Source: Larus michahellis
Lineage: Eukaryota; Chordata; Aves; Charadriiformes; Laridae
Direction: 5' to 3'
DNA: 64,000 nt
NCBI RefSeq assembly: GCF_964199755.1
Contig: NC_133911.1
Location: 1,639,001-1,703,000 of the forward strand
Shown piece after piece: positions 1-64,000 of the stretch (positions are counted from its first letter, which is position 1; every line of letters begins with the position of its first letter). A model generated the notes under the pieces. The model made no database searches. It was given only the letters and a program-made list of their open reading frames with translations, and was not told the origin of the DNA. Both the position numbers and the translations under genes were made by a program.

Positions 1-3612
<3,612 letters not shown>

Positions 3613-3845
3613 CGGGGCCGGGGGGGGGTGTGGTGGTGGTGGTGGTGTCACCTCCTCCCTGGGTGTTTTCCCCGCTCTTTGGTGGAGGTTTGGGCTGATC
3701 CTGCCCCAGGAACTGCCCCCGGCGCTGGGCAGGATCCGGCCTTTTCATTCCCCCCCCCACCTCCTCTGTCCTGTGCTTCCAGGGGGGGCCCGGCGCGGGG
3801 GGGCGGGGGCCGGGCTGCTGCAATAAAAAGATTTGGAGAGAAGGG
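3613..3845 (+). promoter_or_regulatory. TRIM62: TRIM62 3'UTR with polyadenylation signal
   Basis: The sequence after the TAA is GC-rich and unique. A canonical AATAAA lies at 3822-3827, about 210 bases past the stop, so the 3'UTR is short, and the 88-bp satellite starts just downstream. Confidence 0.75.
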
Positions 3846-3889
3846 GCCGGGTGGTGGAGAACCCTGGGGGGGGGGGGGGGTGCGCCGGG

Positions 3890-5580
3890 GTTGTGCCATA
3901 CGGTGCCGTAGCGTGCCACACCTTATGTACTGCGTCGTGCCGCGGTGCGCCGTGCCAGGCCGTGCATTCTGCGCCAGGCCGTGCCATATTGCGCCGTGCC
4001 ATGGTGTGCCATGCTCTGTGTGCTGCACCGTGCCGCGGTGTGCTGTGCTGTACATACGGCACCGTGCCGTGTTGTATTGCGCCGTGCCATGGTGTGCCAT
4101 GCTCTACGTGCTGCACCGTGCTGCGGTGTGCTGTGCTGTACATACGGCACCGTGCTGTGCCGTATTGCGCCGTGCCATGGTGTGCCATGCTCTACGTACT
4201 GCACCGTGCCGTGGTGCACCATGCTGTACATACGGCACCGTGCTGTGCCGTATTGCACCATGCCATGGTGTGCCATGCTCTACGTACTGCACTGTGCCGT
4301 GGTGTGCCATGCTGTACATACGGCGCCATGCTGTGCCATATTGCGCCGTGCCATGGTGTGCCATGCTCTACGTACTGCACCATGCTGCGGTGTGCCATGC
4401 TGTACATACGGCACCGTGCCGTGCCGTATTGCGCTGTGCCATGGTGTGCCATGCTCTACGTACTGCACCGTGCCGTGGTGCACCATGCTGTACATACGGC
4501 ACCGTGCTGTGCCGTATTGCACCATGCCATGGTGTGCCACGCTCTGCGTACTGCACCGTGCCACGGTACTCCGGGCCGTGCATTCCGCATCGTGCTGTGC
4601 CATACTGTGTCGTGCCGTGGTGCGCCATACCATACCCTACATACTACACCGTGCCGGCATGTGCCATGCCAAGGTGTGCTGTATGAACTGCACCGTGCCA
4701 TGGTGTGCTGTGCCGTGCCATGCCATACGTACTGTGCCATGCCCTGGTGCGCCATGCTGTACGTACTGTGCCGTGCCATGCCATGGTGCGCCATGCTGTA
4801 CGTGCTGCGCCGTGCTGCGGTGCGCTGTGCCGTGCCGTACATTCTGCACCGTGCTGTGCCATATTGTGCCATGCCATGGTGTGCCGTGCTGTACGTACTG
4901 CGCCGTGTCATGGCCTACATTCTGCACCATCCTGTGCCATACTGTGCCGTGCCATGGTGCGCCATGCCATACCCTACGTACTGCACCGTGCCGGGATGTG
5001 CCGTGCCATGGTGTGCTGTATGAACCGTACCGTGCCATGGTGTGCCATGCCATGCCGTACATACTGTGCCATGCTGTACATACTGCACCGTGCCATGGTG
5101 TGCCATGCCATGCCGTACATACTGTGCCATGCTGTACATACTGCACCGTGCCATGGTGTGCCGTGCCATGCCATACGTACTGCGCCATGCCCTGGTGCGC
5201 CATGCTGTACGTACTGCGCCATGCCGTGCCATGGTGCGCCATGCTGTACGTGCTGCGCCGTGCTGCGGTGCGCCGTGCCATGCCATACATCCTGTGCCGT
5301 GCCATATGTACTGTGCGGTGGTGCACCGTACTGCGCCGTGCCATACGTCCTGTGCCGTGCCATATGTACCGCACCGTGCTGTGCCACGCCATACGTCCTG
5401 TGCTGTGCCGTATGTGCTGCACCGTGGTGCACCGTACTGTGCCACACCATATGTGCTGTGCCATACATACGGCGCCATGCCGTCGTGCACCGTGCCGTGC
5501 CGCACCATATATGCTACAGGGTGCCCTGGGCCGTGCCATACGTACTGTGCCATGCCGTGATATACCATGTGCCACGCTGT
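3890..5580. repeat. 88-bp satellite built on GTGCC/ATGCC words, downstream of TRIM62
   Basis: Tandem array with an 88-bp unit made of GTGCCATGGTGTGCCATGCT-type words plus TACGTACTGCACC and TACATACGGCACC. The first half (about 3980-4560) is regular; the second half (4600-5560) is scrambled into longer composite units. Because 88 is not a multiple of three and the unit lacks stops, long cysteine-rich ORFs run through it on both strands; these are not genes. The array separates TRIM62 from the next satellite and SVBP. Confidence 0.9.
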
Positions 5581-5639
5581 CACAGCGCCGGGGAGACGGG
5601 CGGGGGTCCCTATAGGGGATGCTGCCTATGTATAGGGGC

Positions 5640-6960
5640 GGTTCCCATATAGGGCCTATGGGACCCTGCTGTGGGGAGGGGCTGGGCTGCGGCAGGTGTG
5701 TATATAGGGTATGTATGTAGTATATAGGGGGGATACAACGTGGGGAGTGGGGCTGTAGGGCCCTGCACCAGCGTCAGGCTGTAAAGGGGGTGGGCTGTAT
5801 AGGGGGTGTGGTGTATAGGGGGTGGGCTATACAGGGTGGGGTGTGTATATATATATGTAGGAGTGATATATATATATATCATGAGATATATATACGCATA
5901 TATATATATACACAGGGGTGATATATGGGGGTGGGCTCTATCGGAGGTGGGCTATACAGGGGTAGGGCTGTATACGGGGTGAGCTATATGGGGGAATGAT
6001 ATATGGGGGGGTGATATATAGGGGTGGGCTCTATGGGGGTGTGATATATAGGGGGTGTGATATATGGGGGCGTGATATATAGGGGGTGTGGTATATAGGG
6101 GGTGGGCTCTGTGGGGTATGATGTATAGGGGTGTGATATATAGGGGGTGTGGTATATAGGGGGTGGGCTCTGTGGGGTATGATGTATAGGGGTGTGATAT
6201 ATAGGGGGTGTGGTATATAGGGGGTGGGCTCTGTGGGGTATGATGTATAGGGGTGTCCTATATAGGGGGTGTGGTATATAGGGGGTGGGCTCTGTGGGGT
6301 ATGATGTATAGGGGTGTGCTATATAGGGGGTGTGGTATATAGGGGGTGGGCTATGTGGGGGATGATGTATAGGGGTGTGATATATAGGGGGTGTGGTATA
6401 TAGGGGGTGGGCTCTGTGGGGTATGATGTATAGGGGTGTGCTATATAGGGGGTGTGGTATATAGGGGTGGGCTATGTGGGGTATGATGTATAGGGGCATG
6501 ATATATAGGGGGTATGATGTATCGGGGTGTGCTATATGGGGGTGTGGTATATAGGGGGTGGGCTATATGGGGTATGATGTATAGGGGTGTGATATATAGG
6601 GGTGGGATATATGGGGTATGTATAGGGGTGTGATATATAGGGGTTGTGATATATAGGGGGTGGGCTATGTGGGGTATGATGTATAGGGGTGTAATATATA
6701 GGGGGTGTGGTATATAGGGGGTGAGCTATGTAGGGTATAATGTATGGGGGTGTGCTATATAGGGGGTGTGGTAGATGGGGGTGGACTCTGTGGGGTATGA
6801 TGTATAGGGGTGGGCTATATGGGGTATGATGTATAGGGGCGGGCTATATAGGGGGTGTGGTTTATAGGGGGTGGGTTATATGGGGTATGATGTATAGGGG
6901 TGGGCTATATAGGGGGTGTGGTATATAGGGGGTGGGCTATATAGGGGGTGTGGTATATAG
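5640..6960. repeat. 61-bp TATATAGGGG satellite
   Basis: Tandem array of a 61-bp unit of alternating TATATA and runs of four or five G (for example GGGGGTGTGGTATATAGGGG). The phrase GTGGGGTATGATG recurs at 6111, 6172 and 6233. A short alternating TA stretch (about 5845-5910) sits at its left part. It ends abruptly at the SVBP CpG island. Confidence 0.9.
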
Positions 6961-6964
6961 GGGC

Positions 6965-7225
6965 GGGGGAGCTGCGATTACCCTCCCGTCCGCCAGGCGG
7001 CGCTGTTTCCCCCCCGCCCTCCGGCCGGCCCCGCTCGGGCGTGCGGCGGGTTGTGCGCGCGCATGCGCCGCTTGGGGGGGGGGGGGGGCGTGGGGAGGGG
7101 GTTACGTGCGCGCGCGCTGCGCGGGGCTGCGCCGCGCCGGCCGCACGTACGTCTGCGCACGCGCCGCAGGGCAGGCAGCCGCGCGCCGAGCGGGCGGGGC
7201 CTGGCCGCCATCTTGCCCCGGGTAC
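6965..7225 (+). promoter_or_regulatory. SVBP: CpG-island promoter of SVBP with NRF1- and YY1-like sites
   Basis: A sharp switch from satellite to CpG-dense unique sequence. It holds a palindromic NRF1-type site GCGCATGCGC at 7059-7068, a second NRF1-like TGCGCACGCGC at 7154-7164, and a YY1-type GCCGCCATCTTG at about 7204-7215. The YY1 motif is followed by GGGTACGG, a possible donor for a non-coding first exon. TATA-less, as expected for a housekeeping gene. The assignment to SVBP rests on position and orientation; the exact start of transcription is not visible. Confidence 0.6.
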
Positions 7226-7289
7226 GGCCCCGCCGGTAACGGGCAGCGGGGGTGGGGGGGGGAGGCGCTCTGAGGGGACCCGGGGGGGC

Positions 7290-8140
7290 AGATGGGGGGC
7301 GGTGGGCTGAGGGGGGGCTGTGGGATAGGTGGGACGTGGGGGGCGCTTATAGGGGGCTGTGGGGCCGCTGGGGTGGAGTGTGGGGGGATGGGGCAGCTGA
7401 GGGGGCTGGGGGGCGTGGGGTGTTATGGGCCCTGTGGGGCTCAGGGTGTCTGGGGGTGTGTTGTGGGGCTCAGGGTGTCTGGGGGGATGAGGGGGTACCA
7501 GTGGGGGTCAGAGTGTGCGTGGGGGGCACCTGTGGGGCTCAGGGTGTCCGGGGGTGTGTGGGGGGCACCTGTGGGGCGCAGGGTGTCTGTGTGTGTGTGT
7601 GTGGGGCTCAGGGGGTGTGTGGGGCACCTGTGGGGCTCAGGGTGTCTGTGGGGGGCACCTGTGGGCCTCAGGATGCCTTTGGGGGCGTGGGGGGCACCTG
7701 TGGGCCTCAGGGGGTGTGTGGGGGTACCTGTGGGTCTCGGTGTGTCTGGGGGTGTGTGTGGGGCACCTGTGGGCCTCAGGGGGTGTGTGGGGGTACCTGT
7801 GGGCCTCAGGATGCCTTTGGGGGCGTGGGGGGCACCTGTGGGCCTCAGGGTGTGTGTGGGGGTACCTGTGGGTCTCGGTGTGTCTGGGGGTGTGTGGGGG
7901 GCACCTGTGGGCCTCAGGGTGTGTGTGGGGGTACCTGTGGGTCTCGGTGTGTCTGGGGGTGTGTGGGGGGCACCTGTGGGCCTCAGGGTGTGTGTGGGGG
8001 TACCTGTGGGTCTCGGTGTGTCTGGGGGTGTGTGGGGGGCACCTATGGGCCTCAGGGTGTGTGTGGGGGTACCTGTGGGTCTCGGTGTGTCTGGGGGTGT
8101 GGGGGGGGCACCTGTGGGGCTCAGAATGCGTGTGAGGGAT
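7290..8140. repeat. 69-bp G-rich minisatellite in SVBP 5' intron
   Basis: Units of CACCTGTGGGCCTCAGGGTG plus GGGGGTACCTGTGGGTCTCG repeat every 69 bp in the right half (GCCTCAG at 7911, 7980 and 8049) and are more degenerate to the left. The period is 23 codons, so all three + frames stay open for 200-320 codons. The array lies between the CpG island and the coding exons of SVBP, so I read it as intronic. Confidence 0.88.
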
Positions 8141-8302
8141 CCCTATGGGACCCAGGTTGGCTGGGGGAGGTTACGGGTGCCGTGGGGCAGGGGTAGAGCT
8201 GCAGGCCCAGGGGGGCTGTCGGGCAGTGGGGCTGGCAGAAGGGGAGAGTGGGGGTCCCTGGTGTGACATCTCTGCCCCCCCCCCCCGGGCTCCGATGCAG
8301 CC

Positions 8303-8631
8303 ATGGAGCCGAGCGGGGGGGGGCGGAAGGAGCGGCCGAAGCCCCGGGAGCCGGCGGCCCGCTTGGAGAAGGCCAAGCAGAAATCGGCCCAGCAGGAGCT
8401 GAAGCAGAGGCAGAGGGCGGAGGTGAGCGAGGTGGGGCTGGGGTGGGGGGGACGGGGCATGACACAATGGCAACACTGGGGCCCGATCCCGCCCCCCCCC
8501 CCCCAGCCTTATCACCTCTCTTTTCTCCCCCCCCCCGCCCGCAGATCTACGCCCTCAACCGAGTGATGACGGAGCTGGAGCAGCAGCAGTTCGACTCCTT
8601 CTGCAAGCAGATGCAGGCCTCCGGCGAGTGA
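8303..8631 (+). CDS. SVBP: SVBP, small vasohibin-binding protein
   Basis: Two coding exons, 8303-8422 (the exon begins at 8301 after an AG; ATG in good context) and 8545-8631, encode 68 residues with TGA at 8629. The core [18 protein letters not shown] followed by [17 protein letters not shown] is essentially identical to human SVBP (CCDC23, 66 residues). SVBP is a small, almost wholly alpha-helical chaperone that binds vasohibin-1 and -2 and is required for their secretion, stability and tubulin carboxypeptidase (detyrosinating) activity. The N-terminus ([17 protein letters not shown]) is basic, Gly/Pro-rich and variable. The intron of 122 bp falls between the Glu codon and Ile. It is tail to tail with TMEM269. 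Confidence 0.96.
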
Positions 8632-8775
8632 GGCGGCGTGCGCGGCCCCCCCTCCCCGCCCCGGAACGATCCCGGCCCCCCCCCCCCGCCCCATCTGCCG
8701 CCCATCCCCTTTTCTAACCCCTTTGTTATTTATTATTGAATAACCGCTTTTTTTTATATATATAAATAAAATCTG
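8632..8775 (+). promoter_or_regulatory. SVBP: SVBP 3'UTR and polyadenylation signal
   Basis: C-rich then AT-rich 3'UTR. AATAAA at 8765-8770 follows TTATTTATTATTGAATAACC-like sequence, about 135 bases past the stop. Confidence 0.75.
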
Positions 8776-8789
8776 TGGTGGTTCCACTT

Positions 8790-9745
8790 TTCTCCGGCTC
8801 GTGGTCCCTCAGCGGCGCCGGTGGCTCCATCCCGGCCCGGTGCCGGCTGGGAATGGCGTGGGGGAGGCCGGATCGGGGCCGGGTGCCAGAGCAGCTGCGG
8901 CCGCCGGCTGCCAGCTCCGGCCGTCCTCAGGCCAAGCGAGACCTTGGCCGCCGCTTCCCTGCCAAGGGGAACTGTCTCCTGCCCTCCCGGTGCCTGGATT
9001 CGGCCGCGGGGTGCGGGGGGGATACGGCGGGGGCCACATCCAGCTCTCGCAGCTGCTCGCGCCGCAGGAGCCTCCCCGGGGACCCCGAGTGTTTCTCTCC
9101 GCCGCTCGGCGCAAGGTTTGACCTTCGCTTCCTTCCTCCACCCACACGCCCTCGGCTTTCCAGCCGCCATCCGGCATCCTCCGGCTTTTCCAGAGAGTTC
9201 GGATTGCCGGCTTCAAATCCTGCTTTCCCCTTCTGCCTCCCTCCCTCACCCCAGCGAGCGAACACCGAGGTGTGAGAGGGGAATAAAAGACATTAGAGAG
9301 ATTAATTCCCTACAGCGACGGGTGAAATAATAAATACCAAAACACTGCCGGTGAATCGGGTTTCAAAAATCCTCTGGAGATTTGATCGGCGGCTTCCGAC
9401 CCCTGGGGAGGGGGAATCCTCGGTTTTGGGGGTGTAAACCTCCCCCTCGTAATAAACTAACGATGTACAGTGGGAGTGATCCCTAAATTTCGCGTTCCCC
9501 CGCGCAGGGAAGGGTTTGGGGGGGCTCTGGAGCGGTTCTTGTAAGGGGGGACAAGGGATGAGGCGCAGGGAGGGTATTTTGGGGCTCCCCCGAAGCGGAG
9601 TCTTTCCTGCCTCTCAGTGATTTTCCTTTTCTTTTCCAAACAGGCTCCCACGGCGGCTTGGATTCGGCAAGAGGAGCGAAGGGATATCCCGGCGGAGGAG
9701 GCAGCACCCGAGAGTGAGGAGGAGGAGGAGGAAGAGGAAGAAGAA
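8790..9745. other. Intergenic spacer between SVBP and TMEM269, no gene seen
   Basis: Unique, moderately GC-rich sequence with short open frames on both strands but no recognisable domain, repeat or RNA gene. A GA-rich strip at 9716-9745 lies next to the TMEM269 3' end. AATAAA-like words at about 9280 and 9450 have no associated gene. Confidence 0.6.
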
Positions 9746-9748
9746 ATC

Positions 9749-9754
9749 TTTACT
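9749..9754 (-). promoter_or_regulatory. TMEM269: Possible variant polyadenylation signal of TMEM269
   Basis: Read on the minus strand this is AGTAAA, a known variant of AATAAA, about 24 bases beyond the stop codon. No canonical AATAAA is seen on that strand close by. Tentative. Confidence 0.3.
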
Positions 9755-9777
9755 GGGCGTTAGGCGGAGGCGGGGGG

Positions 9778-12700
9778 TTAGGCTGTGCAGCTCCAGATAG
9801 CGAAGGGGAAGATGATGTAGGATGTCGACCAGGCGAGGCAATAAGTGGAAGCCACCGTTGCCGGCAAGAAGAGGACGGCCACCACCCCTGCGGATTGGGA
9901 AAAGCCTTTGGGAGCTGCTCCTTCCTCCTCCTCGGTGGGTTTAATTACCGCCCCCCTCCCCCTCTCCACCGCCCCGACCTTGACTTTGCCCCCGTTGTTA
10001 CCTCCAGCGTAAAACACTTTCTTCCAGAGCTGGGACTCCAGCACCTTGTCGTGAGGGTAGAGCCCCCGATCCACCATGAAGAGGATCATGACGATGGCGG
10101 CGACGCGCAGCAGGGTGACGTTACCTGCCGTCAGCAGGAAGGTGCTCACCAGCAGCGAGGAGGCGTAGGGACAGGGCAGCCCCCGGTAGGTGAAAGGGAT
10201 CCCTGCTGGGGGCCAGACATTCAGCCGGGGGTGAAATCACACGCGCTCCCCCCCCAAAAAAACCCTGTTGCCCCCCGCAAAATGCTCCTCTTACCACTGG
10301 AGAAGAAGCAGAGGCGAGCGAACACGGCCATCACGTAGGCGATGGCCAGCAGCCCCTCCAGCGCGCCCTGCGGCTGCAGCAGCAGCGCCGTGGCCAGCCC
10401 GAAGGTGGTGAAGTCGGCGAAATCATCCAGTTTGGCACCTGCGGGCGGGGAGCGGGCACTGCCAGGTGGTTTGGGGGGTGGGGGGGGGGACACGGGACAT
10501 AGGGAGAACCTGGCGGTGGGTTCCCGGGGGGTGGCCGGCCGGACTCACCCAGCGCCGAGCAAGCATCGAGCCGTCGGGCCACGGCTCCGTCGGCCAAATC
10601 GAGCAGAAACCCCACCAGCAGCAGCCAGCACGAGTGGTGGTATTGCCTGGGGAGGACGGAGAGGGCAAAAAATCATGCCTGACCAATCTGATAGCTTTCT
10701 GTGGTGTTATAACGGGTTGGCTGGACGAGGGGAGAGCCGTAGATGTCATCTACCTTGACCTTAGCAAGGCTTTTGACACTGTCTCCCATAACATCCTCGT
10801 TAGGAAGCTGAGGAAGTATGGGCTAGACGAGGTGACGGTGAGGTGGATCGAGAGCTGGCTGAGTGACAGGACTCAGAGGGTTGTGATCAGCGGCACAGAG
10901 TCCAGTTGGAGGCCTGTAACCAGTGGTGTCCCCCAGGGGTCAATACTTGGTCCAATTTTGTTCAATATATTCATTAATGACCTGGATGAGGGGACAGAGT
11001 GTATCCTCAGCAAGTTTGCTGATGATACCAAGCTGGGAGGGGTGGCCGACACTCCAGAGGGCCGTGCTGCCATCCAGCGTGACCTGGACAGGCTGGAGAG
11101 CTGGGCAGAGAAGAACCTATTGAGGTTCAACAAAAGCAAGTGCAAGGTCCTCCACCTGGGGAGGAAGAATGCCAAACACCAGTATAGGTTAGGGGTGGAC
11201 ATGCTGGGAAGCAGCTCTGGGGAGAAGGACCTGGGGGTCCTGGTAGACAGCAAATTATCCATGAGCCAGCAATGTGCCCTTGTCGCCAAAAAGGCCAATG
11301 GCATCCTGGGCTGCATAGGGAAGAGTGTGGCCAGTAGGTCGAGGGAGGTCATTCTCCCCCTCTACTCCGCACTGGTGAGGCCACAACTGGAGTACTGTGT
11401 CCAGTTTTGGGCTCCCCAGTTCAAGAGGGACAGGGAACTACTGGAGCGAGTCCAGCGAAGGGCAACCAAGATGATTATGGGACTGGAGCACCTCCCTGAT
11501 GAGGAAAGGCTGAAAGAGCTGGGACTCTTTAGCCTGGAGAAGAGAAGGTTGAGGGGGGACCTGATTAATGTTGACGAGTATCTAAAGGGTGGGTTGAAGG
11601 AGGACGGAGCCAGGCTCTTTTCAACGGTTCCCAGTGACAGGACAAGGGGCAACGGGCACAAGCTAGAACATAGGAAGTTCCGTTCAAATACACGGAAAAA
11701 CTTCTTTACGGTGAGGGTGACGGAGCACTGGAACAGGCTGCCCAGGGAGGGTGTGGAGTCCCCTTCTCGGGAGATTTTCAAGACTCGCCTGGATGCAGCC
11801 CTGAGGGATGTGCTCTGGGCAATCCTGCTCTAGCAGGGGAGTGGGACTAGATGATCTCTAGAGGTCCCTTCCAACTCTGAAGATTCCGTGATTCCGTGAA
11901 AAGGGGGTGACCCCCCCTCCCACCCTTCTCAACCCCTCTTTTTCGCCCTGTTTCCTCTATTTTCCCCCCCCACCCCACCAACCTGTTGAGGCTGCAGAGG
12001 ACGGAGGAGAGCCCCGCCACCAGGTTGGCCACGGAGAGCCCGTTAGCGGCGTTTTTCCGGATGAACTCCAGCGTCCGACCCCGGCCGGCTCGTTCGCTCA
12101 GGAACAGCTTCTTCGTGCACTGGAAAACACCTACAACCCGCCCAGGTGGCCGGTGAACGGCGGAACCCACGGCCGCATTCCAGCCGGGGAGTTATTTTAA
12201 ACCATCCCCCCCCGCGCCGAGGCAGCAGGTCGGTGCTGGGGAGGAGGGGGGGGAACACGAAGCCCCGCAGGCCCCCGCTCCCCCTCCAGCGCTGGGAAGG
12301 GGCCGGAGGAGATTACTTTTTTGGGGGGGTGGTGCCGGTGCCGCCGCCGCCGCCGGCGGGAGCCTTGCTGGCCGTTCCCCCTCCTCAAACCGAAGCCCCC
12401 CAAAAGCCTTTCAGCGAGCGGCGAGGATTTTGGGGGGGTTGGGTTTGTATATTTTTTTTTTTTTTTTTTTTTTTTTGCAAGCCCTGCCTTTTATCTACCC
12501 GCCGGAGGCGTAAAGGAAAAACCAAACAAACCAATAAAAGAACCGCAAAAAAAGAAATACGAAATAATAACGATAACAGATAAAAAATAAATCCAAACCC
12601 AAGCTTAGACTTAAAAGCCAACCCCGGTTTTAAGCTCGATTGATCTTATATACCTATAAGGGCTAAGCTTTAGAGAAAGAGTTTAAGGGTCATGTCCTAC

Positions 12701-13987
12701 TAGTGGGCTTTGCACCCTGCCTTTGCCGTGGTCCCAAAGCCAGGCAAGCTGGGGAGATCCTTCATCTGCAAGAAAACAGCACGTCAGAGCAAAACACCAG
12801 CCGCCCCCCTCCCCGAGCCGACCCCCCCCGCCCCAGCCTTTACCCGCACCCGGCTGAGCCCGGGCCAACTCATCACAGTCCCGGGGCCGAAACGCCACCG
12901 AAAACAGCTCCCCGGGGTGTTATTAAAACAAACAACCGAACAAACAAAAAAAAAACCGCCAAGAAAAAAAAAACAAACCCTGAATTCGCAAGGAATTAAA
13001 AGATATTCCCGGTTTGGGGAGTCCCGCTGGGGCCGATTGGGGGGGTGTCGGTGGCTCCGTGTACCGGCGGTGGGACGCCTTGCGGCCACCGGCGGTGACC
13101 TTTGGACACCGCGCCCCGGGCTGCCGGCAGGGGCTGAGCCGGTTGGGGATGGAAAATCCCCCCCGGGATCCGCCGGGACGGTCGCTCCGCCACCTTGGAT
13201 TTTACCGTATCCGGTGGGGTTTTTTTTGGGGGGGGGTTGAACTGGCACCTGGTACCATTTCCCGCCCCCCCCTTTTTTTTTTTTTTTCCTTGCCTGGGTC
13301 TAATCCGATGGGTTTTGGGGTCTCCAAAGGCAAAAAGGGACAAAACCTGGTGATTTAGGGGATTTCCCTGTCACCATTCCCACCCTCCCCAGTGCCGGGC
13401 AGGATCAGGCCCTCAGGGAAGGTCACCGGTGCCACCGCTACACCAGATCCGGGCACCTGCGGGTGTCACAATATCCAGGCATCGCTTTGGTGCCCGGACT
13501 TGCCCGTTCTTAGCATTTCTAGCCCCAAAACCGAAGAGCCGGGGCAGGAGGGACTTCCTCAGCCCCACGCTGCTGCCAGCGCTTTTTATCATTATTTCCG
13601 GGGGGGGAAAAAAAGGCAGTTTTGGCTCTTCCTGGGTGACCCCATGTGTGTTATGAGAGACTTGTGCCTCCCATGAGGGTCTCCCACCCCCCCGCCCCCC
13701 CCAGGGCCGAGGGGAAAAGGGGGTTCAGCTGGAGGAGGTGCAGAATTAACCTCTTTCTTGGGAGCCGCTTTATTGTTTTTAATCTTTTCTGCCCCAATTC
13801 TCAGGGCTGAGCGAGCGGCGCTCGGCCCGTGGCTGCCGAGAAACCCTTCTTTTTCTGCCAAAGCCCACAAAAACGGGAATTTTTTCGGGGTGCGTGGGCG
13901 GGGAAGACGCCTCGCAAAGGCAAAGGGGTCGAGCGGCATCGGGACGTCGAGCTGGCACTTACCGGCCGGCGGTGACACCATCCACAT
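9778..13987 (-). CDS. TMEM269: TMEM269-like CDP-alcohol phosphotransferase-fold membrane protein
   Basis: Minus-strand exons 13963-13987, 11983-12130, 10549-10646, 10295-10438 and 9778-10202 give 840 in-frame bases, 279 residues and TAA. The exon-2 acceptor at 12131 (TTGTAG) keeps frame; the AG at 12121 would not. The protein begins MWMVSPPAG and carries [19 protein letters not shown], typical of the PssA-like CDP-alcohol phosphatidyltransferase family. The class signature D-x2-DG-x2-AR-x8-G-x3-D-x3-D is complete and split over exons 3 and 4 ([10 protein letters not shown], then GAKLDDFAD), followed by [14 protein letters not shown]. Several hydrophobic segments fit a multipass membrane protein of endoplasmic-reticulum type. 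I assign TMEM269 from this fold and from its position next to SVBP, as in human. Substrate and activity are unknown. Intron 2 is almost wholly a CR1 LINE. Confidence 0.75.
10648..11898 (+). mobile_element. CR1 LINE, 5'-truncated, inside TMEM269 intron 2
   Basis: About 1.25 kb of chicken repeat 1 non-LTR retrotransposon on the + strand, antisense to TMEM269. It encodes the C-terminal part of the ORF2 reverse transcriptase without interruption: the sequence [25 protein letters not shown], the FADDTKL catalytic box and the thumb region down to a TAG at 11831-11833. It then shows the usual CR1 3' end, GGACTAGATGATCTCTAGAG, and a degenerate 8-bp tail repeat (GATTCCGTGATTCCGTGA). The endonuclease half is missing. 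The open frame suggests a fairly young copy. CR1 dominates bird genomes, which supports the host assignment. Its 5' edge lies within a few bases of the splice acceptor of TMEM269 exon 3. Confidence 0.96.
12131..13962. other. TMEM269: TMEM269 intron 1, unique sequence
   Basis: A 1.8-kb intron with short homopolymers (a run of about 26 T near 12451-12476, A-rich strips near 12545 and 12940) and a perfect 7-bp inverted repeat CTTAAAA / TTTTAAG around 12610-12633. No exon, repeat family or RNA gene is recognised. Confidence 0.55.
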
Positions 13988-14110
13988 GGCTGCGGCGGTG
14001 ACGGCGGTGGCGGTGACGCCCCGGCGAGGGGAAACTGAGGCAGGGGCGGTTGAGCGGGCGCTCGCCCGCCGGCGCCGCGTTATATAAGGAAAAGCCTTCG
14101 CCGGCTGAGT
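13988..14110 (-). promoter_or_regulatory. TMEM269: TATA-containing promoter of TMEM269
   Basis: TTATATAA at 14080-14087 lies about 93 bases upstream of the minus-strand ATG (13985-13987), so transcription would start near 14050. GC-box-like GGGGCGG is at 14043. The surrounding 150 bases are CpG-rich, and the coding exon has a strong GTAAGT donor. Confidence 0.5.
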
Positions 14111-14209
14111 CACGGCACCGGGGGTGGGTCCGGGCAGAGGACACGGGGGTTTTCGGAGGCGGCTGTCACCGCCGGCGAGGGAGGAGCTGCCCCGGGGGGG
14201 GCCAAGTGG

Positions 14210-15350
14210 CCATGCCAGGCTCGCAGCACCCATGCCAGCCTCAAAGGCCCCGTGCCAGGCTCGCAGCGACGATGCCAGGCTCCAAGTACCCGTGCCAGGC
14301 TCACAGCACCCGTGCCAGGCTTGTAGCACCCATGCCAGGCTTTTACCACCCATGCCATGCTTGTAGCACCCATAACCAGGGTCTTAGCACCCATAACCAG
14401 GCTTGTAGCACCCATAACCAGGCTTTTACCACCTGTGCCAGGCTTGTAGCACCCATAACCAGGCTTTTACCACCTGTGCCAGGCTTGTAGCACCCATAAC
14501 CAGGCTTGTAGCACCCATGCCATGCTTGTAGCACCCATAACCAGGGTTGTAGCACCCATAACCAGGCTTTTTCCACCCATGCCATGCTTGTAGCACCCAT
14601 AACCAGGGTTGTAGCACCCATGCCATGCTTGTAGCACCCATAACCAGGGTTGTAGCACCCATAACCAGGGTCTTAGCACCCATAACCAGGCTTTTACCAC
14701 CCATGCCATGCTTGTAGCACCCATAACCAGGCTTGTAGCACCCATAACCAGGGTTGTAGCGCCCATGCCAAGCTTGTAGCACCCATAACCAGGCTTTTAC
14801 CACCCATGTCAGGCTTGTAGCACCCATAACCAGGGTTGTAGCACCCATAACCAGGCTTTTACCACCCATGCCAGGCTTGTAGCACCCATAACCAGGGTTG
14901 TAGCCCCCATGCCAAGCTTGTAGCACCCATAACCAGGCTTGTAGCACCCATAACCAGGCTTTTACCACCCCTAACCAGGCTTGTAGCACCCGTATCGGGC
15001 TGACAGCACCCATGCCAGGATGGTAGCACCCGTAGCAGGTTCATAACATCCGTACCATGCTTTGCAACACCCGTGCCAGGCTCACAGCACCCGTATCAGG
15101 TTCACAGCACCCATATCAGGTTCACAGCACCCATACCACGCTCGTAGCACGTGTGCCAGACCCACACCACCCACACCAGTCTCTCAGCGCCCGTGCCATG
15201 CTGGTAGCACCCACGTCGTACCGGTAGCACTTGTGCCATGCTGGTAGCACCCGTGCCATGCTGGTAGCACCCGTGTCATGCCCACAGCACCCAAACCACG
15301 CTTGCAGCGCCCATGCCAGCCTGGCAGCACCCACACCATGCCCACAGCAC
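14210..15350. repeat. 21-22 bp minisatellite upstream of TMEM269
   Basis: Dozens of units of the type GGCTTGTAGCACCCATAACC, mixed with GGCTTTTACCACCCATGCC variants. The left and right flanks are more diverged (CACAGCACCCGTGCCAGGCT). It sits immediately behind the TMEM269 promoter. Confidence 0.9.
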
Positions 15351-15850
15351 CCTGGCCCCCCCACCCCCTCCGCGACCACGGCCACCCTGGGGCACGACGG
15401 CATCGCCCCCGCGCCGTGTCACTGCCGATTCGTGCCGGGAGGGGGTCACCGCCGGTGCCCCCCCCCTTCCCCGTGCCGATAAGAAACCGCCAGCTCAGCT
15501 GGGTGCCGCTGGGTTAGGTCCCTTCTGTCCCACCCCCCACTACAGGGACTCCGGCAGGCGGCACCCACGTGCAAGGGTGTCACGAGTTGGGGTGGCCTCA
15601 GTCCCCCCCCCCCCCCATCCCTGAGCAAAGGGCCTGCAGTAGCGGCAGGGCTGCGGCATGCTGGGGCGGCACTGGCGGCCGACGGCAACGATGCCGGGCC
15701 ACCGCCGGGAGGGCAAAGGTCCCCTGGGACATGGTGACAAGGGGCCAATAAAACTTATACAGCCCCGGTGCCCCGCTGCAGGAATTTTCCACCCGCATCC
15801 CTGGAGGAATCGGAGGGGGTTGGCTGTAGCACCCATCCCCACAGGGTGCC
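15351..15850. other. Spacer with no recognised feature
   Basis: Half a kilobase of unique GC-rich sequence. Short ORFs exist but resemble nothing known. A lone AATAAA at about 15748 is not attached to any exon I can support. Confidence 0.5.
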
Positions 15851-16625
15851 CGGAGGGGGTTGCGGGGTCTCGGGGTGCCCCGGCGGGGGGTCCCAGGGGT
15901 GCTAGCGGTGGTGGGGTCGCTGGTGAAAGGGCTCATTGTTCGCTGGTCACGCGCTGGTGGCGGCCGTTGCGAAGCGACGGCCGGGCCGGGAGGGCAGGAG
16001 GCGGCGGGAGAGCCACGGCCATGGCTGTGTGGCCCTGGGGCGCTGGGTGGGGGCCATCCCCGGGGCCTCGGGGCGCCTCAGGGGGGCCCAGCCCTGCGGT
16101 GACAGGACGTCACTGGGTGGCCATCACCGTGGCGTCGGGGCACATGGAGGGGGGGACCATCCCTGTGACCTCAGGGCACCTCAGGGGGGCCCATCCCCAT
16201 TGCGACAGGATGTCACTGGGTGGCCGTCAGTGTGTCATCAGGGCTCCTGGGGGGCCAGGGGGTATCTGTGTGGCATCGAGGTGCCTCGGGGGGGGGCCCA
16301 TCCCCGTGGCATCAGGGCACCGAAGGGGGCCCCATCCCCGTGGCATCAAGGTGTTTTTGGGTGCCTGTCCCTGCGGCACCACGGTGCCACACAGCGCCCA
16401 TCCCCATGGCTTCAGGGCACCTCGGGGTGCTTGTCCCCGTGGCACCTGGGCGTCTTGGGGCGCCCATCCCCTTGGTATCGGGGCACCTCTCGGTGCCCAT
16501 CCCCGTGGCATCATGGCTCCTTGGGGGGGTGAAGGGTCCCTGTGACAGTGGGGTGTCTCTGGGCGCCCATCCCCGTGGTATCTGGGCACCTCTGGGTGCT
16601 CCCCGCGCCCCCTTGGCCAGTGCCA
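15851..16625. repeat. Degenerate minisatellite of about 38 bp downstream of CELA3B
   Basis: Repeated phrases CCCATCCCCGTGGCATC and AGGGCACCTCGGGG recur at irregular 35-45 bp spacing. The array occupies the space beyond the CELA3B polyadenylation site, at the join between the TMEM269 and CELA3B blocks. Confidence 0.75.
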
Positions 16626-16696
16626 TCCACCCTCCCCCCCCCCCGCCCCCGCCCCCCGCCGCAGCGCAGGGACACGCGTGGTGCGAGAGCTGTGGG

Positions 16697-16702
16697 TTTA
16701 TT
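16697..16702 (-). promoter_or_regulatory. CELA3B: CELA3B polyadenylation signal
   Basis: TTTATT on the + strand is AATAAA on the gene strand, 41 bases past the TGA at 16743-16745. The 3'UTR is therefore very short, as is usual for pancreatic protease mRNAs. Confidence 0.8.
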
Positions 16703-16742
16703 TGCCCGGTGCCACGCCGGGAGGTCGCCGTCGCCGCCGCGC

Positions 16743-19700
16743 TCAGTTCTGGCTCATGATCTGGGAGGGAGAAGCTGCTCAGGGTGGGGGCGGCACCCCG
16801 GCACCCAACACCCTGGTACACCCGGCACCCAGCGCCCTGGCACTCCAACGCCTCAGTACCCTGGCACCCCGGCACCCTGGTACTCCCAACAACGTGACAC
16901 CCCGGCACCCTGGTGTCCCGGCACCCCAATGCCTTGGCACCATGGTACCCCAACAACCTGGCGTCCCAGCACCCTGCGGTCACCCTGGTACCCCAGCACC
17001 CCAGTGCCATGGTCCCCTGGCACCTCGGCACCCCGTCACCCCAGTCCCCTGGCACCCTGGAGCCCCAGCACCCCAACCCCTTGGCACCATGGTACCCCAA
17101 CAACCTGGCGTCCCAGCCCCCTGCACCTTGTCACACTGGCATCCCGGCGCCATGGTCCCCTGGTACCCTGTCACCCCTGTACCTTGGCACCCCGTCACCC
17201 CAGTCCCCTGGCACCCTCGTGCCCCAACGCCCTGGTACCCCAGCACCCTGCCGCACTGCTACCCCAGCACCGTGACACCCAAGGACCCCAGTGCCCCGGT
17301 ACTCCCAACACCATGGCACCCAGCACCCTAGCACTCTGGTACCCCAACACCAGGGCACCCTGGCACCACAGCACCCTGCCACCCAAGCATCCCAGTGCCC
17401 TGGCACCCCAGGCACCCTGACACCTCGACACCCTGGCACCCCAGTCCCTTGGTACCCTGGTACCCTGTCACCCAGCACCCTGGCACCCTGACACCTCAGC
17501 ACCTGAGCACCCTGGCACCCTGATGTCAGGGCATCCCATTTCCCCAACACCGTGGTACCCCGACATCCCCCTGCCCTGGCACACTGTCACCCCAGCACCG
17601 ATTACCCTGGCACCTCAGCACCCCGGCACCCTGGCACCCCAATCTCCTGGTACCCTGTTGGCCCAGCAACCTGGCACCCGGCACCCTGCCATCAGGGTAT
17701 CCCATTTCCCCAGCACCCTGGCACCCCTGTACCATGGCACAGTGGCACCCCAGCACCAAGTTACCCTGGCACCTCCTCACCCTGGCACCCCAGCACCCTG
17801 ACACCTTGACACCCACCACCCTGGTGGCCCGCTACCCTGGCACCCGGCACCCTGACGTCATGGCATCCCATTTCCCCAGCACGCTGGCACCCCTGTGCCC
17901 TGGCACACCGACACCAAGTTACCCTGGCACCTCCTCACCCTGGCACCTCCTCACCCTGGCACCCCAGCACCCTGACACCTTGACACCCACCACCCTGGTG
18001 GCCCGCTACCCTGGCACCCGGCACCCCGACATCATGGCACCCCATTCCCCCAGCACCCTGGCAGCCCAGTACCCCGGTGCCCTGGCACCCCGACACCTTG
18101 ACACCCTGGCACCATGGCCCCCTGCCGCCGTAGCGCCCTGACACCCTGGCACCGTGGCGTCCCGTTGCCCCGGCACCCCGACACCCCGTCCCCCACCTCG
18201 GCGATCCAGTCCTCGAAGGCGGAGACGCGGGTGAAGACCGTCGGCTTCTTGGGCGCGTTGCAGCCCAGCCCCGAGACGAAGCTGGCGATGCCGTGCACCT
18301 CCCAGCTCCCGTCGGCCGCCTGGCAGTTCAGGGGACCCCCCGAGTCGCCCTGGGGTACGGGAAGGGGTGGGAGGGGGTCAGCGCCGGCTCGGGGGTCCCG
18401 GCGTGTCGTCCCCCCCGGCTACCTCGCCCCGGCACGTCGCGGCACTCACGTTGCAGCCGGCCTTCTCGGCGCCGCCGGCGCAGATCATGGTGCGGCGGAT
18501 GGAGAGGCTGCCCCACCAGTCGGGCTGGGTGCAGCGCTCAAAGCCCACCACGGGCATCAGCGCCTGCTGCAGCCGCTCCGGCAGCGGCCCCCCCGCTGCA
18601 GCCGGGCGTTAGGGAGGCTGGGGGGGGGCTGTGCCCGATGTCCTGCCTGCTGGCCCCGACCAGCCATCCCTCCATCCCTCCATCCATCCCTCCATCCCTC
18701 CATCCCTCCCTCCATCCCTCCATCCATCCATCCAATCCATGCCACATCCATCCCTCCATCCATCCATCCATCTATCCCTCCATCCATCCCTCCATCCCTC
18801 CCTCCCTCCATCCATCCATCCAATCCATGCCACATCTGTCTGTCCATCCATCCATCCATCCATCCATCCATCCATCCATCCATCCCTCCATCCATCCATC
18901 CCTTCATCCCTGCATCCTTTAAGCCCTACAGCCCTCCATCCTTCTCTCCATCCCGCCACCATTCATCCCTCCATGCTTTCCTCCATCCTTCCTCCCGTCC
19001 CCTCCATCCCCCATCCATCTCTCCCTCCGATCATCTCCCCATCCATCCCTCCATCTTCCCACCCATCTCCCCATCCACAGCTCCAATCATGTCCCCATCC
19101 ATCTCCCCATCCATTCTCCATCCATCTCCCCATCCATCCCTCCATCTCTCCCTCCATCCATCTCTCCATCCATTTCCCCATCCATTTCCCCATGCATCCC
19201 TCCATCTCCCTATCCATCCCCCATCCATCTCCCCATCCCTCCATCCGTCTCCCCATCCCTCCCTCCATCTTTCCCTCCATCTTTCCCTCCATCCATCCCT
19301 CCATCTTTCCCTCCATCCATCCCTCCATCCGTTTCTCCATCCATCCCTCCAACCATCTCCCCATCCATCTCCCCATCCCTCCCTCCATCTCCCCATCCAT
19401 CTCCCCATCTCCCTGTCCCTCCCTCCATCTCCCCACCCATCTCCCCATCCCTCCAACCATCTCCCCATCCATCTCCCCATCCCTCCCTCCAATCATCTCC
19501 CCATCCATCCCTCCATCTTTCCCTCCATCCATCTCTCCATCCGTTTCTCCATCCATCCCTCCAACCATCTCCCCATCCATGCCTCCATCTCCCTATCCAT
19601 CTCCCCATCCGTCTCCCCATCCCTCCCTCCATCTCCCCGTCCCTCCCTCCATCCCTTCCTCCATCCCTCCCTCCATCTCCCCATCCATCTCCCCATCCAT

Positions 19701-21726
19701 CCCTCCAATCATCTCCCCATCCCTTCCTCCATCTCCCCACCCATCTCCCCACCCATCTTCCCATCCCTCCCTCCCTCCCTCCCTCCGTCCCCCCGCCGTG
19801 TCCCCCCCCCCGGGACGCACTGGAGAGCCGTCCCCAGCCGCTCAGGTAGCAGGGGTACCCATCGGGCAGGACGGTGTCGGGGGGGGGCAGCTGCCCCGTC
19901 TGCACCTGGGTGTTGAGCACGGCCGGGCGCTGCAGCTTCATCAGGGCGATGTCATTGCTGCCGCACAGGGACACGTGTCACCGGGGGGGGTGGGGTGGGG
20001 TGGGGGAATCTTGGGGGACACACACACACACAGTGTCCCTGACCCCCCCCCCCCCCCGCCCAGGGCCCCCGCTCACCCGCAGGCCACGCAGTAGCTTCGC
20101 CATTTGGGGTGGACGAAGATGTCGCTGGAGGCCACGGGGATGCGCTGCTCGGGGCCCTCCTCGGCGCCCATGTCGAACTCGCCCAGCACCACCTGGTAGG
20201 TGAGCGTGGAGCTGCCCCGGGGACGGGGACATCAGGGGACACCGGGGCCCTCCTGCACCCCGCGCCCCCCCCAAGGCAGCCAGCGTCCCCGCAAGGCACC
20301 CCTCCTGCACCCTGCACCCCCCCAAGGCACCCCTCCTGCACCCTGCACCCCCCCAAGGCACCCATCCCTGCACCCTGCACCCCCCCAAGGCACCCCTCCT
20401 GCGCCCTGCACGCCCCCGAGGCACCCCTCCTGCACCCATCCCTGCACCCTGCACCCCCCCAAGGCACCCCTCCTGCACCCTGCACCCCCCCCCCCGAGGC
20501 ACCCCTCCTGCACCCATCCCTGCACCCTGCACCCCATCATTGCACCCTGCACCCATCCCTGCACCCAGCGCCCCCCCAAGGCACCCATCCCTGCACCCTG
20601 CACCCCCCCAGTGCACCTGCTCCTGCAGCCCTCCTGCACCCCCCCAAGGCACCCCTCCCGCACCCTACACCCCCTCCTGCACCCTGCACCCTGCACTCCC
20701 CCACCCCTCCTGCACCCATTCCTGCCCCCCAGCACCCCCCTGCACTCTGCACCCCCTCCTGCACCCTGCACCCCCCCTGCACCCCTTCCTCCCCCTCCTG
20801 CACCCTGCACCACTCAACACCCCCCTCCTGCACCCATTCCTGCCCCCCAGCACCCCCTCCTGCACCCTGCTCCCCCTCCTGCACCCATTCCTGCCCCCCA
20901 GCACCCCCTCCTGCACCCTGCACCCCCTCCTGCACCCATCCCTGCACCCCCCTACACCCCTCTCCTGCACCCATTCCTGCCCCCCAGCACCCCATTGCTC
21001 CCTGCATCCTCTCCATGCACCCATCCCTGCACCTTGCACCCCCCTCCTGCACCCATTCCTGACCCCCAGCACCCATCCCTGCACCCCCCTACACCCCCTC
21101 CTGCCCCCATTCCTGCCCCCCAGCACCCCCTCCTGCACCCTGCATCCCCCCTGCACCCCCTCCTGCACCCATCCCTGCACCCTGCGCCCCCTCCTGCGCC
21201 CCGCGCCTCCTCCGTGCCCCCATCCCTGCTCCCTGCATCCCCTCCCCACCCCCCCCCGGCACCCCCCCACCCCGTCACCCCCCCCAGGGTGGGCGGGGGG
21301 GGGGTCCCTCACGAGATGCAGTGCGCGGCCGTCATCACCCAGTTGGGCGCGATGAGGGTCCCCCCGCAGGTGTGGCGGTAGGTGCCGTCCCGCTCGTACT
21401 GCAGCGAGATCTGCGGGGACCACCCGTGGGTGCCACGGCCACCCCTGGGTGCCACCACCCTATAGGTGCCACCCCCCTATAGGTGCCACCCTATACGTTC
21501 CCCCCCGACCCCGCTCACCTGCCAGGGCCAGCTGTAGGGCACAGCATCCTCCCCGTTGACCACCCGGGAGTCCGGCAGCACCGCGGCCCGGCCGCCTGCG
21601 GGAGGTGGCACCCGTCACCCACCGGGCCCCCCGTCACCCCGCCGAGGTTTGGGGGGGGGACACGGGTTGGGGGCTCGGGGACACCTTACCGCCGGCCACC
21701 AACAGCAGGAGGAGGAGGGTCAGCAT
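16743..21726 (-). CDS. CELA3B: CELA3B-type chymotrypsin-like elastase (pancreatic zymogen)
   Basis: Eight minus-strand exons: 21690-21726, 21519-21595, 21313-21410, 20077-20211, 19821-19957, 18450-18595, 18197-18349 and 16743-16760 (801 bases, 266 residues plus TGA). A leucine-rich signal peptide ([13 protein letters not shown]) is followed by a short propeptide and the activation site [19 protein letters not shown]. All three catalytic residues are present: His in MTAAHC, Asp in [10 protein letters not shown] and Ser in GDSGGPLNC. The segments [12 protein letters not shown] and SFVSGLGCN resemble human CELA3A/B more than CELA1 or CELA2 as I recall them. The last exon is only 18 bases (IMSQN and stop). 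The product would be secreted by pancreatic acinar cells and activated by trypsin. The gene is divergent to HSPG2, as in human. Introns 3, 5 and 7 are satellites; the others are 94-119 bp. Confidence 0.92.
16790..18185. repeat. Short-period minisatellite in CELA3B intron 7
   Basis: Intron 7 (1436 bp) is nearly all degenerate 10-14 bp units such as CACCCTGGCACCCCAG, with longer blocks repeated: the stretches around 17690-17830 and 17850-18010 are near copies of each other. Confidence 0.88.
18655..19795. repeat. CCAT/CCCT tetranucleotide array in CELA3B intron 5
   Basis: More than a kilobase of CCATCCATCCCTCCATC-type simple repeat, blending into CATCTCCCCATCCATCT units from about 19020. It fills intron 5 (1225 bp) apart from the splice sites. 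Confidence 0.92.
20240..21295. repeat. CTCCTGCACCCTGCACCC minisatellite in CELA3B intron 3
   Basis: Irregular units of CCCTCCTGCACCCTGCACCC interspersed with CCAAGGCACC (left half) and CCATTCCTGCCCCCCAGC (right half) fill intron 3 (1101 bp). Confidence 0.9.
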
Positions 21727-21870
21727 CGCGGTCCCGGTTCGGTCAGGGCGCAGCAGGGGCGGCCGCCCGCCTTAAATCCCCCCCGCTATCGGGGGCACCC
21801 AAGGGCGCCCCTGGGAACGGGCAGCCGGCACCCACCTGGGCGCTGGGGGGGGGGGGTTAACCATTAACCT
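21727..21870 (-). promoter_or_regulatory. CELA3B: CELA3B proximal promoter with HNF1-like site and TATA-like box
   Basis: GTTAACCATTAAC at 21856-21868 matches the HNF1 consensus GTTAATNATTAAC at 12 of 13 positions. An E-box CACCTG lies at about 21834, the half-site used by the acinar factor PTF1. A TTTAA TATA-like element (21772-21776 on +) lies about 47 bases upstream of the ATG. The arrangement fits a pancreas/liver-type promoter. Factor binding is inferred from sequence only. Confidence 0.5.
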
Positions 21871-21904
21871 CGGCCTTGGGGGGACGTGGCACCCGGCGCC
21901 CAGC

Positions 21905-24900
21905 CAGCCGTGCCCAGGGAGCCCCTATAGCCCCCTATACCCCTACAGCCCCCATACCCCTATAGCCGCCATACCCCCCCTGCCCCTGTGCCCCCCATAG
22001 CCCCTATAGCCCCTCCTGTGTCCCCTATAGCCCCCATACCCCCCCTGCCCCTGTGTCCCCCATAGCCCCTATAGCCCCTCCTGTGTCCCCTATAGCCCCC
22101 ATACCCCCCCTGCCCCTGTGCCCCCCATAGCCCCTATAGCCCCTCCTGTGTCCCCTATAGCCCCCATACCCCCCCTGCCCCTGTGCCCCCCAGAGCCCCT
22201 ATAGCCCCTCCTGTGTCCCCTATAGCCCCCATACCCCCCCTGCCCCTGTGTCCCCCATAGCCCCTATAGCCCCTCCTGTGTCCCCTATAGCCCCCATACC
22301 CCCCCTGCCCCTGTGCCCCCCATAGCCCCTATAGCCCCTCCTGTGTCCCCTATAGCCCCCATACCCCCCCTGCCCCTGTGCCCCCCATAGCCCCTATAGC
22401 CCCTCCTGTGTCCCCTATAGCCCCCATACCCCCCCTGCCCCTGTGCCCCCCATAGCCCCTATAGCCCCTCCTGTGTCCCCTATAGCCCCCATACCCCCCC
22501 TGCCCCTGTGCCCCCCATAGCCCCTATAGCCCCTCCTGTGTCCCCTATAGCCCCCATACCCCCCTGCCCCTGTGCCCCCCATAGCCCCTATAGCCCCTCC
22601 TGTGTCTCCTATAGCCCCCATACCCACCCTGCCCCTGTGCCCCCCATAGCCCCTATGGCCCCTCCTGTGTCCCCTATAGCTGCAATACTCCCCCTGCCCC
22701 TGTGTCCCCCATAGCCCCTATAGCCCCTCCTGTGTCTCCTATAGCCCCCATACCCACCCTGCCCCTGTGCCCCCCAGAGCCCCTCTGCCCTATAGCCCCC
22801 ATACCCCCCCTGCCCCTGTGCCGCCCATAGCCCCTCTAAGCCCCTCCTGTGTCCCCCATAGCCCCCATACCGCCCCTGCCCCTGGTGTCCCCATAGACCC
22901 TATAACCCCTCTGCCCTATAGCCCCCATACCTCCCCTGCCCCTGTGTCCCCCATAGCCCCTATAGCCCCTCCTGTGTCCCCCATAGCCCCCATACCCCCT
23001 ATAGCCCCTCTGTCCTATAGCCCCCATAGCCCCTATAACCCCTCTGCCCCTATAGACCCCATACCCTCCCTGCCCCTGGTGCCCCCCATAGACCCTATAA
23101 CCCCTCTGTCCCTATAACCCCCATACCCCCTTGACCCAGGTGCTCCCCACAAACCCTATAGTGCCTCTGCCCTATAGCCCCCACACCCAGCCTGCCCTTG
23201 GTGCCCCCCATGGCCACTATAACCCTGTCCCCCCTATAGCCCCCATACCCTCCCTGCTCTTGGTGCCCCCCATAGACCCTATAACCCCCCTTTTCCCCCT
23301 GCCCCTGTGTCCCCCATAGTCCCTACAGCCCCTCCTGTGTCCCCTATAGCCCCCATACCCTCCCTGCTTCTGATGTCCCCCATAGACCCTATAACCCCTC
23401 TGCCCCTATAGACCCCATACCCCCCTTGACCCAGGTGCCCCCCACAAACTCTATAGCGCCTCTGCCCTATAGCCCCCATACCCAGCCTGCCCTTGGTGCC
23501 CCCCATGGCGACTATAACCCTGTCCCCCCTATGGACTCCATACTGCCTCTGCCCCTGTGTCCCCCATAGCCCCTATAGCCCCTCCTGTGTCCCCTATAGC
23601 CCCCATACCCCCCCTGCTCCTGGTGCTCCTCACAGCCCCTATAGCCCTCCCTGTGTCCCCTATAGCCCCCATCCCCTCCCTGCCCCTGTGTCCCCCATAG
23701 CCCCTATAGCCCCTGTGCCCCTATAGACCCCATACCCTCCCTTGCCACTGATGCCCCCCATAGCAGCCATAACCCTCTCCCCCCTACGGAATCCATACTG
23801 CCCCTGCCCCTATGTCCCCCATAGCCCCTATAGCCCTCCCCCCCCACCCCCGCCATGGTCTCTATACTGTCCCATGCCCCTGGTGTCCCCATATGGCCCC
23901 TATGGCCCCCATACATACACCCCTCCTGGACCCCATAGCCCCCCATAGCCCCCATATCCTCAATGCCCCTGGTGCCCCCCTATAGCTTTCTGTGCCCCCC
24001 TATAGCCTCTTACCCCCCCTGCCCTGGATCCTATAGGTGCAGGGTACGCACCATGGACCCTATAACCCCTGTGCCCTCCAGAGCCCCAGTGTCCCCTATA
24101 GCCCCCATACCCCCCTGCCCCCAGTGCCCCCAGACCCCCTGCGACCCCACAGCTCCCATACTCCCTATAGCCCCCATGCCCCCCATAGCCCCTATACCAC
24201 TCAGGCACCTATGCCGCCCCCCCCCCCAGCCCCTATAGCCCCTGTGCCTCTCATACCCTCATGTCCTGGTGCCCCCATAGCCCCTATACCCCCTCTGCCC
24301 CCCAATGGACCCTCTGCCCCCAATATGCTCCATACTCCCCAATGCCCCTCGTTCCCTCCGTAGCCCCTATAGCTCCCTGTACCCCCCATAGCCCCCACAC
24401 CCGCCAGGCACATGGGACCCATCATAGGCCCTATAGCCCCTTTGCTCCCATAGCCTCGGTGTCCCCTATAGCCCCGTACGGCCCCATGCCCCATGCCCCT
24501 GCTGCCCCATAGCCCCTATAAGCACCCTTGTCCCCTATAGCCCCCATACTGCCCCATGCCCCTGCTGCCCCATAGACCCTATAAGCCCCTATAAGCACCC
24601 TTGTCCCCTATAGCCCTCATACTGCCCCATGCCCCTGCTGCCCCATAGCCCCTATAAGCCCCCTTGTTCCCTATAGCCCCCATACTGCCCCATGCCCCTA
24701 CTGTCCCATAGCCCCTATAAGCCCCTATAAGCCCCCTTGTCCCCTATAGCCCCCATACTGCCCCATGCCCCTGCTGCCCCATAGCCCCTATAAGCCCCTA
24801 TAAGCACCCTTATCCCCTATAGCTCTCATACTGCCCCATGCCCCTGCTGCCCCATAGCCTCTATAAGCCCCTTTATCCCCTATAGTCCCCATATTGCCCC

Positions 24901-25375
24901 ATGCCCCTGCTGCCCCATAGCCCCTATAAGCCCCCTTGTTCCCTATAGCCCCCATACTGCCCCATGCCCCTACTGTCCCATAGCCCCTATAAGCCCCTAT
25001 AAGCACCCTTATCCCCTATAGCTCTCATACTGCCCCATGCCCCTGCTGCCCCATAGCCTCTATAAGCCCCTTTATCCCCTATAGTCCCCATATTGCCCCA
25101 TGCCCCTGCTGCCCCATAGCCCCTATAAGCCCCCTTGTTCCCTATAGCCCCCATACTGCCCCATGCCCCTACTGTCCCATAGCCCCTATAAGCCCCTATA
25201 AGCCCCCTTGTCCCCTATAGCTCCCATACTGCCCCATGCCCCTGCTGCCCCATAGCCCCTATAAGCCCCTATAAGCCCCCTTGTCCCCTATAGCCCCTAT
25301 AAGCTCCGGTGTCCCCTATAGCCCCCATATTGCCCCATGTCCCTGCTGCCCCATAGCCCCTATAAGCCCCGGGTG
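21905..25375. repeat. 65-bp CCCCTATAG satellite between CELA3B and HSPG2
   Basis: A 3.4-kb array. In the left part the unit is exactly 65 bp (TGCCCCTGTG at 21981, 22046 and 22111) and reads as CCCCTATAGCCCCCATACCCC plus CCTGCCCCTGTGCCCCCC. From about 24480 it changes to a related subfamily with CCCCATGCCCCTGCTGCCCC and CCCTATAAGC. Together with the next array it fills the whole divergent intergenic space. Confidence 0.93.
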
Positions 25376-25379
25376 TGTG

Positions 25380-26330
25380 GCACAGGTGGTGTCCCCACGC
25401 TCCCCCCCCCACGCCGTGTCCCCGTGGGAGCGCACAGAGGTGTCCCCTGGTGTCCCCACGCCCCCCCCACCCCCGTGTCCCCCTGCAGGTTCACAGAGCA
25501 GCCGCACGGTGTCCCTGCGCCCTCCCGTGTCCCCGCGGAGCTTCACAGCGGCGTCCCCCGGTGTCCCCACGCCCTCGCCCGTGTCCCCGTGGAAGTTCAC
25601 GGTGGTGTCCCCCGGTGTCCCCGCTCCCACCCCGCGTCCCCCTGGAAGCTCACAACGGTCCCCGCCGCCGTCCCCGTTCCCCCCCGTGTCCCCCTGCGAG
25701 GTCAAAGTGGTGTCCCCCGGTGTCCCCACGCCCCCCCCCGTGTCCCCATACAACTTCACAGCGGTGTCCCCCGCTGTCCCCACGCCCCCCCGTGTCCCCC
25801 TGGAAGCTCACAGAGGTGCCCCCCGGTGTCCGTGTCCCCGTGGAAGTTCATAAGGGTCCCCCCCGCTGTCCTCACGCCCCACCCCCGTGTCCCCCTGCGA
25901 CTTCAAAGTGGTGTCCCCCGCTGTCCCCACGCCCCCCCCGTGTCCCCCCGCAACTTCACAGAGGTGCCCCCCGGTGTCCGTGTCCCCGTGGAAGCTCATA
26001 AGGGTCCCCCCCGCTGTCCTCACGGCCCCCCCGTGTCCCCCTGCGAGTTCAAAGTGGTGTCCCCCGCTGTCCCCGCGTCCCCCCGTGTCCCCCTGGAAGC
26101 TCACAAGGGTGTGTCCCCCCCCCCCCCCAGCGTCCCCACGTCCCCCAGCGTCCCCGTGGAAGTTCACAAGTGCCCCCCCGCAATGTCCCCACGTCCCCCC
26201 GTGGCCCCCTGGAAGCTCACAAGTGTCCCCCCACCACCACCCCCCCCAACGTCCCCGAGTGTCGCCGTGGAAGTTCACAGCGCCCCCCCCCCCCTCCCGT
26301 GTCCCCCTGCAAGTTCCCGGCTTTGCCCCC
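25380..26330. repeat. About 50-bp minisatellite in HSPG2 5' flank
   Basis: Units of GTGTCCCCCTGGAAGCTCAC plus TGTCCCCCGGTGTCCCCACG recur at 37-60 bp spacing and run up to the HSPG2 CpG island. Confidence 0.85.
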
Positions 26331-26379
26331 CCCCCCGCCCCCCCCCACGGCTCCCCCCCGGTGCCCCCCCCCAGGCCGT

Positions 26380-26538
26380 GGTTGCGCTGCCGCGGCCCCG
26401 CCCGCCGAGCCGTTGGGGGGGGGGGGGTGGGTGGGTGTGGGGAGGTGGGGGGGGGGGGGCGGGGCGGGGCCGTCCCGGGGCGGGCAGCGGCGCGGAGCGG
26501 AGCGGGCCGGAGCCCAGCGGCGGGGCCGGAGCCGGGCG
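26380..26538 (+). promoter_or_regulatory. HSPG2: HSPG2 CpG-island promoter and 5'UTR
   Basis: TATA-less, extremely GC-rich sequence with tandem Sp/KLF GC boxes (GGGGCGGGGCGGGGCC, about 26456-26470, and GGGGCGGG near 26477) and GCGGAGCGGAGCGGGCC repeats directly upstream of the start codon. The human HSPG2 promoter is likewise TATA-less and GC-rich. Confidence 0.6.
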
Positions 26539-29500
26539 ATGGGGCGGCGGGGACCGGCGGCGCTGGGCGCCCTCCTGCTGCTGGGAGCCCTCCTGGGAGT
26601 GAGTGTCGTGTGTGTGTGTCCGTGTGTCCCCCCCCCTCCTTCACCCCCCCCCCCCCCCCCCGCCGCCGCCGCGACCCCGCGGGAATTGAGGGGGGGGGTG
26701 TGGGGGGGGTGTGGGTGTCCCCGGGAGGGGAAGGGGAGAGGTCCCGAGGGGAGTTGGGGGCCCTTAAGAGGGGTTGGGGTCCCCCCCACGGAGGAGTTGG
26801 GGGCCCTGGGAAGGCTTGGAGGGCCCCCCCCCAACCCCTCTCTCTCCTCACCCGGAGTTGGGGGCCCCCCCCGCGGAGTTGGGGTGTCGTGTCCCCCCCC
26901 CCCCCCCCCGGCGTTGGAGGCCCGTGCAGGATTTGGGGGCCTCTGAAGGAGTTGGGGGCCCCTAAAGGAGTTGGGGGGCCCCCAAAGGAGTTAGTTGGGG
27001 GCCCTCGGAAGGGGTTGGGGGGCCCTGGGAGGGGTTGGGACCCCCCCCAGGAGTTGGAGTGCGCCCCCCCCCCCCCCCCCTCCCCGGAGTTGGGGGTCCC
27101 GTGCGGGATTTGGGGTCCTCTAAAGGAGTTGGGGGCCCCCAAAGGAGTTAGTTGGGGGTCCTTGGAGGGCTTGGGGTGTGTCGTCGTCCCCCCCCCCCGG
27201 ACTTGGGGGTCCCGTGAAGTAGTCGGGGTCCCCTGGCAGGGGTTGGAGCCCCCCCCCCCCCCGGCGGAGTTGGGGTGTGTGTGACCCCCCCCCCCCCCCC
27301 AGGGTCGGGCTGCCGTGCGGGATTCGGGGTCCCCTAAAGGACTTCGGGTCCCCTATAGGGTTTGGGGGGGGGGTTGTCCTGCGCCTGGAGGGAATTGGGG
27401 GATGTGTGTCCCCCCCCCGCTCCCCCCGAGCTACAGGAGGCTGCGGGCCGAGCCCTGGTCCCCGAGGGAATTGGGCCCCCCCCCCGAGCACAAAGGCGGG
27501 GAGGGGGGGTGTCCCCCCATTCTCTAAGGGATTGGGGTCCCCCCCCCCTTGTAGCGGGGGCACGTGGGGTCCCCATCAGCCTGCTCTGGCCCCTGAGGGA
27601 ATTAGGGTGCCCCCCCCCCCCGCCCGGGTACCGGGGGGATGCGGGGATCCCAGCATCCTGCTCGGGGGGGGGGGTGTCCCCCCTGTGTACCAGGGGATGC
27701 GGGGACCCCAGCACCCTGCGGGGTCCCCCAGGGTACCAAGGAGAAGGGGGGGGGGGGTCCCCATCACCCTGCCCTGTCCCATCCATCCGGGACTCGGGGT
27801 CCCCCAGGGTACCAAGGGGGGGGGGGGGGGTCCCCGTGCCTTGTCCCCTCCGGGACTTGGGGGCCCCCAGGGACCGGGGGGGGGGGGGGGGGGGGGGGCG
27901 GGGGGGGTCACCCTGCCCTGTCCCCTCGGGGAACTGACGTCCCCCAGGCCCCGGAGTGGAGGGGGGGGGGTGTCCCCCCATCATCCCCCCGGGGTCGAGC
28001 TGTGCCCCCCCCCGGGACCCCACAGCCCCCCTCTCCCCGAGCGGGGGGGGGGGCGCATGTAGGGGTGCATCCTGCTTCTGGGGTGCTGCCCCCCCCCCCC
28101 CCCCCGCACCCCCCCCATCCCCCTCTCCCGCCCCGGCTAAATTTAAAGGGTGACGGGTGGCGCCGGCCACCCTAAAAATACGCTCCCAAAATACCCCCCC
28201 CCTCCCCGAGCTGGGGGGCGACTGCGTCTGGGGGTGTCCCTGCGGGGGGGGGTGGGGGGGTGGGTGTGTGACACCCAGCTGCGGGGGGAGGGTGGGGTGA
28301 CACCTCTGGGTGCCCCCCCGGGGGGGAAAACAGGGTGCGTTTGCGCCGTGGGGCAGGGCACCCCCTATTTGAGGTGGGGGGGGGGGGGGTCCCCAAGCGG
28401 GGTGAGTGGCGATGTGGGCCCCCCCCCCCCCCCCCCACCGTGACGTAGGGGGGGGCAGGGGGGTGGTTTGGGGCTGGGACGGCGCCCGGGGCTGAGAACA
28501 GAGGGGGCCTTGTTGCTCGGGGCCATGCTGGCAAGGTTGCCCCCCCCCCCCCCCCCCCCAACTCCGCCGTGGGGCTCCCACCCACGTCCCGGGGGGGTTG
28601 TGTGTGTGTGGGGGGGGGGACGACACAGAAGACGAGGAGCTTGTGGGGGTGGGGGGAAATGTCCCATTTTGCACCCCCACACCCAGCCCCATTGTGCTCG
28701 GGGGGGGGGGGGATTTGGGGACACCCTGGTGGGGTGGCACTCCATCATCCCATCCCCCCCTCATCCCCCCCCCGCGGGATGCTGAGGAATGTGCCCCCCC
28801 CCTTAAAATATTCGGGGGGGGGGGGGGTTTCACCCACTCCCACCGGGGAGGTGGTGGTGGGGGGGGGGGTCTGGCTTGGCATGTGTGTGTGGGGGGGGGG
28901 GGGGGGGGCGCCCCCCCCCAGCCGGGCTCTGAAGGGTTAATGTGGGGTGAGTTGGGGGGGGGGGGCGAGGGCGCAGCAGGAATGTGCGATAAGATCGCCA
29001 GGCCTGGGGGGAAAGGGGTGGGGAGAAGGGAGGCGGGGGGGGGGGGGGGGGAGAGTGTGTGAAGTTGGGGGGCCGGGGGGGCCACGCACACGCGTGTGTG
29101 CCCCCCCCCACCCCCCCCGCCTCGTGCTTGCCCACTCGCAAGCTTTGCTTGCCCCCCGCCACCATGCTTCATGGGGGGGGTGGGGGGGTGCTCGTGACCC
29201 CCCGTGGCGACCTTTGGGGACCTTTGGCGACCTTTGGGGACCCCCAGGCAGGGCCACCCCCCCCCCCCAAGCGCACGTGGCGCCCCCCCCCGGCGCGCGC
29301 GCTCCCGGCTCTCTCCCATGGCCAAAGATGGCCTGGCCGGGAGGAGGAGGAGGAGGAAGAGCAGGAGGAGGAGGAAGAGCAGGAGGATCCAGCCCTGGGG
29401 CCCCGCCAGGACGTTTGGGTCCCTTCGGCGCCCCCGGGGCGTTCCCTTTCTGCCCCCCCCCCCCCCGCGCCCCCCCGCTTCTTTCCACCCCCCCCACCTT

Positions 29501-32500
29501 CAAAACCCAGCTTTTTTTGGGACAAATTAGGCAATGCCAGTGGGGAGGAATGCAGCCGGGGCGGCGGGGGGGGGGGACGGACACGCACACATATTTTGGG
29601 CTCCCCCCCCCCCCCGTAGGAGTGACTTTGACCCCACAGCTGTTTTCACCCCCAAATCACCGGGGGCGGGCAGCAGCTGGGGGGGGGGGGGGGGAGTTTA
29701 GGCAGCTGCCTGTACCCCCCCCAACCCCCCAAGGGAGCAGCATCCCGCCAGCTGTGCTGGCAGGGCCCCCCCCCCCCCCCCAAAAAAAAGGCGGGGGTGG
29801 CTCAGCACCGCAGCAGGGTCCCCTCGGTCCAGGGGGACCCCCCAGGGGAGGAGGAAGGTTTGCAGGGGCGGGGGGGGGGGGGGAAACTCATTTTAGCCGC
29901 GACCTTGGGGGAACAATAAGGCTGGGGGGGCTGCTATTAATAACCCCCCCCGGTTATTATTCTTGCGGTGCGTCACCTCCTCTTCCTCACCCGGATGGGG
30001 TGGGATGGGAATATCCAGATTTGGGGGGGGGGGGGTGTACATACAGATTTAGGGGGGTCACGGGCAGATTTGGGGCAGGGGGAATCCAGATTTGGGGGGG
30101 GGGGTACATCCAGACTTGGGGGGGGGGTGTCTATCCAGATTTAGGGGGTCACATCCAGATTTGCCGGGGGGGGGGGGTCACATCCAGATTTGGGGCGGGA
30201 GAATCCATACTTTGGGGGTCGCATCCAGATTTTGCGGGGGGGGCACATCCAGATTTTGACTAGAGGGCACATCCAAATTGGGGGAGGGGGGTGTGGGATG
30301 GTGTTGAGGTTCCCCCCCACCTTCCAATCTGGGGCGTGAGGTTGGTCGAGCGGAGCCGTACGTGGGCCAGGGTGGTGCTTCCTCACCCTCCTCTTCCTCA
30401 CCGTCGTCCCCCCCCCACCCCCGGCCTTTTCCCCAGGGTGCGGGGCAGGATTTGGGCCGGCGAGTGGAAAATGTGAGCGGCGGCGGCGGCGTCCGGCCGG
30501 GCGCAGTGCCCCGGCGGCGGGGGGAGCCCAGGCGTCCGGGTGCGGGGCCCGCGGCGCGGGGAGGCTTCCGGTAACAGGAGAGGGGTTGATTGTCCCCTCT
30601 CCGGCCACCGCCGGTGACAGGACAGGCAGCTGCCCTTCCGCCTGCCCGGGATGGGGCCCGCTGCCTGGCGGGGCTGAGCACCCGCCCGCTCGGTGCGTGT
30701 GTGGGGAGCTGGGGGGGCAGAGCACCCACACACTCATTGCATGTGTGGGGAGTGGGGGGCAGAGGACCCACATGCTCATTGTGTGTATGGGGAGCAGGAG
30801 CAGAGGACTCACACGCTCATTGCATGTGTGGGGAGCGGCGGCAGAGGACCTACAGACTCATTGCATGTGTGGGGAGCAGGGGCAGAGGACCCATGTGTTC
30901 ATTGCATGTGTGGGGAGCGGCGGCAGAGGACCTACAGACTCATTGCATGTGTGGGGAGCAGGGGCAGAGCACCCACGTGTTCGTTGTGTGTGTGGGGAGC
31001 AACAGCAGAGCACTCGCCCGCTCATTGCGTGTGTGGGGAGCAGGAGCAGAGGACCCACACGCTCATTGCATGTGTAGGGAGCAGGGGCAGAGGACCTACA
31101 GACTCATTGCATGTGTGGGGAGCAGGGGCAGAGCACCCACGTGTTCGTTGTGTGCGTGGGGCGCGGCGGCAGAGGACCCACACGCTCGGTGCATGTGTGG
31201 GGGAGCAACAGCAGAGCACTCGCCCGCTCGTTGCGTGTGTGGGGAGCAGGAGCAGAGGACCCACACGCTCATTGCATGTGTGGGGGAGCGGCAGCAGAGG
31301 ACCTACACACTCAGGGCACATGTGGGGAGCAGGAGCAGAGGACCCACACGCTCATTGCATGTGTGGGGGAGCGGCAGCAGAGGACCTACACACTCAGGGC
31401 ACATGTGGGGAGCAGGGGCAGAGGACCCACACGCTCAGTGCGTGTCTGGGGAGGACCAGCAGAGCACCCACACGCTCACTGCATGTGTGGGGAGCGGAGG
31501 GCAGAGGACCCACACGCTCGGTGCGTGTGTGGGGAGTGGTGGCAGAGGACCCACACGCTCGGTGCATGTGTGGGGAGCGGGGGGCAGAGGACCCACACGC
31601 TCGGTGCGTGTGTGGGGAGTGGTGGCAGAGGACCCACACGCTCGGTGCATGTGTGGGGAGCGGGGGGCAGAGGACCTACACGCTCGGTGCGTGTGTGGGG
31701 AGTGGTGGCAGAGGACCCACACGCTCGGTGCATGTGTGGGGAGGACCAGCAGAGCACCCACACGCTCACTGCGTGTGTGGGGAGCGGGGGGCAGAGGACC
31801 CACACACTCGGTGCATGTGTGGGGCGCAGGGGCAGAGCACCCTGGCCTCCTCCCTGCCTCAGTTTCCCCCTCTGCACAACCCCCCCCCCCTTGCCCCCCC
31901 CCCCCCCCCCAGCAGCCGGGGCTGGGCTGGCACCCACAGGGTGCCCCCACCCACAGCCAGACCCCTTTGGGGCGCCGTGTCGTGGTTTGTGTGTGTGTGT
32001 GTGTGTGTGTGTCCCCCACCTTGTCCCTTGGCCCCCCCGCCCCAGCGCCCGCTTAATCCCCCCGGCGCTTGTTTGTACAGCAAAGTGCTGCCCCGACGGA
32101 TTCCTGCCGCCACGGGCGACGGGGCGGGGGGGGGGGGGGGGTGGGGTGGGGACCTGCTGGGGCGTCCTTGTGTCAGTGCGCACACGCGTCCCCGTGTGGG
32201 TGTGCGCACCCTGTCCCCGTGTCTGTGCACGCGCGTCCCCGTGTCGGTGCGCACACGCGTCCCCATGTCTGTGCACGTGTGTCCTCGTGTCAGTGTGCAC
32301 ACACGTCTCCGTGTCTGTGCACACGCGTCCTCGTGTCAGTGTGCACGCCTGTCCCCGTGTCGGTGCGCACACACGTGCCCGTGTCTGTGTGCAGAAGTCT
32401 CCCCGTGTTGGTGTGCACATGCGTCCCCGTGTCAGCGTGCACGCCTGTCCCCGTGTGAGTGTGCGCACGCGTCCCTGTGTGCATGTGCACGCATGTCCTT

Positions 32501-35500
32501 GTGTCAGTGTGCACATGTGTCCCCATGTCTGTGTGCACATGTGTCCCCATGTCTGTGTGCACGTCTGTCCCCATGTCAGTGTGCACAGGCATCCCTGTGT
32601 CAGTGTGCACACCCTGTCCCCGTGTCTGTGTGCACACGCATCCCCACGTCTCTGCACATGCGTCCCCATGTCAGTGTGGACCCCTGTCCCCATGTGGGTG
32701 TGCACACATGTCCTCGTGTGAGTGTGCGCACGTGTCCCCGTCTCTCTGTGCACACATGTCCTTGTGTCACTGTGCGCACGCATCTCCATGTCAGTGTGCA
32801 CGCCTGTCCCCATGTCTGGGCACACATGTCCTGTGTCAGTGTGCACACGCATCCTCGTGTCAGTGTGCACGCCTGTCCCTGTGTCAGTGCGCACACACGT
32901 GCCCGTGTCTGTGTGCAGAAGTCTCCCCGTGTCAGCGTGCACGCCTGTCCCCGTGTGAGTGTGCGCACGCGTCCCTGTGTGCATGTGCACGCATGTCCTT
33001 GTGTCAGTGTGCACACGTGTCCCCATGTCTGTGTGCACGCCTGTCCCCGTGTCAGTGTGCACAGGCATCCCTGTGTCAGTGTGCACACCCTGTCCCCACA
33101 TCTGTGCACACGCATCCCCATGTCAGTGTGCACATGTCCCCATGTCTGCACTTGTGTCCCCATGTCAGTGTGCATGCCTGTCCGCATGGGAGTGTGCACA
33201 CGCGTCCCCGTGTCAGTGTGCACATGCGTCTCCATGTCAGTGTGCACACCCTGTACCCGTGTGGGTGTGCACACGCGTCCCCGTGTCAGTGTGCACGCCT
33301 GTCCCCATGTCTGGGCACACATGTCCTGTGTCAGTGTGCACACGCATCCTCGTGTCAGTGTGCACGCCTGTCCCCGTGTCAGTGCGCACACACGTGCCCG
33401 TGTCTGTGTGCAGAAGTCTCCCCGTGTCAGCGTGCACGCCTGTCCCCGTGTGAGTGTGCGCACGCGTCCCTGTGTCTGTGTGCACGCATGTCCCCGTGTC
33501 AGTGTGCACACGTGTCCCCGTGTCAGTGTGCACAGGCATCCCTGTGTCAGTGTGCACACCCTGTCCCCATGTCTGTGCACACGCATCCCCATGTCAGTGT
33601 GCACATGTCCCCATGTCTGCACTTGTGTCCCCATGTCAGTGTGCATGCCTGTCCGCATGGGAGTGTGCACACGCGTCCCCGTGTCAGTGTGCACGCCTGT
33701 CCCCGTGTCAGTGCACACGTGTCCTCGTGTCAGTGTGCACACGCGTCCCCGTGTGGGTGTGCACACGCATCCCCACGTCTGTCCACACACGTCCCCGTGT
33801 CAGTGTGGACCCCAGTCCCCGTGTGGGTGTGCACACATGTCCTTGTGTGCGTGTGCGCACGTGTCCCCGTGTCTGTGTGCACGCCTGCCCCCGTGTCGGT
33901 GTGCACACGCGTGCCCGTGTCAGTGCGCACGTGTAGCGCTGCAAATGCGTGTGCGAGCCGCATGCTGTCGTGCGCACACCTCCTTGCGCTTGTGTGCACG
34001 CGTGTGGTGGTGCAAATGCCTGTGCACACGCGTCTCGGTGTTGAGGCACGCACGTAGCAGTGCAAATGCGTGTGCACAGCCCCACGCCACCGCGCACACG
34101 CATCGTCGCGTCAGTGCATGCGTGTATGGCGCAAACACGTGTGCAATGCCCCGTGCTGCTCTGCACACGTGTCCCGGTGTCACTGCACCCGTGTGGTTGT
34201 GCAAACACACGTGCACAGCCCCACGCTGCTGTGCGCACGCGCCCCCGTGTCGGTGCGTGCACGCAGTGGTGCAAATGCGTGTGCACGTGCTTCCTGTGTC
34301 GGTGCAGGCACGTCGTGGTGAAAATGTGTGGGCGCAGCCACGTGGCAGTGCGCACACGCGTCCCCGTGTCGGTGCATGCACGTAGTGGTGCAAACGCGTG
34401 TGCGCAGCCATGTGTGAGTGCGCACATGCGTCCCCGTGTCGTTGCACACATGCAATGGTGCAAACATGTGCAGAGCCGCGTGTGTGCGTGTACACACGCA
34501 TCCCCGTGTCGGTGCATGCACGTAGTGGTGCAAATACATGTGCAGAGCCACGTGTGAGTGCGCACACGCGTCCCCGTGTCGGTGCACAGATGTAGTGGTG
34601 CAAATGCGTGTGCGCACTCACACGTGTGTGTATGCACACGCATCCCCGTGTCGGTGCACAGATGTAGTGGTGCAAATGCGTGTGCAGAGCCACGTGTGAG
34701 TGCGCACACGCGTCCCCGTGTTGGTGCACAGATGTAGTGGTGCCGACGCGTGTGAGTGCGCACACGTGTCCCCGTGTCGTTGCACACATGCAATGGCGCA
34801 AACGTGTGCAGAGCTGCGTGTGAGTGCGCACACGCATCCCCGTGTCGGTGCATGCACATAGTTGTGCAAACGCGTGTGCACAGCCATGTGTGAGTGCGCA
34901 CATGCGTCCCTGTGTCGGTGCACAGATGTAGTGGTGCCGACGCGTGTGAGTGTGCACATGTGTCCCCATGTCGTTGCACACATGCAATGGCGCAAACGTG
35001 TGCAGAGCCGCGTGTGTGCGTGTACACACGAGTCCCCATGTCGGTCGGTGCATGCACGTAGTGGTGCAAACGCGTGTGCAGAGCCACGTGTGAGTGTGCA
35101 CACGCGTCCCCGTGTCGGTGCACACGCATAGTGGTGCAAACGCGTGTGCAGAGCCACGTGTGAGTGCACACACGCGTCCCCGTGTCGGTGCACAGATGTA
35201 GTGGTGCCGACGCGTGTGAGTGTGCACATGTGTCCCCGTGTCGTTGCACACATGCAATGGCGCAAACGTGTGCAGAGCTGCGTGTGAGTGCGCACACACG
35301 TCCCCGTGTCGGTGCATGCACATAGTTGTGCAAACGCGTGTGCACAGCCATGTGTGAGTGTGCACACGCGTCCCCGTGTCGGTGCACGCACGTAGAGGTG
35401 CAAACGCATGTGCAGAGCCGCGTGTGAGTGTGCACACGCGTCCCCGTGTCGGTGCACACATGCAATGGTGCAAACATGTGCAGAGCCGCGTGTGAGTGTG

Positions 35501-38500
35501 CACACACGTCCCCGTGTCGGTGCACGCACGTAGAGGTGCAAATGCATGTGCACAGCCACGTGTGAGTGCACACACGCGTCCCCGTGTCGGTGCACACATG
35601 CAATGGTGCAACCACGTGCAGAGCCGCGTGTCGGTGCCCACACGCGTCCCCGTGTGTGTGCGACCTCCCCCCTTCCCCCCCCGCCCTCCCCCGGTGCGCC
35701 GCGACCCCCTGCTGTCCCCCTGCCCCTGCGTCCGTGTCCCCGCACACGCGTGTGCGCGCTGCGTGGCGGTGGCGGGGCAGGAATGCAGCGGGGGGCGATG
35801 AGCTCATCCCCCCCCCGCGCCGCCGGCCGTGACTCCACGGCGCAGCTATGCGGCCCGGGCCCTGCCAGCACCCACCCCTTGGTGTCCCCCCCCCTACCCC
35901 GCCACCGGTGGCGGTGACGTGGCCTGGCACCCAGCGGGGGGGGGTTGGCGGGTGTCCCCCCAGGTCACCCATGGCGGCGCCCGGGGCTCGGCCGAGACCT
36001 CCTTCCCCGAGGACACGGTGGCCGACCACGTCGGGGGGACGCGGGGACGGCGGTACTACGCCCAGCTCTCCGATGACGAGGACCTGGTGGCGTCTGGCGG
36101 TAAGGTGGCAGCGGCGGGGGCGGGGTGGGGGGGGGGGTGGCACCTTTTGGGGGGTGTCATCATGAGTGGGTGCTACCATGGGGGGGTGCCACCCTGGGTG
36201 CCACTCGCGCTGTCCCCATTGGAGATGGCACCGGGAGCTGGTGGCATCTGGTGGTGAGGTGGCACTGGGTGGCATGAGTGAGTGGCTGTCACCATGGGTG
36301 GGTGCCACACAGGGTGGGTGTCACCACGAGTGGGTGCTGCCATGGATGGGTGTCACCCTGGGTGCCACTCGCGCTGTCCCCATTGCAGATGGCACCGGGA
36401 GCTGGTGGCATCTGGTGGTGAGGTGGCACCAGGTGCCATGGCTGTCACCATGGATGGGTGTCACCCTGGGTGCCACTTACACTGTCCCCATTGCAGATGG
36501 CACTGGGAGCTGGTGGCATCTGGTGGTGAGGTGGCACCGGGTGCCATGGCTGTCACCATGGGTGGCTGTCACCCTGGGTGGGTGCCACACTGGGTGGGTG
36601 TCACTACGGATGGGTGCCACCTGGATGCCACTTGTGCTGTCCCTATTGCAGGTGGCAGTGGGACCTGGTGGCACCTGGCAGTAAGGTGGCACCAGGTGGC
36701 TGGGTGCCACCATGGTTGGGTGCCACCGTGGGTGGGTGTCACCACGAGTGGGTGCCACCTGGATGCCACTTGTGCTGTCCCCATTGCAGAGGGTGACGGC
36801 ACCTGGCTGTAAGGTGTCACCATGGTTGGGTGCCACCAGGGCTGGCTGTCACCCCAGGTGGGTGCCACCATGGGTGGGTGTCACCATGAATGGGTGCCAC
36901 CTGGATGCCACTTGTGCTGTCCCCATTGCAGGCGGCCGTGGCACCTGATGGCACCTGGCTGTAAGGTGTCACCGGGGTTGGGTGCCACCAGGGGTGGGTG
37001 CCACCGTGGGTGGGTGTCACCGTGAGTGGGTGCCACCCTGGGTGCCACCCGTGCTGTCCCCATTGCAGATGGCAGCGGGGAGGACGGCAGCGGTGTCCCC
37101 TGGCTGCCCAAGAACACTACCCACGTACCCGCCCTCGGGCTGACACCCACCGGTAAGGGACGCCGGGGGGGTGGCACCGGTCCCCGGGGTGTCACCTTCG
37201 TGTCACCGCTCTCAAGCTCTGTCTCCTCTCCGTCCTCCTCTTCCTCCTCTTCTTCCTCCTCCTCTTCCTCCTCCTCCTCCTCCTCCTGGGCGGGCAGTGC
37301 CCGGGGCCCCCCCTGCGCCCGCGGGCATGGTGGTGGCCGAGCCCGAGGACGACCCCCCGCTGAGTAAGTGACACTTTTTTGGGGGGGGGGGACAACCCCC
37401 CCCCTCCCTCCTTTTGCTGCACCCCCACTTTTTTCTCCCAGTGCTGTATATTGGGGGGGGGGGGCACCCCCACAGACTGGGGGACACAGGTGGAAGGGGG
37501 GGGTGGGTCGCAGCTGGATGGGGGTGACGGGCGGGTATTTTTTTGGGGGGGGTGGTGGTGGTGGTGCAGATGTCACACTCCCCCCCCCCCAATTTTTGAC
37601 ATCCCCCCCCCGCATTTTTTACCGCCCCCCCCCCCCCCCAGTTTATTTCCGGGCGCTGGTGAACTTCACCCGCAGCATCGACTACAGCCGGCAGCTGGAG
37701 GACCCCGAATCCGAGGAATTTCGGGAGATTTCGGAAGCCGTGGTGGATACGGTGAGGTGGGGGGGGGGGGGAGGTTACGGGGCCGGGGGGGTGGTGGGGG
37801 ACCCAAGGGAGCACCCTGACCCCCCCATTTTCTGCTTCCCCCCCCCCGTCCAGCTGGAGTCGGAGTATTACAAGGTGCCCGGGGAGCAGGTGGTCAGCGT
37901 GGTCTTCATCAAGTGAGCTGGGGGGGGGGGGGAGTTGGGGGGGGCCGGGGGGAGGGGGGGGGAGAAGGGGTGAGGGGAGGTTTGGGGGGGCACGGGGGGT
38001 TTTCAGGGCGCAGGGGGAATTGGGGGCCTTGTGGGTATAGGTGGGTTTTGGGGTGCAGGGGCTGATGGGGAGGTTTGGGGGGGCAGTGGGGGGGTTTTGG
38101 GGTGCGGGGGGGGGGATCGGGGGTAAAGGGGGAGGGGGCGTTGGGGGGCGATGGGAGGTTTGGGGGGGCAGTGGGGAGGTTTGGGGGGGTTTGGGGGCAC
38201 AGGGGGACTTGGGGGCCTTGGGGGTGTAGGGGGGTTTTGGGGTGCAGGGGCTGATAGGGAGGTTTGGGGGGGCAGTGGGGGGGTTTGGGGGGTTTGGGGG
38301 TGCAGGGGGACTTGGGGGCCTTGGGGGTGAGGGGGAGGTTTGGGGGTGCAGGGGGGGTTGGGGGCCTTGGGGTTATAGGGGGGTTTTGGGGTGCAGGGGG
38401 TTGGGGGGATTGGGGGTGATGGGACGATTGGGGGGGCCATGGGGGGGTTGGGGGTGCAGGGGGAATTGGGGGGATGGGGGGGTGATGGGGAGGTTTGGGG

Positions 38501-41500
38501 GGGATATAGGGGGTTTTGGGGTGCAGGGGGTGTTGGGGGTGTCAGGGGGTGATGGGGAGGTTTGGGGGGGCCCGGGGGGGGGTTTGGGGTGCGGGGACGG
38601 GTCGGGGGGCAAAAGGGGGATGGGGGGATTGGGGGTGATAGGGAGGTTTGGGGGGATACGGGGGGTTTTGGGGTGCGGGGGCGGGTCGGGGGGCATTGGG
38701 GAGTGATGGGAGGTTTGGGGGGGGGCAGTGGGGAGGTTTGGGGGTGCTGACCCCCCCCCCTCACCCCCCAGGGAGGTGGAAGGCGACGTCTTCGTGGAGC
38801 TGGACGTGGGCTCGGAGGGGAACGGGGACGAGGGGCAGCTGGGGGGGGTCCTGCGGGACCTGCTGGCCGCCGGCTCCATCGCCTCCTACCTCACCTCCCC
38901 CCTCGGCTTCCAGTTCCGGCGCCTGGGGGCCGGTGAGCATTTTTGGGGGGGGGGGGGGGTGGGGGGGGGATGGTGGTCCGAAGGGTTTTGGGGTGTGTGT
39001 GGGGGGGCTCAGATCACCCCATCCCATCGCCTTGTCCCACGTAACGGAGCATCGCGCCTCCCCCCTGCCATTAAATTCGCGGTGGGTGGCAATTGGAGGT
39101 GGGGGGGGGGCGGGGGGGGGGGCGGTGTGCGTCACCCTGATTGTGCTGCTCAACCCCCCCCCCCCCCCCCCCCCCCAACCAGTGACCCCCCACCCTCGCG
39201 CCTGCACCCCCCTGGAGTTCGCCTGCGGCAGCGGCGAGTGCGTGGCCGGCGAGTACCGCTGCGACCGCCGCCCCGACTGCCGCGACGCCTCCGACGAGGA
39301 CGGCTGCGGTGAGGACCCCCCCCCCATGCCATAAAGCCCCCCCGGAATCCCCCCTGCACCCCCGTTTACCCCATAACCCCCCCGCCGTGCCCCCTTTCTC
39401 TCCATAACCCCTCCATAACCACCCCATATCCCCCCTGCACCCCCGTGTCCCCCCATAACCCCCCCACCGCGCTCCCGTTCCCCCCATAAACCCCCCCCGA
39501 CATAACCCCCCCATACCCCCCCACTGCACCCCCATTTCCCCTATAACCCCCATATCCCCCCTGCACCCCCATTTCCCCCGCAAAACCCCCCCCATATCCT
39601 CCCCGCATCCCCATTTCCCCCCATAAGCACGCACTGCGCCCCCATTTCCCCCCATAAAGCCCCCCCATATCCCCCCCGCACCCCCATTTCCCCCCCACTG
39701 CACCCCCATTTCCTCCCATAAAACCCCCCCATATGCCCCCGAACCCCCATTTCCCCCCATAACCCCCCCACTGCACCCCCATTTCCCCCACATAACCCCC
39801 CCATATCCCCCCGCACCCCCATTTCCCCCCCACTGCACCCCCATTTCCTCCCATAAAGCCCCCTCATATCCCCCCTGCACCCCCATTTCCCCCCATAAAG
39901 CCCCCCCATATCTCCTTCGCACCCCCATTTCCCCCCATATGCCCCCCGCACCCCCATTTCCCCCCATAACCCGCCCCCCCCCCCCCCCATTTCGTTCCCC
40001 GCAGACCCCTCGCCGCGGACGCCCCCCAGCACCGCCCGCCCCGCCACCACCCGCCCGCTGAGCACCGCCGCCCCCGCCACCCCGCCGCCGCGCCGGCCCC
40101 TCACCCCGCGGCCCCCCAAACCCCCCCTTGCCCTCCCCGGCGGGTGCCCCGCGGGCGAAGCCCCCTGCGCCGACGGGCGCTGCGTCCCCCGCGACTACCT
40201 CTGCGACGGCGAGCGCGACTGCGCCGACGGCAGCGACGAGGAAGCCTGCGGTGAGTCTGCGGTGACGCGGCCGGGTCAGGAAAGAGGGGGGGGGGGTGTT
40301 GCGTGTGCGCGTGGCAGGGGGGGGCACCCTATGGGTGCTGACCCCCCCCCGTCACCCATATCACCCAGGCACCCCCTCGCCCTGCGAACCCAACGAATTC
40401 AAGTGCCGCAACGGGCACTGCGCCCTCAAGTTGTGGCGCTGCGACGGCGAGAACGACTGCGGCGACGGCTCCGACGAGAGCGATTGCCGTGAGTCCGGCC
40501 GCCGCCGGGGTTGGGGACAGGCGCCCGCGCGCGCCAAGGTCCGGAGAGGAGGGAGGGGGGGGGGGTAAGGGGTGTGACACGCTCTCCCCGTTGACGTGTG
40601 TCACCGTCACCCCGCTTGCAGCCACCAAGGCCCCCGGGGCGGCCTGCGGGCCGGCGGAGTTCCGGTGCGTGGCCAGCGGGAGCTGCATCCACGCCAGCTA
40701 CCAGTGCGACCGCGAGCCCGACTGCCCCGACCGCTCCGACGAGGTCGGCTGCGGTGAGTGACACCGACACCAAGGGGACACCTCTGCCAGGGCAGGGGAC
40801 ACCTCTGCCAGGCCTTGGGGACGTGGTGACCCGGGGATGGGGTGAGGAACCTGTGCCATGGCACGTTGGGGACGCTGCACCCAGTGACCGTCTGCCGTGG
40901 CACATGTTGGGGACACCGTGACCGGGGACCCTCTGCCATGGCACTGGGCTGGGGACACTGTGCCTGGGGACCCCGTGCATGGCACTAGGCTGGGGACACT
41001 GTGACTGGGGACCCTGTGCCATGGCACATGTTGGGGACACTGCAGCCAGGGACCCTCTGCCATGGCATGGGGCTGGGGACACTGTGCCTGGGGACCCCGT
41101 GCATGGCACTAGGCTGGGGACACTGTGACCGGGGACCCTGTGCCATGGCACATGTTGGGGACACTGTGCCCAGGGACCTACTGCCATGGCATGGGGCTGG
41201 GGACACTGCACCCAGGGACCCCATGCATGGTACATGTTGGGGACACTGCACTCAGGGACCGTCTGCCATGGCAGCAGGCTGGGGACACTGCGACCGGGGA
41301 CCCCGTGCATGGCACTAGGCTGGGGACACTGTGACCAGGGACCCTCTGCCATGGCACATGTTGGGGACACTGCACTCGGGGACCGTCTGCCATGGCACAT
41401 GTTGGGGACACTGCCGAGGGACACCATGCATGGCACATGTTGGGGACACTGCACCCAGGGACAGTCTGCCACAGCACCAGGCTGGGGACACTGCAACCGG

Positions 41501-44500
41501 GGACCCTCTGTCATGGCATGGGGCTGGGGACACTGCGACTGGGGACCTCGTGCATGGCACTAGGCTGGGGACACTGCACCCAGGGACCGTCTGCCGTGGC
41601 ACCAGGCTGGGGACACTGCGCCCAGGGACCCTCTGCCGTGGCACCAGGCTGGGGACACTGTGACCGGGGATCCCATGCATGGCACGCGTTGGGGACACTG
41701 CACCCAGTGACAGTGTGCCTAGGGACACTGCGCCATGGCACCATGCTGGGGACACCGTGACCAGGGACCCCCGTACCATGGCACCACACCGGGGACACTG
41801 TGCCCCGGGACCCCGTGCGTGGCACATGTTGGGGACACTGCGTCCAGGGCCCTTGTGCTGTGGCACCAGGCTGGGGACACTGTGCCTGGGGACCCTGTGC
41901 CATGGCACGTGCTGGGGTCCTGGTGGCCACAGTGTGGGGGTGGTGACCCTGTCCCCAAGCCAGGCTGGGGACCTGATGCTGGTGGCCCTGTCCCCAAGCT
42001 GCGCCACGCTGAGGACACAGCGCCATGGCATGGTGATGGGTGCCGCCCTGGTGTCCCTGTCCCAGTGCCAGGCTGGGGACCCCGTGCTGGTGACTCTGTC
42101 CCCAAGCAGTGACACAGTGGGGACCTGGTGCGACAGTGTGGTGCTGGTGACTTTGTCCCCAAGCCAGACTGGAAACCTGGTGCTGGTGACTCTGTCCCCA
42201 AGCTGCGCCACGCTGGGGTCCTGGTGTCATGGCATGGTGTTGGCCGCCATACCTGTGACCCTGTCCCCAGGTGGTGCCATCCTGGGGACCCAGTGCTGGT
42301 GACCCTGTCCCCAAGCGGTGCCATGCGGGGGTCCTGGTGTCATGACGTGGTGCTGGGTGCCACACTGGTGACCCTGTCCCCAGGCGGTGCCATCTTGGGG
42401 ACCCGGTGCTGGTGGCCCTGTCCCCAAGCGGTGCCATGCGGGGGTCCTGGTGTCATGGCATGGTGCTGGGTGCCACGCTGGTGACCCTGTCCCCAGGCAG
42501 TGCCATCTTGGGGACCCAGTGCTGGTGGCCCTGTCCCCAAGCTGCACCATGCTGGGGACCCAGTGCCCAATCTGGGCTGGGGACACTCTGCTGGTGACCA
42601 TGTCCCCAAGCAGAGCCATGCTGGGGTCCCAGTGCCACGGTGCGGTGCTGGGCGCCACACTGGTGACCCTGTCCCCAAGCCAGGCTGGGGACCCCGTGCT
42701 GGTGACCCTGTCCCCAGGTGGTGCCACTCTGGGGTCCTGATGCTGGTCACCCTGTCCCCAAGCGGTGCCACGCTGGGGTCCCAGTGCCACGGTTGGGTCC
42801 TGGGTGTGACACTGGTGTCCCTGTCCCCAGGGCGGGGGGAATAGGGCGGGGGGTGGGGGTGGTGCGCGGTGCTGGCGTCGCGTGCCCGGTGGTGACGGTG
42901 GTGGTGGCGGTGGCAGTGCCCCCGCAGGTAGTGACGCTGCCGCGGGAGTCGGTGCGGGCGGTGCCGGGGCAGACCGTCACCTTCACCTGCGTGGCCACCG
43001 GCGTCCCCACCCCCATCATCACCTGGCGCCTCAACTGGGGACACACCCCCAGCAGCCACAGGTGGGGGCGGGATCTAAGGGGGCGTGGTCTCAGAGGGGT
43101 GGGGCTAACAGGGTGTGGTCGCAGGGCGGGGCCTAAAGAGGTGTGTGGTCGCAGAGGGGCGGGGCATAACGGGGTGTGGTCTCAGAGGGGCAGGGTCTAA
43201 AAGGGTGTGGTTTGGGGGGGCCTAAGGGGGTGTGGTCTGGGGCGGGGTCCAAGCGGTGTGGTGGGCGGGGCCTAAGAGGGTGTGGTCTGGGGGGCAGGGT
43301 CTAAGGGGGTGTGTGGCCTCGGGGGAGGGGGCTGAGGGGGTGTGGTCTCAGAGGGGCGGGGCCTAAGGGGGTGCGGTCTCGGGGGGTGGCCAATGGGCGC
43401 AAGGGGAGCTGGCCGGAGGGGGGCGGGGCTTGAGGAAGGGGGTGGGGCTTGTGATGGGGAGGGGCTTGTGTTTGGGGCGGAGTCTCTGGTGGTGGGCGGG
43501 GCTTGTGGCTGGGGAGGGCTGCGGGGGAGGGGCTTATACTTGGGGGCGTGGCTTTGGGGGCATGGCTCCCGGCACGGGGGCGGGGCTAACAGCCAGGGAG
43601 TGGTGTGGTGGGCGGGGCTTGCATGAGGGGGCGGGGCTTGAACGGGGGGGCGTGGCCTCGGCATAAGCAGGGCGTGCAGTGGGCTGTGCCCCTCTCCCGG
43701 TGTGCTGGGCTCCGGGTTCGATGGGCTCCAGGTGTGCCGGGCTCCGGGTGTCGGGCACCGGGTGTCCCAGGCTCTAGGTGTGCCATGCTCCGGGTGCCGG
43801 GCACTCGGTTCAACGGGAACCGGGTGTGAGGGGTTCTGGGTGCTGGGCTCCGGGTGCAACAGGCACTGGGTGTCCCGGGCTCCGTGCTCTGGGTGTCCCG
43901 GGCTCCGGGTGTCCTGGGCTCGGGGTGTCCTGGGCTCTGGGCTCTGGGTGTCCCGGGCTCTGGGTGTGAGGGGCTCCGGGTGTCCCGGGCTCGAGGTGCA
44001 ATGGGCACCGGGTGTCCCGGGCTCCGGGTGTGCCGTGCTGCGGGTGCCAAACGTGCCGCGCAGGGTGTCGATCGTGAGCGAGGCCGGGCAGGGCACGCTG
44101 ACCATCCGGGACGTGAAAGAAGCCGACCAAGGCGCCTACACCTGCGAGGCCATCAACACCCTCGGCATGGTCTTCGGCATCCCCGACAGCATCCTCACCG
44201 TCACCCGTCCCGGTGAGTGTCCCCCCCCCACCGCCCTCCCCTCCCCATCCCGCCCCCCACCCCCACCACGGCGTCATCACCCACCCACTGTCTCCCGCAG
44301 GGCCGTGCCCCGAGGGCCACTTCCAGGTGACGGGGACATCCCGCTGCCTGCCCTGCTTCTGCTTCGGCGTCACCACCGCCTGCCGCGCCACCGCCCGGCA
44401 CCGCCACCGCCTCCACCTCCGCTTCGACCGCCCCGACGACTTCAAGGGTGAGTGGTGGGGACGAGGGGTGGGGACGAGGGTTGGGGACAAGGGACACACC

Positions 44501-47500
44501 AGGGGCTGAGCATCTTCCCAACAGGCGTCAACGTGACGGTGCCGGCGGCGCCGTCCCCACCGGCGCTCTCGGCCACCCAGCTCCACGTGGACGTGGGTGT
44601 CGAGGAATTCCAGCTCCTGGATCTCTCCCGCCGTTTCCTGGCCCTTGACGCCTTCTGGGCGCTGCCAGCCACCTTCCTTGGGGACAAGGTGACGCTGGGG
44701 TGGGGACAGGGCTGGGGACGCTGGTGGCATGGCCGCTGCCGGCTGCCTTCCTCGGGGGCGAGGTGACGCCGGGGTGGGGACGGGGCTGGGGACGCTGGTG
44801 GCACAGCACTGACAGCCCGTTGGTGTTGGCAGGTGGATGCCTACGGGGGGGCGCTGAGTTATGGGGTGCGGTACCGGCTGGGGCGGGGCCCCTCCGAGCC
44901 CACCACCCACCCCGATGTGGTGCTGCGGGGCCACGGGCGGCAGCTGCGGGCGCGCGCCGGGGCCACTCAGCCCGATGTCCTCAACCGACGGCACGTGCCC
45001 TTCACTGAGGTGGGTGGGCGCGGGGCAGGGGGTGGTGGTGGCAGCGGGGTGATGGCAATGGTGGCGGTGGTGGAAGGGTGATGGTGGCGGTGGTGGAAGG
45101 GTGATGGTGGTGGAGGTGGAAGGGTGATGGTGGTGGTGGAGGTGGAAGGGTGATGGTGGTGGTGGAGGTGGAAGGGTGATGGTGGTGGTGGTCGGCGGGT
45201 GATGGTGGTGGAGGTGGAAGGGTGATGATGGTGGTGGAGGTGGAAGGGTGGTGGTGGTGGTCAAAGGGTGATGGTGGTGCAGGTGGAAGGGTGATGACGG
45301 TGGTGGAGGTGGAAGCGTGATGATAGTGGTCAAAGGGTGATGGTGGTGGAGGTGGAAGGGTGATGGCAGTGGTGGTCGAAGGGTGATGGCAGTGGGTGGT
45401 TGATGGTGGTGGTGGTGGTGGGAGGGTGAGGGTGGTGATGATGAATGAGTAATGCCAGTGGTGGCGGGGTGGATGATGGCAGTGAGGGGGGTGGTGGTGG
45501 TAGAAGGGTGATGGTGGTGGGACGGTGATGGTAATGGGGGTGGAGGCAGGTGGTTGATGGTGGTGGTGGTGGAAGGGTGGTGGTGGTGGTGGTGGAAGGG
45601 TGATGCTGGTGGTGGTGGTGGGGTGATGGCAGTGGTGGTGGTGGGGGGGTGATGGCAGTGGTGGTGGGGGGGGGTTGATGGTGGTGGTGGGAGGGTGACG
45701 GTGGTGAGTGTGGAGGTGGGTGGTTGATGGTGATGGCGGTAGAAGGGTGATGGTGGTGGGTGGGTGATGGTGGTGGGTGGTTGATGGTGGTGGGACAGTG
45801 ATGGTAATTGGCGTAGAGGTGGGTGGTTGATGGTGGTGGTGATGGGAGGGTGATGGTGGTGATGACGGATGAGTAATGCCAGTGGGGGCGGGGTGGGTGA
45901 TGCTGGTGATGGGTGGGTGGGTGGGTGAGGATGGAGGGGGGTGGTTGATGGTGGTGATGGTGGGAGGGTGATGGTGATGGTGGTGGGTGGTTGATGGTGG
46001 TGGGATGGTGATGGTAGTGGGGGTGGAGGTGATGCGGTGATGGTGGTGGTGGTTGGGTGATGGTGGTGAGAGTGGAGGTGGGTGGTCGATGGTGGTGGTG
46101 GTGGGAGGGTGATGGCAGTGGTGGTGGAGGTAGGGTGATGCTGGTGGTGGTGGGTGGTTGATGGTGGTGGGTGGTTGATGGCAGTGGTGTGGGGGGGTGA
46201 TGGTGGTGCGTGCTGGTGGTGATGGGTGGGTGATGGCAGTGATGCTGGTGGTGGTTGGTGGCTGATGGGTGATGCTGGTGTTGGTGGGGGGTGGGTGATG
46301 CTGCTGGTGAGAGGTGGGTGATGGTGGTGGTGGTGGGGTGATGCCGGTGGTGATGGCTGAGTAATGCCGGTGGTGGCAGGTGGGTGATACCGGCGATGGG
46401 TGGGTGATGCTGGTGGTGAAGAGCGGGTGATGCTGGCGGTGGCAGGTGGTTGATGGTGGTGATGGCGGATGGGTGATGCCAATGCTGGCATCGCCCTGGG
46501 GTGACACGGGTGTCACCATCCCCGCAGGACCACTGGGAGGACGAGGAGGGTGCCCCGGTGAGCCGGGAGCTGCTGCTGCTGGTGCTGCAGGGGCTGGAGG
46601 GTATCTTCATCCGGGCGGTGTACGACGGGCGCATGGCCAGTGTGGGGCTCAGCGACGTGGCCATGGACGTCACCAGCCCCGGTGACACCGGCCTGGGGCC
46701 AGCCGGGGATGTCGAGGAATGCAGGTGAGTGCCGGTAACGAGGTCGCGGGGCTCGGTGTCACACCACCGCTGCCCCGCCGCCGTCACACTGCCGTGTCCC
46801 CAGGTGCCCTGTGGGCTACGCGGGGCTGTCGTGCCAGCGATGTGCCACCCGCTTCGAGCGGGTGACGAGAGGACCCTACCTGGGGACGTGCTCCGGCTGC
46901 GGCTGCCACGGCCACTCCAGCACCTGCGACCCCGTTTTCGGGCACTGCCTGGTAAGGAACGGGGGGTGACAAGGGGATGGGGAGGTGGCTCGGTGTCACC
47001 ACCCCCCCCGTGCCACGTGTGTCTGTGTCCCCCGTCCCACCCCCCCCAGAACTGCCAGCACAACACGGAGGGTCCCCAGTGCGAGAAGTGCAAACCCGGC
47101 TTCTTCGGCGACGCCACCAAGGGCACGGCCACCGCCTGTCACCCTTGTCCCTGTCCCTACACCGAGCCGTCTCGCAGGTGGGTGCCGACCCCAGGGGGAG
47201 TCGCCCCCTCCCCTCCCCAGCTGTCGCCGCCCCGGGACGTCACCACCGTGTCCCACCCCCCACCGGCGTCGCCCGCAGGTTTTCGGAGTCGTGCTTTTTG
47301 GACACGGACGGCCAAGCCACCTGCGACGCCTGCGCACCCGGTTACGCCGGCCGCCGCTGCGAGAGGTGGGTGGGGGGGGTCCCTATAAACCTCCCCCCTT
47401 CCCCACCGCCCCCCCCCGCCCCCCGCCAAAACCCGAGACACCCCCCCCCATCACCTCCCCCCCCCCCCCATCCCCGTAGGTGCGCCCCGGGCTACGAGGG

Positions 47501-50500
47501 AGACCCCATCCAGCCGGGCGGCAAGTGCGTCCCGATCGGTGAGTGGTGGGTGCTGGTTGTGGGGTGTCCCGTCCGTCCCCCCCCCGCCTCCTTTCACCCA
47601 TGGGTGCCCCCCACCCTCACCCTCGCTGCCCGCAGGCCAGGAGCTCGTCAAGTGCGACGCCCGCGGGGGCAAGGACGCGGCCGGCGGCACGTGCCACTGC
47701 AAGGTGCGGGCCAGGGCGTGGGGAGGGGGGGGCTGGGGGCTGCTGTCCCCCACAGCACCCAGTGCGATCCCCGAGGCACCCAGCGTGACACCCCCCCTGC
47801 CCCGTAGCACCCAGTCCCATCCCTGGGGAACCCAGTGGGATCCCCTATGGCTCCCAGTGGGATCTTTGGGGCACCCACTCTGACCCCCCCATAGCACCTA
47901 TTCTGACCCCCCCCACGGCACCCAGTCCCATCTCGGGGGTACCCAGTCTGACACCACCCCCCCACCCAGCACCCAGTCCAACCCCCCGCTATGGCACCCG
48001 GTCTGACCCCCCCCCCAGCACCTATTCCACCCCTGCCCCCAGCACCCATTCCAACCCCCTCCAGCACCCAGTCCAACCCCCCATAGCACCTATTCTGACC
48101 CCCCCACGGCACCCAGTCCCATCTCGGGGGTACGCAGTCCGATCCCCCCCAGCACCCATTCCAGCCCCCCCATGGCACCCAGTCTGATCCCTGAGGCACC
48201 CACTCTGACCCCCCATAGCACCTCTTCTGACCCCCCCGATAGCACCCAGTCCCACCCCAGGGGTACCCAGTCTGACCCTCCCCCCCACCCCAGCACCCAG
48301 TCCAAATTCCCATGGCACCCAGTCTGACCCTCCGTGTCCGTCCCCCCCCCCCATGGCACCCAGTCCTGTCTCAGGGGTACCCAGGCCAACCCCCCCACCC
48401 CCGGCACCCATTCCAACCCCCTCCAGCACCCAGTCTGACCCCCCCCATGGCACCCAGTCCAATCCTCCATAGCACCCATCCCACCTCCCCGCTCCAAGGC
48501 ACCCAGTCCCTCCCCCCAGCCCCATTTCCGCCCCCCAACGCCCCCCCTCCCCACCCCGGCACCCCCTTTCCCACTCTCCCAGCACCCAGCTGTGCCCACC
48601 CTTCCCCCCCCGGGCACCCCCACCCACGGCACCCCCCCTTCCCCCGTCCCCCTCCGCAGCCCAACGTGCGGGGGCGGCTGTGCGACGCCTGCGCCGCCGG
48701 CACCTTCCACCTGAGCGCGGCCAACCCCGAGGGCTGCCTGCAGTGCTTCTGCATGGGCGTCTCGCGGCACTGCGCCAGCTCCGCCTGGAGCCGACACCAG
48801 GTACCCGCGCCGCGGCGGGCCGCGTCACGCCCCGTCATGCCACGCTACGCCGTTATGTGCCGCGTTGTGGCGTGCCGCCCCGTGGGGTGCCGCATTAGTG
48901 CTGTGTTGTGCCAGGCCATGCCACGGCGGGCCGTGCCGTCCCGTGTGCTATGTCATGTCAAGCCACGCCGTGTCGTGCCGTGCCGTGTTATTCCGTGCCG
49001 TGCCTCGCTGTGCCGCGCCATACTATGGTACGGCGTGCTGTGGCGTGCCGTGCCATGTCGTTATAGGCCACACGTTATTCCATGCCGTGCCTTGCCATGT
49101 CATGCCATGCTATACTGTTACATGCCACGTTATGGCATACCGTGCCACGTAGTGCTATGTTGTGCCGTGCCATGCTGTGCTGTGCCATGTAATACCATGC
49201 CATGTGGTGCCGTGCCGTGCCACGCCATTATATGCCATGTTACGGCGTGCCATACATGTTGCGCCATGCCACGTTGTGCCAGGTAGTGCTATGTTGTGCT
49301 ATGCCACGGCACGACGTGCTACGTTGTGCCGTGCCATGCCATGATATGCCATGTTGTGCCATGTCTTACCATGTCTTGCCGTGCCATGTTGTGCCATGCC
49401 GTGTTGTGCCATGTCGTGCCATGTCGTGCCATGTCTTGCCAAGCTGTGTTGTGCCATGCCGTGTTGTGCCATGTCGTGCCATGTCTTGCCATGCTGTGTT
49501 GTGCCATGCCGTGTTGTGCCATGTCGTGCCATGTCTTGCCATGCTGTGTTGTGCCATGCTGTGCCATGTTGTGCCATGCTATGCAATGTTGTGCCATGTC
49601 TTGCCATGTCTTGCCATGCTGTGCCATGCTGTGCTATGCCATGCCATTACATGCCACGTTATGCCATGCTGTGCCATGTTGTGCCATGCTATGAAATGCT
49701 GTGCCGTGTCTTGCCATGCTGTGCCACGTAGTGCTATCCGTGACGTGCCGTGTCATGCCATGCTGTGCCATGCAGTGCCTTGTGATGCCATGTACCATCA
49801 TGCCGTGCCATGCCATGCCGTGCTGCAACATGCCACACCATGTAGTGCCATGCCGTGCCATGCCGTCCCATACTATGTGATGTCACGCCGCACCATGCCA
49901 TAGTATTCCATGTTATTCCGTGCTGTGCCTTGCTGTGCCGTGCCATTCTGTGGCATGCCATACCATGTTGTGCCATGCCATGCCATTACGTGCTATGGTA
50001 CAGCATGCCGTGCCGTGTGGTGCCATGCAGTGCTATGTTGTGTCATGCCATACCATGCTGTGCCATGTAATGTTGTGCCATGCCATGATATGCCGTGTTA
50101 GGGCACGCCGTGCCATTTTGTGCCATGCCATGTTGTGCCAGGTAGTGCTATGTTGTGCTGTGCCATGCCATGCCATGCCATGCCATGCTGTGCCATGTTG
50201 TGCCATGCTGCGCCATCTTGTGCCATGCCATGGAATGTTGTGTCGCGTCTTGCCACGCTGTCCCGTGCCACGCTGTGCCATGTAGTGCTGTTGTGCTGTG
50301 CCATGCCATGCCATGCTGTGCCATGTAGTGCCTTGTGAGGCCATGTAGCGTCATGCCGTGCCACGTTGTGCCGTGCTGTGCCATGCCATACCATGTCGTG
50401 CCATGCCGTCCCATACTGTGTGATGTCAAGCCATGCCATGCCATTATATGCCACGTTATTCCATGCTGTGCCTTGCCGTGCCGTGCCACACTATGGCATG

Positions 50501-53500
50501 TCGTGCCACATTGTGCCATGCTATGGTGTGCCGTGCCATGTTGTGCCATGCCATGCCATGATATGCCATGTTATGGCATGCCGTGCCGTGTTGTGCCACG
50601 TAGTGCTATGTTGTATTGTGCCATGCCATGCTGTGCCGTGTAATGCCGTGCCACGTCATGCTGTGCCATGCCGTGCCATGCCATGTTGTGCCCTGCTATG
50701 CAATGTTGTGCCGTGTCTTGCCATGTCGTGCCACGTTGTGCCACGCCACGTTGTGCCATGCCATGTTGTGCCGTGCCATGCCATGTAGTGCCATGTTATG
50801 CCATGCCATGCCTTGCCGTGCCATGCTGTGCGGTGTTGTGCCGTGCCGTGCCTTGCCCACCACCAAGCCCCTTCCTTCCCGCTCCCCTTCCAGGTCCTCC
50901 TGACGGCCGAGGAGACGCCGCCGCTGAGTCTGGCCAACCTGGCCGGCACGCAGACGGTGGGCGACGGCGCCCGCTTCGCCTCCCCGCGGGAGCTGCTCTT
51001 CGCCGCCTTCCAGCCGCTGCCCCCCGACGTCTACTACTGGGTGCTGCCTGCGCCCTTCGCCGGGGACAAGGTGCCAGCGCCGGGGACGGCTGGGGGACAA
51101 AGGTGGAAGTCCCCGAGCTGAGCCTCACCGTGTCCCGCCCCGCAGGTGACATCGTACGGCGGTGAGCTGCGGTACACGGTGACACACCGGGCACCGGCGG
51201 GCGCCCAAGCATTGCTGCGCCAGCCCGACGTCCTGCTGCAGGGCAACGGCATCCTCCTGGAGCACTTCTCCGATGCCACCTTCCCCTCCGGCGTCCCCAC
51301 CACCGTCACCGTGCCCTTCCGCGAGGTGAGGACGGGCGGGTACCTTCCCCCCGCCGATGCCAGCGCTGGTCGGGGACATGGCGGTCACCCCCCGCTTGTG
51401 CCCGCAGCGCGCCTGGCGCCGGGCGGATGGGCGCGATGCCACCCGCGAGCATCTCCTGATGGCTTTGGCCGACATCGACCTCTTCATGATCCGGGCGTCC
51501 TACTCGGATCAACCAGAGGAGACCAGGTACGGGGGACCCGGGGAGAGGCGTTGGGGACATGGGGACACGGGCAGGGCGGTGGGGACATCCCCTCTCGCCC
51601 CGCAGACTGGCCGATGTCAGCCTGGACGTGGCGGTGCCACACGCCACCGGCCGCCCGCCGGCACTGGAGGTGGAGGACTGTACCTGCCCCGCCGGCTACC
51701 GCGGTGCCTCCTGCCAGGTGAGACCCTCGCTGTCCCCTCACCCCAGCCCTGGGGACACCGAGCGGTGGCCCACCCTGTTTGTCCCCGTGTCCCCCTCCAT
51801 AGGACTGTGACACTGGCTACACCCGTAGCACCACCGGGCTCTACCTGGGCACCTGCGAGCCATGCCAGTGTCACGGCCACGCCAGCGAGTGCCACCCCGA
51901 GACCGGCGTCTGCCAGGTGAGCTGGTGACAGTGGGGACACCTCGGGGACCCCCCCCCCCCACCACGGCGGTGCCACCATCGTCATCCCCCCTCCTTTGCA
52001 GGGCTGCCGGGATCACACGGAGGGTGACCAATGTGACAAGTGCCAACCTGGCTACTACGGTGATGCCACCCGGGGCACCCCGGCTGACTGCCAGCCCTGT
52101 CCCTGCCACGGACCCCACGGTGACACCCAGTAGGTGCTCCCCCCCCGCCTCAGGCTTCTGCCACGTCCCTGGGGACACCAACGGGGGCTCACCCGTCCCC
52201 TTGTCCCCTCCGCAGGGTGACCAAGAGCTGCTTCGAGGACACGGACGGGCAGCCCACCTGCAGCGCCTGCGCCCCGGGACACAGCGGCCGCCTCTGCGAG
52301 AGGTGCCAGGGGGCTGTGGGGTGGGCGAGTGGCGTTTTTTGGGGTGCAACCCCCCACCACCCTCCCCCCTCATTGACCTTTTTTTGCTGTGTCGTCCCCC
52401 CCCCCCCCCCACCCGCCCCCAACTTTAGGTGCTCGCCCGGGTACGTGGGGGACCCGCTGCGGGGAGAGCCATGCCGAGGTGAGCGCCGCGGGGAGGGGAC
52501 GGGGCGGTGTCCCCTGTGGTGGCACTGGCGGGGGGGTGGGGTGGGGGGTGTCCTGCCTAACAGCTGTTTCGTCGCCCCCCCCGTCCCGCAGAGCCGGGCG
52601 TCCCCGGCGGGCAGTGCCAGTGTGACCCGCGCGGCAGCGTCGGCGAGGGCTGCGGCGCCGACGGGCAGTGCCGCTGCAAGGTGAGCCCTGTCCCCCCCAC
52701 CCCACCGAGCCTGGAGGGGGTGACGGGGTGACAGGGCGACGTCACCCACCCCTCCGTCACCTTCCAGTCCAACGTGGAGGGTCCCAGCTGTGCCACCTGC
52801 CGTCCCCACCATTTCCACCTGAGCGCCGGCGAGCCGGCCGGCTGCCTGCCCTGCTTCTGCATGGGCATCGTCCAGCACTGCGCCAGCACCGCCTACGCCC
52901 GCGGCACCGTGAGTGTCGTGTGTGTCCCCCCCCCCACCCCTCCACCGCTGTCCCCGGTTGTCCCCAAGCCTGCTAACCCATCTCCCCATGCCGTAGGTCC
53001 GGACGCCCTTCGCTCCCGGTAATCCCCAGGGATTCGCCCTGGTCAACCGGCAACGCAGCACCCGGGTGGGCGCCGGCTTCAGGCTGGAGCCGGGCACCCC
53101 CCAACCCCGCTTGACCTACGACCGATTCGGGGAGCTGCCCCCCGACTCCTACTACTGGCAGCTGCCGCCCCCCTACCAGGGGGACAAGGTAAGGGGGTGC
53201 TCCCCCCACCCCCATGGGGCACCCATGGGTGCTCGCCCCACGGCTCTGTCAGAGGGGGAGGTGGGCGCAGCCTCACCCATCTCCCGCCTCTTTCCTTTTT
53301 CCTCTTTCCTTTTTTTTCCTTCTCCCATCCCAACTCCATCCTCTTCCCCATCCCCATCCCCTTCCTTCTCCCTTCCCCATCCCCATCCCCTTCCTTCTCC
53401 CTTCCCCATCCCAATCCCTATCCCATCTATCCCATCCCCATCCTCTTCCCTTTCACTTGCCCTATCCCGTCCCTTCCCCGTTCCCCGTCTCTGTCCCCAT

Positions 53501-56500
53501 CTCTCTCCCACCCCCATCCCCTTCCCCATCCCAATCCCTGTCCCATCCCCATCCTCTTCCTTTGTTTTCCCTGTCCCCTTCCCCATCCCATCTTCATCCC
53601 CTTTTGCATCCCATTGCCATCCCAATCCTGTCCCCATCCCCATTCCACATCCATCCCATCCTCATCCCATCACATCCGCATCCTGTTCCCATCCCATCCC
53701 ATCCTCTTCTTCCCTTTCCCTGTCTGCATCCGCATCCCATCCCCATCCCTGTCCCTGTCCACATACCCATTCCATACCCATTCCTATTCCGTACCCATCT
53801 CCATTCTGTACCCATTTCCATCCCCATCCCCTCCCAATCCCCATCCCCTCCCAATCCGCTTCCCCATCCCATCCCAATCTCCATTGCACCGCATCCCCAT
53901 CCCATCCCCTCCCAATCCCCTCCCCATCCCATCCCCATCCCAAACCCCATCCCATCCCTCCCCATCCCCTCCCCATCCCCTCCCCGTCCCATCCCCTTCC
54001 ACATCCCCTCCCCATCCCCATTCCCATCCCACCCATCCCCATCCCAATCCCCATCCCCTTCCCCTCCCCACCCCATCCCATCCCCTCCCCATCCCCATCC
54101 CATCCCCATCCCAATCCCCATGCCCATCCCAATCCCCTCCCAATCCCCTCCCCATCCCACCCCATCCCATCCCCTCCCAATCCCCTCCCCATCCCAATTC
54201 CCATCCCATCCCCATACCACTCATCCCCATCCCCATCCCACCTCATCCTATTCCCATCCCTCCCCATCCCACCCCATCCCCATCCCCATCCCATCCCCTC
54301 CCAATCCCCTCCCCATCCCAATTCCCATCCCATCCCCATACCACTCATCCCCATCCCCATCCCACCTCATCCTATTCCCATCCCTCCCCATCCCAATTCC
54401 CATCCCTCCCCATCCCATCCCCTCCCCATCCCACCCCATCCCCATCCCATCCCCTCCCAATCCCCTCCCCATCCCAATTCCCATCCCATCCCATCCCACC
54501 CCATCCCCATCCCACTCATCCCCATCCCACCCCATCCTATTCCCATCCCCTTCTCCATCCCACCCCCCCGCCCCCTCTCCCCGGGCAGGTGGGCTCCTAC
54601 GGCGGGCGCCTCCGCTACACCCTGACCTACACCCCGGGGGGGCAGGGAGCCCCCCTGCCCGATGCCGACATCCAGATCACGGTACGGCGGGGACAGAGGG
54701 GTGGCGGGAAGCGGGGGGACGACACAGGGTGGCACTGGGACCCCCCCTGACCACCCCGTATCCCCAGGGCAACGACATCACGCTGGTGGCATACCAGCCC
54801 GACCTGTCCCCGCGCACCCCCCAGGCCTTCGAGATCATTTTTCGGGAGGTAGGAGGGGGTGGGTGGCTTTTGTCCCCGATGTCCCTTGTCCCCGCGATGT
54901 CCCAAGCCGGTATGCGTCCCCTTGACACCCCCCCCACCCCCACCCCATCCACAGCAATACTGGCAGCGGCCGGACGGACAACCGGCGACGCGGGAGCATC
55001 TCCTGATGGCTTTGGCCGACCTGGATGAGATCCTCATCCGCGCCACCTACTCCACCAGCACGGCCGCGTCCGGCATCGCCGATGTCACCATGGATACGGC
55101 CGTGCCCCCCCAGCCCGGCCTCCCCCCGGCCCCCGAGGTGGAGGAATGCCGCTGCCCCCCCGGGTACCACGGGCTGTCCTGCCAGGTGAGCCCCCGGCAT
55201 CATCCCTCCCTGCCCTTCCCAGGGATATTTGGGGATGGAAGTGGCGGGGGGGGGAGCGGCGGGGGGGGTGTGTGTCACAACACCGAACCCCCCCCGCTCT
55301 GGATTATTCTCCCGCTGGCAGGATTGTGCCCCCGGTTACACCCGCACCGGGGGGGGCCTGTACCTGGGGCACTGCGAGCTCTGCGAGTGCAACGGGCATT
55401 CGGAGAGCTGCCACCCCGAGAGCGGCGTCTGCTCCGTGAGTCTTTATATTCAGCAGGGTTTTTTTTTTTTTTTGGGGGGGGGGGATGGGGGTCTCATCCC
55501 AACCGTACACCCCCAAATATTTCTTCTCCCCCCGCCCCCGCAGGGCTGCTTGCACAACACGGCGGGGGATTTCTGTGACCAATGTGCCCCCGGTTTCTAT
55601 GGGGACGCCACCGCCGGGACCCCCGAAGACTGCCAGCCCTGCGCCTGTCCCCTCCCGTACCCCGAAAACCAGTGAGTGCCGAGGTTGGGGGGGTGGGGGG
55701 GTTGGAAGGGGGTGATGTGCCGGGGAGGGGGACACGCCCCCCCACTTCGCTCTGTCCCTGCAGGTTCTCCAGGACCTGCGAGAGTTTGGGAGGTGGCGGG
55801 TACCGCTGCACCGCCTGCGAGCCGGGCTACGCCGGGCAGTACTGCGAGCGGTGAGGGCTGCGGCGGGGCAGCCGGCACCCCCGAGTACCCACCCCCCATA
55901 TACCCACCCCTATATACCCACCCTGATATACCCACCTCCCATATACCCACCCCTATATACCCACCGCAACGGGCTCACCCCCATTCACCCACCCTGATGT
56001 ACCCACCTTGATGGGCTCACCCCGATATACCCGCCCCGATATACCCGCCCCCATATACCCACCCCCATAGACCTGCCCCGATACACCCACCCCCATATAC
56101 CTGCCCCTGTGTGCTCACCCCCATATACCCACCCCCATACACCCGCCCCCGTGTGCCCACCCTGACGTGCTCACCCCAATATACCCACCCCAACATGCTC
56201 ACCCCCATATACCCACCCCAACGTACCCGCCCCGATGTGCTCACCCTGACGTGCTGACCTCCATATACCCACCTCGATATACCCACCCCCATATACCCAT
56301 CGCAAAGTGCTCACCCCGATATACCCACCCCAACATACCCGCCCCCATGTGCTCACCCTGATGTGCTCACCCGATATACCCACCCCAACGTGCTCACCCC
56401 GATATACCCACCCTGATGTACCCACCCCCATATACCCGCCCCCATGTGCTCACCCCCATGTGCTCACCCCAATATACCCACCCCCGTGTGCTCACCCCCC

Positions 56501-59500
56501 GATACCCATCCCCCCTATACCCACCCCTATGTACCTGCCCCGATGTGCTCACCCCCATATACCCACCCCCAAGTACCCACCCCAACGTGCTCACCCCGAA
56601 ATACTCACCCCCATATACCCACCCCCATATACCCACCCCCGCGGGCTCACCCTGACGTGTTCATCCCACTATACCCACCCCGATGTGCTCGCCCCCCTAT
56701 ACCCACCCCCCCTATACCCGCCCCGATGCACTCACCCTGACGTGCTCACCCCGCTATACCCATCCCAAAACTCTTGCCCCCATATACCCGCCCCCATGTG
56801 CTCACCCCGATATACCCACCCCCGTGTGCTCACCCCCCTATACGCACCCCAACGTACCCGCCCCGATGTGCTCACCCCCATATACCCACCCCCATGTACC
56901 CACCCCAACATGCTCACCCTGATATACTCACCCCCATATACCCAACCCCAACATACCCGCCCCCGTGTGCTCACCCCCATATACCCACCCCCCATATACC
57001 CGCCCCTGCGGGCTCACCCCGACGTGTTCATCCCGCTCTACCCACCCCGATGTCCTCACTCCCCTATACCTACCCCGCTATACCCACCCCAATGTGCTCG
57101 CCCCCCTATACCCACCCCCCCTATACCCGCCCCGATGCGCTCACCCTGACGTGCTCACCCCGCCATACCCATCCCAAAGCACTCACCCCTCTATACCCAC
57201 CCCCCCTCCATATACCCACCCCGCCGTTCTCACCCGTATAACCCCCACCCTGGTCTAGTCACCCTGATGTTCTCACCCCGATACACCCACCTCGATATAC
57301 TCGCCCCGGTGTTCTCACCCCGACACACCTTCCCTGATGGGCTCGCCCCGATATACCCACCCCGACGTGCTCACCCCGACATACTCACCCCAATATACCC
57401 ACCCCGACGTGCTCACCCCAATATTCTCACCCCAATATACCCACCCCGATATACTCACCCCGACGTGCTCACCCCAATATACTCACCCTGACGTGCTCAC
57501 CCCGACGTACTCACCCCCATATGCCCACCCCGACGTGCTCACCCCGATATACTCACCCCCATATACCCACCCCGATATGCTCACCCCGACATGTTCACCC
57601 CAATATTCCCACCCCGATATTCTCACCCCAATATTCTCACCCCGATATACCCACCCCGACGTACTCACCCCGATATACCCACCCCGATATACACAACCTG
57701 ATGTGCTCACCCCGATATACCCACCTCGATATTCTCACCCCGATATACGTACCCCGATGTACTCACCCCAATATACCCACCCCGATATACTCACCCCGAC
57801 GCACCCACCCTGATATTCTCACCCCGATATACTCACCCCGACGTGCCCACCCTGATATACCCACCCCGATATTCTCACCCCGATATACCCATCCCGACGT
57901 GTTCACCCCGATATACTCACCCCAATATACCCACCCCGATATATGCAATCCGATGTGCTCACCCCGATATACCCACCCTGATATACCCACCTTGATATAC
58001 CCACCTCGATATTCTCACTCCCATATACGTACCCCGATGTACTCACCCCAATATACCCACCCCGACGTGTTCACCCCAATATACCCACCCCGATATACGC
58101 AACCCGATGTGCTCACCCCGATATACCCACCCCGATATTCTCACCCCGATATACCCACCTTGATATACTCACCCCGATATACCCACCCCGACGTGCTCAC
58201 CCCGATATACCCACCCCGATATTCTCACCCCGATATATTCCCCCCCAGGGGTTCACCCCGCTATCTCCACCCCAATTTATGCACCCCACTGGGCTCCCCC
58301 CCCCCCATATCCGCACCCCAGAAATGCTCACCCCGCCGTACCCACCCCGCTACCCTCACCCTGATATACCCACCCTGATGGCTCACCCCAAAATATGCAC
58401 CCCGCTATCCCCCCCCCCCGCCCCGCTCTGTGCACCCCGATATTCTCACCCCGCTCTCCCCCCCCAATATACCCACCCTGCCGGCTCACCCCCCCCAATA
58501 TGCACCCCGATACGCTCACCCCGCTACACCCACCCCAATTTATGCACCCCAATGCACTCCCCCCCGCAATCTGCACCCCACTCTCCCCCCCCCACTCTCC
58601 CCCAGCCCCATATACCCACCCCAATACGTAGTCCCCCCTTTTTTATCACCCCCCCCTGCAGCTGCGCCCCCGGCTACGCAGGCGACCCCACGGTGCGGGG
58701 GCAGGCGTGCGTCCCCGCGGGCCCCCCGGTGCCGCTGGCCGTCCGCGTCCACCCGCCGCGCACCACGGTGGCCCAGGGCAGCGCCGTCACCCTGCGGTGC
58801 CAGGCCAGCGGCGACCCCCCCTTCTACTACCACTGGGCGCGAGAAGACGGGCGACCCCTCCCCGAGGGCGCCCAGAGCCGGCGACAAGGTATTGGGTGGC
58901 TCGGGGAGGGGACCGGGGTGTCCCCAAGGTGTGTGTTGGGGGGGGGGGGGGCGTGGGGTGTCACCCTCCTGTCCCCTCCCCAGGCGAGGAGCTGCACTTC
59001 GCCAGCATCCAGCCCTCCGAAGCCGGCGTCTACGTCTGCTCCTGCCGCAACCTTCGGCACAGCAACGCCAGCCGCGCCGAGGTCATCGTCACCGGTGGGT
59101 CGTTGTCACCGAGGTGGGGAGGGGGACACACACACGTACACGTGCGCGTGGGGACGGAGGGGAGGAGCGGGGCTCAGCTCTCCCCCTCTCTGGGCGCAGA
59201 GACCCCCGGCAAACCCATCACCGTCACCGTGGAGGAGAAGCGGGTGCAGCGGGTGAAGCCCGGGGCTGACGTCACCTTCGTCTGCACCGCCAAGAGCAAG
59301 GTGAGGGGGGGGGACACGGCACGGTGGGGGGCATGCGGGCACCCCTGGGTGCCCGGGGGGACATCCAGGGCACACAGACACCCTTGGGTGCCCACAGGGA
59401 CATGCAGGGTGCACAGAGACAGCCCTGGGTGCCCATGGGGCCATGCAGGGCACGAGGACATTCTTGGGGGCCCGTAGGGACAGGCAGGGCATGGGGACAC

Positions 59501-62500
59501 CCCTGGGTGGCCATGGGGCCATGCAGGGCTTGGGGACATCCTTGGGGGCCCATGGGGACATGCAGGGTGCACGGGGACACCCCTGGATGGCAATAGGGAC
59601 ATGCTTGGCACGAGGGCACCCCTGGGTGCCCATGGGGACACGCAGGGCACATGGGCTGCCATGGGGACATGCAGGGCATGGGGACACCCCTGGGTGCCCA
59701 TGGGGACATGGAGGGCACGAGGACATCTTTGGGGGCCCATAGGGACATGCAGGGTGCACGGGGACACCCCTGGGTGCCCACCTGGTCCCACAGAGCAGAG
59801 GGACACCCCTGGATGGCAATAGGGACATGCAGGGCACACGGACACCCCTGGGTGGCCATGGGGACGTGCAGGGCATGGGGACACCCCTGGGTGGCCACGG
59901 GGACATGCAGGGCATGGGGACATCCTTGGGGGCCCATGGGGCCATGCAGGGCACATGGGTGGCCATAGGGACATGCAGGGCACGAGGACATTCTTGGGGG
60001 CCCATAGGGACATGCAGGGCATGGGGACACCCCTGGGTGCCCATCCAGCCCATATGTCCCCCCCCACCCCACCCCTGGGTGCCCACGTCCCTCTCCGGGA
60101 CACAGGGACCCCCCCTGGGTGCCCCACCTCTCGCCGGTGGGTGCCCACACAGACGTGCAGCGCACCCCCCCCCTCCTCCCCCCACTCCGGGTGCCCATCC
60201 CCGTGGCCTCAGGCCTCCCCCTCTCTCTCCCCGCCAGTCGCCCGCCTACACCCTGGTGTGGACGCGGCAGAACCACGGCACGCTGCCCGCCGGCGCCGTG
60301 GACTTCAACGGCATCCTCACCCTGCGCAGCGTGCGGCCCGAGGACGCCGGCGTCTACGTCTGCACCGGCTCCAACATGTTGGACATGGACGAGGGCACGG
60401 CCACGCTCTACGTGCAGGGTGAGCCGGCGGGCGCCGGGGGTTGGTGGCGGGGGGGGGCCCGTACACCAGGGGGACGGGCAGGTTCGGCGCCCAGACGCTG
60501 GGGTGATGGGCACATTGGGCGCCCAGGCGCCAGGGGGACGGGCGTGCTCGGTGCTCGGACTGCGAGGTGATGGGCACGCTCGCCACCCGGATGCTGGGGT
60601 GATGGGCGCACTCCGTGCCCAGACACCAGGGCGATGGGCACGTTCGGTGCCCAGATGGTGGGGTGGCCACCTAGACACCAGTGTGATGGGCACATTGGGT
60701 GCCCAGGCGCCAGGGGGATGGGTGTGCTCAGTGGTCAGACTGGGAGGTGATGGGCACACTTGCCACCCAGATGGTGGGGTGGTGGGCACCCAGCCACCAG
60801 GGTCATGGGCACATTCGGTGCCCAGACGCCAGGGGGATGGGCGTGCTTCATGCTCGGACTGCGAGGTGATGGCACACTTGCCACCCAGATGCTGGGGTGA
60901 TGGGGGTGCTCGGTGCCCACATGCCAGGGAGATGGGCACACTCGCAGCCCAGATGGTGGGGTGGTGGGCACCCAGCCACCAGGGTGATGGGCACACTTGG
61001 TGCCCAGGCGCCAGGGTGATGGGTGTGCTCGGTGCTCAGACTGGGAGGTGATGGGCACGCCCGCCACCCAGATGCTGGGGTGATGTGGGTGCTCGGTGCC
61101 CAGACACCAGTGTGATGGGCACATTTGGTGCCCAGGCGCCAGGGTGATGGGTGTGCTTTGAGCTCAGACTGGGAGGTGACGGGCATGCTCGCCACCCGGA
61201 TGCTGGGGTGATGGGCATGCTCGGTGCCCAGACACCAGTGTGATGGGCACATATGGTGCCCAGACGCCAGGGTGATGGGCGTGCTCAGTGCACGAACTGC
61301 GAGGTGATGGGCACGCTTACCACCCAGATGCTGGGGTGATGGGGGTGCTCGGTGTCCGGACACCAGGGCGATGGGCACACTCGCTGCCCAGATGGTGGGG
61401 TGGTGGGCACCCAGCCACCAGGGTGATGGGCACATTCGATGCCCAGATGCCAGGGTGATGGGTGTGCTTCGTGCTCGGACTGCGAGGTGATGGGCACGCT
61501 CGCTACCCGGATGCTGGGGTGATGGGCGCACTCCGTGCCCAGACACCAGGGCGATGGGCACGTTCGGTGCCCAGATGGTGGGGTGGCCACCTAGGCACCA
61601 GGGTGATGGGCACATTGGACGCCCAGGCGCCAGGGTGATGGGTGTGCTTTGAGCTCAGACTGGGAGGTGACGGGCACGCTCGCCACCCGGATGCTGGGGT
61701 GATGGGCATGCTCGGTGCCCAGACACCAGTGTGATGGGCACATTTGGTGCCCAGATGCCAGGGGGATGGGCGTGCTCAGTGCACGGACTGGGAGGTGATG
61801 GGCACGCTCGCCACCCAGATGCTGGGGTGATGGGGGTGCTCGGTGCCCAGACGCCAGGGCGATGGGCACACTCGCCGCCCAGATGATGGGGTGGTGGGCA
61901 CCCAGCCACCAGGGTGATGGGCACATTGGGTGCCCAGGCGCCAGGGTGATGGGTGTGCTCGGTGCTCAGACTCCAAGATGATGGGCACGCTCACCGCCTG
62001 GCTGCTGGGGAGACGGGTGTGCTCAGTGCCCAGACGCCGGGGTGATGGGCACACTTGTCACCCAGATGCCAGGGTGGGGGGTACCCAGACACCAGGGTGA
62101 TGGGCAGGTTCAGTGCCCAGATGCCGGGGTGAGGGGTGTGCTTGGTGCTCAGACTCCGAGGTGATGGACACAGGCACCACCCAGATGCCAGGGAGATGGG
62201 CACGCTCGGTGCCCAGACGCCAGGGAGATGGGCAGGTTTGCCACCCAGGCGCCAGGGCGACAGGCGTGCTTGCCACCGAGCGCTGGGCTGATGGGGGTGG
62301 TGGGTGCCCAAGACACCAGGGTGATGGGCACACGGGCTGCCCAGATGCCGGGGCGATGGGCACGCTTGCCTCCCAGATGCTGGGGTGGTGGGTGCCCAGA
62401 CGCCGGGGTGATGGGCACATTCAGCGCCCAGATGCCAGGGAGAGGCTCTCACTGGGTGCCCAGACTCCGGGGTGATGGGCACGTTCAGCGCCCAGATGCC

Positions 62501-63193
62501 AGGGAGAGGCTCTCACTTGGTGCCCTGACGCCGGGGTGATGGGCACGCTCTCCTGAGACCCGCGCCCTCTTGCAGCCCCCTCGAAGACTCAGATGTTTTA
62601 TGGACCCGTTGAGTTTATGGAGGGGCACAGACCGGGTAAGTCACCCCTGGGGGAGTCTGGGGGGGGGTCCACGTACTCCCCCCCCACCACCCGCTGCATG
62701 CCGGGGCTCCACCGCGCACCCCACCACCGTCTGCGCCACACCGCGCCCCCGCTTCCCACCGCCTGGGGCCAGCACCACGGGGGGGGGGGGGGGGGGGGGC
62801 CGGCGAGGCCTGAGCCCCCCCCCTCCCCGGGTGTCACCGCAGCGGGCACCGCCGCCGCCCCCACTGCCGCCGTGGAGCCGGCACAGCTGAGCGTGGCACC
62901 GGGGCAGCCGGCCGAGTTCCGCTGCGTGGTCACCGGCAGCCCCCCGCCCACCCTCGAGTGGCTCGGTAGGTGCCCCCCAAGGATGGAGGGGAAACCGGCA
63001 CCGGGCTTGGGGACGAGGTGACCGGGGGTGACACCGGGCCGTGTCCCCGCAGGTGCGCTGCCGCCGCGGGCGGTGGTCCAGGGCGGGACGTTGCGTTTCG
63101 GCGCTGTCGAGCCCTCCGACGAGGGGCACTACGCCTGTCGGGCACGCAGCAGCGCCGGGCAGCACACGGCGCGGGCCTTCCTCCACGTGCAAG
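26539..63193 (+). CDS. HSPG2: HSPG2 (perlecan), exons 1-47, 3'-partial
   Basis: Forty-seven exons join in one uninterrupted frame (5977 bases, about 1992 residues) with GT/AG borders throughout. Perlecan is a secreted modular basement-membrane heparan-sulfate proteoglycan that binds laminin, nidogen, growth factors and lipoproteins. The order seen is: signal peptide [22 protein letters not shown] attachment sites, SEA module, four LDLa modules, one Ig, then laminin IV and laminin-EGF modules in three rounds, and the first Ig modules of domain IV. It aligns with human perlecan along its length as I remember it. Human is about 4391 residues, so roughly 55 percent lies beyond the right edge. The ATG at 26539 is the only one in frame before a hydrophobic leader. 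Exons are given by domain in the following entries. Thirteen introns between exons 2 and 47 are expanded by satellites. Confidence 0.96.
26599..30690. other. HSPG2: HSPG2 intron 1, left part: G/C-run-rich unique sequence with candidate enhancer sites
   Basis: From 26600 to about 28130 the sequence is short repeated GTTGGGGGCC- and CCCCGGGA-type phrases with long C and G runs. From about 28130 to 30680 it is mostly unique. It contains a MEF2-like CTAAAAATA (28172-28180), a TEAD-like GGAATG beside a GATA-like GATAAG (28979-28993), a SOX-like AACAATA (29912-29918) and an AGG/AGC-rich strip (29339-29390). A perfect 9-bp inverted repeat lies at 30577-30602. No exon is recognised. The enhancer reading is a guess from motifs. 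Confidence 0.35.
30690..31850. repeat. About 41-bp minisatellite in HSPG2 intron 1
   Basis: Units of the type GCAGAGGACCCACACGCTCG plus GTGCATGTGTGGGGAGCGG repeat about every 41 bases through roughly 28 copies. Lack of stops keeps long ORFs open on both strands. Confidence 0.9.
32160..33950. repeat. About 24-bp GTGTGCACACGCGTCCCCGT minisatellite in HSPG2 intron 1
   Basis: Roughly seventy units of about 24 bp (CAGTGTGCACACGCGTCCCC and variants). Larger blocks are also duplicated: about 32810-33120 and 33300-33590 are near copies. A short GT microsatellite (31986-32013) lies to the left. The alternating purine-pyrimidine character is marked. Confidence 0.92.
33950..35670. repeat. About 72-bp related minisatellite in HSPG2 intron 1
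   Basis: Longer units combine the CGCACACGCGTCCCCGTGTC core of the previous array with GGTGCACAGATGTAGTGGTG and CAAATGCGTGTGCAGAGCC; spacing is about 70-75 bp. It appears to be a composite descendant of the same core. The remaining 35670-35963 stretch before exon 2 is unique. Confidence 0.9.
36160..37068. repeat. HSPG2: Tandem pseudo-exon repeat in HSPG2 intron 2
   Basis: Six tandem units, 108-164 bp apart, each contain an intron-like CCACC/GGGTGGGTG stretch ending in TGTCCCCATTGCAG-type acceptor sequence. A short exon-like block and a GTRAGG donor follow. Blocks: 36225-36253, 36389-36417, 36497-36525, 36652-36680, 36790-36808 and 36932-36960 (29 nt each except the fifth, 19 nt). Each block begins like exon 3 (ATGGCA) and ends like exon 2 (CTGGTGGCNTCTGGCG). 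The array looks like repeated tandem duplication of exon-2 end, intron and exon-3 start. One block is 29 nt, so a single inclusion would shift the frame. Confidence 0.85.
37205..37290. repeat. HSPG2: TCC/TCTTCC microsatellite forming the exon-4 pyrimidine tract
   Basis: A (CCT/TCC)n strip of about 80 bases directly precedes the acceptor of exon 4 (GGGCGGGCAG at 37288-37297) in the 145-bp intron 3, and so serves as its upstream pyrimidine-rich region. Confidence 0.8.
37950..38755. repeat. G-rich minisatellite in HSPG2 intron 6
   Basis: Irregular units of GGTGATGGGGAGGTTTGGGG and GGTTTTGGGGTGCAGGGGG at about 40-80 bp spacing fill intron 6 (859 bp). Runs of five to eight G occur every 10-15 bases on the coding strand. 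Confidence 0.88.
39345..39985. repeat. About 40-bp CCCCCATTTCCCCCCATAA minisatellite in HSPG2 intron 8
   Basis: Units containing CACCCCCATTTCCCCCCATA and ACCCCCCCATATCCCCC repeat at about 38-45 bp through most of the 696-bp intron between the first two LDLa exons. Confidence 0.9.
40840..42840. repeat. Two adjacent minisatellites in HSPG2 intron 11
   Basis: From 40840 to about 41930, units of about 40 bp repeat TGCCATGGCACATGTTGGGG and ACACTGCACCCAGGGACC; they include the palindrome TGCCATGGCA. From about 41935 to 42840, a different unit takes over (CTGGTGACCCTGTCCCCAAG with GGTGCCATGCTGGGGTCC). Together they make up the 2163-bp intron. Confidence 0.9.
43075..44045. repeat. GC-box minisatellite and CGGGCTCCGGGTGTCC array in HSPG2 intron 12
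   Basis: At 43075-43680, units alternate GGGTGTGGTC (CACCC-box type) with GGGGCGGGGC (GC-box type) at about 30-40 bp. At 43690-44045 a 15-17 bp unit (CCGGGCTCCGGGTGTCC) follows. The intron splits the codons of the first Ig module. Confidence 0.88.
45040..46495. repeat. GGTGGTGGT-rich trinucleotide/minisatellite array in HSPG2 intron 16
   Basis: About 1.45 kb of GTG/ATG-based repeat, with local units such as GGTGGAAGGGTGATGGTGG (left) and GGGTGATGGTGGTGGGTGG (middle), fills intron 16 (1518 bp) inside the first laminin IV module. The complementary strand is open for long His/Pro/Thr-rich ORFs. Confidence 0.92.
47740..48600. repeat. CACCCAGTCTGACCCCCC minisatellite in HSPG2 intron 22
   Basis: Units of about 25-30 bp (GCACCCAGTCCNATCCC, GGGGTACCCAGTCTGACC, CAGCACCCATTCCAACCC) fill the 956-bp intron between exons 22 and 23. 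Confidence 0.88.
48815..50870. repeat. GTGCCATGCC pentamer-based satellite in HSPG2 intron 23
   Basis: Two kilobases composed almost only of pentamers GTGCC, ATGCC, ATGTT, ATGCT and GTGTT (for example GTGCCATGCCGTGTTGTGCC). A clearer local period of about 50-55 bp appears at 49360-49620. The same words form the 88-bp satellite beyond TRIM62. Confidence 0.92.
50894..52908 (+). other. HSPG2: HSPG2 domain III, second laminin IV / EGF round (exons 24-33)
   Basis: Exons 50894-51070, 51146-51325, 51408-51526, 51606-51717, 51803-51916, 52002-52129, 52216-52302, 52429-52478, 52592-52680 and 52768-52908. Laminin IV module 2 contains [29 protein letters not shown] and [20 protein letters not shown]. 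The EGF modules follow ([71 protein letters not shown]). About residues 971-1369. The final donor of exon 29 is GTAGGT after CA; this is the only phase-consistent choice. All introns in this block are 75-126 bp. Confidence 0.95.
52997..55850 (+). other. HSPG2: HSPG2 domain III, third laminin IV / EGF round (exons 34-40)
   Basis: Exons 52997-53188, 54589-54681, 54768-54848, 54955-55185, 55322-55435, 55544-55671 and 55764-55850. Laminin IV module 3 contains [31 protein letters not shown] and [20 protein letters not shown]. The EGF modules follow ([56 protein letters not shown]). About residues 1370-1678. Exon 37 (231 bases) combines what is split into two exons in round 2. Introns 34 and 40 are satellites. 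Confidence 0.95.
53285..54575. repeat. CCCATCCC-type pyrimidine array in HSPG2 intron 34
   Basis: About 1.3 kb with almost no G on the coding strand, built from CCCATCCC, CCAATCCC and CATCCCCTCC words. Longer blocks are duplicated (around 54170-54260 and 54290-54380). It separates the two halves of laminin IV module 3. Confidence 0.92.
55885..58610. repeat. CCCCGATATACCCA minisatellite in HSPG2 intron 40
   Basis: The longest satellite intron between exons 2 and 47 (2811 bp). The unit is about 14-17 bp (CACCCCGATATACCCA, CACCCCGACGTGCTCA). It grades from CCCCATATACCC forms on the left to very regular CCCCGATATAC forms at 57300-58240 and decays to the right. Confidence 0.93.
59305..60060. repeat. 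GGGACATGCAGGGCA minisatellite in HSPG2 intron 43
   Basis: Units of about 38-40 bp (GGGGACATGCAGGGCACG followed by ACACCCCTGGGTGCCCATG) fill most of the 937-bp intron within the third Ig module. Confidence 0.9.
60440..62560. repeat. About 40-bp minisatellite with longer blocks in HSPG2 intron 44
   Basis: Units such as GGTGATGGGCACACTCGCC and CAGACGCCAGGGCGATGGGC repeat at about 35-45 bp. Longer blocks are duplicated: the surroundings of 60590-60680 and 61510-61600 are near copies. The right end (62090-62540) has GGGAGAGGCTCTCACT units. Confidence 0.9.
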
Positions 63194-63204
63194 GTGAGCA
63201 TCGT

Positions 63205-64000
63205 CCCCATCGTCACCGTTGTCCATCCCCATCATCCCCCTCCCCATTGTCCCACCATTTCCATCATCCGCCATCATCTCGCATCATCCCTGTCACCCCT
63301 GTTGTCCCCATCGTCCCCATCCCCATCGTCCCTATCCCCATCGTCCCATCATCCCTCTCATCCTCATCATCTGAATCATCCATGTCACCCCCATTGTCCC
63401 CACCACCATCATCTGCGTCACCCCCATTGCTCCCATCATCCTTGTTACCCCTGTTGTCCCCATCATCTGCATCATCCCTGTCACCCCCCATCATCCCCAT
63501 CGTCCATCTCCATCATCCCGTTGTCCCCGTCATCCTCATCGTCTGCGTCATCCCTGTCATCCCCATCATCCCTGTCACCATCATCCCTGTCATCTCCCAT
63601 CATCTGTCCCCCTCATCCTCATCATCCCCCATCATCCCTGTCACCCCCACCATTCCCATCAACCCTGTTTTCCTCATTGTCCCCGTCATCCCTGTCACCA
63701 CCATCATCTCTGTCACGCTCCATCGTCCCCATCACCCTCATTGTCACCATCATCCCTGTCCCCCACTGTCTCCATCATCCCCTTCATCCCCCATTGTCCA
63801 TCCCCATTATCCCATTGTCCCCCTCATTCTCATTGTCCCCTTCCTCCCTGTCACCCACTCATTCCCACTGTCCCCATTGTCCCCATCACCCACGTTGTCC
63901 CTGTCATTCCCCATCGTACCCATCATCCCTGTCACCCCCATTGTCTCCATCATCCCCTTCATCTCCCGTCGTCCCTGTCATTGCCATCATCCCTGTCACC
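63205..64000. repeat. CATCATCCCTGTCACCCCC array at the start of HSPG2 intron 47
   Basis: Irregular CATC/CCCATTGTCC units (CCCCATCATCCCTGTCACC) run from just after the exon-47 donor to the window edge, with no further exon before 64000. Confidence 0.9.

Follow-up and report, generated by a model that had tools for sequence, protein, structure and literature searches.

In tandem exon duplication, unequal exchange multiplies exon-bearing segments of a gene. A tandem duplication over an intron-exon border can re-use the splice signals that it inherits, and in the part of PMC3443670 considered here the new intron is one that is used. The closest described system, judged from passages of the 2026 Genome Biol Evol report (PMC12954441), is the sequence or exon stuttering of birds, in which the lateral part of an exon is copied together with the adjacent donor or acceptor, with a preference for exon borders. 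As given in those passages, the copies number 1 to 44 and span 112 to 23,555 bp, and the source lies at most 1 base from an exon border in over 90% of cases. The screen, which had a floor of 20 bp and 42.1 bits, named 115 genes; the affected introns lie mainly on dot chromosomes (190 of 236), independent expansion in each species is suggested, and length varies extensively between individuals.

We analyzed a stretch of 64,000 nucleotides of Larus michahellis (the window; contig NC_133911.1, positions 1,639,001 to 1,703,000). The gene studied in it is HSPG2 (perlecan), with named perlecan matches from Pezoporus, Corvus and Numida at 84%, 70% and 69% identity, respectively. Its exons, located as complex frames and islands of unique sequence, lie amid minisatellites, tandem repeats making up 72.5% of the annotated introns and 0.6% of the exons between 35964 and 63193; the list of exons is an approximation that lacks at least one exon and has two acceptor borders not falling at AG. 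Exons 2 to 7, conceptually spliced, give an open frame in which S-G-D arises across the exon 2/exon 3 junction, in agreement with the preliminary description of this DNA, which had placed a tandem array exactly at the junction encoding the heparan-sulfate attachment sites. A SEA domain lies 3' of exon 3, followed further on by exons that we take to be of the LDL-receptor-A, Ig, laminin IV and laminin-EGF-like types. Before the SEA domain there is a 66-nt exon (37298-37363) with a low acceptor score, which has a counterpart in Pezoporus P0001 and apparently in Vipera P0005 and none in the Corvus P0004 and Numida P0002 models, and is possibly an alternative sauropsid exon. The segment 40201-40240, outside the exon list, was revealed by its likeness to the next such exon as part of what is presumably an LDL-receptor-A-like exon. 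A BLASTN match of 40.1 bits in the intron 39309-40368 was rejected as a case of stuttering, as it represents the LDL-receptor-A exon absent from the list. The features of the array and its flanks are as follows:

35964..36099, + strand: HSPG2 exon 2, 136 nt, ending in phase 1, peptide starting VTHGG and ending DDEDLVASG (placed by donor, translation and site scores)
36100..37068, + strand: HSPG2 intron 2, 969 nt, 88% tandem repeat
36225..36253, + strand: unit 1 hybrid block, 29 nt; good donor GTGAGG, acceptor TTGGAG crippled by its G at -3
36389..36417, + strand: unit 2 hybrid block, 29 nt; acceptor and donor both score like the true pair
36497..36525, + strand: unit 3 hybrid block, 29 nt; acceptor and donor both score like the true pair
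36652..36680, + strand: unit 4 hybrid block, 29 nt; acceptor scoring higher than the true one, donor weakened by A at -1
36790..36808, + strand: unit 5 block, 19 nt, shorter by 10 nt; acceptor good, donor weakened (T at -1)
36932..36960, + strand: unit 6 hybrid block, 29 nt; TGA in the post-exon-2 frame, acceptor good, donor weakened (T at -1)
36547..37069, + strand: higher-order repeat, period 280, 1.9 copies, two units in each
37069..37152, + strand: HSPG2 exon 3, 84 nt, symmetric phase 1-1, peptide starting DGSGEDGSG

Intron 2 is thus composed of seven intron-like pieces (125, 135, 79, 126, 109, 123 and 108 nt) around six blocks of 29, 29, 29, 29, 19 and 29 nt, every block being preceded by AG and followed by GTRAGG. 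The blocks start at 36225, 36389, 36497, 36652, 36790 and 36932, and true exon 3 at 37069; the unit donors, three GTGAGG and three GTAAGG, lie at 36254, 36418, 36526, 36681, 36809 and 36961, and the true exon 2 donor at 36100 is GTAAGG. These positions confirm the six acceptor-block-donor units reported earlier. Blocks 1-3 read ATGGCACCGGGAGCTGGTGGC or nearly so and block 4 reads GTGGCAGTGGGACCTGGTGGC, in each case the start of exon 3 fused to the end of exon 2, and the units fall into two clades, 1-3 and 4-6. Downstream of several donors we noted GGTGGCACC, the reverse complement of GGTGCCACC in an inner 16-nt repeat (36100-37068).

The array would share with tandem exon duplication the multiplication of exon-bearing segments by unequal exchange, exon 3 being symmetric (1-1), but it copies only exon edges, and its fused blocks of 29 or 19 nt are singly out of frame. 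Like the case in the consulted part of PMC3443670, it would arise from duplication over an intron-exon border with inherited splice signals; there a new intron is used, whereas here an existing intron is enlarged and the new sites are candidates only. As far as the passages of PMC12954441 describe it, avian exon stuttering is the class to which the HSPG2 array belongs, and in kind it is already explained. Both are made up of imperfect tandem blocks, strictly local and tens to hundreds of bases long, that lie in GC-rich bird introns and are drawn from an exon border with the adjacent splice site carried through the intron and the exons left intact, and the six copies and span of about 1 kb lie inside the ranges in those passages. 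The intron, 88% tandem repeat, lies between intact exons, six donor and six acceptor contexts have been copied into it, and the copies cross 36099/36100 and 37068/37069, placing the source within 1 base of the border. The best exon 2 hit, 24.3 bits over 12 nt, does not reach the published exon-hit score (42.1 bits, at least 20 bp), which is a screen threshold and not a definition and which was obtained with BLASTN settings not identical to ours. The HSPG2 contig measures 10,192,798 bases (10.2 Mb), and the class as presented in those passages resides mainly on dot chromosomes. The HSPG2 unit differs from the cases in those passages in spanning both exon edges and the whole intron, which yields closed micro-exons, in having exon pieces of about 18 and 11 nt that fall below the screen floor, and in that it looks shared between birds. 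Section 7, the discussion and further passages of PMC12954441 hold no description of a unit with both exon edges or common to several birds, and its main text does not mention HSPG2, its supplementary gene list being outside this comparison. Among titles and the starts of abstracts in the literature we found no other such array, and stuttering terms lead to PMC12954441 alone.

The likeness of the units to the flanking exons was compared with chance in several ways. The donor context of exon 2 (15 + 15 nt) has six copies in intron 2 with identities of 83, 83, 87, 83, 70 and 80%, and the acceptor context of exon 3 (22 + 11 nt) has six with 88, 91, 79, 85, 79 and 79%. In a comparison of 27 introns of at least 100 nt, with approximate boundaries and two acceptor borders not at AG, none of the 26 others had copies of both contexts, the sole other match being one donor copy in 44689-44832. 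Over the 31 nt of block end plus donor, identity to the end of exon 2 and its donor is 87, 87, 87, 90, 68 and 81%, the 90% copy lying at 36661-36691, in agreement with the example in the preliminary description. Its view that the blocks start like exon 3 holds for units 1-4 (10, 10, 9 and 9 matches to its first 11 nt) but not for units 5 and 6 (6 each), whose putative derivation from exon 3 is weak. At least 9 of 11 matches to the exon 3 start also occur at four places in intron 2 other than block starts, and the first 28 nt of exon 3 alone, set against the intron, gave a z of 1.0, which is not significant. The end of exon 2 against its own intron gave a z of 4.4 (0 of 200 shuffles), second among 86 tests, the top of which is the separate case at 44689-44832 (z 6.5). 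With exon sequence only, the BLASTN match of exon 2 is near noise, its 24.3 bits falling between the best scores for shuffled introns (22.3 bits for adjacent and 28.2 bits for other introns). A scan for at least four like cassettes on both strands of 264,000 bases (the window plus 100 kb on either side, with 200 N), its thresholds chosen in knowledge of the array, returned one array, that of intron 2. Across the whole genome, a 22-nt pattern formed by the acceptor core and ATGGCA, with as many as 2 mismatches allowed, is found in at least 7 places, at least 5 of them here, namely units 1-4 and the true acceptor.

Furthermore, the block ends and donor regions together show 46 differences relative to exon 2, and in 14 of these the exon-2 state has undergone a CpG transition (at -8, -2 and -1 in the block ends). 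Many of them are shared and hence not 14 events; their polarity points to copying from exon 2 into the array. The start of intron 2 (36103-36123) is 81% identical over 21 nt to the intron 2/exon 3 border (37067-37087), and part of the exon-3 likeness could therefore stem from intron sequence; the same direct repeat at the two ends of the intron could have seeded unequal exchange. A second case of stuttering, one-sided, lies at 44656-44803, where two copies of period 74 cover the last 33 nt of an exon, presumably of laminin-IV type, together with its donor; the copied donor context from 44748 is 87% like the true one.

Protein searches, two of which scored the 7993 and 7998 candidates with most shared words, gave 47 different proteins, and 38 of these were inspected. 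Array cassettes are present in seven bird-like contig translations, six of which include an exon 2 resembling that of the window; the relatives were seen as translated frames, from which their AG and GT letters are deduced. The best match in the 264 kb falls inside 36100-37130 for 7 of 9 proteins tested. The cassette-bearing translations P0030, P0031, P0032, P0036, P0037, P0042 and P0045 scored 151, 50, 146, 53, 44, 170 and 102 bits, and their reversed sequences at best 55, 28, 73, 29, 29, 63 and 58 bits; low complexity lifts this control to as much as 73 bits, so that the margin (44-170 versus 28-73) is what counts. P0030 and P0042, which are near-identical and not independent, read from the intron end through the exon-3 start DGSG into an exon-2-like end, and the relatives keep DGSG with DLVAS or WWHLA cassettes. 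Given that P0036 and P0037 resemble P0046 of Hirundo rustica in exon 2, the array is, on sequence grounds, probably older than the divergence between songbirds and the bird of the window; P0046 gave no array match, scoring at best 22.3 bits inside the array. In P0033, with an exon 2 ending LADEASG, exon 3 follows after about 95-100 nt (by eye), an unexpanded intron, and its best match is at 36997-37248. Block lengths read by eye are 29, 30, 29 and 29 nt in P0042, 30, 29 and 29 in P0030, 29 and 29 in P0032, 30 in P0045, 21 in P0031 and 19 in P0036, the count leaving aside, as unclear or partial, P0037, the final unit of P0032 and all later ones of P0031, P0036 and P0045; 4 of these 12 lengths are divisible by three, close to the share that drift would produce.

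Site scores computed from consensus frequencies are 4.26 for the true donor and 4.24, 4.24, 4.24, 0.92, 0.73 and 0.73 for those of units 1-6, and 3.78 for the true exon 3 acceptor and -2.26, 3.78, 3.78, 5.36, 3.78 and 4.76 for the unit acceptors. Units 2 and 3 alone match the true pair in acceptor and donor alike, and four of the six have a weaker site. The pairing of splice sites described earlier is present as AG and GT in all six units, but the unit 1 acceptor, TTGGAG, falls to -2.3 against 3.8. Under stricter thresholds the + strand of the window holds seven acceptor-donor pairs 10-60 nt apart, two of them in the array. A single 29-nt unit, if included, throws the reading frame out, and the first stop is then met at codon index 79 for units 1-4 and 50 for unit 6 (numbered from 0 at the exon 2 start), and unit 5 by itself shifts it into a frame that is stop-free to exon 7. 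Three 29-nt units (87 nt) restore the frame, as had been calculated before, and are stop-free in 9 of 10 trios; 29 + 19 nt (48 nt) likewise restore it and are stop-free in all five combinations. Among the 64 unit combinations 21 are in frame, 18 of them stop-free through exon 7 (17 and the empty one), and retention of the whole intron brings a stop at 36255. In a pairing model the true donor is 0.58 unpaired (98th percentile) against 0.23-0.44 for the decoy donors, and the true acceptor, at 0.39, is not more open than the decoys (0.33-0.46). That RNA pairing might hide the decoy donors is only suggested by this one method.

The array itself is real, and we consider it probable that it represents two-sided exon stuttering whose units are decaying decoys, most likely skipped by splicing. 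The ancestral intron 2 would have been about 100 nt long, as in P0033, and the duplicated segment would have comprised the last ~18 nt of exon 2, the entire intron and the first ~11 nt of exon 3. At every junction an exon-3 start would then be joined to an exon-2 end, creating a closed hybrid micro-exon with an acceptor before it and a donor behind it. Further copying and losses, perhaps helped by the inner 16-nt repeat, may have produced the six units in their two clades. The preliminary description had proposed that the exon-2 end, the intron and the exon-3 start were repeatedly duplicated in tandem, and both the sequence and the matching cassettes in the seven translations support this origin. 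The cassettes would have inherited their splice signals from the exon borders and then decayed, CpG transitions and small indels accounting for part of the decay. For ordinary exon definition a block of 19-29 nt is short. Given this shortness, the damaged site in four of six units and a true donor predicted to be the most open, the units are likely to be skipped, and the spliceosome most likely still joins 36099 to 37069, the units acting as weak decoys. The anatomy, the similarity to the exons and the cassettes in other sequences are observed; the order of these events and the skipping of the units are what we infer.

A process compatible with this history, though we regard it as rather improbable, is concerted evolution, in which gene conversion from the constrained exon 2/exon 3 borders refreshes the motifs. 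Consistent with it, the units vary least in their 16-nt acceptor core, where 3 of 96 letters differ compared with 24 of 144 upstream (Fisher p 0.0008), or 2 of 90 compared with 18 of 126 once CpG columns are removed (p 0.003), and the acceptor half of exon 3 is 92% like units 1 and 2 and 75% like the neighbouring unit 6. However, almost every upstream difference follows the 3:3 division into clades, so that few independent events inflate the test, and recent common ancestry explains units 1-3 equally well. Because of this 3:3 sharing we rejected the letter-based p of 0.0008, and with it the small variation in the acceptor core, as evidence of constraint. With weaker sites in four units and 4 of 12 block lengths in relatives being multiples of three, the earlier characterization of the cassette as splice-ready and not neutral is overstated and, in that wording, unsupported. 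The suggestion in the preliminary description that copy number may affect splicing or the glycosaminoglycan region is a hypothesis.

It is unlikely that the units are used as alternative or poison micro-exons with low or tissue-specific inclusion, such that one 29-nt unit would cause a frameshift, a stop and nonsense-mediated decay, and 29 + 19 or 3 x 29 nt would lengthen the region beside the SG sites in frame. The scores of units 2 and 3, the five of six acceptors at or above that of exon 3 and the 17 non-empty combinations that stay in frame and stop-free through exon 7 are in keeping with such use, as are the mini-introns of 79-135 nt, a length that suffices for intron definition. Against it, all four bird or bird-like proteins that span the junction (P0001-P0004) are without an insert: the annotated models P0001 (Pezoporus) and P0004 (Corvus) join a DLVASG exon-2 end directly to exon 3, in birds that may or may not carry the array, and P0002 (Numida, annotated) and P0003 have an exon-2 end that differs from DLVASG. 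Moreover, no hybrid block joined to exon 3 was seen by eye among the 38 sequences inspected of the 47 matches, and block length in the relatives is not preserved modulo three.

We hold it doubtful that the first duplication was in frame, creating a 30-nt phase 1-1 exon encoding DGSGDLVASG that was once, and maybe still is in some birds, part of a real expandable exon array, here reduced by 1-nt and 10-nt losses to out-of-frame relics. The fusion would have occurred at the GGA common to exon 3 (...GGGGA) and exon 2 (...GAGGA). One P0045 unit is in frame (ADGTGDLVASS|GK, 30 nt), and by eye different single bases have been lost in P0032 and in the window. If true, every copy would have brought extra SG/SGD glycosaminoglycan sites. 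An ordinary minisatellite, whose GGTGGCACC-type unit contains AG and GT by chance and whose exon likeness is coincidence or low complexity, is highly improbable: the inner 16-nt repeat is of low complexity, introns here are mostly tandem repeat, the exon-only BLASTN is near noise and only two of the seven stricter pairs lie in the array, but both junction contexts recur in register six times, unmatched in the other introns tested or elsewhere in the 264 kb, and relatives retain their DGSG plus DLVAS or WWHLA cassettes.

The array of HSPG2 is a two-sided and apparently old instance of exon stuttering in a basement-membrane gene, adjoining the heparan-sulfate attachment exon, and mice null for exon 3 are, according to the part of PMC6056265 considered, without perlecan heparan sulfate. 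The six graded decoys next to one true pair constitute a natural test of splice-site competition. Given that the array lies under the detection limit of the screen as stated in the passages of PMC12954441, such arrays may exceed the number counted there.
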